From an uncultured Spartobacteria bacterium (GTDB taxonomy: Bacteria > Verrucomicrobiota > Verrucomicrobiia > Chthoniobacterales > UBA6821): a stretch of DNA of 55,131 nucleotides. This document shows, in pieces, positions 1 to 55,131 of the stretch; positions within the stretch are counted from its first letter, which is position 1; the number at the start of each line of letters is the position of its first letter. The notes below the pieces were generated by a model. It did not search any database. It saw only the letters and a program-made list of their open reading frames with translations, and was not told where the DNA came from. The DNA lies in the NCBI GenBank assembly GCA_903868795.1, contig CAIPWR010000031.1, forward strand, positions 1 through 55,131, in the 5' to 3' direction. A program made the position numbers and the translations under genes.

Positions 1-128
1 ACAGAACCTTCCAGCTTTTGAGTGTTCATCCGTTTGAGAAGGTGCCTATCCATGAACTACTTACAGAAGAAGACCTCAAATCTTATATGCCTCAAAAAAA
101 TAACCAATTGATGCTGTGGGACTTATAA
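1..128 (+). CDS. C-terminal fragment of an unidentified protein
   Basis: An open frame enters from the left edge and ends with TAA at 126-128. It encodes about 41 residues ending in LMLWDL. The readable part is ordinary soluble sequence (FEKVPIHELLTEEDL) with no membrane segment or motif I recognise. It points towards the convergent DUF151 gene, whose stop lies 29 bases away. Only the tail is visible, so no function is assigned. The frame is favoured because it is open to the edge and ends just before the next gene. Confidence 0.5.
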   Translation, partial: RTFQLLSVHPFEKVPIHELLTEEDLKSYMPQKNNQLMLWDL

Positions 129-157
129 CCGGACGCTAGTGTTTTAACCTGCATTCA

Positions 158-730
158 CTACTTCCCACCCTCTTCGCCTTTTTCATCCGGGGATTGTTCG
201 ATCATCTTCTTTAGGACTTCGGACATGTCCTCCACTTCATTCCAGACTTCGCCGGTGGCATAAATGGGAGCTTTCTGCTGAGCGGCCATCGCAAGGCAGT
301 CACTAGGACGGGCATCCAGTTCCACTACCTTGCGTTGTTGGAGTTCATTCTCCGCGGTCATGATCATCCGTCCGTAGTAGGTCGCTCCCTTGAGGTCATT
401 GATGATTACTCGCTCCACCTTCGCTCCGAAACCCGCGAGCATCATTCCCATGAGGTCATGGGTGAGTGGACGCTCATGCTTTGTTTCCCGGATCATCATG
501 CTGATGGCATTACCGACCAAGGGGTCGACATAGATGACAAAAACCTTCTCCTCATTACCGAGAAACACGGCGCTTCCGCTGGTCGTTGGGAGGACGGCCT
601 TAATCCCGATCTCGACGACATCCTTAGGGCTCATTTGGCTCATGGGTAGACTATGTTCCAGAATGTGACGTCGTGCATCTATGCAATTGTGCTTATTGTC
701 CGTTGCGACTGCCATCCGCATATTCGGCAT
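158..730 (-). CDS. Bifunctional nuclease family protein (DUF151)
   Basis: This 190-residue protein belongs to the DUF151 (bifunctional nuclease) family. The core is visible as VDPLVGNAI, RPLTHDL and the family hallmark LDARPSDCLAMAA near residues 140-152, followed by APIYA. Characterised plant members have RNase and DNase activity; the bacterial role is poorly defined, so the activity is inferred from the family. The C-terminus is acidic and probably disordered. The start at 730 overlaps the end of the upstream carbonic anhydrase gene by 38 bases and has a GGGGA purine run about 7 bases upstream. An internal ATG at 643 (MSQMSPKDVV) would remove 29 atypical residues and the overlap, and cannot be excluded. 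The two genes are probably co-transcribed. Confidence 0.85.
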   Translation of the reverse strand: MPNMRMAVATDNKHNCIDARRHILEHSLPMSQMSPKDVVEIGIKAVLPTTSGSAVFLGNEEKVFVIYVDPLVGNAISMMIRETKHERPLTHDLMGMMLAGFGAKVERVIINDLKGATYYGRMIMTAENELQQRKVVELDARPSDCLAMAAQQKAPIYATGEVWNEVEDMSEVLKKMIEQSPDEKGEEGGK

Positions 731-1316
731 GAACGATTCCCCGGCTTTTGTATTCGGCCGAGGTGACCAGATAATGGTCGGCCCAGGAGCCTAGTCCTTC
801 CTGCTCTTCGGCAGTCAGAGTGCGAACGATTCTGGCTGGTGATCCTACGACCATTGAACCCGGAGGAATGATGGTATTCATCAGGACTGTGGCGTGCGCT
901 CCGACAAGGCATCGTTCCCCGATGACGGCGCCATCCAGGATGATCGCTCCCATGCCGATCAGTGACTCGTCGCCGATCGTGCAGGCATGGACGATGGCAC
1001 CATGCCCGATAGTCACACGCCTCCCGACCGTGACGCCATGGCCCGTGGCGACATGGATCACGGCATTGTCCTGCACATTGCTCTCCTCCCCGATCTCGAT
1101 CGGGGCGATGTCACCGCGAAGCGATGCCGATGGCCAGACGCTGGCCCGCGCGCCCAAGTGAACCGCTCCGGCGATGAAGGCTCCCGGCGCAACATAGGCT
1201 TCGGAGTGGACAACCGGGGTCTGATTCATGTGCTCCTTAACGATTTTCTTGAAGTAGTCAAGGTGTTCCGGATGGCGAAGGTCGCCCCTAGGGTCGTCTA
1301 CGGGTTGAGTGTTCAT
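693..1316 (-). CDS. Gamma-class carbonic anhydrase-like hexapeptide protein
   Basis: This 207-residue protein has a left-handed beta-helix built from hexapeptide repeats, typical of the gamma-carbonic anhydrase/YrdA/PaaY group. Visible landmarks are the RGD motif in ASLRGDIAPIEIG (about residue 68), NVQDNAVIHV, and IGHGAIVHACTIGD, which supply the histidines expected to bind the metal. GSPARIVR closes the helix before a C-terminal alpha-helix. Many homologues have no measurable carbonic anhydrase activity, so hydration of CO2 is only a family-level expectation. The first 29 residues precede the usual N-terminus and an alternative start is Met30 (MNQTPVVHSE). It lies upstream of the DUF151 gene, which it overlaps. 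Confidence 0.85.
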   Translation of the reverse strand: MNTQPVDDPRGDLRHPEHLDYFKKIVKEHMNQTPVVHSEAYVAPGAFIAGAVHLGARASVWPSASLRGDIAPIEIGEESNVQDNAVIHVATGHGVTVGRRVTIGHGAIVHACTIGDESLIGMGAIILDGAVIGERCLVGAHATVLMNTIIPPGSMVVGSPARIVRTLTAEEQEGLGSWADHYLVTSAEYKSRGIVHAEYADGSRNGQ

Positions 1317-1348
1317 GAGGTTTTTTTATGATTTTCTCACAATGGGAG

Positions 1349-1377
1349 TTGACAGCAAGAGAGGGTTTTTTTTGGAT
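1349..1377 (+). promoter_or_regulatory. Possible hup promoter
   Basis: A perfect TTGACA lies at 1349-1354, in the gap between the divergent carbonic anhydrase and HU genes. At normal spacing there is only a weak -10 candidate (TTGGAT near 1372). The assignment rests on the -35 match and its position about 75 bases before the HU start codon. Confidence 0.35.
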
Positions 1378-1426
1378 CGTGAGTGTCACACGACACAACC
1401 AAACATACAACCCAACCCAACAATCC

Positions 1427-1705
1427 ATGAGCAGCAAAGTACACCTCGTTGAATCCGTCCAGAAGGCCCTCGGCAAAGACACCTCCAAGGCCCACGCAGA
1501 AAAAGTCGTCGCCGCCGTCATCGACAGCGTCAAGGCCCTCGTCAAGAAGCACAAGAGCCTTCAGTTGATAGGCTTCGGTACGTTCAAGGTTGTCAATCGC
1601 AAGGCCCGCAAGGGAATCAACCCTAAGACCGGCAAGGCTATCCAGATCAAGGCTTCGAAGAGCGTTCGCCTGACCCCTGGTAAGGCTTTCAAGCAGTCTC
1701 TCTAA
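1427..1705 (+). CDS. hup: HU family DNA-binding protein
   Basis: This 92-residue protein is a nucleoid-associated HU/IHF family member that binds and bends DNA as a dimer. The HU signature is clear: IGFGTFKVVNRKARKGINP (about residues 48-66), followed by the beta-arm and the C-terminal KSVRLTPGKAFKQSL. The length matches HU (about 90 residues). The ATG at 1427 is chosen because an in-frame upstream extension adds 33 residues that do not look like HU. The leader before this ATG is rich in A and C (repeats of AACCCA) and contains no Shine-Dalgarno sequence. A strong hairpin terminator follows the gene, so it is probably monocistronic. Confidence 0.95.
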   Translation: MSSKVHLVESVQKALGKDTSKAHAEKVVAAVIDSVKALVKKHKSLQLIGFGTFKVVNRKARKGINPKTGKAIQIKASKSVRLTPGKAFKQSL

Positions 1706-1730
1706 GTTTTTAAAGGGTTTCCCCCCGCCC

Positions 1731-1770
1731 GAGAAAACCCGTTATGCCGTTTGGCATAACGGGTTTTCTC
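1731..1770 (+). terminator. Strong hairpin terminator after hup
   Basis: A perfect 18-bp inverted repeat (GAGAAAACCCGTTATGCC at 1731-1748 and its complement at 1753-1770) flanks a 4-base GTTT loop, 25 bases after the HU stop codon. The 3' arm ends in GGGTTTTCTC followed by ATTTCTC, so the T tract is partly inside the stem. The symmetric A and T tracts could let it work in both directions, but the next gene, mdh, runs in the same direction. Confidence 0.85.
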
Positions 1771-1809
1771 ATTTCTCTGGTGTATCGGTTCAGCTATGAT
1801 GGAAGTTCC

Positions 1810-2796
1810 ATGAAATCACCACTCGTTGTCTCAGTCACCGGCGCCGCCGGACAAATCGGCTACTCACTCCTTCCCCGCATCGCTTCCGGTCAGGTCTTTG
1901 GATATGACCAACCGATCTCCCTCCGCCTCATCGAGATTGAACCGGGCATGAAAGCGCTTGCCGGCGTGGTGATGGAACTCAATGACTGCGCTTTCCCTCT
2001 GCTCGAATCCATCGAGGCTACTTCCGATCTTGATCACGGTTTTACAGGCACCAATTGGGCACTGCTCGTCGGTAGCGTGCCCCGCAAGGCCGGTATGGAG
2101 CGAAAGGATCTCCTCGGCATCAACGGGAAGATCTTTATCGGCCAAGGGCAGGCCATCGAGAGGAATGCCGCTACGGACGTCAATGTCCTCGTGGTTGGCA
2201 ATCCCTGCAACACAAACTGCCTGATTGCCATGAAGAATGCCCCTTCCATTCCCGAGGATCGCTGGCATGCGATGACTCGTCTCGACGAGAATCGTGCCAA
2301 GAGCGCCTTGGCAGAGAAAGCCGGTTGCCACAACCGTGACATCACAAAACTTGCCATATGGGGTAATCACTCCAGCACACTCTATCCTGATTTCGAGAAT
2401 GCCCTCATCAACGGAGACCCCGTGGGCAAGTACATCCCTGACCGTGCCTGGCTTGAAGGGGATTTCATCAAGGATGTCCAGCAGCGTGGTGCTGCGATCA
2501 TTGCCGCCCGGGGGCTCTCGTCCGCCGCCTCTGCCGCGCATGCCGCCATCGAGACCGTCCAATCACTTCGTGAGGTGACTCCAACGGATGATTGGCACAG
2601 TGTTGCCGTTGCTTCCAATGGATCTTATGGCGTCGAGAAAGGTCTGATTTGTTCCTTCCCTATCCGTTCCAACGGTACGGCGGCATCCATCGTCGAGGGA
2701 GTTGATCTCGGTGAGTTCGGCAAGGCCAAGTTCCAACTCTCCCTCAACGAACTTCTTGAGGAGAAGGCGATGGTTTCCGATCTCCTGCCGAAATAA
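1810..2796 (+). CDS. mdh: Malate dehydrogenase
   Basis: This 328-residue enzyme of the LDH/MDH superfamily oxidises malate to oxaloacetate with NAD in the TCA cycle. It resembles the cytosolic/Thermus type rather than the 310-residue LDH-like type. The Rossmann loop is GAAGQIG (11-17). Substrate arginines lie in VPRKAGMERKD (R92, R98), Asn131 in NPCNTNC, the catalytic aspartate in TRLDENRA (D159) and the catalytic histidine in WGNHSSTLYPD (H187). The ATG at 1810 is preceded by GGAAG. The frame is open upstream to 1744, but that extension lies in the hup terminator and is not MDH-like. Fumarase follows 144 bases later, so two consecutive TCA-cycle steps are adjacent. Confidence 0.95.
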   Translation: MKSPLVVSVTGAAGQIGYSLLPRIASGQVFGYDQPISLRLIEIEPGMKALAGVVMELNDCAFPLLESIEATSDLDHGFTGTNWALLVGSVPRKAGMERKDLLGINGKIFIGQGQAIERNAATDVNVLVVGNPCNTNCLIAMKNAPSIPEDRWHAMTRLDENRAKSALAEKAGCHNRDITKLAIWGNHSSTLYPDFENALINGDPVGKYIPDRAWLEGDFIKDVQQRGAAIIAARGLSSAASAAHAAIETVQSLREVTPTDDWHSVAVASNGSYGVEKGLICSFPIRSNGTAASIVEGVDLGEFGKAKFQLSLNELLEEKAMVSDLLPK

Positions 2797-2940
2797 ATAA
2801 GGTAGATAGGCTGAAGACTTTTAGATTGATAGGAAAATGCTGGGGGCTCAGCCCCTGGCATATCACTTCGGTTTCAAGCCCTCTGCTTCTAAATCCTTCT
2901 TAACAGCCTTCCGTCTAAACAGCTAAACACCTCCTCTTCC

Positions 2941-4356
2941 ATGTCCCACTCTATACCCGCGGCCGATCTGGCCACTCACCGCACCGAGACCGACTCCATG
3001 GGGGAGATCCCCGTGCCCCATGACCGGTACTATGGTGCCCAGACTGCGCGTTCGCTGATTCATTTCGACATCGGCAACGATACCAAGCCCCCGGAGTTGA
3101 TCCGCGCCTTGGGTCAGCTCAAGAAAGCATGTGCCCTCGCCAATAGGGACCTCGGCAAACTGAGCGTGGACAAGAGTGATCTCATCGTACGTGCCGCCGA
3201 TGAGGTGATTGCAGGCAAGCTCAACGAGCACTTCCCGCTTCGTATCTGGCAGACCGGAAGTGGTACCCAGAGCAATATGAACGCCAATGAGGTGATTTCC
3301 AACCGCGCCATTGAGATGGCCGGCGGGGAGATGGGCTCGAAGAAGCCGATTCACCCGAACGATGACGTGAATATGTCGCAGTCCTCGAATGACACCTTCC
3401 CGACAGCGATGAATATCGCGGCCGTCACGGTAGTTCGGGAACGACTTCTGCCTGCAGTACAGGAATTAAGAGTCGCCCTGCATGCCAAGGCTGCGGAGTT
3501 CGCCGATATCATCAAGATCGGGCGTACCCACCTGCAGGATGCCACGCCGATCACATTGGGTCAGGAATTCTCAGGCTATGTGGCCATGCTTGATGCTGAT
3601 CTGATTCGAGTGACCGAGAGTTTGCCTGGACTTGAGTCTCTAGCGATCGGAGGCACAGCAGTCGGTACCGGCTTGAACTCCCACCCGAAGTTCGGTGAAA
3701 CCGCCGCTGCACACATTGCTCAGATCACGGGCTATCCCTTTGTCTCTGCTGAAAACAAATTCATGGCTCTCTCCTCACACGGGGAGTTTGTCTTTGCCAG
3801 TGGTGCCCTTAAGTCACTTGCCACTTCGCTGATGAAGATCGCCAATGACTTGCGATGGTTGGCCTCGGGGCCCCGCTGTGGATTGGGTGAACTCTCCCTG
3901 CCTGAAAATGAGCCAGGCTCCTCCATCATGCCAGGCAAGGTCAACCCTACCCAGTGCGAGGCCGTCACCATGGTGGCTGTTCAGGTCATGGGTAATGATA
4001 CGGCGATTGGAATTGCTGCATCCCAAGGGAACTTTGAATTGAATGTGTTTAAACCGGTCATCATCCACAATTTCCTCCACTCGGTGCGTCTGCTTGCGGA
4101 TGCCTGCCACTCTTTCAGGGAGCACTGCGTTGTTGGAATTGAGGCAAATCGTGCTGTGATCGATGGCTATGTCCGGAATTCTCTGATGCTGGTCACAGCT
4201 CTGAATCCCCATATCGGTTATGATAAGGCCGCTCAGATTGCTAAGAAGGCCCATAAGGACCATTCCAGCCTCAAGGAGTCAGCAGTTGCGCTCGGTTATT
4301 TGAGCCCTGAGCAGTTTGATGAGTGGGTGGTGGCTGCAAACATGACCCACCCCTGA
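2941..4356 (+). CDS. fumC: Class II fumarate hydratase
   Basis: This 471-residue iron-independent fumarase interconverts fumarate and malate. The family motifs are intact: GSGTQSNMN (106-114), [10 protein letters not shown] (147-156), and the flexible signature loop [11 protein letters not shown] around residue 326 that carries the catalytic serine. The length agrees with FumC (about 465). The N-terminus, with DSMGEIPVP at 18-26, aligns with the usual start of the family, leaving a slightly long leader from 2941. The next methionine is at 2998. It follows mdh on the same strand. A 143-nt gap could hold its own promoter, but I see no clear one. Confidence 0.95.
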
Positions 4357-4374
4357 GGCGGCAATTCAACCGCC
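4357..4374. terminator. Small GC hairpin between convergent fumC and exbB
   Basis: GGCGG (4357-4361) and CCGCC (4370-4374) form a 5-bp hairpin immediately after the fumC stop, in the 28-base gap before the convergent exbB stop. It has no clear T tract on either side. Position suggests a bidirectional terminator; the evidence is modest. Confidence 0.35.
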
Positions 4375-4384
4375 GCTGACTTGC

Positions 4385-5020
4385 TTATCTACCGATCGCG
4401 AGCTTCGCCATCAGGTCGGTCGTCATCGATTCTAACTCAATGGAGACTACTTCGACGCGTCGGGTGAAGTAGTTGTAGGCAACCAGATTCGGAACGGCGA
4501 CTCCAAGACCAACGATCGTGCAGTTCAAAGCCTCGGAGATGCCGTTGGCAACCAACTGGGGATCCCCGCTTGCGCCGATGTTTCCAAAGATACCGACAAG
4601 TCCTGACAGGGTTCCGAGCAACCCGAGGAGTGGGGAGATTCCGGTCGTGATCTCCAGGAAGACAAGTCCTGATTCGAGTCGGGAGATTTCATGACGAGCT
4701 CGTGTTTGCACTGCATCGAGGATCTCGGCACGGGTCCAGTCCCTGTGCTGTAGGACGCTCAACAGCACTCGTGACAGTGGGGAGGGCTCCCTGAGAAGAA
4801 ACTTCTGAAGATTCTCGGTTTGGGCTCCTCCTTTGAATCCATCCAAGGCCTTTATGACATCGGGCGGTAGCGCTCGGTCCATCTTGATGATGAGAGCTCT
4901 TTGGAGAATCACGGCCAGCGAGAAAATCGAAAGGAGGAGAAGAACAGCCATGAAGAAGCCGCCTTTGACGAAGAACTGCACAAAGCCGGGCATCGCGGCA
5001 AGGAAGGGGTATAAATTCAT
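4385..5020 (-). CDS. exbB: ExbB/TolQ/MotA-type proton channel protein
   Basis: This 211-residue inner membrane protein of the MotA/TolQ/ExbB family uses proton flow to energise TonB or Tol. It has three membrane segments: one near residues 20-43 (MAVLLLLSIFSLAVILQ), and a conserved pair in the C-terminal half starting at ITTGISPLLGLLGTLSGLVG and ISEALNCTIVGLGVAVPN. These match the MotA_ExbB domain. The ATG at 5020 is chosen because the upstream extension runs into tonB and is not conserved-looking. It lies 10 bases after the tonB stop and is the last gene of the miaB-rex-ogg-tonB-exbB run. The usual partner ExbD is not adjacent; an ExbD homologue lies at 33.4-33.8 kb. Confidence 0.9.
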   Translation of the reverse strand: MNLYPFLAAMPGFVQFFVKGGFFMAVLLLLSIFSLAVILQRALIIKMDRALPPDVIKALDGFKGGAQTENLQKFLLREPSPLSRVLLSVLQHRDWTRAEILDAVQTRARHEISRLESGLVFLEITTGISPLLGLLGTLSGLVGIFGNIGASGDPQLVANGISEALNCTIVGLGVAVPNLVAYNYFTRRVEVVSIELESMTTDLMAKLAIGR

Positions 5021-5030
5021 GCGGTGAAAC

Positions 5031-6146
5031 TTAGTAAACGGTGAAGCTGTAGTCGATTTCCAAGACCCCATTTTGGAGTGTTCTGGCAACGTCGGGAGGA
5101 ATCGGTGGCAACTTGGCGTCCATGATCGAGCGAAGACTGCAATCCGTCAAAGACTCATTCCCATTGCTGGAAATGACATGGAGCCCGCTGACCTTGCCGC
5201 TCGAACTCACTTTGAAGCTGACGTCGACAGTCCCGATGCTGAGAAGGCCCATGCGCTCATCCACATAGTAGTACCACCTGGAACCGATGGCATCCGCGAC
5301 TCCTTTGCGATAACGACCCAGCGGTGTTGCCTCGGCGGCAACGGAGGAGCGTCCGCGGTTGGAGATATTCCCACGAATTACCGTTTGGCGCGTCTCGGGT
5401 TGGTAACCCTTTGAGGATCCTTGAGATCCAGGGGCGGAGGACTGACGGAGAGGGGATGACGATATGGTTTGTGGCAATGATTTCTCGGGTGTCTGTGATG
5501 ATTGCGTTGAGGTCACCGGTGGGGGCTCGGGCGGTTCGATCAGTTTGATATTGTTGGGAAGGGGCGTGCTGCTTGGGGTTGGCTGGGGACTCGGGGTAGC
5601 GAGGGGAGTTGGGTAGGGAGTTTCTTTGGGCTTGGGGGAAGGAGACTCATGCGGCTTTTGCTCAGACTTGCTTTGTTGGGCGGGATTGGAGGGGGGGGAC
5701 ACGGGCTGCGGGGGGAGGGGATTCCCTGCAGAGGTAGCCGGTTTTTCGCCGGGAGCGAACTTCTGGTTCTGCAATTCCAAGGCTGGCTGGGCAATGCCTT
5801 GTTGTGAAGGAAGGGGAAGGACTCCCTCGGGAGGTTGTTCACTAGCGGCTTTGCTGTTTTGATCGGATTGGAAAAGCGAGTTTTGCGGTGCTTTTTCGGT
5901 GACTTCCTTTGCCTCGATGAAAGGTCGTTCGTTCTTGGGAGGAGGAGTCAGTTCAAGAGTCACCTCGGGAGGAGGCAGGTTTTTTAGGGCCTCTTTTGTG
6001 AGTAGATTTCTGGCAAAAAGAACCGCCAGAAAAATAATCAGTGTGGCATGGATCAGGCACGAAAGAATCAGGAAGAAGGGAAACCCCTTTTTCCTGCCTG
6101 CTCGCCTTTGCTGCGTGGAGGCGCGTTGTTCCGTGCCTGTCGTCAT
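5031..6146 (-). CDS. tonB: TonB-like energy transducer
   Basis: This 371-residue protein has the layout of TonB: a basic cytoplasmic N-terminus (RRAGRKKG), one membrane anchor at about 22-45 (FFLILSCLIHATLIIFLAVL), a long proline-, serine- and lysine-rich periplasmic stretch (about 55-260), and a compact C-terminal domain of about 90 residues with SIGTVDVSFKVSSSGKVSG. TonB links inner-membrane proton force to outer-membrane receptors; a TolA-like role is the main alternative. The PPPKNERPF stretch near the anchor is typical. Its start overlaps the ogg stop by 4 bases and exbB follows 10 bases downstream, supporting the energy-transduction role. No TonB-dependent receptor is in the window. Confidence 0.85.
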   Translation of the reverse strand: MTTGTEQRASTQQRRAGRKKGFPFFLILSCLIHATLIIFLAVLFARNLLTKEALKNLPPPEVTLELTPPPKNERPFIEAKEVTEKAPQNSLFQSDQNSKAASEQPPEGVLPLPSQQGIAQPALELQNQKFAPGEKPATSAGNPLPPQPVSPPSNPAQQSKSEQKPHESPSPKPKETPYPTPLATPSPQPTPSSTPLPNNIKLIEPPEPPPVTSTQSSQTPEKSLPQTISSSPLRQSSAPGSQGSSKGYQPETRQTVIRGNISNRGRSSVAAEATPLGRYRKGVADAIGSRWYYYVDERMGLLSIGTVDVSFKVSSSGKVSGLHVISSNGNESLTDCSLRSIMDAKLPPIPPDVARTLQNGVLEIDYSFTVY

Positions 6147-7099
6147 GAAACGGTGCTGAGATGGGGCGGAGGGGATGCTATTCGGCCGATGGTGGTAGTG
6201 GCTCGCTTGGGGGTCGATCCAAGAGATTTCTGAATTCCGTGGGAAATCTTTAGATTTCCCGTGCGCGCCTGATGGAACAGGTATTGCTGGATGTACCCGG
6301 CATAGGGGCCTAGGAGCTTTTCTCCATAACGCTCCAACTCGACGGGAGTCAGTTTTTTTGAGCGTGGAGAGCGGAAAGAGCTAAGAATCCTGCCGATCCA
6401 GACATCCACGGGAACTGCCTCCAGTCGTCCGTAGGAAAAGAGAAGAATGCAGTTGGCAACTTTTCTTCCAATACCGGGAAGAGAGCAGAGGGCTTCTCTT
6501 GCTTCGTCCGTGTTCATTTTGACAAGTGCCTCCGGATCAAATGTTCCCTCGGCGATGAGTCGCGCTGTTGCTAGAAGCCCCTTGGCACGGAAACCAAGAG
6601 CGCAGAGGCGGAGTTCTTCCTCGGACGTGGAGGCCAGAACTGCCGGTTCCGGAAAACCCGGCACCGAGGTGTTGTCCAATTTTCTTCCATAGGCATGCCT
6701 CAAGGAGAGGCTCATCTGGCGGATATGGGCAACCTGCTTCATGGGCGAGAGTATGAAGGAGGCTATGCATTCCCAATGCGGCTGCCTCATGATACGCAGA
6801 CCACGGCAAGCCAATGATGCCTCGAGAGAGGCCGGGTGAGCGGAGCAGGTGTGGCGGATCGCCTCAAGATCATGGTCGAAAGCCAGGTAATGTCGTAGGG
6901 ATTCCTGATCTATCCCACGGTAACGAAGGATCCCTCCCTCCTGTTGAAGAAAGACACCTCTCTCTCCAATACATCCCGTATATCCCCCGTCACATTCCGT
7001 CCAATGAAAAGTCTGACCGCTCTCGAAGGTCATGCGAAGGTCGAATTCAGGGCACTCGATCTCTCCCTCCTCGAGTTGCATGAGATCTCTTCCGCTCAT
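6143..7099 (-). CDS. 8-oxoguanine DNA glycosylase (OGG1 type)
   Basis: This 318-residue protein is a base-excision repair enzyme of the HhH-GPD superfamily that removes 8-oxoguanine and nicks the strand. The N-terminal domain carries GQTFHW (28-33), matching the GQ-F-W element of OGG1. The helix-hairpin-helix is LPGIGRKVANC (207-217), with the Schiff-base lysine at K213 and the catalytic aspartate in VPVDVW (D232). There is no iron-sulfur cluster cysteine set at the C-terminus, which argues against MutY or Nth. The last 30 residues are a basic, probably disordered tail. It overlaps rex upstream and tonB downstream by 4 bases each. Placing an oxidative-damage repair gene behind a redox-sensing regulator may be functional. 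Confidence 0.9.
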   Translation of the reverse strand: MSGRDLMQLEEGEIECPEFDLRMTFESGQTFHWTECDGGYTGCIGERGVFLQQEGGILRYRGIDQESLRHYLAFDHDLEAIRHTCSAHPASLEASLACRGLRIMRQPHWECIASFILSPMKQVAHIRQMSLSLRHAYGRKLDNTSVPGFPEPAVLASTSEEELRLCALGFRAKGLLATARLIAEGTFDPEALVKMNTDEAREALCSLPGIGRKVANCILLFSYGRLEAVPVDVWIGRILSSFRSPRSKKLTPVELERYGEKLLGPYAGYIQQYLFHQARTGNLKISHGIQKSLGSTPKRATTTIGRIASPPPHLSTVS

Positions 7100-7746
7100 C
7101 GCGCAAAGTAGCTGAGGTTCTCCAACTCAATTGCAAGATTGACGTTGTTTACAGCCACAGTCTCCGGCAGATGAAGAACCACTGGAGAAAAGTTCAGGAT
7201 GGCTTGGATACCTACCTCGCAGAGTTGCTCGGCTACACTCTGGGCCGAGGAGCCTGGGACGCAGAGGATTGCCATCCGAATCTCGCGGCGCTGGACTAGT
7301 CCCTTCATCGATCCCATGCCTCGGACCCCCATTCTACCCTCCATTTGCTTTTGAGGTTTCAGATCGAAAGCGGCCACAATTTCAAATCCCTCGCGGGCGA
7401 ATCCCTTATAGCTCAGGAGCGCCTGACCAAGGTTGCCCACCCCAACAAGGATCACGGGCTGAAGGCTCGCACGTCCCAGAATCTCCTCCAGCCGATTCCT
7501 AAGGGTTACGACTTCATAACCCGTTCCGCGCTTACCAAGCGGACCACAGTAAGCCAGATCCCGGCGTAGCTGTGCCGGTTGGACGCCGGCTACACTTGCA
7601 AGCGCCGCCGAAGAGACAATGCTCTCTCTCCTTGCAACCATGAGCCCCAGACAACGGAGATAGAGGGAGAGGCGATAGACGGTTTTTCGTGGAATGTCTG
7701 ACGAGACGCGGATTAACTTTTCCACATTCCCGGGATTTTTGGTCAT
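7096..7746 (-). CDS. rex: Redox-sensing transcriptional repressor Rex
   Basis: This 216-residue protein senses the NADH/NAD ratio and represses fermentation and respiration genes when NADH is low. The N-terminal winged helix is visible as IPRKTVYRLSLYLRCL and the recognition helix VQPAQLRRDLAYCG (about 55-68), followed by KRGTGYEV. The Rossmann fold has GVGNLGQAL (102-110) and AAFDLKP. It sits between miaB and ogg with 4-base overlaps on both sides, so it is co-translated with them. I looked for a TTGTGA/TCACAA-type operator in the gap upstream of miaB and did not find a convincing one. Confidence 0.93.
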   Translation of the reverse strand: MTKNPGNVEKLIRVSSDIPRKTVYRLSLYLRCLGLMVARRESIVSSAALASVAGVQPAQLRRDLAYCGPLGKRGTGYEVVTLRNRLEEILGRASLQPVILVGVGNLGQALLSYKGFAREGFEIVAAFDLKPQKQMEGRMGVRGMGSMKGLVQRREIRMAILCVPGSSAQSVAEQLCEVGIQAILNFSPVVLHLPETVAVNNVNLAIELENLSYFAR

Positions 7747-9146
7747 GAAGGAAGGGAAATTCCGTCGTGAATGGCTGGATCGCCATAGAGGGTTGAACTG
7801 CTTGCCGAGGTCACGGACACGTCGAAGATTTCACCATGAAATCGGCTTCCTCCTTCAAAGATCACGATCTTATTGGTTCTCGTGCGGCCAGAGAGTCGGC
7901 CTGGATCGTTGCGGCTAGGACCTTCACAGAGAATTTCCTGATGAGTGCCGATACAGGCTTCGAGCTTTCTGGAGGCTGAGGCATTCACCACGGAGAGGAG
8001 ATCCTGATTGCGCACTTCTTTCTCCTCCTCGCTCAACTGTTCCTCCATGAGCGCCGCCGGGGTGTCTCCTCGTTTTGAGTAACGGAAAATAAAAGCGCCG
8101 TCGAATTCAAGTTCCTCGGCCAGATCCCTGGATGCCTTGTAGTCGCTCTCCGTCTCACCCGGGAAGCCCACGATGATATCCGTGGTGATCGCAATGCCGG
8201 GACGGCTAAGTCGCAGTTCGGCGACAAGCTTACGGTACGATGCCGCGGTATAGGGTCGATGCATCGCCTTAAGAATTCGGTCTGACCCGGATTGAAGTGG
8301 GAGATGGACATGCTCCATGAGTTTCGGAAGTCGGCCGAAGCATTCCACGAGATCCTTACGAAAACCCATTGGGTGAGGGGAGGTGAAGCGGATGCGATCG
8401 AGTCCATCGACTCCGTGAAGCGCCTCGATGAGCTGAACAAAAGGGCTTTTGTCTCCTATTTTAGGAAATTCGTGCCGACCGTAGAGGTTCACGATTTGAC
8501 CCAGCAGGGTGACTTCACGAATACCTCGCTCCACGAGGGTTCGTGCCTCGTTAACAATCTCAGCGATCGGTCTGCCGCGTTCCTCGCCTCGTGTTGAGGG
8601 AACAATGCAGAAGGTACAGTGCATGTTGCAGCCCTGCATGATGGAGATGAAGGCCGTGGCTTCTTTCTTTTTCTCGGGAAGATGATCCCGGATCGTGTTC
8701 TGGGAGCCCTCTTCAGAGGCAGTATCGATGATCGGCAGGATGAATCCGCCGAGATCCCTGACATCTTCCTGAATGAAAGCCTCCTCTCGTTTTTTTAAGG
8801 CTTCCTCCACATAGTCCGCAACCCGGTGGAACTTCTGGGTGCCGATCACCAGATCAACATGGGGTGAGCTTTTTTGGAGATCTTCGCCCAGTCGCTGTGC
8901 CATGCACCCCATATACCCCAAAACGAGTTTCGGTTTCTCCCTGCGGAGTTTCCTCAGCATACCCATCTTGCCAATAGCTTTCTTTTCCGCCATCTCACGA
9001 ACGCTGCATGTATTCAGCAGGATCACGTCGGCATCCCTCTCGTGAGCGACAAGTTTGTGACCACGATCCTGGAGGTCACGCGCAACCTGTTCGGAGTCGC
9101 GTTCGTTCATCTGGCAACCATAAGTCTTGATAAAGACGCTGGGCAT
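7743..9146 (-). CDS. miaB: tRNA-2-methylthio-N6-dimethylallyladenosine synthase MiaB
   Basis: This 467-residue radical-SAM methylthiotransferase adds the methylthio group to i6A37 of tRNA. The UPF0004 domain holds the three auxiliary cluster cysteines C11 (TYGCQMNERDSE), C47 (LLNTCSVRE) and C81 (MGCMAQR). The radical-SAM CxxxCxxC is CNMHCTFC (173-180), followed by STRGEERGRP. GFPGETESDY and a C-terminal TRAM domain (about 400-460) complete the family layout. Length and motifs favour MiaB over MtaB or RimO. It is the first gene of the run leading to exbB and overlaps rex by 4 bases. Confidence 0.95.
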   Translation of the reverse strand: MPSVFIKTYGCQMNERDSEQVARDLQDRGHKLVAHERDADVILLNTCSVREMAEKKAIGKMGMLRKLRREKPKLVLGYMGCMAQRLGEDLQKSSPHVDLVIGTQKFHRVADYVEEALKKREEAFIQEDVRDLGGFILPIIDTASEEGSQNTIRDHLPEKKKEATAFISIMQGCNMHCTFCIVPSTRGEERGRPIAEIVNEARTLVERGIREVTLLGQIVNLYGRHEFPKIGDKSPFVQLIEALHGVDGLDRIRFTSPHPMGFRKDLVECFGRLPKLMEHVHLPLQSGSDRILKAMHRPYTAASYRKLVAELRLSRPGIAITTDIIVGFPGETESDYKASRDLAEELEFDGAFIFRYSKRGDTPAALMEEQLSEEEKEVRNQDLLSVVNASASRKLEACIGTHQEILCEGPSRNDPGRLSGRTRTNKIVIFEGGSRFHGEIFDVSVTSASSSTLYGDPAIHDGISLPS

Positions 9147-9180
9147 GACGGAAAAGGTTGATTCGTTAAATGATGAAAAT

Positions 9181-9262
9181 AGTTAAAAGAAGTGCGGTTA
9201 AGAGAGTATCTGCGGGGTATTTTCCCGCTGTAACTTTTTAACTTTTCAACCTTTTTAACTCT
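9181..9262. repeat. AT-rich repeats and small hairpin between the GH-GT gene and miaB
   Basis: A series of imperfect 8-base units of the form AACTTTTT lies at about 9232-9262 and runs into the stop codon of the GH-GT gene. A complementary AGTTAAAA is at 9181-9188. Between them GCGGG (9212-9216) and CCCGC (9224-9228) form a small hairpin. It could act as a weak terminator for the GH-GT gene, but no clean T tract follows. Confidence 0.4.
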
Positions 9263-11888
9263 CTGAAAGGGGCGATACCTCGGAGGGAAACTGGGGAGAA
9301 ACCTGATTTTCCTGAGGTGAATCTTTCTTCTCCTCTTGGGTGGTTTCCTTGGAGTGGATGTTTCTTTTGCGAGGATCGACTCTCTTGAGTCCGATTCTCT
9401 GCCCAGCTGCCTCAATCAGTTCGGCAACCCGCTTCTTTAAACGATATCCCCGCGTCCAGATGACAAACATCGCCCCCGCATAGATCGCTACGGGAAGAAG
9501 CATGGAGTGTCCCGTGGCTGCCAGATAGATCAGCAGGCTGATCATCAGGAAATTAGCCAGGAATGTGGTTGCCACCATCCTGGTGGCAAGGCGGACACGG
9601 GTCAGGCATTTAGGACCACCATGGTATTCGGTGACGCTTTTCATGGTGACTCCCCACCAAAAACTTCCATAAATCTGGATATCCCATTCCTTCCAACCCG
9701 TATCGGTGGAGTAACTCCAGCCCTCGGTTTCCAAAGCCTCAATGACCGAGGTGATCAGGAGTTCGCGTCCCTTTCCTTCTTCATTCCAAAAGACCAGCTT
9801 CGAGAGTCCACGAACCTTGCTAGGTACAAAGTCTTTTTCCTTTGCGGAGATCACAGATTCCGGCGTGCGCTTGAATTTGAGCCATGTGAAGTAGCGGGCC
9901 CATCCCCGTACCAGGGGCTGGGACAGGGCGAGAAATGCCACGAGAAGCCGTGCCCGGATCGTATCGAATCGGGGCTCTAGCTTGGCATGGATCATGTAGG
10001 AAAGAGCAACAAGGAAGGTCCCTCCGAACATCAGGTAGGCAACAATCCTCAAGACAGGGAAGGGAATGGCGAGCAGGAAGAGGAACGCAGTGAGCGTCAC
10101 CCACTCAATACTGCTGAGGTAAGCAGCCAACTCCGACTGAGGAGTGGGGTAGATGCACTGAAAGAGGCCCTCTCCAAAGACACCATGATAAATCACTGGC
10201 TGGTTGATGAGCCACGTAAAGCGAGGGGCACCGTAAACTTGACCTTTCCACTTGGCGGTGCCGGTTGGTCCGAAGAAGACCAAGTGTTTGAAGCGAAGGA
10301 GGGATTCTGCCTCTCCATACCCCTCCTGTTGCTTTCGGAAAGCCTTCAGGGTGAAACGGCGATAATGCCAGACAATGGCCGAAGGGCTAAAGGCGATCAC
10401 CTCTCCCTCCTGTTGAAGGCGCCAACAGAAATCCACGTCGTCGCCGGCCTTTCGGTATTCCGGATCGAAGCCTCCAACTTTTTCAAAGGCCCATCGGTAA
10501 AAGGCCATATTGCAGCCAGGGATATGCTCCGCAACGACGTCAGTGAGGAGTACATGGCTGGGACCGCCTGGTGCCGCCGCGACGCATGCCTGATGCCAGT
10601 TCTGCGCGGGAGGGGAGATGTTCGGACCGCCGACGCCAGCATAGTTGCCTGAGAGCAGGGTTCCGACAAGGTAGTAGAGCCAGTCCGGGTCAGCCATGCA
10701 GTCACTGTCGGTGTAGGCAATAATCTCGCCGGTTGCTGCCGCAGCACCCACATTGCGTGCGACGCTGAGCCCGTGATTCGTCTGGTAAATGGCATTCACC
10801 CAAGGGTGATGGGAGAGAATCTCCTTCGTATGGTCCGTTGATCCGTCATCAACAACAACGACCTCGTAATCAGGGTAGTCGATCTTTTTGAGAGAGCGAA
10901 GGCACGCCTCCAAAGTCTGGCCTCCATTGTAACTGCAGACAATGACCGAGACTTTTGGAACGCGAGGGAGGGGGGCCCGATGAATGATGGACTTGCTATT
11001 ATCAAAAAAACCCCTGACCGTCGCGAGTGCTTTTTTGGGGGTGCGATCTCGTTTTACCAGACCGAAAGCCCAGTCGAGGATGTCCATGCCACCGCGATGC
11101 CATTCATCTGTCCATGCATAGAGTATGGTTCCCGCGAGGCCACCCCGAACAACGGCATCGAGATGCCAACCGATCATTTCGGCCTGTTCCTCTTCGGTGT
11201 GTCGGATCGTATCCATTCCGAACTCTCCCATGATGAGGGGTTTGTCCTCGGCCAGATTCTGAAGGCGTGCGAGGTAGCGTTCAAAATCCTCCCTGCGATG
11301 CAGGTAGACGTTGAAGGTCAGGAAGTCGACATTTTGCGGGAGCAGATACTCGGTGGGAGGATAGCTTGCGTAGGAATAGAGGGCTCGGGGATCCTCGTGG
11401 CGGGCGATGTTGACCAGATGCTCGACGAACTCGGTCACTCTTTTGGCGCCTAGCCAGCGCACCATGGAGGAGGGGATTTCGTTTCCGAGCAGATAGCCGA
11501 AGATCGCGTGATGACCTTTGTGCTCGCGGACTGCGTCGATCACGGCTTTCTCCACGGAGGCACGTACCTTGGGATCGTTCAGAAACTCGACGTGCTCCAT
11601 CCAGGCAATGCTGAAGAGAACCCGGAGGCCGTTTTCCAAGCAGAGATCGAGGAACCAACGCGGCGGAGTGGTGTAAATACGGATCAGGTTAACCCCTGTG
11701 TCTCGGATGGTGGCAAGATCACGGGCCACCTGCTCTTTTGTACCAAACTGGTATCCTTCGGAATCAGGTGCGAAGGGGGCGTAGGTGACTCCTTTGACAA
11801 AAAACTTTTTTTCTCCCTCGAAGAAAAACTTTGATCGGACAGTTACGCGCTCAGTCACTGGGAGATGTTTATGGAGAGAGATCTCCAA
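9255..11888 (-). CDS. Glycoside hydrolase (clan GH-A TIM barrel) fused to family 2 glycosyltransferase, membrane bound
   Basis: This 877-residue protein has two enzymatic modules. Residues about 20-295 look like a clan GH-A TIM barrel related to GH2/GH5: GVTYAPFAPDSEGY near the start, an acid/base Asn-Glu in LLGNEIPSS (E137), and a nucleophile Glu in IMGEFGMD (E222). Residues about 312-560 are a GT2 glycosyltransferase with VSVIVCSYNGG (313-323), VVDDGSTD (346-352), the metal-binding DSD (394-396) and the acceptor-site AGDDVDFCWR (481-490). Two pairs of membrane segments follow around 610-660 and 790-825. There is no signal peptide, so the barrel orientation is unclear. Both catalytic glutamates are kept, so hydrolase or transglycosylase activity is possible. 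It probably makes or trims an exopolysaccharide; substrate unknown. It stands alone between miaB and rho. Confidence 0.85.
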   Translation of the reverse strand: MEISLHKHLPVTERVTVRSKFFFEGEKKFFVKGVTYAPFAPDSEGYQFGTKEQVARDLATIRDTGVNLIRIYTTPPRWFLDLCLENGLRVLFSIAWMEHVEFLNDPKVRASVEKAVIDAVREHKGHHAIFGYLLGNEIPSSMVRWLGAKRVTEFVEHLVNIARHEDPRALYSYASYPPTEYLLPQNVDFLTFNVYLHRREDFERYLARLQNLAEDKPLIMGEFGMDTIRHTEEEQAEMIGWHLDAVVRGGLAGTILYAWTDEWHRGGMDILDWAFGLVKRDRTPKKALATVRGFFDNSKSIIHRAPLPRVPKVSVIVCSYNGGQTLEACLRSLKKIDYPDYEVVVVDDGSTDHTKEILSHHPWVNAIYQTNHGLSVARNVGAAAATGEIIAYTDSDCMADPDWLYYLVGTLLSGNYAGVGGPNISPPAQNWHQACVAAAPGGPSHVLLTDVVAEHIPGCNMAFYRWAFEKVGGFDPEYRKAGDDVDFCWRLQQEGEVIAFSPSAIVWHYRRFTLKAFRKQQEGYGEAESLLRFKHLVFFGPTGTAKWKGQVYGAPRFTWLINQPVIYHGVFGEGLFQCIYPTPQSELAAYLSSIEWVTLTAFLFLLAIPFPVLRIVAYLMFGGTFLVALSYMIHAKLEPRFDTIRARLLVAFLALSQPLVRGWARYFTWLKFKRTPESVISAKEKDFVPSKVRGLSKLVFWNEEGKGRELLITSVIEALETEGWSYSTDTGWKEWDIQIYGSFWWGVTMKSVTEYHGGPKCLTRVRLATRMVATTFLANFLMISLLIYLAATGHSMLLPVAIYAGAMFVIWTRGYRLKKRVAELIEAAGQRIGLKRVDPRKRNIHSKETTQEEKKDSPQENQVSPQFPSEVSPLSES

Positions 11889-11950
11889 GTCGAGTCAGAA
11901 GAATATTTCTGCCTTAGTCACTCAGTGATGAGCGGACTACGATCCTACAC

Positions 11951-11968
11951 CTAGAGGCCCTAGAGGCC
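11951..11968 (-). repeat. Tandem 9-base duplication at the rho stop codon
   Basis: CTAGAGGCC occurs twice in tandem at 11951-11959 and 11960-11968. On the coding strand this reads Gly-Leu-stop twice in the same frame, so the last two codons and stop of rho are duplicated directly after the stop. Confidence 0.7.
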
Positions 11969-13312
11969 CTTGATCCCTCCGAGGATCAGTTCGGCGTTGC
12001 TCTTGGTAGTTTCCATGTTCAGGCAGAGAATCTGCATTGCTTCGGCAGCCGGTATTTCCATGAGCTGTTTCCGCAGCTTCAGGATGCGCTCGTATTCGTC
12101 CGGATGATAAAGAAGCTCCTCCCGACGGGTGCCTGACTTGGTGATGTGGATCGCTGGGAAGACGCGCTGTTCCATGATGGAGCGATCCAAGTAGATCTCC
12201 ATATTACCCGTCCCCTTATATTCCTCGAAGATGAGGTCATCCATTCTGCTGTGGGTTTCCACCAGTGCAGTTGCCAGAATGGTGAGGCTCCCCCCCTCCT
12301 CAACATTACGTGCAGAGCCAAAGAACTTCTTGGGTCGGGCCAGGGCTGCAGAATCGACGCCGCCGCTCATGGTGCGGCCTTTGCCCTTGATGTTGTTGTT
12401 ATAGCCGCGAGAAAGGCGCGTGATGCTGTCCACGAGGATCACCACATCTTTCTTAAGTTCCACAAGTCGTTTGGAACGCTCCGAGACCATTTCGGAAACC
12501 TGCACATGGCGGGCTGTAGGTTCATCGAAGGTTGAGCTGAAGATATCGCAATCCAGGGCGCGTCTCAGATCCGTGACTTCTTCCGGTCGCTCATCCACCA
12601 GCAAGAGCATCAGGTGAACGTCGGGGTGATTAGCCCGGATGGCAAGTGCCAGACTCTTGAGCATCATGGTTTTTCCGACACGGGGGGGGGCCACGATCAA
12701 TCCACGCTGACCCATGCCCAGGGGGGCGATGAGATCAACGGCTCGGGCCGTCGGATTGTTTTTTCCAGGCTGTTCCAGATAAATCCGCCTGTTGGGGAAC
12801 ATGGCCGTGAGCTTGTCGAACTCTGTCGGGCTCTTCCATTCCTCGGATGAGATGCCTTCGATAGCGGTGATCGTCTGAATTGCCAATTTTCGTTCGGATT
12901 GCAGTGTGACTGTTCCTTTGATTTTGAGTCCTGGACGCAACCCGTATTGGCGAAGAAGCGGAATGGGGAGTGTGAGATCGCTGGGAGTGGGTTGAAAATT
13001 AAATTGAGCCCAGCGAATCATGGGTGCATCCGGAGCAAACTCCAGGATCCCCTCCGCAGTGAGGATACCCCCTCTCTTCACCTGGTCGCGGGCCAGATCG
13101 AGTGTCAGATGATGCCTGGAAGAGTCACGGTGAAGGGGAAGATTTCTTGATGCAATCAATTCCAGGAGTTTCTTATGACTTAAGCCGTGAAGAATCTCCA
13201 GATCCAATGGAGGTGGAATCTCTGCAGGCAAATTTTGAGAGGAGTTCTCGGGAGCACCTTCGATCAGGGGGATTTCCGAGTCGGCTTCATGAGTGATGGT
13301 GCCGGATTTCAT
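11960..13312 (-). CDS. rho: Transcription termination factor Rho
   Basis: This 450-residue hexameric RNA-dependent ATPase ends transcription of untranslated RNA. The N-terminal Rho_N helical domain is about residues 38-80 and the cold-shock RNA-binding domain about 82-155. The ATPase core begins near 165 with [13 protein letters not shown]; the P loop is APPRVGKT (208-215). [30 protein letters not shown] (Q loop/R loop region) and [16 protein letters not shown] are all present. It ends typically with AMQIL and a short tail. The RNA-binding domain is unusual: the DGFGFLR-type motif is replaced by [10 protein letters not shown] (94-103). It overlaps coaE by 4 bases and lies downstream of it, an arrangement I would not call standard outside this group. 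Confidence 0.95.
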
Positions 13313-13908
13313 AGGTTTTTCAAAATGGGTAGCACTTGACGGATTTGGAGTTCCAGCATCGATGGTGCGGCATCATTCCATAGAAGGTGATCAGCAAGTG
13401 TGATTTTTTGGTCCTGAGGAGTCTGGTTTTTCAACCAAGCTGAAGTTTCTTGATGAGAGAGATTTCGGTTTATTTTTAGTCGTTCCTTTCTGACTGAATC
13501 CGAACAGGAAACAAGTATAGTCCTGTCGAAGAAGTGTTCCAAATCTTTCTCATAAAGAAGCGGGATTTCCGCGATAAAATAATCACTTTTTGTTCCTTTA
13601 GCTTTGTGAGCAAGTGGTTTCCAGACGTTCTCTAACCGAGGATGAAGAATCCCCTCAAGCAACGTTTTGGATGATTGATCTATCGTTATCAGTTCGAAAA
13701 GATGTTTTCTGTTCGGTTTACCCGACTCATTAAAACAGGAATCGCCAAATGCCGATCTGATCAATTCACGAACTTCTGTGTCCGTATCGAGTAATTTTCG
13801 GTTTTCCAGATCGGCGTTGTAGATCGTCGACGGTAGAAGCTCACCTAGTAAAGACAATGCCGAGGACTTGCCGCTTCCGATCGTTCCCGTGATCGCTATT
13901 GCCGGCAT
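13309..13908 (-). CDS. coaE: Dephospho-CoA kinase
   Basis: This 199-residue enzyme phosphorylates the 3'-hydroxyl of dephospho-CoA, the last step of coenzyme A synthesis. The P loop is GTIGSGKS (7-14), followed by the substrate-binding NADLENRKLL (where the family has a DAD element) and IAEIPLLYEKDL, matching the conserved PLLFE motif. RLKINRNLSHQE corresponds to the RxxxR lid. The length is typical (about 200). It starts 58 bases after the secretin cluster ends and overlaps rho by 4 bases. Sequence drift is noticeable but key residues are there. Confidence 0.9.
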   Translation of the reverse strand: MPAIAITGTIGSGKSSALSLLGELLPSTIYNADLENRKLLDTDTEVRELIRSAFGDSCFNESGKPNRKHLFELITIDQSSKTLLEGILHPRLENVWKPLAHKAKGTKSDYFIAEIPLLYEKDLEHFFDRTILVSCSDSVRKERLKINRNLSHQETSAWLKNQTPQDQKITLADHLLWNDAAPSMLELQIRQVLPILKNL

Positions 13909-13966
13909 CGGGTAGTCTTAACTGGGTTAAGCAAACTTTCCTTTCCTACTTAATAGGTATTGGTCT

Positions 13967-16558
13967 TTACTTACCCCTCACGGCAGAGGAGGTCATGGAT
14001 GGCTGTGGGAGATCCTGAGGCAGACCCAGCGGAGTTACGATTTCAGGCTCTTCACTATCTCCGCGTCGCGGTTGACCCTCGGCATCCAGAATCCTTGGGG
14101 TAACAAAGATAATAAGATTCTTTTTCACTTTCTGATCGGCGTCCGAGCGGAAGAGGCGTCCGGCCATCGGGATATCTCCGAGAATAGGCACCTTGTCTTG
14201 TACTTTTTGCACATCCTCACGGATCAGTCCTCCAAGGGCGACGGTCTGACCATCCCAGACAGTTACGAAGGTGTTCACTTCACGAACGCTGAAGACAGGT
14301 TGATTGATTGTGTTTGTTGTGAGGGTCTCAAGGAAAGGCATCAGCAGAACACCCCCAGTACCTGTTGTCCGAACATATCCGACAGAATTCAGTGGTGATC
14401 CGTAGTTGATAAAGCCATCAAAGTCCGTGACTCTTGGATTAAGTTCCAGATCGATGGTATAGCCATCGGGTCCAATGGTTGGCTTGGCCTCCAACACCAC
14501 ACCGAGATCCTGTTTGGTAAAATCTCTAGGGAAGGAAGGAGTAACCGTCGGGGGAGTTCCCGTATTGGAAGAACTCTGGGGAATCTGAGGTGGATCATAT
14601 TGACGTGGATAGATGAACTCATCGACGATCTTGACCGTGGCTTTAACGCCGCTCTTCGTTGTCACCTTGGGCGCGGCCATGAGATCAACACCTTTTTTCT
14701 GATTCAGGGCGTGAATGACCATCTGGAATTGAGGATCCGTAAACACTCCAGCAACACTAAAAACTCCGGGTGCAGGAGTTGTGGAACCACCGGACTGGCC
14801 GGCAAGAAGAGCACCAATCGAGTTTCCACTGATGGCTTGGTCTCCGGTTCTAAGACTGCCGACGGTATTCATTCCGGAAGAATTAAAGGGATAATTTGCA
14901 CTATTTAGGGAGTTCGATCCTCCTCCTCCGCTTCCATAAACACCACCCCCGATGCTGAATGGTCCAAGCAACCAGTCAAATCCCAGTTCCTGAACGTTAT
15001 TCTGGTTGATTTCCAGGAATTTGGTCTGGATATCGACTTGCGAGGGAGCCACCCCCATGGCTGCATCGACCAGAGCATCAATCTGATCGATATTATCACG
15101 GGTATTCCGAATCACGAGTTTACTGCCAGAAGGAAGGTAGTTAGCACTCGCTCCAGCAGGGAACTCGACACCCTGGGAAACCAGATAATCCTGGGCATTA
15201 TAGCGGGCGGCAACACGGGGAGCATTGGCCGTACTAGCTGCGGCTCCTGCCTGAGGCAACGCATTGGCAGAGTCAAGTGGTTTTGGGGGGATGAAGGTTG
15301 GTGGCACCTGATATTCCTTCGTGATCAGGATATCTGTTGGCTCGGAGAGAGGAACGATGGAGACTGCGTAAGGATCAATCTTGAGCTTTAGATTGCAGAG
15401 CTTGCTGATGTAGTCGAGGGCTACATAGAGAGGTACATGGGAGAGCGCTAGTGTGATATGAGGCTCTGCTGATCCGGCGTTAGCCTGAGGTGGCGCACCT
15501 GCTGATCCGGGTAATGCTGCATTGGTGGAGGCGGCTAGCTGTGGTCCCGTAGCAGATGATTGTGACCCGAGTTTCAGGAAGATATTGACTCCTTTGTGGT
15601 TGGGATCCTGCTCGACGCTTTTCTGCTTAAGGTATTCGACGGCCTCACTGATGGGAGAATCACTCAGGTCAATCTTTGGGATGATGATGGAGTTAAGCTT
15701 TGCTGTGATTTGATCAGTTCCCCGTATATCTTGTTGGCGCCCAACGGATTCTGTGCTTCGACCCTGTTTGGACTTGCGAGGGGGACGCTCCCAGGCTTTC
15801 TCAACCTGCCAGAGCATTCTGCTCCGCGTTTCGTTATAAGCCTCGTCGGCGTACTTGATCGTGGAGTTATTGATTTCCTCCATTCCCTTGCGGGCAGCAG
15901 TGTTGTATGGGTCGATTTGAAGAACAGCATCGTACTGCTTCAGGGCCAGTTCATTTCGGCCCGTCTTTGCAAGGTCGGAAGCCTGCCTAAGGAGTTTAAC
16001 CACTTCATCGCGCTTTGCAGCAAAGGTGGGGGTGACCGTTTTGTTGAAGACACCGGGTTGTTCCAAATCCGAGAGAAACTTCACCGCGGCGGTACAACTT
16101 GGATTCATGGTGGGATCCAAAATGGATTTGGCAACGCTCTCCGCAGAGAGAGGATTGCCGTCGGCATCACTAACGCCTGATTTTTTCGCGATGCTATCGG
16201 TGAAAACTCCGTTGTTCGCGAGTTCACGGGCAAAGGCGAGAGCGATGGTGGTGTAGTTTGAAAGCAGGATGCTTCTGTTGGAATTCGCGGAAGCCCCCGA
16301 AGGAGCCTTGCTCATGGCTTGCACCGCCTGGGCATAAGCCCCCTTCAGATCATGCTGGGCGTACTTCTGCATGGCGGCGCTCATCAAGGATTGAGCCTGA
16401 ACCAGATCTTCCTGGCTCCGGACAATGGCTCTCTCTGCATCCGCAGCAACGGATGCAGATTGTCCCAATGCTTGATAGGAACCTCCTAGACTTATCATTG
16501 CAAGGGTTGCAATGACTAGGGATGACTGAAGGTGAAAAAGAGATTTACGACTCTGCAT
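13967..16558 (-). CDS. Amuc_1098-family pilus secretin, copy A
   Basis: About 863 residues with a signal peptide (LVIATLAMISLGGSYQALGQ) and an N-terminal alpha-helical/TPR-like region (about 30-250, including NELALKQYDAVLQIDPYN). A ring-building domain begins near IIIPKIDLSDSPISEAVEYL and a C-terminal secretin domain follows. The secretin signature is GGLIREDVQKVQDKVPILG, about 780-798. The GDIPMAGRLF and IFVTPRILD end is typical of PilQ/GspD. It should form a multimeric channel in the outer membrane for a type IV pilus-like machine. The ATG at 16558 is preceded by AGGTG; a GTG at 16573 is an alternative. It lies only 5-20 bases after the paralogous copy B, so the two are co-transcribed. The last ~40 residues are acidic and proline rich. 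Confidence 0.88.
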   Translation of the reverse strand: MQSRKSLFHLQSSLVIATLAMISLGGSYQALGQSASVAADAERAIVRSQEDLVQAQSLMSAAMQKYAQHDLKGAYAQAVQAMSKAPSGASANSNRSILLSNYTTIALAFARELANNGVFTDSIAKKSGVSDADGNPLSAESVAKSILDPTMNPSCTAAVKFLSDLEQPGVFNKTVTPTFAAKRDEVVKLLRQASDLAKTGRNELALKQYDAVLQIDPYNTAARKGMEEINNSTIKYADEAYNETRSRMLWQVEKAWERPPRKSKQGRSTESVGRQQDIRGTDQITAKLNSIIIPKIDLSDSPISEAVEYLKQKSVEQDPNHKGVNIFLKLGSQSSATGPQLAASTNAALPGSAGAPPQANAGSAEPHITLALSHVPLYVALDYISKLCNLKLKIDPYAVSIVPLSEPTDILITKEYQVPPTFIPPKPLDSANALPQAGAAASTANAPRVAARYNAQDYLVSQGVEFPAGASANYLPSGSKLVIRNTRDNIDQIDALVDAAMGVAPSQVDIQTKFLEINQNNVQELGFDWLLGPFSIGGGVYGSGGGGSNSLNSANYPFNSSGMNTVGSLRTGDQAISGNSIGALLAGQSGGSTTPAPGVFSVAGVFTDPQFQMVIHALNQKKGVDLMAAPKVTTKSGVKATVKIVDEFIYPRQYDPPQIPQSSSNTGTPPTVTPSFPRDFTKQDLGVVLEAKPTIGPDGYTIDLELNPRVTDFDGFINYGSPLNSVGYVRTTGTGGVLLMPFLETLTTNTINQPVFSVREVNTFVTVWDGQTVALGGLIREDVQKVQDKVPILGDIPMAGRLFRSDADQKVKKNLIIFVTPRILDAEGQPRRGDSEEPEIVTPLGLPQDLPQPSMTSSAVRGK

Positions 16559-16578
16559 GACGATGGTTGGCACCTTGT

Positions 16579-19131
16579 TTATCGGGTGGGTTTTGAGGCT
16601 GTCGAAGGATCTCCCGGTACAGCCTCCGAGGCAACAGCCTTGGCACTTGGAGCGGGAACTTCCTCGCCACTCTCCACGGTCTTGATCAAGGGCTGTCCAG
16701 CCGGATCAAGCAGGCCAGCCGTGACGAAAATAAGAAGATTTCTCTTGATGCGCTGATTTGCGGAACTACGGAAGAGAGAGCCCACAAGTGGCAGGTCTCC
16801 GGCAATCGGGGTCTTGTCCTGAACTTTTTGGACATCCTCCCTCATGAGGCCTCCCAAGACAACGGTCTGTCCATCGTAGACAGTCACTTGAGTGTCGACT
16901 TGTCGCACACTAAAGACAGGTTGATTGATCGTGTTTGGGGTCAATGTAATTTGGCGGGTTGCAATCACGGGACCATTGCTTCCCCCAAGATAAACCGGGG
17001 CTAGGGTTTGAATGGGGCTTCCATAGTTCACAAATCCTTGGAATTCCGTGATTTGAGGGGAGAGGCTAAGCTCGATGGTGTAACCATCAGGCCCGACTGT
17101 CGGTTCCACCTCAAGTTGTACACCGCAATTACGCGTCTCAAAAGATGTCGGTGTCGCTGGAGTTGCGGGCGCAACGCCTCCTCCTTGTGTCTGGGGAACG
17201 GTGGGGGGAGAGTAGTTTTGAGGGTAGGGGAATTTCTGAGTGATATTGATCGTAGCTTTACGCCCGCTGGTGACTGTGACTTTCGGGGCAGAGACAAGAT
17301 CCACCCCTTTCTGTTGGTTGATGGCGCGAAGCACAACCTGAAACTGCGGATTCGTAAAGACTCCGGCAAGTGCAAGGACTCCTGCTGCAGGACCAACCGG
17401 TGATCCGAAGAGGAGTCCGTCCAAAGCATTCGCCGTAATCGCTGAAGATCCCGTTCGGTTTCCAGAGGTAATATTTCCCGCAGTGACATTTCCCGCGGCA
17501 TCCACGTTCATGGCTCCCGCAGGGACACCAGCAGGGCTGACAAAGGGATAATTACCGGCGTTTGCATTAGGCTGATTACCAGAGGTTCCACCACCTGTGT
17601 TGACTCCACTGCCGCCTGGAAGTTGGAAGGCTCCCATCAGCCAGTCAAAGCCAAGTTCCTGTAGATTATTCTGGGTTACTTCGAGGAATCGCGCCTCGAT
17701 CTCCACCTGACTTGGAGGAGTGGCTAGCGATACCTCCACCAGGGAGTCGATGAGGTCGAGGTTTGCCTGGGTGTTCTTGACAAGCAATTTGCTGCTAGAT
17801 GCTAGGTATGTAGCACTCGCCCCCAAGGGAAAGGTAACTCCTTGGGACTCAAGAAACTCCTTGGCGCCGGACTTTCCCACGGTTCCTGAAGCTCCAGGAA
17901 CCCCTGCTGTTGGAAGTGCTCCGGCAGTGGGAGTGGAGGCAGCCGTACTGGAGATAAACCCTGGGGGAACTTTGTATTCTTTCGCAATAAGGGTTTCTGT
18001 AGGTTCAGAGAGGGGAACAATGGCTGCGGCGTAAGGTTCGATCTTGACCTTGAGGTTAGCCGCCGAGGCGATGTATTTCAGAGCCTCTCCCAAAGGAAGG
18101 TCATTAAGAGAGAGATTAAGCTTTGTTCCACCGTCAACGGCCTCCTTCGCAGGATCAAGCTTGAGAACAATGTTTACACCTTTCTTTGCTGGATCCGTTT
18201 CGTTTGTGTCGAGGGTGCGTGATTTTTTCTGAAGTTTTTCGATCGCCTCCCGTACGGTTTCATCGGAAAGGGATAGTTGTGGTATTCTGATCTCCTGAAG
18301 TTTCCTACTGATAGCGCTGGTGCCCTGCATATCGACAGGGCTCTGCTCGACAATCGTGGTTGCTCCCGTATTGATTTTTGGCACCGGTAGTTCCCACGCC
18401 CTGGCAACATCGGAAATCATCTGGCTTCTACGCTCGGTGTAGGCAGTCTCCGCGTAACTCGATCTTTGTTTATTGATTTTCTCCATTCCGAGACGCGCGG
18501 ATTTGTTTTCAGAATCGAGATTGAGAACCATTTGATATTTTGCGAACGCGGCATCAAAACGACCTGATGCATACATTCCCTCTGCTTCGTTCATCAATTG
18601 CTCTACCTGTGTCACCTTGGCTACAAATCCAGGTGTAATGGTTCGATTGAAATGGTTCGGATCGCGAAGGGACCTCTGAAGATCCAGCAATGAGGCGTAG
18701 GCAGAGTTATAAGGTTTGTCCGTAGCCGTTTTGACAACCAACTCAGCATCATCATAGTAGCCTTCGCTCACCCGTTGCGTGGCCAATGCAAATGCTGCCT
18801 TGGAAAAGGTCTCAAGGGCCATGGAGCGTAAACCTGCAGATGATTCTCCTCCGGAGGGCATTGCATCCAAAGCGCTCTTGGAAAAAGCAAAAGCTGATTC
18901 GTAATCCTTATCCGCCAAAGCGGAGGAGGCCTTTGCCGTTTGAGCTTGGGCCCAACTACTCCTCTCTTGAAGAACACGGATTTGACGCTCGGATTGCCCG
19001 ATAACACCACTCTGCTGGGCATAGGTAATCGCGGAAGAAAGAGTCATCCCTCCTACAACGAATCTGACAGCCAGTACTGCAAGAGAGGACACGTTCGGGC
19101 GCCTAAAGGAAATATTCTGAGAATGAGTCAT
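16579..19131 (-). CDS. Amuc_1098-family pilus secretin, copy B
   Basis: An 850-residue paralogue of copy A with the same plan: a membrane-targeting N-terminus (VRFVVGGMTLSSAITYAQQ), a helical/TPR-like region with GRFDAAFAKYQMVLNLDSEN, and an N-domain beginning at IRIPQLSLSDETVREAIEKL. The secretin core ends with GGLMREDVQKVQDKTPIAG (about 760-778), GDLPLVGSLF and LIFVTAGLLD. The glycine/asparagine-rich insert between the two halves (NAGNYPFVSPAG) differs in sequence from that of copy A (NSANYPFNSSG) but occupies the same place. The two proteins align across their whole length, so this is an old tandem duplication rather than two different secretins. Downstream of the Amuc_1099-like gene by 35 bases. 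Confidence 0.88.
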   Translation of the reverse strand: MTHSQNISFRRPNVSSLAVLAVRFVVGGMTLSSAITYAQQSGVIGQSERQIRVLQERSSWAQAQTAKASSALADKDYESAFAFSKSALDAMPSGGESSAGLRSMALETFSKAAFALATQRVSEGYYDDAELVVKTATDKPYNSAYASLLDLQRSLRDPNHFNRTITPGFVAKVTQVEQLMNEAEGMYASGRFDAAFAKYQMVLNLDSENKSARLGMEKINKQRSSYAETAYTERRSQMISDVARAWELPVPKINTGATTIVEQSPVDMQGTSAISRKLQEIRIPQLSLSDETVREAIEKLQKKSRTLDTNETDPAKKGVNIVLKLDPAKEAVDGGTKLNLSLNDLPLGEALKYIASAANLKVKIEPYAAAIVPLSEPTETLIAKEYKVPPGFISSTAASTPTAGALPTAGVPGASGTVGKSGAKEFLESQGVTFPLGASATYLASSSKLLVKNTQANLDLIDSLVEVSLATPPSQVEIEARFLEVTQNNLQELGFDWLMGAFQLPGGSGVNTGGGTSGNQPNANAGNYPFVSPAGVPAGAMNVDAAGNVTAGNITSGNRTGSSAITANALDGLLFGSPVGPAAGVLALAGVFTNPQFQVVLRAINQQKGVDLVSAPKVTVTSGRKATINITQKFPYPQNYSPPTVPQTQGGGVAPATPATPTSFETRNCGVQLEVEPTVGPDGYTIELSLSPQITEFQGFVNYGSPIQTLAPVYLGGSNGPVIATRQITLTPNTINQPVFSVRQVDTQVTVYDGQTVVLGGLMREDVQKVQDKTPIAGDLPLVGSLFRSSANQRIKRNLLIFVTAGLLDPAGQPLIKTVESGEEVPAPSAKAVASEAVPGDPSTASKPTR

Positions 19132-19166
19132 TTTTGTGAGGCGAGGGGATGAAATGAAGAGTTATC

Positions 19167-20255
19167 TTAAAGCGATGGGCTCGCGCTCGGTGAGGGAGAG
19201 GAGGATGACTTAATGGTGAAGTTTTTACCATCCTTGTTGAGCAGAATTCCATCTTTTGAAAAATCAACGAGCTTGTAAGTTTCCTTATGTTTTTTGTCCA
19301 AACTTTCCAGATTGAATGTCTTGCCCCGTTCCACGGTGACATCCTCAGGAGATGCTCCTGTGAGTTGGTAGTGGAAGGTCACGCTTTCAACAAGTTCAAT
19401 GGGTGACTTCTTGTATTCTCTGGAGGTGTTCTTTTTTGTCAGGGCGTGGTGCTCTCCAGTGAGTGTGTTTTCCAGCACCATTACCCCGAAGTCGTACTCG
19501 GTATCATTGATTGTCTTGGTCTTGTCGGTGTAGTCCACCATTTTCAGGAAAGGAGCACCCGGTACCGTTGCCCCTTTCTGAACGATCCGAACCGAATTGT
19601 CGGGACGATTTCCCTTTGCCGGATTGGGGAGTGGTTGAACGGGACGCAATTGATAGTCAATGCTGACTTTGTTTGTATCGGTGGCACCATTGGCATCTGT
19701 CACTGCATTCGTTTCAATACCCACAAACTCCAGGAGATAAGTGCTCTTGCGAATGTCACTCTCAGCGAAATTCAGTTTGGTGTAGAGTAGGGGGAACTGA
19801 TCGGCATTGTTAGGATCAGTTCCGGCTAGAAACTCCTCACGCACAGTGAACCCCTTGTGTTTGGGATCACGGTCGAGGATGTTAACATCCGTGTAGTCGA
19901 GTTGGTGATCGATGAGCCATTGGTTGGGAACGGGAGGATAAAGAGGTTCGTTGCCTACCATCGGGTCAATGAGCTTACCCTCCTTGAGTAGGTAGGGCCG
20001 GGAGACCAGCGGAGAGGAACCATTATCGCTGGTCTTCCAAAGAACAGGCTGCGTGAGATGAGTTGATGCAATTACGGCATTGGAGGAGGCGGTAGGGGCC
20101 GGACTTCTTTCCTTTTTGGAGATGGAATCTGCTCCTTTGAGCGAGTCTTGAAAACCAAGGGACTGGGTGATGAGGAAAGCTGCGCTGGACAGGGCGATCA
20201 CCGAGGCAATCCCCAAGAGAACCAAATGGTAGTAGCGAAGTAGCAGATTCTTCAT
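19167..20255 (-). CDS. Amuc_1099-family pilus-like system protein
   Basis: This 362-residue protein has one membrane segment near the N-terminus (LVLLGIASVIALSSAAFLI, about 13-31) and a periplasmic remainder with a charged, beta-rich character (GFTVREEFLAGTDPNNADQ, then SPEDVTVERGKTFNLESL near the C-terminus). I identify it as the Amuc_1099 family mainly from its size, topology and position between the PilO-like protein and the secretin. It may play the part of PilP, linking the inner-membrane complex to the secretin. That role is inferred. It ends in a serine/proline tail. It starts 9 bases after the stop of the Amuc_1100-like gene. Confidence 0.75.
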   Translation of the reverse strand: MKNLLLRYYHLVLLGIASVIALSSAAFLITQSLGFQDSLKGADSISKKERSPAPTASSNAVIASTHLTQPVLWKTSDNGSSPLVSRPYLLKEGKLIDPMVGNEPLYPPVPNQWLIDHQLDYTDVNILDRDPKHKGFTVREEFLAGTDPNNADQFPLLYTKLNFAESDIRKSTYLLEFVGIETNAVTDANGATDTNKVSIDYQLRPVQPLPNPAKGNRPDNSVRIVQKGATVPGAPFLKMVDYTDKTKTINDTEYDFGVMVLENTLTGEHHALTKKNTSREYKKSPIELVESVTFHYQLTGASPEDVTVERGKTFNLESLDKKHKETYKLVDFSKDGILLNKDGKNFTIKSSSSPSPSASPSL

Positions 20256-20264
20256 GGGGTGCTG

Positions 20265-21221
20265 TTACTTGTCAGAGGGTTTAGTTTGCAAGTTGGAATC
20301 AGCTGAAGCGCCCTGATCCGGGAACTCGAACGCTCGGAGTTTTAGTGAGATGTCGAGAAGTTCCCGGCCCACAATAATCGGAAGTCTCTGGACTGGAGTA
20401 CTGCCATCCGGCGTGGGAGGAGCAACAGGAGGGGGAGTGTCACGTCTGGGAGGTTCCCCTGAAGTGTTTTGGATAAGCAATTGATCGATAATCAGGAAAT
20501 AGGAGGCGGTCGAAATTGCGTTGATGATTTCTCGGAATGACCCTTGGTTGCTGCGAAAGCTGATCTTGATGCCGCATGAAGACTCATAGGGTAAGGATGC
20601 TTTGGTCGTAGCGGGGAGAGATGTTTTTTTCGCAAGATCCTTTTTTGACACCGTCTCCACAACGGGTCTTGAGAATTCTGAAATGATCAAATCCTTGTGA
20701 TTTGCCAGCAATTCGGCCAACCAACTCAGGATAGTGAGTTGTTTGGCAAGGAGTTGGACGTCATCCTGTGAAGGAAGCCTGTTTTCATATTCATCAAGTC
20801 CGAGATAAAATCCAAGTGGAAGCGTGGCGCCGCTTGCGGACGCAAGCGCTTTGATCCTGGTTACCTCATTGCGCAAGGCATCTTGAAAGCGTTGTGGGCG
20901 GTCCTGAGGTTTTGCGGCAGCAATATCGGCAAAGGAAGGAATCCTGTACTTCTGCAGATCTTTAATGAGGGACGCCAATTGCGATTGTTCGGTGGAAATC
21001 GTCGAGTCCAGCTTGGCAAGATTGTCCTGACTGGGAAACGGTTTGTCCTGAGAGAATTTTAGTAACTGCGCGGCCTTGGAGGTGTAATCCGCGCTTGCTG
21101 TTCCGTAGCCATCCCATGCCTGATAAGCCAGAAATCCAAGAATCAGGGTTCCAAGGATCAGAGTGGCCAACAGGGAAGCAGCCAGCTTGTTGTTCACAAA
21201 CCAAGTGGTGATCTTGTTCAT
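20265..21221 (-). CDS. Amuc_1100-family PilO-like pilus protein
   Basis: 318 residues, very close to the 317 of Amuc_1100. It has a short cytoplasmic N-terminus (MNKITTWFVNNK), one membrane segment at about 13-33 (LAASLLATLILGTLILGFLA), a coiled-coil region rich in Lys/Gln (LDSTISTEQSQLASLIKDL), and a C-terminal ferredoxin-like region including ISTASYFLIIDQLLIQN, as in PilO. In T4P systems PilO pairs with PilN in the inner-membrane alignment complex. The Akkermansia protein is the well-known Amuc_1100. The start is taken at 21221, 4 bases after the PilM-PilN stop. A longer frame overlapping that gene is rejected because it would bury the membrane segment behind 55 unrelated residues. Confidence 0.8.
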   Translation of the reverse strand: MNKITTWFVNNKLAASLLATLILGTLILGFLAYQAWDGYGTASADYTSKAAQLLKFSQDKPFPSQDNLAKLDSTISTEQSQLASLIKDLQKYRIPSFADIAAAKPQDRPQRFQDALRNEVTRIKALASASGATLPLGFYLGLDEYENRLPSQDDVQLLAKQLTILSWLAELLANHKDLIISEFSRPVVETVSKKDLAKKTSLPATTKASLPYESSCGIKISFRSNQGSFREIINAISTASYFLIIDQLLIQNTSGEPPRRDTPPPVAPPTPDGSTPVQRLPIIVGRELLDISLKLRAFEFPDQGASADSNLQTKPSDK

Positions 21222-21225
21222 CAGT

Positions 21226-22929
21226 TCAGGGAAGGGGGGTGAAGGGATTGCGAAGAGGGATCCTGAGAGAAAACGGGTAAGCCCAGTACTCACCATTCGG
21301 ACTGCCGCGCTGCGTGATAATCTTAGATTTTTCCTTTTCCTCGACCACAAAGACCTCGGAGGACTGCAAGGCTGTGACGAAGTCATCGATCACTGAGGCC
21401 TGGCGAGGGTTGTCAAGATAGAGGCCCTTAACGAGGAGAGCCTTGATGGATCCATCATTTGGTTTGGCCGCAGCGCCCCGCTGGGGAACATCGCCCACCG
21501 CTTGGATTTGTGTAATCCAGAGGTATCGTTCAGGCACCTTTGCACTGAGTTCGGCCAGAATCTTGGGGTAGGCTTCCCTGAGATTAATCACGGAAAGAAG
21601 TGCATCGCTGGTCTGCTGGATGGAGAGCTCCTTGGCCGCCAACGCCTTGATCTGACTTGAGATCTTGCTGTCCTTTGCGATCTCAGAGTCGATGGAGGCA
21701 GTCGTGGTCCTGGTCAGGGAAGTTGCCTGCAAGGCAAAAACATACCAAGCCCCGAGGCTCGCGAGGAAAAAGAAGACTGCGACTGCAAGGAAAGGGAAGC
21801 GTTTGGCAAAAGCCCTTTTCTTCGAAACTGATGGGGGAAGTAGGTTGATCTTGGTTCGCGGTGCAGAAGTTAACAGCAGGGCTCCGCCAACCAATTCACC
21901 TAGATTATTTGGATTTGACTCAACGAAAGAGCGCGCGGATTCAGTAACCGTAACACCTTCCAGAGGGTTGAAAAATGATGTCTCCTTCTGGAGCTTTTCG
22001 GTAAAGAATTCAGCAAGATAAGGGAGGGATGCCATTCCTCCCGTGAGGAGAATTAATGAAGGATCGTTTCCTCCGAGATTTGACCTGTAGTAGCTCAGGG
22101 AGCGGCTGATATCGGCTTGAGTCTTAAGTAGTGACTGCCTTGCAATCCGAGCGATGTTCGCTTCGACGGGGTCGCTTGGTTGTTCGAATCCAGCCCCGAG
22201 TGCTACACTTCCACGGGAAATCTTCAGATTTTCAGCTTCATCCAACTCTGCATGGATATCTTTAGCAATTGCTGCCGTAACAGCCAATCCACCCGAAGGA
22301 ATACTTCGGGAGAAGAAGGCGCCTTCAGCCGCGATGACCATGTTGGAGGTACGGGAACCAATGTCTAGAAGGAGGGTTGTAGATGATGAATCACCCGTCG
22401 ATGAGGCGCTGCGAAACGCATCATAGAGTGAGAGGGGGGCGACCAGTACCGAAGTGATGTTGAGGCCTGTGGAGGAGACCGCGTCGCAGAGTGATTCCAG
22501 CAAGTCAGCTTTGACTGCCAGAAAAACAACGTTCACTGCGCCGGAAGGGGTGTTTCCCATCACCACGTAATCCCAGACGACTTCTTCCAGAGGGAAGGGA
22601 ATGTTCTGTTGGGCTTCGAAACCGACAACGGCAGCCACTTGCTCCGAGGAACCTCCCGGCACTTCCAGGGGTACAACCCTGGTAAAGACCGTGTGAGCGG
22701 GCAGCACGCAAATGACCTCGGAACGCGAGATCTTCCAGTTCTTAAGAATATCACTGAGGGCCAGGCGAATCTGCTCGGGACGGGAGGTGTCGAGTGAAGG
22801 GTCGATCATCAACTCCCTGCGAGCACCCCGATGCATGGTGAGTTGACCATCTGAAGAAACAGAAAACTCGGCGATGCGAAGAGACTGCATCCCAAGATCG
22901 AGAACCAAGGTTTTTTTGGGCGATGCCAT
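21226..22929 (-). CDS. PilM-PilN fusion (Amuc_1101 family)
   Basis: This 567-residue protein combines two parts of the T4P inner-membrane complex. Residues 1-350 form an actin-like PilM/FtsA fold: VLDLGMQSLRIAEF (9-22), a second phosphate element LLLDIGSRTSNMVI (186-199), and LLTGGMASLPYLAEF (294-308). At 361 the PilN hallmark INLLPPS appears, followed by one membrane segment (about 379-400) and a periplasmic coiled coil and domain, as in PilN. In most bacteria PilM and PilN are separate proteins that bind through this same motif. Here they are one chain, so the cytoplasmic actin-like part is tethered to the membrane. It is followed by the PilO-like gene 4 bases later. Confidence 0.85.
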   Translation of the reverse strand: MASPKKTLVLDLGMQSLRIAEFSVSSDGQLTMHRGARRELMIDPSLDTSRPEQIRLALSDILKNWKISRSEVICVLPAHTVFTRVVPLEVPGGSSEQVAAVVGFEAQQNIPFPLEEVVWDYVVMGNTPSGAVNVVFLAVKADLLESLCDAVSSTGLNITSVLVAPLSLYDAFRSASSTGDSSSTTLLLDIGSRTSNMVIAAEGAFFSRSIPSGGLAVTAAIAKDIHAELDEAENLKISRGSVALGAGFEQPSDPVEANIARIARQSLLKTQADISRSLSYYRSNLGGNDPSLILLTGGMASLPYLAEFFTEKLQKETSFFNPLEGVTVTESARSFVESNPNNLGELVGGALLLTSAPRTKINLLPPSVSKKRAFAKRFPFLAVAVFFFLASLGAWYVFALQATSLTRTTTASIDSEIAKDSKISSQIKALAAKELSIQQTSDALLSVINLREAYPKILAELSAKVPERYLWITQIQAVGDVPQRGAAAKPNDGSIKALLVKGLYLDNPRQASVIDDFVTALQSSEVFVVEEKEKSKIITQRGSPNGEYWAYPFSLRIPLRNPFTPLP

Positions 22930-22966
22930 GAGCGGAGGGATGGAGGCTGATTTTTCTGTGGAATCC

Positions 22967-23605
22967 TTACTGCTTCTTCACAGCCTCGTAATAATCCGAG
23001 TTGAGGGAAGCAAAGGGGGTATCATTCTTGTTCAAGAGGAAGCCGCTGGTTTTTTGGTATTGTGGCCACCAGACCCCGGGAGATTTGAGGCTTTTCTGGG
23101 CGACGACCTGTCCCTGTCTGGAAATGGTGACACCAATGTCGACAATGGCGGAAGAAGCGCTGGAAGGAATCTTGCCGTCGAAGAAGCGCTCCAGTGTTCT
23201 GGGACTGATATACATCACGGACTTAAGGTCGTTTTGCATTGCAGGAACAGAGCTATGGGTGACCTGGCCTGTCAGCAGTGTTCCCTGGGGAGCCGCCGTG
23301 TTTTTGTTGGCTAGCAGGACGTAATAATCGAGAACAATATCGTCTGCGTATTTGTCTGCTGGGCTGAGTGCCGTCGAGGACTGCCATCCGAAGGTCACCT
23401 CAATTTCCATCCAGCTTTTGGGGCGGGAAGACTTCGCAGTTGCTCCAGAGTAAGAGATCGTGGGCGTTGTGACAATGGCGGGCTCGATCTTGGAAATCGT
23501 AAAGCCCGTTGTGTTCTGGGCATGCAAGGTGAAGCTGCCAAAAAGGAGTACAGCGCAGGGGGCAACAAGTCTTCTCAAAAACTGGGGGATGATGGGGGTA
23601 TGCAT
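22967..23605 (-). CDS. Amuc_1102-family exported pilus-like protein
   Basis: 212 residues with a signal peptide (RRLVAPCAVLLFGSFTLHAQ) and a single beta-rich domain (WMEIEVTFGWQSS, DIVLDYYVLLANK, VYISPRTLERFF-type elements). The size, export signal and position at the head of the cluster match Amuc_1102, which has an immunoglobulin-like fold. The precise role in the pilus-like machine is not known. The ATG at 23605 has AGGGGA about 9 bases upstream, the best Shine-Dalgarno in this cluster. This gene is the most upstream member of a six-gene minus-strand run reaching the second secretin. Confidence 0.8.
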   Translation of the reverse strand: MHTPIIPQFLRRLVAPCAVLLFGSFTLHAQNTTGFTISKIEPAIVTTPTISYSGATAKSSRPKSWMEIEVTFGWQSSTALSPADKYADDIVLDYYVLLANKNTAAPQGTLLTGQVTHSSVPAMQNDLKSVMYISPRTLERFFDGKIPSSASSAIVDIGVTISRQGQVVAQKSLKSPGVWWPQYQKTSGFLLNKNDTPFASLNSDYYEAVKKQ

Positions 23606-23679
23606 AAAATACAGTCCCCTAGAGAAGCGGATTTTTTCCCTAGAATCCAGAACGAATCTTCCGGTTCTCTCTTTTTGCC

Positions 23680-24459
23680 ATGGAGATTTCCTGCTTGCGG
23701 TTCATGATGGGGATGAAAACAGCAGAGTCTATTGAAAGAGTGAGAACCAAACGCCATCATAATCAGAGCCTTCAGCCCCTTCTTCGGGCAGGAAATCCCC
23801 TTGTCGTGGGAACGCTTCACGATCCAGCGGGTGTGAAGTTTTTCACGAAGGCCCTCAATCGCGCCTCCCTCCTGAAGGGGGTGGACGTGCTCGAAGTCAG
23901 GCTCGATTCTTTTCCGATCGATAAACTCCCTGGGCTATGGCCGCTTCCGGTAATCGCCACTGCAAGACATCCCGGAGAAGGCGGAGCAGGTAATCTTTCC
24001 CAATCACGGCGGCAAACTTTGCTCGAGGGTGCCCTGCCATGGGCTTCGGCTTTGGATATTGAGCTACGCTCTGCCCGCCCATTTGCTCCTTTGATTGCTC
24101 TGGCACATCAGCAAGGAAGAACCCTTATCCTTTCGCATCATGATTTTGAGTCTACTCCGACACTCCCCATGTTGAAAAAGTTAGCTTCCAAAGCCGCGGC
24201 TCATGGAGCTGATCTCTTCAAGGTGGCGACGATGTTACGTGATCGCCATGACTTGCAGCGACTGATCGACCTCCAGTTGAGTCGTACGGAGATTCCTGTC
24301 ATTGCCATGGGTATGGGGGCTGCAGGGCGATTCTCCCGGATCGTTCTTGCAGGTTTTGGAACTCCTCTTTGCTACGGGTGGCTTGGAAGTCCCCAGGTTC
24401 CGGGCCAATGGCCCGCACTGGAGCTTCGGGGAATTCTCGGAGAGGTTCTGCCGACGTGA
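23680..24459 (+). CDS. aroD: Type I 3-dehydroquinate dehydratase
   Basis: This enzyme of about 259 residues dehydrates 3-dehydroquinate in the shikimate pathway through a lysine Schiff base. Visible motifs are VLEVRLDSF (about 71-79), VIATARHPGEGG, ALDIELRS, the catalytic histidine in LILSHHDFESTPT, the Schiff-base lysine in LFKVATM, and the phosphate-binding end GMGAAGRFSRI and TPLCYGWLG. The start is uncertain: methionines at 23680, 23704, 23707 and 23713 precede the first strand VVGTLHDPA, and none has a clear ribosome site. It overlaps the EamA gene by 4 bases (GTGA). Confidence 0.88.
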   Translation: MEISCLRFMMGMKTAESIERVRTKRHHNQSLQPLLRAGNPLVVGTLHDPAGVKFFTKALNRASLLKGVDVLEVRLDSFPIDKLPGLWPLPVIATARHPGEGGAGNLSQSRRQTLLEGALPWASALDIELRSARPFAPLIALAHQQGRTLILSHHDFESTPTLPMLKKLASKAAAHGADLFKVATMLRDRHDLQRLIDLQLSRTEIPVIAMGMGAAGRFSRIVLAGFGTPLCYGWLGSPQVPGQWPALELRGILGEVLPT

Positions 24460-25370
24460 ATCCCGTCGCCTTGATCCTGCCCCTCGGGGCAGGTTTTGGC
24501 TATGCCTGCGGGGCGGTTGCGATCAAGCGTGCCCTGAGTGCTGGTGCTTCGGGAGCATGGGTTAATCTGCTTTGCAACGTGGTCATGGCTGTTTTTTTTC
24601 AAGGTCTCTGGTTGTTGTCGGGTCAGCCCATAACACTCTCACTTCTTTTGCCACCGATATTGTGCGGGCTCTTATTTTTCTTAGGGCAAATCTTTACCTT
24701 CAAGGCCATCGAAACCGGCGATGTCTCAGTTGCAACACCGCTCCTTGGAGCCAAAGTCCTCTTGGTCGCCGTCTTCTCCTTTTTCCTGATCGGTAAAAGC
24801 CTACCCCATGCAATCTGGGTCGCATCTTTGATGGCAAGCCTAGGGATTGCTTTGATTTCCTATTCACCGGGAGGAAACCATGCACGACTCTTAGAGGCAA
24901 TTGCTTGGTCGCTTGCAGCCGCAGCTGTTTTTGCACTGACTGATGTCCTGGTCCAGCGCTGGGTGCCGACCGTCGGATATAGTAGATTTGCCCCCCTGAT
25001 GTTCGGATCTCTGGGGCTGTTTTCAGTCGTCTATATTCCCTCTCTCATCAAGTCGATCTCATGCGGAAGAGTTTCTTTGGATTCTCCTTTTGTCCGCATC
25101 TCGCTTTCTTCGATGCCATGGCTTCTGGGCGGAGCTCTGCTCCTGGCTGTTCAGGCCCTTGCGATGTACTCGGCCATCGGGCTCTTCGGGAGTGCCACCA
25201 TGACCAATATTCTCTATGGCTCGCGGTGTCTTTGGAGTGTCTTGCTGGTCTGGGCTCTGGGATCCATTGCTGGCGACTCCTCACCGCCGCAACATCGAGG
25301 AAGTATTATGATTCGTCGTCTGATCGGAGCGATGCTTCTCTTCGGCGCGATGACACTCGTCTTGGGTTAG
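24456..25370 (+). CDS. EamA/DMT-family transporter
   Basis: About 304 residues with roughly ten membrane segments and two internal repeats, as in EamA drug/metabolite transporters. The first segment is LILPLGAGFGYACGAVAIK. The signature end of the first repeat is GDVSVATPLLGAKVLLVAVF. The GTG start at 24456 overlaps the aroD stop (GTGA) and puts the protein directly at its first membrane helix; a longer upstream frame is antisense-free but lies inside aroD and is rejected. Substrate cannot be read from sequence. The gene is followed by trpD after 24 bases, so aroD, this transporter and trpD may form one unit linked to aromatic amino acid metabolism. Confidence 0.85.
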   Translation: MNPVALILPLGAGFGYACGAVAIKRALSAGASGAWVNLLCNVVMAVFFQGLWLLSGQPITLSLLLPPILCGLLFFLGQIFTFKAIETGDVSVATPLLGAKVLLVAVFSFFLIGKSLPHAIWVASLMASLGIALISYSPGGNHARLLEAIAWSLAAAAVFALTDVLVQRWVPTVGYSRFAPLMFGSLGLFSVVYIPSLIKSISCGRVSLDSPFVRISLSSMPWLLGGALLLAVQALAMYSAIGLFGSATMTNILYGSRCLWSVLLVWALGSIAGDSSPPQHRGSIMIRRLIGAMLLFGAMTLVLG

Positions 25371-25394
25371 CTGTTTTGATAACGACTTAAGAAG

Positions 25395-26468
25395 ATGAGT
25401 AAACTTTTTCCCGATCCTCTCTCCAAGACTCAGCTTTCTTATTCCGAAATCAATGCCTCCATTGATCTTCTTACGAGTGGGGAAATCGAAGAGAAACCAA
25501 AGAGCGACTTCTTAACTGCTCTTCATCGCCGGAGTGAAACCGCAGCCGAGTTGGCTGGATTTGCCCGCGCCATTCTGGAACGAGGGACGAAGGTGGTCAT
25601 CGAGCGTGATCCCTGCTCACCTCTGCTGGAACTCTGTGGCACGGGAGGCGACCGTGCGGGATTTCTCAATATCTCGACAGCTGCAATGTTTGTGGCATCG
25701 GGAGCCGGTGCCCGCGTGGTGAAACATGGAAACAGGGGTGTCAGTTCGCGTTGCGGGAGCGCTGACGTATTGGAAGCGCTTGGGGTATCGCTGCATCTCA
25801 AGCCTTCATCTGTTCCCTCAGTGCTTGAGCGAGCTGGAAGTGTCTTTCTGCTCGCTTCTGATTTTCATCCCGTAATCAGCTCGCTGGCACCGCTACGCAA
25901 ATCCCTTGCGGCACAAGGGCAGATGACCATTTTTAATCTTCTTGGGCCACTTCTTAACCCCGCTCTTCCCGAAGCCCAACTAACGGGCATTTTCAATCCC
26001 AAGCAATTAATGTTCTACGCAGAGGCACTCGGCATGCTTGGGCGGGTAACTGCCTGGGCTGTTCACGGGGAAGGTCTTCAGAGCGATGGTGGAATTGATG
26101 AACTCTCCATCACGGGCCCTTCCGAGGTGGTGGCGTTCCACAAGCGGAACGATGAGGTGGCGACCATTCGGGAGTTTACAATCAATCCGCTGGAGCTTGG
26201 ATTTCCGTCGGTTGAATCCCCTCGACTATTGCTCGGGGGTGATGCTCAGTCGAACGCCCTCCGTATCCAATCTATCCTCTCGGGAGACGAGGAGGGTTCT
26301 GCCCGCGACATGATCGTCATCAACGCAGCAGCAGCCCTCCATCTGGCTGGACTCGGTGGATCACTTCAGGAATCCCTCTCACTCGCCTTCGAAAGCATCG
26401 CCACAGGAGCAGCATCCCGCGCCCTTGATCGCCTCAGGGAATCTTCAAAAGCTCATTCCGCAGAGTAA
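25395..26468 (+). CDS. trpD: Anthranilate phosphoribosyltransferase
   Basis: This 357-residue enzyme transfers phosphoribose from PRPP to anthranilate, the second step of tryptophan synthesis. The N-terminal helical domain (1-70) precedes the PRPP-binding signature GTGGDRAGF (82-90), NIST (92-95), KHGNRG (110-115) and SSRCGSADVLEALG (117-130). The length is typical (about 340). YbiB/TrpD2 relatives lack this complete signature, so TrpD is preferred. Its end overlaps the end of the convergent glutaredoxin gene by 16 bases. No other trp gene is in the window. Confidence 0.93.
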   Translation: MSKLFPDPLSKTQLSYSEINASIDLLTSGEIEEKPKSDFLTALHRRSETAAELAGFARAILERGTKVVIERDPCSPLLELCGTGGDRAGFLNISTAAMFVASGAGARVVKHGNRGVSSRCGSADVLEALGVSLHLKPSSVPSVLERAGSVFLLASDFHPVISSLAPLRKSLAAQGQMTIFNLLGPLLNPALPEAQLTGIFNPKQLMFYAEALGMLGRVTAWAVHGEGLQSDGGIDELSITGPSEVVAFHKRNDEVATIREFTINPLELGFPSVESPRLLLGGDAQSNALRIQSILSGDEEGSARDMIVINAAAALHLAGLGGSLQESLSLAFESIATGAASRALDRLRESSKAHSAE

Positions 26469-26710
26469 GTCCCTCTATTTGCCAAAAAACCCGGGAGTTC
26501 CTCGGGTCCGAAATCGGAGAGGATTTTGCCATCGGATGTCATGAGTACAGGGGCTTTTGACTGCCCTGAAAGTTTCTTCATCTCTGAAAATGCGATTGCA
26601 TCGGACAGCACATCGATTGCCATGTAAACGTGACCCTGATTGCGAAGCCAGGATTCAGCCATATCGCACCATGGGCAGCCACTTTTGATATAGAGTTTCA
26701 TCGAATTCAT
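26453..26710 (-). CDS. Glutaredoxin-like protein
   Basis: 85 residues with a thioredoxin fold. The active site is SGCPWCD near residues 10-16, the CPWC variant of the glutaredoxin CPYC. The cis-proline is in SKAPVLM and the end is FGPEELPGFLANRG. It probably reduces disulfides or mixed glutathione-type disulfides. The start at 26710 could instead be Met4 at 26701. It converges on trpD. Confidence 0.88.
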   Translation of the reverse strand: MNSMKLYIKSGCPWCDMAESWLRNQGHVYMAIDVLSDAIAFSEMKKLSGQSKAPVLMTSDGKILSDFGPEELPGFLANRGTYSAE

Positions 26711-26773
26711 CGTGAAGGATCATCTCTCTTCTTGCCAGCAATCAAATCATGGCTCACAGTCCTTAGCTCTTAC

Positions 26774-26849
26774 GGCGCGTTCGTCTAGTCGGTTAGGACA
26801 CAGCCCTCTCAAGGCTGGCGCACGGGTTCGAATCCCGTACGCGCTACCA
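26774..26849 (+). tRNA. tRNA-Glu (CTC anticodon)
   Basis: A 76-nt cloverleaf ending in encoded CCA. The anticodon arm is AGCC-CTCTCAA-GGCT, giving anticodon CTC for Glu codon GAG. The T arm is ACGGG-TTCGAAT-CCCGT, and the TTC-GTC-TAG start of the D arm resembles bacterial tRNA-Glu. The acceptor GGCGCGT pairs with ACGCGCT, leaving a G-U wobble at position 1-72. It lies between the glutaredoxin and pilT genes. Confidence 0.93.
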
Positions 26850-26904
26850 TTTTATTCCCACAGGCTGGACGGGTGTGGGTATTCGTCCTATAGGTAGTTC
26901 TTGC

Positions 26905-27993
26905 ATGGATACCCCTCCGGAATCGATCGAGCTCTATTGCAGGGCTGCTGATGAATACAAGGCTTCCGATTTGATTCTGCACGTCGGAGAACCCCCGATC
27001 GTCAGGGTGTCGGGCAGTGTGACCCCAATGGAGGCCCCTCCGCTTAGTCTGCCGGATATGATGGCTTTCCGTGCATATTGTGATGTTCCCAAGGAGGCTA
27101 CGGATCATGATGCGAGCTTTGTTTCTGCCGGAGGAATTCGCTTCCGTGTAAACTTCCACCGTCAGCTTGGGGCAGAGGCGGCTGTTCTCCGCAGGATCAC
27201 GGGAACACCACCGGACATCGACGCGCTTGGAGTACCCTCTGGAATCCTCAAGAAGATGGCTGGTCGCAGATCGGGCATCATCATCGTGTCGGGACCGACC
27301 GGCTCCGGAAAGTCGACCACTCTTGCCGCCCTGCTCGAATGGGTGAACAAGAACATGGAGCGCCATATCATCACCATCGAGGATCCCATCGAATTTGTTT
27401 TTCACAGGGATCGATCTCTTTTTACCCAACGAGCTGTGGGACTCGATACTCCTAGCTTTGCTGAGGGATTGCGACGCTCCCTGCGTCAGGCACCCGACAT
27501 CATTCTGGTCGGTGAAATTCGTGATGCATTGACCGCTTCTGTGGCACTGCAGGCGGCAGAGACGGGGCATTTGGTCCTCACGACTCTCCATGCTTCGGAT
27601 GTCGGGGAGGTGCTGGAGCGCCTCATGGCATTTTTTCCGGCTGGTGAAAGGGAGGGACATCTGCACGTTCTTTCCGGCCAGTTGCTATGCGTCCTCTGTC
27701 AAAAGTTACTCCCTGGGTGCGATGGAGGAATGGTTCTCGCCTGTGAGTATATGACCAATGAGGGCTTTGCCACCGAGGCGATTCGCGAGGGTGATATCTC
27801 CACGCTGCGCGATCTTCTTTCAACTGCCGATGAGAAGGAATCTAGGGATTTCTTACGTAGTCTCCACCTTCTCGTCAGTGCAGGTATCCTCTCGGAAGAA
27901 GTTGCCCTCTCGGCCGCAACACATCCCGCAGAGCTTCGACGCAAACTGCGCGGTATCGAGACAGGAAACTTTGCCACGCGTCAGAATCTCTGA
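26905..27993 (+). CDS. PilT-type ATPase, copy 1
   Basis: About 362 residues; a hexameric motor ATPase of the PilT/PilU family that would power pilus retraction. Walker A is GPTGSGKS (130-137), the Asp box IEDPIEF follows, Walker B is DIILVGEIRD, and the His box is TGHLVLTTLHASD. AIREGD corresponds to the C-terminal AIRNLIRE motif of PilT. The ATG at 26905 is preferred over a GTG at 26875; the family's N-terminal domain begins soon after it. It is followed by copy 2 after 3 bases. PilB-type zinc cysteines are absent. The copies are diverged, suggesting PilT/PilU-like specialisation. Confidence 0.87.
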   Translation: MDTPPESIELYCRAADEYKASDLILHVGEPPIVRVSGSVTPMEAPPLSLPDMMAFRAYCDVPKEATDHDASFVSAGGIRFRVNFHRQLGAEAAVLRRITGTPPDIDALGVPSGILKKMAGRRSGIIIVSGPTGSGKSTTLAALLEWVNKNMERHIITIEDPIEFVFHRDRSLFTQRAVGLDTPSFAEGLRRSLRQAPDIILVGEIRDALTASVALQAAETGHLVLTTLHASDVGEVLERLMAFFPAGEREGHLHVLSGQLLCVLCQKLLPGCDGGMVLACEYMTNEGFATEAIREGDISTLRDLLSTADEKESRDFLRSLHLLVSAGILSEEVALSAATHPAELRRKLRGIETGNFATRQNL

Positions 27994-27996
27994 TTC

Positions 27997-29088
27997 ATGG
28001 AATACAACCCCAACACGCCCGATTTGGTTGACCTCCTCCGTGAGTCTGCCTCGACTCATTGTTCGGATCTCCATTTGGCAACCGGTCGCCCGCCATGCTT
28101 TAGAAAAAACGGTAACATTACGGAGGGAAATTATCTTCCCCTCGAATCTCGTGTATGTCGTGAAATGGTGCTCGGGATGCTGAATGAGAATCAGCGCGCT
28201 GAGCTGGAAAAGAAAAGGGAACTGAATTTCGGCGTCCAGATCCGTGGGGTGGGAAGATTTCGTGGCAATGCTCACTACAGCAGGGGATCCTTGGAGGCGA
28301 CTTTCAGATTCATTCCGGTAACGATTCCCGCGCTTTCGGAAATCGGACTCAGACCGACGGTTTTCTCTCTCTGTGATCTTACGCGCGGACTCATCTTGGT
28401 CACGGGAAGCACTGGTTCTGGAAAGACAACCTCGATTGCCTCCATGGTGAAGCATATCAGTGAACAGAGGTCCGGAGTGATCATCACTGTGGAGGATCCG
28501 GTTGAATTTTATTTTGAGAATGCCAGATCAATCATAAAACAGCGCGAGGTTGGCATCGATACACTATCATTCGCAGACGCTCTGGAGAATATTCTTAGGC
28601 AGGACCCTGATGTCGTGGTCGTGGGTGAGTTGAGGGATCAGGAAACGGTACGGGCTACTCTCAAGGCTGCTGAAACGGGCCACCTCGTCATTTCCACACT
28701 CCATACCATCGATGCCCCGCAATCACTTGATCGCATCCTAGATTTCTTCCCTGGTAACGAGCAAAAACAGATCCTCTCGACACTTGCTGATTCGCTTGCC
28801 GGAATCATCGCACAGCGCCTTATCCCTCAGGAAAACAGTGATCGTCGGGTGCTGGTAAGCGAAATGTTGACCTCAACTCCTGCCGTTAAGCGCGCGATTC
28901 GAGAGCATCATTTCGAGCAGTTGGTTGGAATGATGGAGGCTGGTCGCAAGGATGGTATGTACACACTCGATGAGGTGCTGGAGGATCTTTATTTAAATGG
29001 GATGATCAGCAAAGAGGAGGCTATTGCAGGGGCCAGGGATCCTTCCAGGATGGAGGCGTTACGGCGTAAACCTTCTCAAAAAGCGTGA
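27997..29088 (+). CDS. PilT-type ATPase, copy 2
   Basis: 363 residues with a PAS-like N-terminal domain (SDLHLATGRPPCFRKNG) and a RecA-like core: Walker A GSTGSGKT (137-144), Asp box VEDPVEF, Walker B PDVVVVGELRD, His box TGHLVISTLHTID. RAIREHH matches the IRE motif of PilT. It differs clearly from copy 1 (for example at the N-terminus), so the pair is not a recent duplication. It has a closing MISKEEAIAGARDPSRM segment like PilT. It probably works with copy 1 and the secretin cluster across the shared chromosomal neighbourhood, although no PilB/PilC is present. Confidence 0.9.
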   Translation: MEYNPNTPDLVDLLRESASTHCSDLHLATGRPPCFRKNGNITEGNYLPLESRVCREMVLGMLNENQRAELEKKRELNFGVQIRGVGRFRGNAHYSRGSLEATFRFIPVTIPALSEIGLRPTVFSLCDLTRGLILVTGSTGSGKTTSIASMVKHISEQRSGVIITVEDPVEFYFENARSIIKQREVGIDTLSFADALENILRQDPDVVVVGELRDQETVRATLKAAETGHLVISTLHTIDAPQSLDRILDFFPGNEQKQILSTLADSLAGIIAQRLIPQENSDRRVLVSEMLTSTPAVKRAIREHHFEQLVGMMEAGRKDGMYTLDEVLEDLYLNGMISKEEAIAGARDPSRMEALRRKPSQKA

Positions 29089-29112
29089 TCCTCAGGATTG
29101 CAGGAAAACGGA

Positions 29113-29391
29113 TTACTTCGCTGCTTCGTTCCTGATCTTATTCTTCTTCGTTTCGCGTTTTTCCTCCAAAGAGGCAATCTCTCCGGAAAGCTGCCTTCTA
29201 AGCTCGGAAATTCTGATGTCGTCGCCGAGAGCTTTGGCAATTTCCCCATCGATGAAGATTCTTTGTTCGGCGATACGTGCCTCGATTTCGGCATCGACCT
29301 CTGCAAGCATCTTTTTCTGATCAGTGGTCAGTTCGCGTGATGGGGAGTTCGTTTCGAGGCGACTCATGGCAAGTTCGTAGGCGGATTTCAT
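29113..29391 (-). CDS. Small conserved coiled-coil protein of PVC type
   Basis: 92 residues, predicted to be almost all helical and highly charged, with heptad-like patterning (AEVDAEIEARIAEQ, ELRRQLSGEIASLEEK). The opening MKSAYELAMSRLE resembles, as far as I recall, a widespread short protein of Planctomycetes and Verrucomicrobia of unknown function. No catalytic motif or membrane segment. It lies antisense between pilT copy 2 and the divergent HAD gene. Recollection of the family is not verified. Confidence 0.65.
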   Translation of the reverse strand: MKSAYELAMSRLETNSPSRELTTDQKKMLAEVDAEIEARIAEQRIFIDGEIAKALGDDIRISELRRQLSGEIASLEEKRETKKNKIRNEAAK

Positions 29392-29474
29392 TGTCGAGGC
29401 ATAACAGGGTTTTTCTGGCAGATGAATCCAATTTACGGATTGCAGAGCGAGTGTTCGGGGGGGAGAGTCTGACG

Positions 29475-30284
29475 ATGATCCGTTTGCTCAGCACTGATTT
29501 CGACGGCACCCTTGCCGATAATCTTCATCCCAGGAGTTGTGTTCCTACTCTCGATTATGAACTGGCGGAGGCTGTGCGGGATGGAGCTCTCTGGGCCGTG
29601 AACACCGGGCGATCCTTGGAGAGTGCTCTGGAGGGACTCGATGGACTCGGTGTTTCAGTAACCCCGGATTATATCCTCACAAGCGAGCGTCATATTTATC
29701 AACCTGACGGGAAGGGGGGGTGGCATGACTATGGCGACTGGAATGAGATCTGTCGGGAACACCACGACCTGCTTTTTAAGGAGAGTGGAAGTTTCTTTGA
29801 TCGGATCTCTGCGCTCGTGGCTTCCCATGAAGGAGTTGATTTTCAACAAAATTACAACGGGGTTCCCGAGGGACTCGTTGCTGCAAGTGAGGAACAACTT
29901 GATCAGCTAATCAGTGAACTAGCGGCGCTACCTGGCAGGCCGGAGGATTTTCATTACCAGAGAAGTAACATCTACCTCCGGTTCTGCCATCGTCGCTACG
30001 ACAAGGGGAGTGCACTTGCTGAGTTAAGCCGACTCATCGATATGCCTACTTCGCAAATTCTGGCAGTTGGAGACCATCAGAACGATCTCCCAATGCTCTT
30101 CGGTGAAGTGGCAGCCATGGTTGCATGTCCTTCCAATGCACATCAAACGGTTAAAGAGGCGGTGCTAAAGGCAGGGGGCCATGTCTCTGAACGTCCTGCG
30201 GGGGAGGGGACGGCTGAGGCGATCCATCTCTACCGCACTGGAAAAAAGGTCCCTCCCAAAAAAGAAACCGGGAAGAGGTCTTGA
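29475..30284 (+). CDS. HAD-family phosphatase (Cof-like)
   Basis: 269 residues of the HAD superfamily with a type IIB cap (Cof/YbiV group). Motif I is STDFDGTLAD with the nucleophile D8 and acid/base D10; motif IV is VGDHQNDLPML. It probably dephosphorylates a sugar phosphate or cofactor. The ATG at 29475 places motif I at the N-terminus as in the family and has a GGGGGAGAG purine run upstream. The C-terminus is a lysine/proline tail. A hairpin overlaps the stop. Confidence 0.85.
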   Translation: MIRLLSTDFDGTLADNLHPRSCVPTLDYELAEAVRDGALWAVNTGRSLESALEGLDGLGVSVTPDYILTSERHIYQPDGKGGWHDYGDWNEICREHHDLLFKESGSFFDRISALVASHEGVDFQQNYNGVPEGLVAASEEQLDQLISELAALPGRPEDFHYQRSNIYLRFCHRRYDKGSALAELSRLIDMPTSQILAVGDHQNDLPMLFGEVAAMVACPSNAHQTVKEAVLKAGGHVSERPAGEGTAEAIHLYRTGKKVPPKKETGKRS

Positions 30285-30298
30285 AAGACCATCTTCCC
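30270..30298. terminator. Hairpin between convergent HAD and AT-hook-like gene
   Basis: GGGAAGAGGTCTT (30270-30282) and AAGACCATCTTCCC (30285-30298) form a stem with a one-base bulge that includes the HAD stop codon. No strong T tract follows. It lies in the 37-base gap between convergent genes and may act in both directions. Confidence 0.45.
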
Positions 30299-30321
30299 AG
30301 CTTAAATCCTTAGCTCATTGA

Positions 30322-30738
30322 TCAGGCTTTTTTCTCTTGAATTTTGTAATGGCCTTTTCCGACTTTCTTGATTTCAGGAAGTTTTGAGCCAGTGCTGCTG
30401 AACCAGACATGCACGTTGGCATTCTTCAGGCCGATCTTTTTGGAAAGATCCGTGACCTTCATTCCAGCATCACCCGCGGCTTTGAGGGCAGTGATGATCT
30501 TCTTTTTGATGGTTCCACGAGGAGCACGCTTGGCTTTCCTAGCGGTTGGCGAGGAAGCTTTTGCTCCTTTCTTAGCTGGGCGTCCACGGCGTTTTCCCGT
30601 GGTGCGGGCAGGCTTGCCCGAGATCAGCGAGGCAAGCTCACCCTCGATGGATTCGATTTGCTTAATAAGCGACTCCTTGCGCTCGGTAAGTTTTATGAGA
30701 TTACGCAGGCCAATTGAAGTAATGTTTGTGAGGTTCAT
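30322..30738 (-). CDS. Small basic protein with coiled coil, AT-hook-like linker and C-terminal DNA-binding-like domain
   Basis: 138 residues from the ATG at 30738. Residues 12-42 form a predicted coiled coil (LIKLTERKESLIKQIESIEG). Residues 43-75 are a basic linker with RRGRPAKK (50-57), close to the AT-hook GRP core. Residues 76-138 look like a winged-helix or SWIRM-like fold with TIKKKIITALKAAGDAG and KKVGKGHYKI. Proteins of this kind are frequent in Verrucomicrobia but not characterised. The layout (oligomer, AT-hook, wing) suggests a nucleoid or silencing protein similar in concept to H-NS. The assignment is inference. It is divergent from the PPTase gene, with 32 bases between starts. 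Confidence 0.7.
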   Translation of the reverse strand: MNLTNITSIGLRNLIKLTERKESLIKQIESIEGELASLISGKPARTTGKRRGRPAKKGAKASSPTARKAKRAPRGTIKKKIITALKAAGDAGMKVTDLSKKIGLKNANVHVWFSSTGSKLPEIKKVGKGHYKIQEKKA

Positions 30739-30770
30739 AACGATGTTTGTTATTTTATAAGTCATTCCTC

Positions 30771-31481
30771 ATGACAAGTATTAAATCAGAACAAATTCCG
30801 GAATTCCTAACGAATGATCCATGCCCCGGAGTGATACCCCAGGCTCATGAGGTGACTCTATTCCTTGGGAAATTCGATGTTTTTCATGAAACACCTGTGA
30901 GTGATGAGGAACGATTGCGTGGAGAGTCCATGACATCCACCGCAACGAGGCATGGATTTCTTGCCGGACGACGTCTTGTCCGAAAGGTCCTTTCCAAGTG
31001 GCTTTCTTCGGATTCTGCGACATTACCTATTCTCCTCTCACCCGAGGGGCGGCCTTATCTTGCAGGGGATTCCTCCCCATGCTTTAGCATCTCCCATAGT
31101 GGTGATCTTGTTGTGGCTGCATTCTCGGGAGTGGATCTAGGAGTTGATTTAGAACTGGAGCGACCACTCGATCGAATTGCCCTTTCTGCGCGTTTTTTTT
31201 CAGAGAAGGAAGCTCGCTTGGTCAGGGAGCAGGAAAACGACAAGACTTTTTTCAAGCTCTGGACTAGTCGAGAGGCTGCAATCAAGGCTGATGGACGTGG
31301 CATGGGAAGGCTTCTCCCCTTAACTAAGGTTCGAGTCGAGACTCTGGAGAAGGAGTTTCTGAATGTTGAAATTGGAAGTGATTCCTGGACGGTGGCACAT
31401 AGTGTAATTGATTCTGGATACCATGTGGCCATTGCTACCAGAAGCAGACCTTCTCTTATTCGCTGGTGTGATCTCCGGTAA
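30771..31481 (+). CDS. 4'-phosphopantetheinyl transferase (Sfp type)
   Basis: About 236 residues; transfers phosphopantetheine from CoA to a carrier-protein serine. The Mg-binding motif is GVDLE (124-128), followed by FFSEKEA and the signature LWTSREAAIKADGRG (W164, R167, E168, K172). The length fits Sfp (about 220-240) rather than the shorter AcpS. The ATG at 30771 is chosen as the first within a good context; an upstream frame overlaps the divergent gene. A candidate carrier substrate would be a polyketide or fatty acid ACP; none lies adjacent, but a ketosynthase cluster is 17 kb away. Confidence 0.88.
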   Translation: MTSIKSEQIPEFLTNDPCPGVIPQAHEVTLFLGKFDVFHETPVSDEERLRGESMTSTATRHGFLAGRRLVRKVLSKWLSSDSATLPILLSPEGRPYLAGDSSPCFSISHSGDLVVAAFSGVDLGVDLELERPLDRIALSARFFSEKEARLVREQENDKTFFKLWTSREAAIKADGRGMGRLLPLTKVRVETLEKEFLNVEIGSDSWTVAHSVIDSGYHVAIATRSRPSLIRWCDLR

Positions 31482-31501
31482 CTGCTAGTTTCTACAGCTT
31501 C

Positions 31502-32725
31502 ATGTCATTTCAGGATCTTGGACTTTATGAAGCCGTCGTCCACGGCGCTCAGCGGATGGGGTATGTGGAACCCTCACCGATTCAGGAGCAGGCTATTCCC
31601 ATCGCGATCAAGGGGGGCGATCTCATTGCCTCCGCTCAGACTGGCACTGGAAAAACCGCCGCTTTTGGCCTCCCTATTCTGAGTAGACTTAAGAAATCCA
31701 ATGGCAAGACGCGTTGCCTGATTCTGGAGCCGACACGTGAGTTGGCGCTCCAGGTCGAGGAAGCCTTCAAGGAATTCTCCGCCTTCACCGATTTGGAGAC
31801 GCTCGTGATCTTCGGAGGCGTTGGTTATGGGGCGCAGCGTGAGGCCTTGGCACGTGGAGTCGACATTATTGTCGCAACACCCGGTCGGTTGCTTGATTTC
31901 ATGCAGCAGGGAGAGATCAATTTTGCCGACCTTGAGATTCTGGTTCTTGATGAGGTCGACCGGATGCTTGATATGGGATTTCTTCCCGATGTCCGTAGGA
32001 TTGTGGAAAAGTGCCCCAAGGAGCGCCAAACACTCTTTTTCTCGGCCACGATTCCCGAGGAGATTGAGCGCCTCTCCTCCTGGTGCCTCCGTAATCCCGA
32101 AAAGATATCCATCGGAGCGCGTCGTTCTGCGGCCGAAACGGTGAAGCACGCTTTCTATCCCGTTGCCGCCGATCAGAAATTCGACCTCTTGAAGGCGATG
32201 CTGGATCGCACGGAATACCACAGCGTCATTATTTTCTGCCGCACTAAGGACGGGGCCGATCGCATTGCGCGTCAGCTCGAGAATGAAAAACATAAAGTCG
32301 CGGTCATGCACTCAAACCGCTCCCAGCAAGAGCGAGTTGATGCACTCGAGGGCTTCAAGACCGGACGTTACGAGGTGATGATCGCCACGGATATCGCGGC
32401 TCGTGGCATCGATATCGCTGGAGTCAGCCATGTCATTAATTACGATGTGCCCCAGCATCCCGAGGATTATGTCCACCGCATCGGACGGACTGGTCGCGCT
32501 CAGAGTGAGGGTGATGCCTTCACGATCATGACGGCTGAGGAGCTTCCCCATGTGAAGGCTATCGAGACCTTTATCGCTCAGAAAGTACCTCGTGAAAAGC
32601 TGGAGAACTTTCCCTATCTTTTCACCATGCTCTTTCAGGAGGATGAGGCCGCGAAGGTTCTCAAAAATATCCGCGGGGCTCGCACGCTGAAGGGCTACAG
32701 CTACGGGGCGAAGCGTCGCCGATAG
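31502..32725 (+). CDS. DEAD-box RNA helicase (DEVD variant)
   Basis: 407-residue superfamily 2 RNA helicase, short form without the long basic C-terminal tail of RhlE/DeaD. The Q motif is at 3-35 (GYVEPSPIQEQ), Walker A AQTGTGKT (45-52), motif Ib TPGRLLDF, motif II is LVLDEVDRMLDMGF (DEVD, 150-153), motif III SATIP, motif VI HRIGRTGRA. The third residue of the DEAD box is changed to Val, which is not expected to abolish activity because only D and E contact ATP/Mg. It ends with a basic GYSYGAKRRR. Confidence 0.92.
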   Translation: MSFQDLGLYEAVVHGAQRMGYVEPSPIQEQAIPIAIKGGDLIASAQTGTGKTAAFGLPILSRLKKSNGKTRCLILEPTRELALQVEEAFKEFSAFTDLETLVIFGGVGYGAQREALARGVDIIVATPGRLLDFMQQGEINFADLEILVLDEVDRMLDMGFLPDVRRIVEKCPKERQTLFFSATIPEEIERLSSWCLRNPEKISIGARRSAAETVKHAFYPVAADQKFDLLKAMLDRTEYHSVIIFCRTKDGADRIARQLENEKHKVAVMHSNRSQQERVDALEGFKTGRYEVMIATDIAARGIDIAGVSHVINYDVPQHPEDYVHRIGRTGRAQSEGDAFTIMTAEELPHVKAIETFIAQKVPREKLENFPYLFTMLFQEDEAAKVLKNIRGARTLKGYSYGAKRRR

Positions 32726-32760
32726 GTTCTCAATAGTACTGTCGGTGAATCTTCCCTCTT

Positions 32761-33357
32761 TTAAAAAGAGGCTTGAGATTGAAATTTACGTAATAGCGGT
32801 TGGTGTTCCTTCAGGGATTCTGCCGAAAGATGATCGATGAAGAGAATTCCGTGGAGGTGATCCACTTCGTGTTGGGCTGCCCTTGAGAGTAGTCCCTCGG
32901 CTTCAAAATCCAAAGTCGAGCCATCAAGATCTTGGCAGATAATGCGAACCCTGGCTGGTCGTTCCACCTCGTCATGGAGTCCCGGCATGCTGAGGCATCC
33001 CTCGACTTCCGAGGATCGCTCATCACCGACTGGATGAATCTCGGGGTTGATCATCACGAGAGGCATCAGCGATTCAAGCTCAAGTTCGCGGCCATCGATC
33101 CAGGCACGGCTGGGCCGATCCTCATAGGCTGGCATCACATCGATCACGGCAAGTTGCAATGAACGGCCTACCTGATGGGCTGCCAGGCCGCACCCATCCT
33201 CAGCGTACATGGTTTCGATCATCTCCTCTGCGAGAGTGAGAATCGCATCATCGATCTTATCGATCTTCTTTCCCTTGCTGCGCAGTGCGGGGTGACCGTA
33301 CTTCACCACCTCGAGCGGTTTGATTTTGGATAATTTGATTTTACGCGAACGAGCCAT
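32761..33357 (-). CDS. def: Peptide deformylase
   Basis: 198-residue metallo-hydrolase that removes the formyl group from new proteins. Motif I is GCGLAAHQVG (55-64), where the usual Pro after AA is His. Motif II is EGCLSMP (119-125, metal ligand C121) and motif III is QHEVDHLHG (162-170, ligands H163 and H167, catalytic E164). All metal and catalytic residues are retained. The length is longer than most (about 170), owing to a basic N-terminus. It converges on the helicase gene. Immediately upstream is the exbD-like gene on the same strand. Confidence 0.93.
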   Translation of the reverse strand: MARSRKIKLSKIKPLEVVKYGHPALRSKGKKIDKIDDAILTLAEEMIETMYAEDGCGLAAHQVGRSLQLAVIDVMPAYEDRPSRAWIDGRELELESLMPLVMINPEIHPVGDERSSEVEGCLSMPGLHDEVERPARVRIICQDLDGSTLDFEAEGLLSRAAQHEVDHLHGILFIDHLSAESLKEHQPLLRKFQSQASF

Positions 33358-33388
33358 GTCAAAGGGGGTGGAGAAGGGTGAGGAAAGG

Positions 33389-33805
33389 TTACTTGGTCAG
33401 GGGTTTTGCAATGGCCGGTATATTCTTGATGCCTGCCTCCTGCAGGGCATCGAGCACTGAGACAACAGTACCAAAAGGTGCCTCTTTATCGGCCTGCATC
33501 GTGATGGAGCAGCCGGGTTTAGTTCGCTGCGCTTCATGGATTGCTGAAGGAAGGGCAGAGGCCGTAATGGACTTGTTATCGAAAGAGATCTGATCGGGCC
33601 CCTTGATCTGAAGAAGGATCACCTTCTTGGGTTCGCTGGTTGCTGTTGCCGCGGCTTTGGACTCGGGGAGATTGATCTGCAACTGGGGAAGTCGCTCCTT
33701 GAAGGTCGTCGTAACGATGAAAAAAATCAGAAGAATTGCGAGAATGTCGATCAACGAGACCACTGTGATCGAGGGCATCTTTCGCCTCTTGGTATAAAAT
33801 CTCAT
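33389..33805 (-). CDS. exbD: ExbD/TolR-family biopolymer transport protein
   Basis: 138 residues with the family arrangement: a short basic N-terminus (MRFYTKRRKMPSI), one membrane segment with the functional aspartate (SLIDILAILLIFFIVTTT, about 17-34), and a periplasmic domain with NIPAIAKP. This subunit forms the proton path with ExbB. Its likely partner ExbB and TonB are about 28 kb away, in this window, at 4.4-6.1 kb. It could also pair with another ExbB/TolQ outside the window. The deformylase gene lies 31 bases downstream. Confidence 0.9.
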   Translation of the reverse strand: MRFYTKRRKMPSITVVSLIDILAILLIFFIVTTTFKERLPQLQINLPESKAAATATSEPKKVILLQIKGPDQISFDNKSITASALPSAIHEAQRTKPGCSITMQADKEAPFGTVVSVLDALQEAGIKNIPAIAKPLTK

Positions 33806-33830
33806 AGGGAGTTGAAAGAAACTAATATGG

Positions 33831-33957
33831 AACTCAGGAACTCAGGAAGCAAAGCAGAAGCTGCATATTGAGCCTGAAAATCCTTAGGCAATACAATGGA
33901 CAGGATTAACGCGGTCTAAAGCTTGTATGAAAAAAATCTTTCTTGCCTTCCTGAGTT
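33831..33957. repeat. Direct and inverted repeat upstream of exbD
   Basis: AACTCAGG occurs twice in tandem at 33831-33846, and its extension AACTCAGGAAG (33839-33849) is repeated inverted at about 33947-33957 (CTTCCTGAGTT), with 97 bases between. The 177-base gap between exbD and the initiator tRNA has no gene. Confidence 0.5.
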
Positions 33958-33982
33958 TCACATGAAACTTAATCCCAAAAAT

Positions 33983-34059
<77 letters not shown>

Positions 34060-34143
34060 TCTAGAACGTATAAGTTATCACTTCCGGACCCACAGTCAAG
34101 GGGCATTGCGGCGTGAATGAGGCGTGATGAGTGAGGTAAAAAA

Positions 34144-35106
34144 TTAACGAAGGCCGACGGCTGTTCTAAGACGCTCCATGACGGGTGCCGCGATTTCCGA
34201 GGCACGCTCGCCTGCTTGCTTCAGGATGCGGTCAACTTCGGCTGGATCAGCCGCAAACTGGTCGCGACGAGTCCTCATCGGGGCGAAGTAGTCGCGGACT
34301 CCGGACAGGAGGCGTTTTTTGAAGTCGCCGTATCCCTTCCCTCCCTCCCTGAAGTCCGCCTCCATCTCCGCGTACTCTGCTGGAGAAGCAACATGTTTGT
34401 AGATACCAAGGATAGCCGATCCCTCCAGTGGCTTTGGAGATTCCACAGGAGTTGAGTCAGTTTGAATACCCATGATCTTTTTCTTAAGGGCACCCTCCTC
34501 AAGGAAGAGCTCTACGGTATTGCCGTAGCTCTTGCTCATTTTGGCCCCATCGGTGCCGGGAATGGCTGCGGATTCATCACGGATCATCGCCTCGGGAAGC
34601 TTGAAGATCTCTCCGTAGAGTTCATTGATCTTCACCGCGATGTCTCGGGTGACTTCCAGATGTTGTTTCTGGTCCTTACCCACGGGAACCACATCGCTAT
34701 CGTAGGCTAAAATGTCGGCGGCCATGAGAACCGGATAGGAAAAAAGTCCAAGTGAGGCGTGGAGACCTTTGGAGAGCTTGTCCTTGTAGGAGTGACAGCG
34801 CTCGAGCAATCCCATTGGGGTCACCGTGGAGAGGATCCAGGCAAGTTCGGTAATGCAGGTGATATCACTCTGCCGGAAGAGACAGGCTTTTGAGGGATCA
34901 AGTCCACATGCGAGAAAGTCGATGGCCACTTCACGGGAGTTTCGTCGCAGGGCTTCTGGATCCCTGACCGTGGTGAGGGCATGAAGATCTGCAATGAAAT
35001 AGAGTGCCTCTCCTTTCTCCTGGAGTTCGATGGCCGCCTTCATCATCCCGAAGTAGTTGCCGAGATGAGGAAGCCCCGTGGGCTGGATGCCGGAAAGAAT
35101 GCGCAT
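34144..35106 (-). CDS. trpS: Tryptophanyl-tRNA synthetase
   Basis: 320-residue class I synthetase that charges tRNA-Trp. The HIGH-type motif is PHLGNYFG (13-20) and KMSKS is 189-193 in GAKMSKSYGN. VGKDQKQHLEVTRDIA (142-157) is typical of TrpRS. Length agrees with bacterial TrpRS (about 330). It is the last gene of the minus-strand group starting with the aldo/keto reductase, but separated from rodA by 210 bases, so it may have its own promoter. Confidence 0.95.
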   Translation of the reverse strand: MRILSGIQPTGLPHLGNYFGMMKAAIELQEKGEALYFIADLHALTTVRDPEALRRNSREVAIDFLACGLDPSKACLFRQSDITCITELAWILSTVTPMGLLERCHSYKDKLSKGLHASLGLFSYPVLMAADILAYDSDVVPVGKDQKQHLEVTRDIAVKINELYGEIFKLPEAMIRDESAAIPGTDGAKMSKSYGNTVELFLEEGALKKKIMGIQTDSTPVESPKPLEGSAILGIYKHVASPAEYAEMEADFREGGKGYGDFKKRLLSGVRDYFAPMRTRRDQFAADPAEVDRILKQAGERASEIAAPVMERLRTAVGLR

Positions 35107-35133
35107 AAATGGGAGAAGGTTGAGTTATGAAAG

Positions 35134-35299
35134 ATGAATGATGAAGTCAAAAGACAACAGCGAGGAACGAATCGGTTTTGCAATCACCATTGGCGGAATC
35201 GAGAGGTTTTGATGCTCTCCAGCCATTGGTTGAGGCAAATGCAAGGGGATATGATGACTGGGGATTCCATAGTCTCCCTTTTCATACTTCATCATTCAT
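35134..35299. repeat. 14-bp inverted repeat framing the trpS-rodA gap
   Basis: ATGAATGATGAAGT at 35134-35147 is repeated exactly inverted at 35286-35299. The arms are 138 bases apart and enclose most of the 210-base gap between rodA and trpS. No gene is supported in this gap. Confidence 0.55.
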
Positions 35300-35316
35300 G
35301 CCTTCATCCTTTCTGC

Positions 35317-36423
35317 TCAATACACCAGCTTCCGGTGAATCCAGATACTTTGGAGGAGTCCCATGCAGGCTATTGTGATGAGCAGGAAGGAACCTCCATA
35401 GCTGACCATCGGCAGAGGGAGTCCAGTGATCGGGGTCACTGCGACGGTCATTCCAATATTCATGAACACATGGGTAAAGAGAAGCATCACGATCCCCACG
35501 GAGAGTAATCGCCCCAACAAATCCTGAGCTTGGGAGGCCACGTAGAGCCCGCAGAGCAGGAGAAGTCCGAACGCAGTGATGAGGAGGATGGCTCCAAGAA
35601 AACCATGTTGTTCGCCAAAGACCGAGTAGATGAAGTCGGTGTGGACGATGGTGCTCGGGAGATAACCAAGCTCGTTGAGGGTGTTGTGAGCCTTGAATCC
35701 CTTGCCCCAGAATCCCGCGCTCCCGATAGCATTCAGAGACTGATTGATAGTCCAACCGGCACCCTGAGGGTCAAGTGAGGGGTCCAGAAAGATCAGAATT
35801 CGATCTTTCTGATACGGCTTGAGACCGAAGTTCACAACAAGAGGTATCAGGGCGACGCCCATGAGAAGGAGCGTCACGAGATAGCGGACCTGGACGCCCG
35901 CGACAAACAGCATGGCAAAGAGCACGGGCAACCAGACAAGAGTGCCCCCGAGATAGGGTTGGATCAGAATGAGTACACAGGGAATGGCCGTGATCGTGAG
36001 GCAAATAAGAATGCGGAGAGCCGGATGCATTCCATCGCTTTCACTAAGGAAGAGGCCAAAGAGAAGAACCCCGCCGAAAATAGCCATCTGAGAGGGCTGG
36101 AAGTTTCCAAAGCCAAGATTCAACCAACTCCTGGCCCCGAAAACCTTCACACCGATAAAAAAGACCAGAATGAGAAGTATGACGCTCAGGATATAGAGGG
36201 GAATCGCACCCAGTCTGACCCATTGGTAATCATTGAAAGCGATGATGAAAAAGACAGGGATGCAGATCAGCATCCACTTGATTTGACTGACCCAGAAGGG
36301 GGTATCCCTCATCCATGTCGCGCTGTAGATCGCATAGATGCCAAAGACACAGAGGGCGAGCATCACCATCAGGAGAGGCTTATTGAGGGCGCGAAACTTA
36401 CGCACAAGCATCAGGGTATTCAT
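35317..36423 (-). CDS. rodA: RodA/FtsW-type peptidoglycan glycosyltransferase
   Basis: 368-residue SEDS-family integral membrane glycosyltransferase that polymerises lipid II for cell-wall growth. About ten membrane segments; characteristic elements include IAFNDYQWVRLG near the N-terminus, GARSWLNLG followed by FQPSQM (family SWL.. FQPSE), and GLPLPMVSYGGS near the C-terminus (SEDS hallmark PLPFVSYGG). The conserved acid in E. coli RodA lies in the QPSQM region; here the position reads PSQM, with Q instead of E. Rod-type elongation role is inferred from closer similarity to RodA than FtsW. No pbp2 or mreBCD is adjacent. OppF-like gene lies 14 bases upstream. Confidence 0.9.
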   Translation of the reverse strand: MNTLMLVRKFRALNKPLLMVMLALCVFGIYAIYSATWMRDTPFWVSQIKWMLICIPVFFIIAFNDYQWVRLGAIPLYILSVILLILVFFIGVKVFGARSWLNLGFGNFQPSQMAIFGGVLLFGLFLSESDGMHPALRILICLTITAIPCVLILIQPYLGGTLVWLPVLFAMLFVAGVQVRYLVTLLLMGVALIPLVVNFGLKPYQKDRILIFLDPSLDPQGAGWTINQSLNAIGSAGFWGKGFKAHNTLNELGYLPSTIVHTDFIYSVFGEQHGFLGAILLITAFGLLLLCGLYVASQAQDLLGRLLSVGIVMLLFTHVFMNIGMTVAVTPITGLPLPMVSYGGSFLLITIACMGLLQSIWIHRKLVY

Positions 36424-36437
36424 GAATTCTTCCTGGT

Positions 36438-37259
36438 TCAGATTCTGGGAACTGCGGCCAGCAGTTCTCTTGTGTAGGGATCTTGAGGGTCTTCCAGTAC
36501 CTCCCTAGAGGGGCCCAATTCGACGATCTTCCCTCGGTGTAGAACGAGAACAGAGTCGCTGATATGCTCGACCACTGCGAGATCATGCGCGATGAAGAGC
36601 ATGGCCAGTCCCAATTCTTCCTGGATGTCCTGAAGGAGATTCACGATCTGTGCCTGGACGCTGACATCGAGGGCGCTTACCGGTTCGTCGCAGATCAGGA
36701 ATTCGGGTTCCACAGCCAGCGCACGAGCAATACCGATCCGCTGGCGTTGGCCTCCGCTGAATTCATGGGGATAACGTCTTCCCATCTCGGGTTGTAGTCC
36801 CACTCGTCGGAGAAGGGAGGCGACCCGATCCTCCCGTTCACTGGCATTCATCTCTTTAAAATGAATTTCCAAAGCCTCGCCGATAATCCTGGCGATGGTA
36901 ATCCTCGGATTCAGAGATCCAAAAGGATCCTGAAAAATATACTGAATCCTACGGCGCAGGGGGCGGAACTCGCGTTCGCTCATTGGTAGGATGTCCTTTC
37001 CTTTCCAGAGAGCCTCGCCCGAGGTGGCAGCAATAAGCTTCACCAATGTTCTTCCAATCGTGGTTTTTCCACTTCCACTTTCTCCAAGAAGGCCGACCGT
37101 CTTGCCCGCCGGAACGGAAAAGCTCACGCCATCGACGGCCTTGAAGACATTTGTCTGTCGTTGGAGGATTCCTGATCGAATCGGGAAATAAACCTTGAGA
37201 TCACGCACCTCTACTAATGGAGAGCTGCTTTCATCCTGAAGTTTACTGAGAGTACTCAT
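36438..37259 (-). CDS. Oligopeptide ABC transporter ATP-binding protein (OppF-like)
   Basis: 273 residues, an ABC ATPase of the peptide/nickel class. Walker A is GESGSGKTT (59-67), signature FSGGQRQRIGIARALA, Walker B FLICDEPVSALDV, and the C-terminal VELGPSREVLEDPQDPYT is the OppD/OppF-specific extension. VFKAVDGVSF is OppF-like. No permease or binding protein is adjacent, so its partners lie elsewhere. The ATG at 37259 overlaps the upstream PTS IIA stop (ATGA); an alternative ATG at 37268 would give 3 more residues. Confidence 0.9.
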   Translation of the reverse strand: MSTLSKLQDESSSPLVEVRDLKVYFPIRSGILQRQTNVFKAVDGVSFSVPAGKTVGLLGESGSGKTTIGRTLVKLIAATSGEALWKGKDILPMSEREFRPLRRRIQYIFQDPFGSLNPRITIARIIGEALEIHFKEMNASEREDRVASLLRRVGLQPEMGRRYPHEFSGGQRQRIGIARALAVEPEFLICDEPVSALDVSVQAQIVNLLQDIQEELGLAMLFIAHDLAVVEHISDSVLVLHRGKIVELGPSREVLEDPQDPYTRELLAAVPRI

Positions 37260-37717
37260 GCTCTGCATCCTTTCTCCAAGAGGGCTAAGAATTCGGCGGT
37301 ATTCTCGCAGTCGATCAGCTCTTTCATGGTCGCTGGATTGCTGCAGATCCGGGAAATGGCTCCCAAGATCCTCAGATATTCGTTGTTCAAGGCCTCGGGA
37401 ATGGCCGCGACAAAGACCAGGTGAATCCTTTCTTCGCGTCCAGGCATGAACATCCCCGAGGGATTTCGGCCGGCTGCCAGCACCAACTCGGTGACACTTT
37501 CAGTCCTGCAATGATGGAGGAACATGGCGCCGGGAACATCCCTGAAGGGCTCCTTAACCGAATTGGAGAGGAGTGTTTCCCGTAGTTCTTCCCAATCCCG
37601 GACACGTACATCACTTCTGAGTGGAGTCAGAATTTCCTCGAGAGCATCGTGATGATCATTGGCCTTCAACTGAAGCTTTACATCCTTGGTCAGCAAGGAA
37701 TCACAAAGGGTACTCAT
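37256..37717 (-). CDS. PTS IIA-like protein (fructose/nitrogen type)
   Basis: 153 residues of the PTS EIIA type 2 fold. The phosphorylated histidine should be in AMFLHHCRTESV (H68 or H69), matching the IPHAR motif, although the surrounding sequence is divergent. No membrane IIC or IIB is present, so transport is unlikely; a PtsN-like regulatory role is more plausible. The gene sits between nadK and the OppF gene and overlaps the latter by 4 bases. Its first residues MSTL are also those of the OppF protein, probably coincidental. Confidence 0.78.
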   Translation of the reverse strand: MSTLCDSLLTKDVKLQLKANDHHDALEEILTPLRSDVRVRDWEELRETLLSNSVKEPFRDVPGAMFLHHCRTESVTELVLAAGRNPSGMFMPGREERIHLVFVAAIPEALNNEYLRILGAISRICSNPATMKELIDCENTAEFLALLEKGCRA

Positions 37718-37735
37718 GCGATCAGAGGGCCTGCG

Positions 37736-38590
37736 CTAAATATTGCTCCCGCTCCATTTGAGTTTCTGCCGGAGGATTTCCGGGAAAGTGTTGTGGGGCA
37801 TCATGGCCAGGGGCAGTGTGAGTGGTGAGAGTTTCAGGACAACCTGTTCCGAGGGCTTCAAGGCATTTGGTGGGCGTCCATCAATCGTCACAAAGACTTC
37901 CTGATTTCCCGAGGAGCGTATCACGACGGTGCTTTTATCGGAGATCACCAGGGAGCGGTTGCTCAGGACGTGCGGACAGATGGGAGTGATGACAAGTGCG
38001 CCGCTCTCCGGCATGAGAATGGGGCCGCCCGCAGCAAGTGAGTAAGCTGTGGATCCCGTAGGTGTTGCCACAATGAGTCCGTCAGCATGATATTCGGTGA
38101 GTGGCGCCCCATCCACGGAGGCCTGCAGTTTGACAAGCTGAGAGCGCTCTCCTCGGCTAATGGTGACATCGTTCAACGCTTGCTCTAGGGGAATGGTGCC
38201 GCTGGCACCTTCGATTGCGACATCCAGCAGACTTCTCGGGCTTAGTTTGTAGTTGCCCGACAGGACGCAATCGATGGCCTTGAGGTATTCGCTGGAACCT
38301 AGGCAGGTCAGGAAGCCGAGTGAGCCGATGTTGATTCCAAAAATCGGGCGAATATGGCCACCGGAGCGATGGAGCGCTCGGAGGATGGTTCCATCACCCC
38401 CCATGACCAGGAGAAGCCCACATCGTTCGGCAAGATGGGCTTCATCCAGGTCAGATTGTTTTCCGATCAGTGCGGCAGTGGCCTTTTCCAAGAGATAAGC
38501 AGCGCCCCTGCGGTCGAGTTCGGTCGTGACGGACTCCACCAGACTTGCGGAACCATCCTTCCCTGCATGGGCAATCAGTCCAATGATCAT
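37736..38590 (-). CDS. nadK: NAD kinase
   Basis: 284-residue enzyme making NADP from NAD. The GGDGT motif (64-68, LVMGGDGTILRAL) with the essential aspartate, NIGSLGFLT (87-95), and the NE/D-type dimer motif region LEQALNDVTISRG are visible, as is DGLIVATPTGSTAYSLAAGGP. The length is typical (about 290). It is 18 bases upstream of the PTS IIA gene and overlaps tlyA by 4 bases. Confidence 0.95.
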   Translation of the reverse strand: MIIGLIAHAGKDGSASLVESVTTELDRRGAAYLLEKATAALIGKQSDLDEAHLAERCGLLLVMGGDGTILRALHRSGGHIRPIFGINIGSLGFLTCLGSSEYLKAIDCVLSGNYKLSPRSLLDVAIEGASGTIPLEQALNDVTISRGERSQLVKLQASVDGAPLTEYHADGLIVATPTGSTAYSLAAGGPILMPESGALVITPICPHVLSNRSLVISDKSTVVIRSSGNQEVFVTIDGRPPNALKPSEQVVLKLSPLTLPLAMMPHNTFPEILRQKLKWSGSNI

Positions 38591-39396
38591 GACTCTAATA
38601 AGGGGGTGGGAGATGGTTCAGTCTTCGGTTCGGGACGCTGGGCAGTTGAATCTCCACGTCGGAGCAGGGCCAGAAACTCAATATTCCCCGAGGTGCCGGG
38701 TAGGGGCGACTCAATGAACTGATCAAAGCGATGACCCGCAGAGGTTACCCAGCTCCTAATCGATTCCACTGCCCTGAGACGCGCTGAGGTATCACGCACG
38801 ATGCCTCCCTTGCCTATATCGATGCGGGCCAGTTCGAACTGTGGCTTGATAAGGACGATCATGAGACCCTCTGGGTTCAGCAACTGAAACGCCGCGGGAA
38901 GGATCTTCGTCAATGAAATAAAGCTGAGATCACCGACGATCAGGTCAAAGCATCGGTCGAAATCCGAGGCCGTGAGGTAGCGCGCGTTGATCCCCTCGCG
39001 GACTTCGACCCTCGGATCTTGTCTGAGAGACCATGCCAGTTGCCCCCTGCCGACATCCACCGCCGTGACATGAGCCGCCCAGTGCTGAAGTAGGCAGTCT
39101 GTGAAACCTCCTGTCGAGGAACCAAGATCCAGACAGGAGAGGCCCGTCGGGTCGATGCCGAAGCCGGTGAGAGCTCCCTCAAGCTTATGCCCGCCGCGAC
39201 CCACATACCGGTCGCGACCCGTGATGAGGATCTCGCTCTCGGTACTTATTTTTGTTCCCGGCTTGTCGGCGATCTGTCCTCCTACGGTGACCTGTCCTGC
39301 CAGGATTGCGCGCTGGGCCTTCTCTCTAGAGTCAAAATGACCTGACTCAATCAGATGCTGATCAAGGCGGACCCGGGTAGGGGATGGAGGTTTCAC
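38587..39396 (-). CDS. tlyA: TlyA family rRNA (cytidine-2'-O)-methyltransferase
   Basis: 269 residues: an S4 RNA-binding domain (about 8-68, RLDQHLIESGHFDSREKAQ) and a FtsJ-type methyltransferase with SAM motif LDLGSSTGGFTDCLL (89-103) and the KPQFELARIDIGKGGI motif. TlyA methylates C1409/C1920 in rRNA; some homologues are haemolysins by older naming. The nadK and HAD genes overlap it on either side by 4 bases. KPQFE is the expected catalytic Lys region. Confidence 0.9.
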   Translation of the reverse strand: MKPPSPTRVRLDQHLIESGHFDSREKAQRAILAGQVTVGGQIADKPGTKISTESEILITGRDRYVGRGGHKLEGALTGFGIDPTGLSCLDLGSSTGGFTDCLLQHWAAHVTAVDVGRGQLAWSLRQDPRVEVREGINARYLTASDFDRCFDLIVGDLSFISLTKILPAAFQLLNPEGLMIVLIKPQFELARIDIGKGGIVRDTSARLRAVESIRSWVTSAGHRFDQFIESPLPGTSGNIEFLALLRRGDSTAQRPEPKTEPSPTPLLES

Positions 39397-40109
39397 GGTT
39401 TAGCGAAGGGTGAATGCATCCCAAGAAGTTCGCTCGGCGAGTTCAGGAGGTGCTCCGGATTCAGAGCCGCAAGTGCACCAGCGGAGTTGTACCCCCAGGT
39501 CACGGCAGCCATACGAAGACCACTCTCTTTAGCCGCCTCGATGTCCCGTGTTTCGTCGCCGACATAGAGAATTTCTGCGGGAGTGACACCTTCTGAGCGG
39601 ACAAGCTTTTTCATCTCCCGTGACTTGCCAAACAGCTTGGAAGAGGTGCGAACGAAATAAAAGTAGGGGAGATCGTGGCGTTTTAAGAAGGCGTCCACGT
39701 TTGCCTCCGAATTGGAAGTAAGGATGCCAATCCGATGCCCCCTGCCATGAAGCGTCGCTAGAACTTCGGGCATTCCCTCGATCGGATTCACTTGGTCCAT
39801 TCTTTGATGAAGGAGTTCCAGGCCTCTGCGGGCGATCGAGGGAACCCTCCATGTGCTGATGCCTAAATGACGGATGAACTCTTTGGTTCCCATGTCCCGA
39901 GCATTTTCAAGGTGCTCCTCCGGGAGTTCCCGAAATCCGAACTCCTTGGACATGTCGTTGAGGATGCCATGAGCAATCTTTCTGGTGTCGGCAATCGTGC
40001 CATCAAAATCAAAAAGAAGGACCTTCGTGTCATTGTGTTGAACGACATTTGGAGATGTGCCTCCGACAGGCTGGAACTCTCCCTGATCAGTGTTCGGGGA
40101 GTTGGTCAT
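39393..40109 (-). CDS. HAD phosphatase (phosphoglycolate phosphatase-like)
   Basis: 238-residue HAD hydrolase with a small cap. Motif I is LLFDFDGTIAD (31-41; nucleophile D34), motif II ILTSNSE, motif III KSREMKKL (lysine) and motif IV YVGDETRDIEAAKE. The substrate cannot be determined; the layout is nearest Gph-like phosphoglycolate phosphatases. It overlaps tlyA by 4 bases and lies 37 bases downstream of the aldo/keto reductase gene. Confidence 0.85.
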   Translation of the reverse strand: MTNSPNTDQGEFQPVGGTSPNVVQHNDTKVLLFDFDGTIADTRKIAHGILNDMSKEFGFRELPEEHLENARDMGTKEFIRHLGISTWRVPSIARRGLELLHQRMDQVNPIEGMPEVLATLHGRGHRIGILTSNSEANVDAFLKRHDLPYFYFVRTSSKLFGKSREMKKLVRSEGVTPAEILYVGDETRDIEAAKESGLRMAAVTWGYNSAGALAALNPEHLLNSPSELLGMHSPFAKP

Positions 40110-40146
40110 CAGACGTGGAGTATTGCGGAAGAGTCGGGGGACTTCT

Positions 40147-41196
40147 TTAGGAAATCAAGGAAGCGAGTTCCGCGGGAAGTTCCATCTCTCCCTTGAATTT
40201 GTGCTCCTCGGGTTCCAGTCCGAAATGAGACGCCACTAGGCCGCTGATGCGACTCAACTCTTCATTTGTAAGGGGAGGTGTCTCTGAAGTGGCCGCAAAT
40301 TCTGCAATCTGTTCGGCGTTGTAGATATTCGGAAGAACGGAGAGGGTCCTCGAATCATTCAGCAACCATTGCATGGCGGCTTGTCCCATCGTTCGGTCAG
40401 GACGTTCCAAGAAACGGAGTTGCTCGATCTTTTTCACGCCATTGATGAGCCAGCTCTTTGGGCGGTGATTACGATGATCATTAGGGGGGAAGATGGTGTC
40501 GGCCGTGTATTTGCCCTCGAGCATTCCAGAGGAGTGGGGAACTCGGATCAGGAACTTGGTCGGGGCATGCGTCGCCTCGGCAACCTTGTGGAGATCGGAT
40601 CCCGGATGCTGCTCCAGAAGGTTATAGATGTGCTGCACAACATCCGGCTTGCGACGAGCAATGGCTGTGGCTCCCTCGCCGATCCAGCCGATGGCCGGAC
40701 CGAGTGCGATTCCACCATGACGGAACTTTCCCTCACTCCGCAGATCCTCCATCACCTCCCATAAGGCATCATCGTTTACCTGGGCCTCCCGGATATTGTG
40801 GAGCTGGAGGATGTCGATGTGATCGGTGCCGAGACGTTTGAGAGCAGACTCTACCGCGCTCCTGATGGCAGCTGGACTGAAATCTTGGGGAATTTCTTTC
40901 TGTCCGCGTCGTCCGTCGCCATGGTTCACGAAATCGTAGCCGACCTTGGTTGCGATCACGATTCGGGAGCGCTCGGCGGGAGGGAAGGCCTTGGCAAGGA
41001 GCTCTTCGCTCCTTCCATTTCCGTAGGTGTCGGCTGCGTCGAAGAGCGTGATGCCAAGATCCGCGGCCTGCCGCATGAGGACGACGGCTTCCTCGTCGGT
41101 AAAGTTTCCCCACCATCCCGTGGAGACAGTCCAGAGACCGAAGCCGATTTCACTGATCTTGAGATCCGAGTCCTTATTGAATGTGCGATACTTCAT
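40147..41196 (-). CDS. Aldo/keto reductase
   Basis: 349-residue NADPH-dependent AKR with the tetrad D53 and Y58 (FDAADTYGNG), K84 (IATKVGYD) and H133 (LQLHNI). The NADPH-binding end contains RFLERPDRTMGQAAMQWLL and SVLPNIYNAEQIAE. The ATG at 41196 is preferred over an upstream start at 41235, because the AKR fold begins at MKYRTF. It is the first gene of a minus-strand run (AKR, HAD, tlyA, nadK, IIA, OppF, rodA). Confidence 0.9.
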   Translation of the reverse strand: MKYRTFNKDSDLKISEIGFGLWTVSTGWWGNFTDEEAVVLMRQAADLGITLFDAADTYGNGRSEELLAKAFPPAERSRIVIATKVGYDFVNHGDGRRGQKEIPQDFSPAAIRSAVESALKRLGTDHIDILQLHNIREAQVNDDALWEVMEDLRSEGKFRHGGIALGPAIGWIGEGATAIARRKPDVVQHIYNLLEQHPGSDLHKVAEATHAPTKFLIRVPHSSGMLEGKYTADTIFPPNDHRNHRPKSWLINGVKKIEQLRFLERPDRTMGQAAMQWLLNDSRTLSVLPNIYNAEQIAEFAATSETPPLTNEELSRISGLVASHFGLEPEEHKFKGEMELPAELASLIS

Positions 41197-41375
41197 CGTG
41201 AAACCACTATAGCATCCTGATGATTGACAATCCAAGCTTCCTGACTTGGAACGACATTTGCTTGGGAGGAAGTGTTAGTGGATTGACTGGATCCTTCGGG
41301 ATTGCCACAACAGGCCATCCTTTCCAAACCAACAATCTGCCTAAGACGATCCCCCGAAAACCAATTTTTACTCTC

Positions 41376-43841
41376 ATGACGACACCATCCACCTTTCATT
41401 CCAGCCTCGACACCTCCGTATCCGGACTCAAGAACCTGATCGAGAATCAACTCCGCTTCAGCCTCGCCAGGGATCCCAATACCGCTTCCAAGCGCGACTG
41501 GTGGCTGGCCACCTCCAAGGCCGTCCAGTGTCTGGTCATCGAACGCCTGATGGCCACCCAGACGAATCACCGCAGCGGGAACGTGAAGCGTCTCTATTAC
41601 CTCTCACTGGAGTTCCTGATGGGACGCCTCTACATCAACAACTTTCACAGTGCGGGCGTCTTCGAGAATATGAAGAGCGCCATCAGTGAACTGGGGCTCG
41701 ATATCGATGAGTTGCGCGAGGAGGAGTATGACATGGGGCTTGGCAACGGCGGGCTTGGACGACTTGCCGCCTGTTTCCTGGATTCGTTGGCAACACTCGA
41801 CCTGCCGGCGATCGGTTACGGCATTCATTACCAGTACGGGCTCTTCAAGCAGGAATTCCGGAACGGTTATCAGATTGAGCTTCCGGATGACTGGATGAAA
41901 TACGGTACTCCTTGGGAGATTGTCCGTCCCGAGCACACCACGGAGATCGAACTCTATGGTCATGTTGAGAATGTCTTCGACGATATCGGAAACTATGTTT
42001 CGAAGTGGACTGGGACAAAGAAACTGATCGGTATCCCCTACGATATCCCGATTGCCGGTTATGGAACGACGACCGTGAACTTCCTGAGGCTCTGGTCGTC
42101 GAAAGCCGCGGAGGATTTCAATTTCGAGGCCTTCAATAGCGGTGGATACGATGAGTCGGTGCGTGATAAGAACGCCAGTGAGACCGTTTCCAAGGTTCTT
42201 TATCCGAACGACAAGACCGAGAGCGGCAAGGAATTGCGATTGATTCAGCAATACTTCTTTGTTGCCTGCTCGCTGAAGGACATCATCCGTCGATTCCGCA
42301 GGAGCAACACGGATTGGAATACATTCCCCAACAAGGTTGCCATTCAGCTCAATGATACCCATCCGGCCATTGCTGTCGTGGAGCTTCAGCGTCTTCTCCA
42401 CGATGTTTACGGCCTCCCCTGGATGGAGGCTTGGTCGATCGTCACCCGGACCTTGGCTTACACCAATCATACGCTGCTGCCCGAGGCCCTTGAGAAGTGG
42501 AGCGTCGGACTATTCCAAAAAGTCCTGCCGCGTCACCTGCAGATCATTTTCGAGATCAATAAGCGCTTCCTTTCGGAAGTCGAGGCGATGTGGCCCGGCG
42601 ATCTCGAGATGGTACGTAAGCTCTCATTGATCGAGGAGGGTTCTCCTCAGATGGTACGGATGGCGAATCTTGCCGTCGTTGGAAGTCATTCGGTCAATGG
42701 GGTCGCGGCGCTCCATACCCAGCTACTCAAGAGCGATCTCTTTCCCGAGTTCGATGCCCTCTATCCCGACAAGTTCAACAACAAGACCAATGGCATCACC
42801 CCACGCCGCTGGCTCCTCTCCTGCAATCCTCGCCTCAGCGCCCTGATCACCTCAAAGATTGGCAATGGATGGGAACGGAACCTCGACGAACTCCGTGGAC
42901 TCGAAGCTTATGCCAAGGATCCTGAGTTTCAGCGTCAGTTCATGGGGGTAAAGCATGCCAACAAGATCGACTTGGCGCGCATCATCAAGCAGGAATGCGG
43001 TGTTGATGTGGATCCCTCGGCGCTCTTCGACGTCCAGATCAAGAGGCTTCATGAGTACAAGCGGCAGCACTTGAATCTCCTGCACATCCTCGCCCTCTAC
43101 CGCAGATTGCTTCAGGATCCCTCCCTCGATATCACTCCGCGGGTATTTATTTTCGGAGCGAAGGCTGCTCCCGGCTACGACCTCGCCAAGAACATCATCA
43201 AGGCGATCAATGCAGTGGGATCCAAGATTAATTCAGACAAGAGGATCAACGGAAAGCTGAAAGTTGTCTTCCTGCCGAACTATCGTGTTTCCCTTGCCCA
43301 GAAGATTGTTCCTGCGGCGGATCTCTCCGAGCAGATCTCGACCGCCGGAAAGGAAGCCTCCGGAACCGGAAACATGAAGCTCTCTCTCAACGGAGCGCTG
43401 ACCATCGGAACGCTCGACGGAGCGAATGTGGAGATCCGTGAGGAAGTCGGCGACGAGAATATCTTCATTTTCGGCATGACGGTCGAAGAGGTGAACGAAC
43501 TCTGGGCGAAGGGTTACAATCCCCAAGAGTTTCTTCGGAACCATGACGAGTTGCGTGCCGTGGTGGACTGGGTCGGGTCGAACTACTTCACCGCCGATGA
43601 GCAACCCGGTGTGTTCAATATCCTGCGTGACAACCTTGTCTGCCACGATCCCTTCCTCTGTCTTCCTGATTTCCGCTCCTACAGCAATGCCCAGGAACGG
43701 GTGGGAGAGGCATTCAAGGACAAGGCGCGTTGGGCCGAAATGGCGATTCTCAATACCGCCCGTATGGGCAAGTTCTCCAGCGATCGCACCATTGCGGAAT
43801 ATGCGCGTGAGATCTGGGATCTTGAGCCGGTGAGGGTGTAG
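41376..43841 (+). CDS. glgP: Glycogen/starch phosphorylase
   Basis: 821-residue GT35 enzyme that releases glucose-1-phosphate from alpha-glucans with PLP. The family core is visible: [36 protein letters not shown], and the PLP signature [20 protein letters not shown] with the lysine near 668. Length agrees (about 820). The ATG at 41376 is used because the in-frame upstream part to 41220 does not resemble the family. A 179-bp gap separates it from the divergent AKR gene. It leads a closely spaced run: the FAD oxidoreductase starts 29 bases downstream. Confidence 0.96.
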
Positions 43842-43870
43842 CTCGTTACGTCACGACCCCACCCTTCCGG

Positions 43871-45130
43871 ATGATTCTCGTCGTCGGCGCCGGACTTGCC
43901 GGATTAGCCTCTGCAACGCGTTTGCAGGAGGCTGGCGTTGATTGGCTGCTTCTTGAGGCTGCTGATCAACCCGGAGGCCGCGTTGTCACGGAGATCACTC
44001 CGGAGGGATATCGTCTCGATAGGGGGTTTCAGGTATTGCTCGATTCCTACCCGACAGCCCGCCGCCTGCTGAATTTTGCGGCCCTTCAGCCATGCTACTT
44101 TCAGAGCGGTGCCATGATGGTGGGAGAGGATGGATGGGAAAAGATTCTAAACCCCTTGCATCACCCCTCCTGGCTTCTTGCCTCTCCCCTGATTCGATCA
44201 TTTTCCCTTCGGGAAAAGATCTCGCTTGGCCTGCTTGGCTCCCTTCAGTGCCTTCGCTCAGATGCCTCACTGCTTGGCAACGAAGCAGGAATCTCTGCAA
44301 TGCAGGAAATTTGTCGATTGGGTTTGGGAGGTGATGTTTTGGAAAAGTTTCTCAGACCCTTTTTTGCAGGTGTCTTTCTGGATAATGAGTTGGGGACTGA
44401 TGCATCGGTCTTCCGCTATGACCTGAAGAAGTTCGCCCTGGGAAGAGCCCTGCTGCCAGCGAACGGCATGGGGGAGATCCCTCGGCAACTTGCCTCCCGC
44501 CTTCCGATCTCCCGTCAACGCTATGGCTCTCGTGTTACGCGGATCTTGCGCAAGGATGGTCCATCCGGTCGCCTTACCGGGTTGGAACTTTCTAGTGGTA
44601 AGAAGATTGAGGCTGATCAGGTGATTCTGGCCACAGATGAGTCAACATCCTGCAGATTGCTTGGGATGGAGGAACAACGCACCTGGAGCGAGGTCTCCAC
44701 CTTTTACTTCTCAGGGGATCATCCTCTCTATGAAGGGGGGCTTCTTGTCTTGCCCGAGGGTAGGGAGGCTCTCGTCAGGCACTTTACGGATCTCACGAAT
44801 ACGGCACCCGAATATGCACCCGTCGGGAAAAGACTACTCTCAGCCACCGTTCTCAACCCGCCGGAGGGAGATCTCGCTCAAAGGGTTCAGGATGAGATCA
44901 CCAGATTCCTCCCTGATTTTAGGCACTGGAAGTTTCTCCGTGAGGTAAGAATCCAGAGAGCACTTCCATCTCAAGCACCTGGATTTCAGAGATTGCAGCC
45001 AGAACGTCGCCCCTCCCATCACTCGGCCAATCTCTGGCTTGCCGGTGATCAGGTCGCTCATGCCAGTATTGACTCGGCACTTGCCAACGGACTTCTTGTC
45101 GCCGATGAAGTTCTGAACTGCATCCAGTAG
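43871..45130 (+). CDS. FAD-dependent amine oxidase/phytoene desaturase-like oxidoreductase
   Basis: 419-residue flavoprotein with the N-terminal FAD-binding GAGLAGLASATRLQEAG (6-22) and LLEAADQPGGRVVTE, as in the amine oxidase/protoporphyrinogen oxidase/carotenoid desaturase superfamily. The C-terminal LWLAGDQVAHASIDSALANG is the second FAD element. The substrate is not determined. Neighbouring flippase, SRPBCC and KAS genes suggest a role in a lipid or polyene pathway, but this is inference. Confidence 0.82.
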   Translation: MILVVGAGLAGLASATRLQEAGVDWLLLEAADQPGGRVVTEITPEGYRLDRGFQVLLDSYPTARRLLNFAALQPCYFQSGAMMVGEDGWEKILNPLHHPSWLLASPLIRSFSLREKISLGLLGSLQCLRSDASLLGNEAGISAMQEICRLGLGGDVLEKFLRPFFAGVFLDNELGTDASVFRYDLKKFALGRALLPANGMGEIPRQLASRLPISRQRYGSRVTRILRKDGPSGRLTGLELSSGKKIEADQVILATDESTSCRLLGMEEQRTWSEVSTFYFSGDHPLYEGGLLVLPEGREALVRHFTDLTNTAPEYAPVGKRLLSATVLNPPEGDLAQRVQDEITRFLPDFRHWKFLREVRIQRALPSQAPGFQRLQPERRPSHHSANLWLAGDQVAHASIDSALANGLLVADEVLNCIQ

Positions 45131-45153
45131 CGGGTGCGGTATGATCTGTGGAG

Positions 45154-46074
45154 ATGCTCTCTTTCTCAACTAACTGGAATGCCAGCCGTCATCATGACGG
45201 CGCCTTGATTGTTAAGGAGATCCTGGAACTAGGATTCACTTCGATCGAGTTGGGTCATGGCCTCTCAGTTTCGCAACTTCATGGAATCCGAGGCGCCTTT
45301 GCTCAGGGAGGGTTTCAGGTTACGAGCGTGCATAATTTTTGCCCGATGCCGGTCGAGATTCTCACCGATAATCCCGATTGTTATGAATTTACCTCCCAGC
45401 GATCCGGGGAGAAGGAACGTTCCGTAAGGCTCACCCGCCAGACTATGGAGACAGCTGTGGAGTTCGGGGCGCGGTATGTGGTGCTTCACCTAGGACGTAT
45501 CACGCCGTTGCGGGGAATGACCGATTCCTTACTGGGTTCACTTAGGGTCAATGGCGTTGCCAGCCGTGAGTATAGCCGTGCCAAGCTCGCCGCCGTGCAG
45601 AAAAGGGAACGTCAGGGCCCCGCATTTCTGGATCGGGTGACCCGTTTACTTGAGCCCCTTGTGGAGGAGGCTTCCAAAAAAGAGATCACTCTCGTTGTGG
45701 AGAACCGGAGCGACTTTGAGGCCGTCCCGACAGAGCGCGAATTGCTGGCGCTACTACGCCGCTTTGATACCCCCCATCTCCGCTACTGGCATGACTTTGG
45801 CCATGCCCAGATGAGGGAAAGTCTTGGACTTCTCGACCATGACCAGTGGCTTGAGCAGATAGCTCCATTCGCCGTGGGAGCTCATCTTCAGGATGCCCGA
45901 TGGCCAGATGAGGATCATCTCATTCCTTTCGAGGGAGAGATTCCCTTCGACCAGCTAGTTCCACTTCTGCCATCATCTCTCTCTTACGTCCTAGAACTCT
46001 CTTCAAGGGCGACTCCAGCAGCCATTCAGGCTGCGGATACAAAATGGAAAACACTTTTCGCAAATGAATCTTAA
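45154..46074 (+). CDS. Sugar phosphate isomerase/epimerase-like TIM barrel
   Basis: 306 residues of the xylose isomerase/AP endonuclease 2 fold. Conserved elements: ILELGFTSIELGHGL, VVLHLGRITPL, LVVENRSD, and GAHLQDARWPDED (metal-binding histidine and acid). The exact reaction is unknown. The ATG at 45154 is preceded by a GTG at 45148 that may also start. It overlaps the flippase-like gene by 11 bases. Confidence 0.8.
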   Translation: MLSFSTNWNASRHHDGALIVKEILELGFTSIELGHGLSVSQLHGIRGAFAQGGFQVTSVHNFCPMPVEILTDNPDCYEFTSQRSGEKERSVRLTRQTMETAVEFGARYVVLHLGRITPLRGMTDSLLGSLRVNGVASREYSRAKLAAVQKRERQGPAFLDRVTRLLEPLVEEASKKEITLVVENRSDFEAVPTERELLALLRRFDTPHLRYWHDFGHAQMRESLGLLDHDQWLEQIAPFAVGAHLQDARWPDEDHLIPFEGEIPFDQLVPLLPSSLSYVLELSSRATPAAIQAADTKWKTLFANES

Positions 46075-47116
46075 AAAAACCATCATGACGCTTGTGCAGG
46101 CTGGCGTGACGCTCCTGCTCCTCTGGATGCTTTTTCATGATCCAGTGCGTCGTCACCAAATGGTTCAGGCCCTGCATACGGCAAATCTTCTCTGGCTGAT
46201 TCCTGGATTCCTCTGTTTCGGCCTGGTGCTTGTTTGCGGTGCTTTCCGCTGGCAGCTTCTCATGAAAGTACAGGGAATCTCCTTGGGTTGGTTCCGAGTT
46301 TGGAAACTCGTCATGATCGGAATGTTTTTCAATCTCTGTCTCCCCGGTGGCGTGGGAGGCGACCTGATCAAGGTCTTCTTTGCCATGAGAGAGGCTCCCA
46401 AGTCCAAAAGCGCTGTGTTTTTGAGTATCATCGTTGATCGTATTGCGGGGATGTTCGCGTTGATCATCGTCTCAGCCGGGGTCTTTGCTTGGTTTTACAA
46501 ACCATTGATGTCCCTCCCGATGATCCGTGCCTTCCTCCTGACTGTGACCATCATCTTTTGCGCATTCATTGGTCTGATTGCCATGGGACTCATCATCGAC
46601 CGGTTTCATCTTGCAAAAAAACTTCCCGCCAAGATGCCGGGCCATGCAGCGATCCTGGATGTCGCAGGGGCCTTTTCCATTTATGCACGGGATTGGAAAG
46701 CTGTGGTAGTGGCTGTTCTAATCTCCATGCCACTGAATGCCTTTATCTTTGGTACGGCTATCTTCGCCGCCTATGCCTTTGTGGGAAATCCAGGAGCCGC
46801 CGCCATGTCGTCAGTCATCCCCATCGTGAACACTATCAGTTCCCTGCCGATCAGTTTGGCCGGAATCGGAGTCCGGGAAGGGCTATTCTCCGTGATGCTG
46901 AATTCTCTCTACGGAACGCCGGTGGATCTTGCCGTGCTGATCTCGATCACAGGATTTGCCTTGAGCGTCGGATGGGGTTTGATCGGTGGAATTGTCTACA
47001 TGACCTACAAGCCTGCTGATGGTGGAAGTGTCTCGATCGGTGAAATGGAGGCTCAGGTGGGAGCAGTCGAGCATCAGATCGAGGCAGATGAAGAGGCCTC
47101 CAGCAATCGGGCCTGA
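46064..47116 (+). CDS. Flippase-like membrane protein (LPG synthase/AglD TM family)
   Basis: 350 residues with about eight membrane segments. The lysylphosphatidylglycerol synthetase N-terminal domain (UPF0104) is recognised by NLCLPGGVGGDLIKVFF, SIIVDRIAGMFAL, and SLPISLAGIGVREGLF. Members move or modify lipid-linked substrates; here the function is unknown. No cytoplasmic synthetase domain is present. Its neighbours (KAS, SRPBCC) suggest transport of a lipid intermediate. Confidence 0.82.
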   Translation: MNLKKTIMTLVQAGVTLLLLWMLFHDPVRRHQMVQALHTANLLWLIPGFLCFGLVLVCGAFRWQLLMKVQGISLGWFRVWKLVMIGMFFNLCLPGGVGGDLIKVFFAMREAPKSKSAVFLSIIVDRIAGMFALIIVSAGVFAWFYKPLMSLPMIRAFLLTVTIIFCAFIGLIAMGLIIDRFHLAKKLPAKMPGHAAILDVAGAFSIYARDWKAVVVAVLISMPLNAFIFGTAIFAAYAFVGNPGAAAMSSVIPIVNTISSLPISLAGIGVREGLFSVMLNSLYGTPVDLAVLISITGFALSVGWGLIGGIVYMTYKPADGGSVSIGEMEAQVGAVEHQIEADEEASSNRA

Positions 47117-47132
47117 TCTCCATCTACTGATT

Positions 47133-47429
47133 ATGAAATCGTCCCGATCAACGGAGCGGGTGCTCGATTTTTCGATCAGTGTGGATGGGAGGGTGATCTC
47201 TCCCGCAGGACTTGATCCATTGATGAGATTGGAGGCAGCTCGGGAAGTTTTTATCCGAATCCATCCCGTCATTCAGGGAAATGCCCGAGTGAAGGGTAAA
47301 GGCGATTGTAGCCAAGCATTCCTCTCCAAGGATCGGCGTTTTGTACTCAAATCAATCAAGAATGAGGAGGGTGGAGTTGCCAGGCTTCATTACATAAGGA
47401 CACTAAAGAAACAGGGGAAACGGTCTTGA
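47133..47429 (+). CDS. Unrecognised 98-residue basic protein
   Basis: 98 residues, basic, without membrane segment. Readable pieces: DFSISVDGRVISPAGLDPL, EVFIRIHPVIQGNARVKGKG, RFVLKSIKNEEGG. No carrier-protein DSL motif, so it is not an ACP. It sits in the run between the flippase-like and SRPBCC genes and overlaps the latter by 4 bases, supporting that it is a real gene. Function is unknown. Confidence 0.65.
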   Translation: MKSSRSTERVLDFSISVDGRVISPAGLDPLMRLEAAREVFIRIHPVIQGNARVKGKGDCSQAFLSKDRRFVLKSIKNEEGGVARLHYIRTLKKQGKRS

Positions 47430-47878
47430 TGCATACCGAGTCCTCCATCCTGATCAAAGCCCCAAGGGAGCAGGTATTCTCCATGACTTCTGATCTTATC
47501 AGATGGCCGGCCTATCTGCCGCACTATCGATGGGTACGGTGGGTGGAGGGTGGTCCTGATCATGGTATTGTCGAGATGGCGGCACTCCGCGGATCCATTC
47601 CCATCAAATGGACTTCTGAATTTCGCAGGGATGCCAAGGAGCCTGGAAAGCCGGAACTCTGGTTCCGACATCTGAGCGCCTTCACGAAGGGAATGGAGGT
47701 TCGCTGGATCTATGATCAGCGTGAGGATGGCATCCATGTGACGATCGAGCATGATCTGAATTTCCGCTGGCCACTCCTGGCCCCAATCGTGAATCCGATC
47801 ATTGGTGATTTCATGATCGGTTGGGTGGCCCCTCGGACGCTCGCTACGTTCAAGAAACTACTGGAGGTAACGAAATGA
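47426..47878 (+). CDS. SRPBCC family protein (cyclase/aromatase-like)
   Basis: 150 residues of the START/SRPBCC helix-grip fold: SSILIKAPREQVFSMTSDL opens the fold, WPAYLPHYRWVRWV follows, and a long C-terminal helix (PRTLATFKKLLE) closes it. Polyketide cyclases and CoQ-binding proteins share this fold. It is placed between an unknown protein and a ketosynthase, each overlapping by 4 bases. The role as aromatase/cyclase is inferred. Confidence 0.8.
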   Translation: MMHTESSILIKAPREQVFSMTSDLIRWPAYLPHYRWVRWVEGGPDHGIVEMAALRGSIPIKWTSEFRRDAKEPGKPELWFRHLSAFTKGMEVRWIYDQREDGIHVTIEHDLNFRWPLLAPIVNPIIGDFMIGWVAPRTLATFKKLLEVTK

Positions 47879-49122
47879 ATTCCAATCGATCCACCCGCCG
47901 CGCCGTCATTACCGGAATCGGCCCCATCAGTTGTATAGGAATCGGGAAGGAACCTTTCTGGCGAGGCATCCTTGCTGAGAAGAGCGGCATTGCCAAGTTG
48001 ACCCGCTTTGATCTCGGAGGGTTGGAGGCCCGTTCAGCAGGACAGGTCGATTATTTCGATCCCTTGAACTATTTTCCGGCCAAGATGCTCAGGCGCTTGG
48101 ATCGTTATGCTCAGTTTGCCGTCGCCAGTGCTTTGCTTGCCCTCGAGGATAGTGGGCTATCGTATTCTCCTGATTCTCCCGATCCTCGTCGTGGGGTCAG
48201 CTTCGGAACCGCTCTCGGTGGTATTTGTAATGCGGAGAAGGAGCATGATGCCTTTGTGAAGGGAGGATTCAAGGCAGTGAGTCCCTTGCTTGCCCTGCAG
48301 GTTTTCGGTGGGTCAGCGCATTCCAATATTGCCATTACCTGCGGTTTCCAAGGGGTCGGCACCACCAACTCCAATAGCTGCGCCAGTGGAACCGTCGCTC
48401 TTGGCGAAGCTCTGCGTTACATTCGCGACGGGATCGCCGATGTGATGGTCGCTGGTGCTTCCGAGGCACCGCTCAGCCCGTTGACCTATGGGGCCTTTGC
48501 CAACATCCGGACCATGAGCGAGGCCGATCCCTCGTTCTCGTGCAGACCGTTCGATCTGAACCGTGACGGCTTTGTCATGGGCGAGGGGGCTGCCTCACTT
48601 GTCGTCGAGGAGTACGAACATGCCAAGGCCCGTGGCGCACGGATCTATGCCGAGATTCTTGGATTCTCGCACAATAACGACGCCTATCACATGACCTCAC
48701 CGCATCCGAACGGAGAGCCGACGATCCGCGCCATGCGGGATGCCCTTGCCGATGCCCGAACCAATCCTGAGGAGATCGGGTATATCAATGCGCATGGCAG
48801 CTCGACCAAGGTGAACGACAGCAACGAGGCTCACTGCATCCATAACATCTTCGGAAGCCGTGCGGCATCTCTTCCTGTCAGTGGAACCAAGGCCTACACG
48901 GCCCATCCCCTCGGAGCGACGGGGGCGCTGGAAGCTGTGATCTGCTGCTTGGCGATGACCGAGGGATATTTGCCACCCACGCTCCACTACGAGACACCCG
49001 ATCCGGAGTGTCAGCTCGATGTGATTCCCAATAAAGGGAGGGAGGCAAGACCCAGAAAGGTCCTCTCTAATTCGTTTGGTTTCGGCGGCATCAACTCGTG
49101 CCTTATCCTCGGTACCGTTTAG
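47875..49122 (+). CDS. Beta-ketoacyl-ACP synthase (KAS II type)
   Basis: 415-residue condensing enzyme. The active-site Cys is C169 in TTNSNSCASGT, the two histidines are H307 (INAHGSSTKVND) and H344 (KAYTAHPLGATGA). DLNRDGFVMGEGA is a KAS signature. It has all residues for condensation. It is the last gene of the run and is not next to fabD, fabG or acpP, so it is probably not the housekeeping FabF but a specialised one for a secondary lipid or polyketide. Starts at 47875 by 4-base overlap. Confidence 0.88.
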   Translation: MNSNRSTRRAVITGIGPISCIGIGKEPFWRGILAEKSGIAKLTRFDLGGLEARSAGQVDYFDPLNYFPAKMLRRLDRYAQFAVASALLALEDSGLSYSPDSPDPRRGVSFGTALGGICNAEKEHDAFVKGGFKAVSPLLALQVFGGSAHSNIAITCGFQGVGTTNSNSCASGTVALGEALRYIRDGIADVMVAGASEAPLSPLTYGAFANIRTMSEADPSFSCRPFDLNRDGFVMGEGAASLVVEEYEHAKARGARIYAEILGFSHNNDAYHMTSPHPNGEPTIRAMRDALADARTNPEEIGYINAHGSSTKVNDSNEAHCIHNIFGSRAASLPVSGTKAYTAHPLGATGALEAVICCLAMTEGYLPPTLHYETPDPECQLDVIPNKGREARPRKVLSNSFGFGGINSCLILGTV

Positions 49123-49289
49123 AGCGGCTCGGGATATCGGCGGATAGCTGCGTTGTTGCTCGATTGCCGTAGGATATAACTACTGCTTCACTCGCACGCC
49201 TTGCTCTCCATCCGATCTTCCAAGCTTTAAGACTGAAAAACCAAACTCCGATAAAGGAGATGGATCTTACTAATAGAGAGTACGAATTA

Positions 49290-50630
49290 TTAGTGCTTAA
49301 AAACTCCATTCACATTCGTGTAGAAGCCAACGCCAATAACGTTCACAACCGCTCCATTCGATGAGTAGAGGAAGGAAGGTATATTTGTAAGGCTGGTAAC
49401 GGTGATGTAAGAGGGAATTGTCAGTGATCCTGTACCGCCGGGAATGGTATTTGAGTTTGTTCCAGTATTGATGATGCCGCCGGAGTAGCTATTGCTGCCT
49501 CCAATCGTTAAAGTTCCATTTCCAATCTGGAATCCATTCGTATTGGTTGATCCTCCTCCAATGGTCAAAGAACCATTACCTCCAAGAGTAAGTGAGCCCG
49601 CTCCGTTTCCGCTACCTCCACCAAGAACATTGGTGCTGCTGTTTGTGTTAATAACCAAAGTTCCAGTTCCAATAGTCAGACTACCACCGCCAAGGCTGAG
49701 AGTGCCGGTTCCACCACCGCTAAAAGTAAGTCCTCCATTGGTTATCGTGAGTCCACCGGAATAGGTGTTTTGACTGCCACCGGAGCCTAGTGAGAGAGTT
49801 CCACCAGAGTAGGTGTTTTGAGGAGCATTCGTCGGAGCATTGGTAGAAACTACAATGAGACTCTTCAAATAGATGAAGCCAGGGAGAACATTATAACTGG
49901 GGGTTACCCGAGCATCAGGTTGGTTATTGGCGGTGACTCCCAAGGTCAACTGATCTGTAGCTTTGATGTTCCAATTAGTCGTCAGGTTGTACGATTGGAT
50001 CGTTGTGAAGTTGGAGCCGTTGGTACTATAGGCAGAAGCAACAGTCTTATTTGTAGCCGTGTAGCGGAACTGCAGATAGACGTTCGTGAGGTTCTTGTTT
50101 GTTGCCGTATCACTCTCTCCGTTGTTGATAAAGAGACTACTGACGATGGAGTTGCTGAGCACTGCTCCTGTGAGTCCTGAACGAACAAGGTTAAAATCAA
50201 CTCTGTTCGGATACTCCAATCCATTAGTGGTTGTGTGAATCAAACTGAGACCTGCACTGTAATAGGGATTTGTCTGAGTATTAGTGAAAGCAGAAATGTG
50301 AGACTGGATGGTGATCGTCCAGTCGTTAGAGGCTTGTAGAAGTCGATTGTATGTTACGAGCCCTTCAACGTAGTTTGGGTTTGTGGAGAGAAGTTCCAGA
50401 CCATAGTTGGTATCCACGACAAACCAACCACCAGAAGGTTTGTTGATGTAGTCAGAGTCAACAGTGGTATAGCTTGTGAAGTTGGAACTTACCAAACTGA
50501 GATTTGTCAGAGAGTTAGTATAAGCAACAGCAGCTCCAAGATTCTGAAGAGGAGCGAAAAGAGCTGTCAGTGAGAGAGCTCCGGTCAATGCAAGAATTCG
50601 GTTGTTCATTGGGGTGTATATGGACTTCAT
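49290..50630 (-). CDS. Exported glycine/asparagine/threonine-rich repeat protein
   Basis: About 446 residues from the ATG at 50630, or 439 from 50609. A signal peptide (NRILALTGALSLTALFAPL) ends near AVA. Residues about 40-280 form a beta-rich region with GWFVVDTNYGLELLSTNP, perhaps concanavalin-like. The C-terminal part is a set of short beta-repeats, such as NTYSGGTLSLGSGG, SLTIGGGSTNTNG and GTLTIGGSNSYSGG, similar to autotransporter-associated beta strand repeats. No autotransporter barrel, PEP-CTERM or LPXTG is seen. Residue use (N, T, S, G) differs from neighbours, so it may be a fast-evolving surface protein or acquired. It stands alone between the KAS and tolC-like genes. Confidence 0.75.
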   Translation of the reverse strand: MKSIYTPMNNRILALTGALSLTALFAPLQNLGAAVAYTNSLTNLSLVSSNFTSYTTVDSDYINKPSGGWFVVDTNYGLELLSTNPNYVEGLVTYNRLLQASNDWTITIQSHISAFTNTQTNPYYSAGLSLIHTTTNGLEYPNRVDFNLVRSGLTGAVLSNSIVSSLFINNGESDTATNKNLTNVYLQFRYTATNKTVASAYSTNGSNFTTIQSYNLTTNWNIKATDQLTLGVTANNQPDARVTPSYNVLPGFIYLKSLIVVSTNAPTNAPQNTYSGGTLSLGSGGSQNTYSGGLTITNGGLTFSGGGTGTLSLGGGSLTIGTGTLVINTNSSTNVLGGGSGNGAGSLTLGGNGSLTIGGGSTNTNGFQIGNGTLTIGGSNSYSGGIINTGTNSNTIPGGTGSLTIPSYITVTSLTNIPSFLYSSNGAVVNVIGVGFYTNVNGVFKH

Positions 50631-50752
50631 AGTCTTACTGCAAAAAAAACTGAACTTATTAGGGCGTGCTGTCAACGGCTTAGTGGTGACAAATTTGCAG
50701 TGGTTTGGGATATAAGGAGTTCTTGGGCGTGATCAGATAAATTGACCTTCAA

Positions 50753-52234
50753 CTACAATCTAGCCGGCTGGACTTTCGTTCCGGCTGGAGTATCAAATTG
50801 GCCCATGGCAAGGGAGAGGGAGGCAAGGCTTGTGAGGTAGTCGGCTCGTGCACCGGCCTCATCGAAGCGAGCCGCGGCGAGTGCGCTCTGGTTGGAAATG
50901 AGATCAGTGATATTCAGGAGCTGATTGGTGAAGGCTGCCTGAGCTGACTTGAAGTTTTCTTCCGCGGAGACGACTTGGGAGCTGGCGAAAGCAACTTTCT
51001 TTTTTGCTTTAAGGAAGTCGTTATAGGCGATCCAGACATCTTGGGATGTCTGCAGGCGAGTTGATTCCACATTCGCCCGTGCCTGGGACTCTTCGGCCTG
51101 CCGCTGTTTCACCTTCTCCACGCGCTGGAATCCATCGAAGAGATCCCAGCTCAGAACCGCAAAACCGGAGTAACCTTGAGCGTTTCCATAGTAGGTCCCT
51201 GTTTGCGATGGCTGGGATGCCGTATAGACATAGGGTTCGCTTGAGTAGGCCCCCTGGAGGGAGAGCTTCGGCATGAAATCGGCTTTGGCACGCTCGACCG
51301 CCGCTCTGCTTGCGGCGACATCCGCCTGGCGGGCGGCGAGATCAGGGCGCCTCAGAATGGCCTTGTCGATGAGTGCGTCGACCTTGGTTCCGAGGGCTTC
51401 GTACGTTGAGGCGTTGGCGGTTGTATCAGAGCCTCCGGCCTTTCCAGTGACGACCTTGAGCGGTGCATTCGCCGGAAGTCCGGCGGCCACCCTCAGGTTG
51501 CCTAGGGTGACCTCCACATTCCGCTCGGCGGTTGCAAGGTCAAACTCCGCCTGGCTGTAGGTCTTTCTGGCGGTATCGAGTTCCGGTTTCGTGCCTAATC
51601 CGTTGGTCACTTGGGCTTCGACCATTCCCAAGATGGTTTTGCTCAGATCGAGATTTGCCCGAGCCGCATCTTGCTGGGAGAGGGCGGCGGTGTGAGCGAA
51701 GTAGGACTGCTGGATGCCGAAGACGGTATTCTGGATGTTCCGGCTAAATCCCAGATTCGCGGCTTGGAGCAGGGCGACCGTACGTTTTACATCTGCTGCA
51801 CGGCGACCGAAATCAAGGAGGAGATACTCAAAATCGAGTTCGGGAGTAAGGCTTGTCTGCCTGAGTCCCATGGGTCCGTCATTAATCTGGTAAAAACTTT
51901 TCTGATAACCTCCCACAGCATTCAGGGAAAGTTTGGGGTAGTAGGGAGCTTTGGCTTCGCCAACTTGGGCGCTGCTTGCGAGTGCATTGAACCATGCGGA
52001 GCGGGTCTGTGGATTATTCGCCAGCCCCATCTCGAGCAGAGAGGAGAGCTCGTACGTGCGATTCGGGTCAAAGGCGCCCTTGTGCTCTGCCAGCGGAAAA
52101 CCCCTCTGGCGCCCCAGAATCGGGTCCATGATAGTACCATCAGTCGCATGAAGCATCTGGGGAATCAGCGCAAGAAGGCTTGCGATGAGCGCCGTCAGCT
52201 TCAGTAGGTTTGCGTTTTTGATGGAATGGCTCAC
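50753..52234 (-). CDS. TolC-family outer membrane efflux protein
   Basis: 493 residues with a signal peptide (LLKLTALIASLLALIPQMLHA) and two OEP repeats forming the beta-barrel and helical tunnel: NPQTRSAWFNALASSAQ, ARANLDLSKTILGMVEAQV and VEKVKQRQAEESQARANVES. Typical of OMF proteins. No inner-membrane pump is next to it on the same strand; a HlyD-type adaptor lies 2 kb away on the other strand and is a plausible partner. Confidence 0.92.
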   Translation of the reverse strand: MSHSIKNANLLKLTALIASLLALIPQMLHATDGTIMDPILGRQRGFPLAEHKGAFDPNRTYELSSLLEMGLANNPQTRSAWFNALASSAQVGEAKAPYYPKLSLNAVGGYQKSFYQINDGPMGLRQTSLTPELDFEYLLLDFGRRAADVKRTVALLQAANLGFSRNIQNTVFGIQQSYFAHTAALSQQDAARANLDLSKTILGMVEAQVTNGLGTKPELDTARKTYSQAEFDLATAERNVEVTLGNLRVAAGLPANAPLKVVTGKAGGSDTTANASTYEALGTKVDALIDKAILRRPDLAARQADVAASRAAVERAKADFMPKLSLQGAYSSEPYVYTASQPSQTGTYYGNAQGYSGFAVLSWDLFDGFQRVEKVKQRQAEESQARANVESTRLQTSQDVWIAYNDFLKAKKKVAFASSQVVSAEENFKSAQAAFTNQLLNITDLISNQSALAAARFDEAGARADYLTSLASLSLAMGQFDTPAGTKVQPARL

Positions 52235-52366
52235 GGGAATGACTCGTCTCTCTTGACGTCAGGATGCTGTGACGATGGAGGGATCTGAGCCCAAACTCAA
52301 TCCCTTCGTTCAAGCACAGGGGAATGGTGTTGCTATAGCCGGAGTGGAACGATTTGATTTCCTCCT

Positions 52367-54085
52367 GTGATTACCGAAATCCGCTCCGCCGTCGGCTTCG
52401 CCACGCAGTTGCCCCGTTACAACGAGATCGTTACCATCCTGTTCAAGTATGGATTTGCCGATGTCCTGAAACTGGTGGCTTGGCAGCAGATCACGGGTGG
52501 CGACAAGGGTGTCCTAGAAACTCATGCCTCGGGACTCCTGTCGAAGCCTCCACAGGAGCGACTGCGCCTCGCCCTTGAGGAACTCGGCCCCACCTTCATC
52601 AAATTCGGCCAGATCCTGAGTTCCCGGAGAGATCTCGTTGATGACATTTATTATGACGAGCTTTGCAAGCTTCAGGATAATGTGCCGACCTTTCCCGGGA
52701 GTCTTGCCAAGGAGATCTTTGCCCGTGAGATCGGGAAGAGAGTCTCTGAGGCTTTTCTCGAGTTTGATGAGAAGCCTCTTGCCGGCGCCTCGATTGCCCA
52801 GGTCCATCGGGCTGTGAACCTGGACGGGGTGATGGTTGCCGTGAAGGTTCAGCGTCCCGACATTCGCCCTGTCATCGAGCAGGATCTCTCCATCCTTGTT
52901 GATCTGGCGAAATTTCTTGAAGCGCACGTCCCCGACTTTGCTTCGCTGAACCCTGTTGCCGTTGTTAAGGAATTCGCAGAGACCTTGCTCAAGGAGCTGG
53001 ATTTCACCCACGAGGCGGGTAATGCAGAGCGGTTCGCCGATCAGTTCCGTGGGAATCCCGCCATCAAGGTGCCGAAGCTTTTCAGGGAACTGAGTGGTGA
53101 GCGGATCCTCACCATGGAGTTCATCGCGGGCCAATCTGTTACTAAGACCGAGGCGCTTCGTTCCCATGGCATCGATCCAATTGTTCTTTCCGAGAGCATC
53201 TCCGGCCTGATCTACGAACAAGTCTTCACGTATGGGTTTTTCCATGGTGATCCCCATCCCGGCAACATGGCCATCATTCCCTCCAAGGATGTTCCTTGCG
53301 GTGGGGTGCTGGGTCTCTACGACTACGGGATGATGGGGGCCTTCTCCCCGAGTTTCCGCTCCAATCTGGCTCAACTCATCGCCGGCCTTGGCGAGAAAGA
53401 TAATAGACAGGTGATGCTTGCGCTGATCGATATGTCCGAGGATGGGAATGTCGAGGATTTCGATCGCATGCTGCGTGATGTGGAAGACTTCAGTGACAAG
53501 TATCTGAATAAGCCGCTCTCCGAGATCAATCTCTCCCTCGTGCTGAACAACCTGCTCGAGCTTCTCAGGGCGCACCGTCTCCGGATGAAGGGGAGCTTCT
53601 ATCTCGGAATCAAGGCGCTCTCCCAGGTGGAGGCTGTGGGACGTTCTCTGAATCCCGGACTGAATTTCATCGAACTGGGTCGTCCCTATGCCGAGAAGCT
53701 GATCGCTGGGAAATACATGCCCGAACATCTGCTGGAGCTTCTGAAGAAACTGGGGACTGCCTCCGTTGACTTTCTGGAGGTTTTTCCGAGCGACTTCCGT
53801 GTTCTCTGGAATCGTATGAAACGGGGTGAGGTGACAATTCCGCTTCAGCACCGGATCGACGCCCAGGGGATTGAGCCACTCCGTGTCACTCTGGACTCGA
53901 TTGCGAACCGCCTGGCAAATGCGATTGTCGCGGCCTCCATCTTGATCTGCTCAGCTCTCCTGATCCATTCCGGAATCCCCCCCAAAATCTGGCACATCCC
54001 GCTGATCGGCCTGATAGGACTCTGCTGGGGCGGCTACATGTGCCTTCGTATTGCACTCTCCACGTGGAAGCACGGGGGTCTCTGA
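52367..54085 (+). CDS. ABC1/UbiB-family atypical kinase
   Basis: 572 residues. The KxGQ motif is KFGQILSSRRDL (79-90), the alanine-rich loop AGASIAQVHRA, the ATP-binding lysine in MVAVKVQRPDI, ELDFTHEAGNAERF (ExD motif), the catalytic GFFHGDPHPGNMA (about 290-302) and the metal-binding LYDYGMMG. Two C-terminal membrane segments follow (ANAIVAASILICSALLIHSG; IPLIGLIGLCWGGYMCL). UbiB-type proteins aid ubiquinone or related lipid synthesis. The start is a GTG at 52367 and lacks an obvious ribosome site. Confidence 0.9.
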   Translation: MITEIRSAVGFATQLPRYNEIVTILFKYGFADVLKLVAWQQITGGDKGVLETHASGLLSKPPQERLRLALEELGPTFIKFGQILSSRRDLVDDIYYDELCKLQDNVPTFPGSLAKEIFAREIGKRVSEAFLEFDEKPLAGASIAQVHRAVNLDGVMVAVKVQRPDIRPVIEQDLSILVDLAKFLEAHVPDFASLNPVAVVKEFAETLLKELDFTHEAGNAERFADQFRGNPAIKVPKLFRELSGERILTMEFIAGQSVTKTEALRSHGIDPIVLSESISGLIYEQVFTYGFFHGDPHPGNMAIIPSKDVPCGGVLGLYDYGMMGAFSPSFRSNLAQLIAGLGEKDNRQVMLALIDMSEDGNVEDFDRMLRDVEDFSDKYLNKPLSEINLSLVLNNLLELLRAHRLRMKGSFYLGIKALSQVEAVGRSLNPGLNFIELGRPYAEKLIAGKYMPEHLLELLKKLGTASVDFLEVFPSDFRVLWNRMKRGEVTIPLQHRIDAQGIEPLRVTLDSIANRLANAIVAASILICSALLIHSGIPPKIWHIPLIGLIGLCWGGYMCLRIALSTWKHGGL

Positions 54086-54146
54086 CATCCCCAGAGAGCA
54101 GCAATTAGCGTTGCTCCTTGAGGAGTGCCAATCTTAATGTGACGTG

Positions 54147-54407
54147 ATGAATCAACGGATTGTTTTCTTACTCCTGATCGTCGTCTCGACGATGACGGGT
54201 TGCGATCCGCAGATTAATGTTGCTGGAGCTTATTTCCCCGCGTGGCTCCTCTCAGGACTGATCGGCCTGGCGGCATTCTGGGTATTGCATCTGATTTTTC
54301 TCAGGACAATGATGGTTCCATTTTTTGTGCCAATACCGCTTTTCTATGCGGCGCTCTACATCGCCCTGACCTCCGGAACCTGGCTCCTCTTCTTTGCCTC
54401 CCGATGA
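54147..54407 (+). CDS. YtcA-like small lipoprotein/membrane protein
   Basis: About 86 residues: a lipoprotein-type signal with STMTGC (Cys at 19), followed by two membrane segments. It resembles the YtcA family usually found before HlyD-type adaptors. It overlaps the HlyD gene by 4 bases. A GTG at 54144 could add one residue. Function unknown; probably part of the efflux pump. Confidence 0.75.
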   Translation: MNQRIVFLLLIVVSTMTGCDPQINVAGAYFPAWLLSGLIGLAAFWVLHLIFLRTMMVPFFVPIPLFYAALYIALTSGTWLLFFASR

Positions 54408-55131
54408 GTGATACACCTGAGAATTCTGTTTCCGAGACGACGGAGATCCCAGCCCCGCAAAGTAACCGCATTCGCAGAACGATTGGTTTGTTGCTTTCTT
54501 TGGCTGCCTACGCCGCCGCCATTTTCCTCTCCCTTGAGGTCTATCGAAATATTCGGGTGAATCCCCGCACTGAGGATGCCCAGGTGCGCGCAAACGTCAT
54601 CGGCGTAAGTCCTCAGGTTGGCGGCTCCATCATCGCAATTCATGTGAAGGACAATCAGCAGGTTCATAAGGGGGATCTCCTTTTTGAACTAGATTCGCGT
54701 CCCTATGAGGCACAGGCCGAGCAGGCAAAGGCTCAACTCGCACTCACGGAGCTTGAAATTCAAGCTTATAAGGATCAGATCGCGGCAGCAGAGGCTGAAC
54801 TGAAGCAAAGCCAGGCCAAGGCCGCATACGCCGTCGACTATGCCAAGCGTGTTCAGGCTCTTGTGGGCAATCTTTACGTGACCGTTGATAAGAACCAGTT
54901 GGCCCAGACCGAAGCAGTCACTGCCACCGATAAGGTTGCCCAGGATCAGGCTGCTTTGGAAAAGTCCCGTAACCTGCTTGGAGAAAGGGGTGACATCAAT
55001 GTCCGCCGTGTAGCTGCCGAGGCTACGTTACGGGATGCCGAGTTGAAGCTTTCCTACTGCAAGGTCTACGCACCCTGCGATGGTTATGTGGTGAATCTCC
55101 AGATCACTCCCGGTGCCTATGCGGCGGTAGG
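54404..55131 (+). CDS. HlyD/EmrA-type membrane fusion protein (partial)
   Basis: N-terminal 242 residues of a periplasmic adaptor. One membrane anchor (LLLSLAAYAAAIFLSLEVY, about 29-47) precedes the TEDAQVRANVIGVSPQVGG stretch typical of EmrA/AaeA, the first half of the lipoyl-like domain (NQQVHKGDLLFELDS), a coiled-coil hairpin (about 102-205), and the second lipoyl half (KVYAPCDGYVVNLQITPG). The gene is cut by the window end. It would bridge an inner-membrane pump and a TolC such as the one at 50.8-52.2 kb. Confidence 0.9.
   Translation, partial: MSDTPENSVSETTEIPAPQSNRIRRTIGLLLSLAAYAAAIFLSLEVYRNIRVNPRTEDAQVRANVIGVSPQVGGSIIAIHVKDNQQVHKGDLLFELDSRPYEAQAEQAKAQLALTELEIQAYKDQIAAAEAELKQSQAKAAYAVDYAKRVQALVGNLYVTVDKNQLAQTEAVTATDKVAQDQAALEKSRNLLGERGDINVRRVAAEATLRDAELKLSYCKVYAPCDGYVVNLQITPGAYAAV

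Follow-up and report, generated by a model that had tools for sequence, protein, structure and literature searches.

A co-retained tandem pair of Amuc_1098-type secretins in a type IV pilus-like operon of Chthoniobacterales

The tandem secretin genes and their operon

The window, by which we mean the whole analyzed stretch of 55,131 nucleotides, contains two adjacent secretin genes on its minus strand, called here U (upstream copy) and D (downstream copy). They belong to an operon with the order 1102, 1101 (PilM-like), 1100, 1099, U, D, coaE, rho, where four-digit numbers denote Amuc_ protein families. The features of the operon are as follows.

22967..23605, minus strand: Amuc_1102-family pilus-like protein, the first gene of the conserved block (NF042424, 100.7 bits, cut-off 55)
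21226..22929, minus strand: Amuc_1101-family PilM-like protein (NF045709, 1.7e-142, below cut-off; Pfam PilM_2, 8.7e-27)
20265..21386, minus strand: Amuc_1100-family pilus-like protein, single copy (NF038287, 9.5e-39, 133.7 bits, below the cut-off of 180; synteny)
19167..20255, minus strand: Amuc_1099-family pilus-like system protein, single, directly upstream of U (NF042425, 140.2 bits, cut-off 50)
16579..19131, minus strand: secretin U, 850 amino acids (open frame, Pfam, NCBIfam, AlphaFold2, Foldseek)
16559..16578, minus strand: junction of U and D, with the TAA of U, 20 nucleotides, and then the ATG of D; a GTG lies in between
13967..16573, minus strand: secretin D, 868 amino acids from the GTG or 863 from the ATG at 16558 (profiles, AlphaFold2, Foldseek)
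13309..13908, minus strand: coaE, dephospho-CoA kinase, a conserved downstream marker of the locus (TIGR00152, 110.8 bits; synteny)
11960..13312, minus strand: rho, a conserved downstream marker of the locus (NF006886, 476.1 bits; synteny)

The two secretins are identical at 351 of 827 aligned positions (42%, BLASTP E = 0), and both have the core of the secretin superfamily, as they match Pfam PF00263 (Secretin) with E-values of 1.8e-34 (U) and 2.3e-35 (D). Both match the Amuc_1098-family profile NF042912 over their full length; U, with 785.7 bits, passes the curated cut-off of 750 bits, which D misses by 0.9 bit (749.1 bits). A pipeline applying the cut-off would therefore name only U. In trees, D clusters with U and the single-copy Amuc_1098 members. 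The initial annotation described two full-length secretins of 863 and 850 residues on a common plan, and open frames, NF042912, Pfam and structure models agree with it; its placement of both copies in the Amuc_1098 type and in a pilus-like operon is borne out by the profile matches, gene order and trees. The stop codon of U and the start codon of D overlap (ATGA) in some relatives. Frames of 1720–1770 amino acids spanning both genes were rejected as a fused double secretin, since each has a stop codon followed by an ATG and signal peptide of its own.

Secretin U is composed of a signal peptide (residues 1–38), a helical TPR-like region (43–247), an N0/N1-like region (268–390), an N3-like domain (422–474), the secretin core (475–808), and a C-terminal tail. 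Secretin D follows the same plan of signal peptide, TPR-like region, N-domain-like blocks and secretin core; the domain names of both were read by us from secondary structure. The core contains the motif GGLMREDVQKVQDK in U and GGLIREDVQKVQDK in D. The tail of U is of its own type and ends in ...EAVPGDPSTASKPTR, and that of D reads EEPEIVTPLGLPQDLPQP...GK, with a terminal lysine common to single-copy relatives. The AlphaFold2 models of U and D have mean pLDDT values of 67 and 68 and a pTM of about 0.3, at which the interdomain arrangement is unreliable. Both models contain TPR-like helices, N0/N1-like and N3-like domains, a low-confidence Gly/Asn-rich insert, and the β-structured secretin core. 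The best Foldseek matches of U are PilQ (6w6m) and BfpB (9u5s). According to Foldseek and profile searches, the closest solved relatives of both copies are PilQ, BfpB and GspD, and the N-terminal region additionally matches TPR proteins.

The order of the operon, with one or two secretins between 1099 and coaE, is kept in the window and in nearly all fetched loci. Proteins 1099, 1100 and 1102 are encoded once per operon. Amuc_1101 occurs once in the genome of the window and once in nearly all genomes with tandem secretins, so that the machine has one PilM-like platform and two secretins. The system is of the type IV pilus kind, as a PilM-like protein accompanies the secretin and the genome encodes a PilC-like platform as well as ATPases for extension and retraction. 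Of its seven T2SSE-family ATPase genes, three have the size of PilB/GspE and four are PilT-like; two PilC-like proteins are also encoded. Two of the PilT-family retraction ATPases are in tandem on the plus strand of the window (26875–27993 and 27997–29088; TIGR01420, 320 and 412 bits), and contig C33 of the same genome contains more tandem T2SSE-family pairs, so that paired paralogues recur in its pilus system. A third, distant secretin-like protein (contig C12, 13910–14134, 848-residue frame, E = 4.7e-9) is possibly a type II secretion secretin. An ExbB/TolQ-like protein adjoins a protein with a TonB C-terminal domain at 4385–6146 on the minus strand of the window.

The locus resembles that of Akkermansia muciniphila Amuc_1098 (PilQ) in its domain plan and in the order 1102, 1101, 1100, 1099, 1098, coaE, rho; however, the Akkermansia-type operon has one secretin and that of the window two. 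The secretin of the Akkermansia-type locus L067 has 907 residues, scores 1118 bits with NF042912, and is 35% identical to U and 34% to D. PilQ/Amuc_1098 also has 907 residues, and its length and cloning primer match L067, including the DGGAVGTS stretch (PMC4960237). The initial annotation gave a single secretin for the Akkermansia locus, which is correct for the operon; a second, unlinked Amuc_1098-family secretin is present outside the pilus operon in Akkermansiaceae-type genomes (loci L068, L070, L075 and L076).

Origin and retention of the two copies

The family was found by search in 161 of the 213 genomes of the order. Tandem pairs characterize families f1 (that of the window), f3, f4, f66, f67 and f68, and a single secretin is present in f2, f5 and f62–f65. 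Named relatives belong to Spartobacteria/Chthoniobacterales, and many of them originate from lakes; isolate LR76 (L120) has the tandem. Chthoniobacter flavus Ellin428 (L163) and Udaeobacter-like loci, which share the order and the operon with the window, are the closest single-copy outgroup. Unlike the window, such sister families have one secretin, which occupies the same place and has a Lys-ending tail like that of D.

Across about 50 loci from several Chthoniobacterales families, the U copies fall into one clade and the D copies into another, and the two clades mirror each other. In an IQ-TREE analysis of 65 rows, the U clade and the D clade each have support of 100/100 and are sisters at 90/98, with the single-copy relatives outside. 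A tree of 167 rows likewise has one U clade and one D clade, save for contig-edge copies, whose U or D label is unreadable from position. The initial annotation proposed a duplication within the phylum with both copies kept, and these trees uphold it; its counter-scenario of copies from different secretin families does not apply, as U and D group together, and acquisition from different families is excluded. There is no sign of gene conversion in the mirror clades, which indicate that one old tandem duplication produced the pair. The branching order among U, D and the single-copy clade is tentative: when U is constrained to group with the single-copy clade, the likelihood falls by 7 log units (AU p = 0.35), and this grouping is the one favored by a smaller tree. 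The one duplication may date to the stem lineage of the tandem families, or else precede the radiation of the order, in which case the single-copy lineage would have lost D afterwards. In a tree of the partners 1101, 1100 and 1099, the single-copy loci of the order form one clade, which fits either timing.

The order of families is nearly identical in the U and D halves of the tree (mirror-tree r = 0.93). With rho and coaE distances removed, the partial correlation between U and D is 0.77 across 18 loci, a value reached by 0 of 300 shuffles. The same 18 loci give 0.77 also for 1100 and 1101, and the residuals connect both secretins with 1100 and 1101 as well; the correlation thus speaks for co-function in one system, rather than for direct contact.

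Of the 60 tandem-family genomes that have the locus, 56 show at least two matches, in agreement with the retention of both copies; some of these multiple matches are split genes. The other four (G478, G332, G346 and G381) have partial copies only, three of which start at a contig end. No genome of the clade clearly shows loss or relocation of one copy, and neither copy lacks core elements across the clade, the outcome that the initial annotation had named as contrary to its proposal. Apparent extra copies in single-copy genomes such as G361, G365 and G392 are split or fragmented genes. The dN/dS of close pairs is 0.04–0.20 for U and 0.04–0.21 for D. Judged from these sequence comparisons, the two copies are under similar purifying selection and neither is degenerate; dN/dS and conservation exclude a pseudogene. 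A search of viral contigs returned a single short fragment only.

In the sister genus g2 (L062/G281, G472, G473, G475 and G476), both secretins are kept, but they are shorter and evolve fast. NF045709 did not detect an Amuc_1101 in this genus at 1e-20, and a profile built from relatives of the window found one in L062. Two reduced genomes of 0.9 Mb from the same order (G036 and G057) gave no Amuc_1098-family match at 1e-60, and the larger G492 and G493, which have the same genus code, keep the pair.

Tandem secretins have arisen elsewhere in the phylum. Two secretins follow 1099 in all 15 loci read from families f16 and f21, and the first copies group in one clade and the second copies in another (support of 100 each), both outside the Chthoniobacterales sequences, which indicates a separate duplication. 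A third tandem pair, composed of mutual sisters, is present in G078 (family f11). The f16 and f21 copies score about 320 bits with NF042912, far under the cut-off. Annotation based on this profile consequently undercounts tandem secretins, given that D also falls just short of it.

Divergence between the copies

Measured against the identity within each copy, U and D are most alike in the core and least alike in the tail and linkers. Their identity is 0.63 in the core (0.69 and 0.72 within the copies), 0.41 in the TPR domain (0.55 and 0.53), and 0.28 in the tail (0.48 and 0.51). The TPR domain, the 248–267 linker and the C-terminal tail are the most diverged parts. Of the Asn/Gly-rich inserts and tails, to which the initial annotation assigned the main differences, the tails stand, and the inserts diverge less than the TPR domain, the linker and the tail.

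Thirteen sites, counted without the fast-evolving rows of genus g2, f3 and f66, are conserved in the single-copy secretins but persist in only one of the two copies. Secretin U keeps nine of them, five in the TPR domain, and D keeps four. The TPR residues U116, U120 and U123, retained in U and in the single-copy secretins, were lost by D alone; R247 and W250 of D and the ancestral Lys-ending tail were lost by U alone. A P-x-G-x-P tail is present in 39 of 45 D copies and in none of 43 U copies, whereas an (I/V)PGD tail is found in 33 of the 43 U copies and in none of the D copies. Lysine is the terminal residue in 42 of 45 D copies, all 33 single-copy secretins, and 5 of 43 U copies. The tail of D resembles the single-copy tail by its terminal lysine, and that of U is new. 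This pattern of divergence is what would be expected of specialization.

Possible roles of the secretin pair

Secretins form outer-membrane rings of 12–15 subunits. To our knowledge, the rings known from type II and type III secretion systems, from type IV pili and from the export of filamentous phages each contain one kind of subunit, as do the solved rings of PilQ, BfpB and GspD (6w6m, 9u5s and 5w68). These three share the secretin core with U and D, and as far as we know lack the N-terminal TPR-like domain and copy-specific tails. In the literature library that we searched, there was no report of a tandem or mixed secretin pair.

Gene order, phylogeny and sequence comparison show that U and D are members of the same family that arose by one duplication, stay in the same operon, and have remained whole and under constraint in almost every descendant; their difference is concentrated in the periplasmic TPR domain, a linker and the C-terminal tail. 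We hypothesize, with a confidence that falls a little short of even, that they are specialized as two gate subunits of one type IV pilus-like machine, most likely in one mixed ring. The two proteins would be made together and assembled into a single outer-membrane ring, with the conserved secretin core as its common wall. With their differing TPR domains and tails, the subunits would provide two sets of docking sites for the single-copy 1099, 1100, 1101 and 1102 proteins or for the cell wall. Retention, mirror trees, the shared single-copy inner-membrane partner and the copy-specific tails fit mixed rings, one of the arrangements, possibly with different gating, that the initial annotation had suggested. 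As a counterpoint, each copy has all core elements and could form a homo-ring, and the seven T2SSE-family ATPase genes make more than one pilus or secretion mode possible. The low U–D divergence of the core is weak evidence, since no part of a secretin evolves more slowly.

Two separate homo-oligomeric rings could instead share the single 1099/1100/1101 platform and be deployed in different circumstances or for different cargo, one for instance in pilus extrusion and the other in protein secretion or DNA uptake. We consider this rather unlikely. The completeness and constraint of each copy, the presence in the genome of multiple PilB-like and PilT-like ATPases and of two PilC-like proteins, and the differing tails and TPR surfaces are in its favor; however, the 20-nucleotide gap, or overlap, between the genes makes co-expression probable, the partners are single copy, and the clade offers no clear case of a dropped or moved copy. 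Avoidance of cross-assembly would also favor divergence at the core surfaces, but the core is where U and D differ least.

It is also conceivable, though improbable, that one copy forms the channel and the other is an accessory subunit in low number, such as a cap, an assembly factor or a peptidoglycan-binding collar. The strongest changes affect the TPR domain, linker and tail, not the pore, and the reciprocal losses of TPR residues by D and of R247, W250 and the Lys-ending tail by U suit such a division; but both copies preserve a whole secretin core under similar constraint, which an accessory role would not need. A mere increase in secretin dosage, without specialization, is very improbable given the U–D identity of about 42%, the mirror clades free of traces of gene conversion, and the fixed copy-specific residues and tails, even though a high demand is plausible, as no outer-membrane protein of A. 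muciniphila is reported to be more abundant than Amuc_1098 (PMC4960237).

Returning to the mixed ring, we speculate that the pair may represent an obligate hetero-oligomeric secretin, one gate built of two paralogues with distinct TPR docking surfaces and tails, that evolved several times in Verrucomicrobiota-type pilus operons; we regard this broader proposal as possible but somewhat doubtful. The pair bears on the Amuc_1098–1102 system of Akkermansia, the mechanism of which is little known. The copy-specific tails and TPR residues are direct targets for experiments. A clade-wide pair of secretins beside a single-copy platform, reinvented within the phylum, offers a natural test of whether secretin rings can be built of two subunits and of what benefit this would bring.
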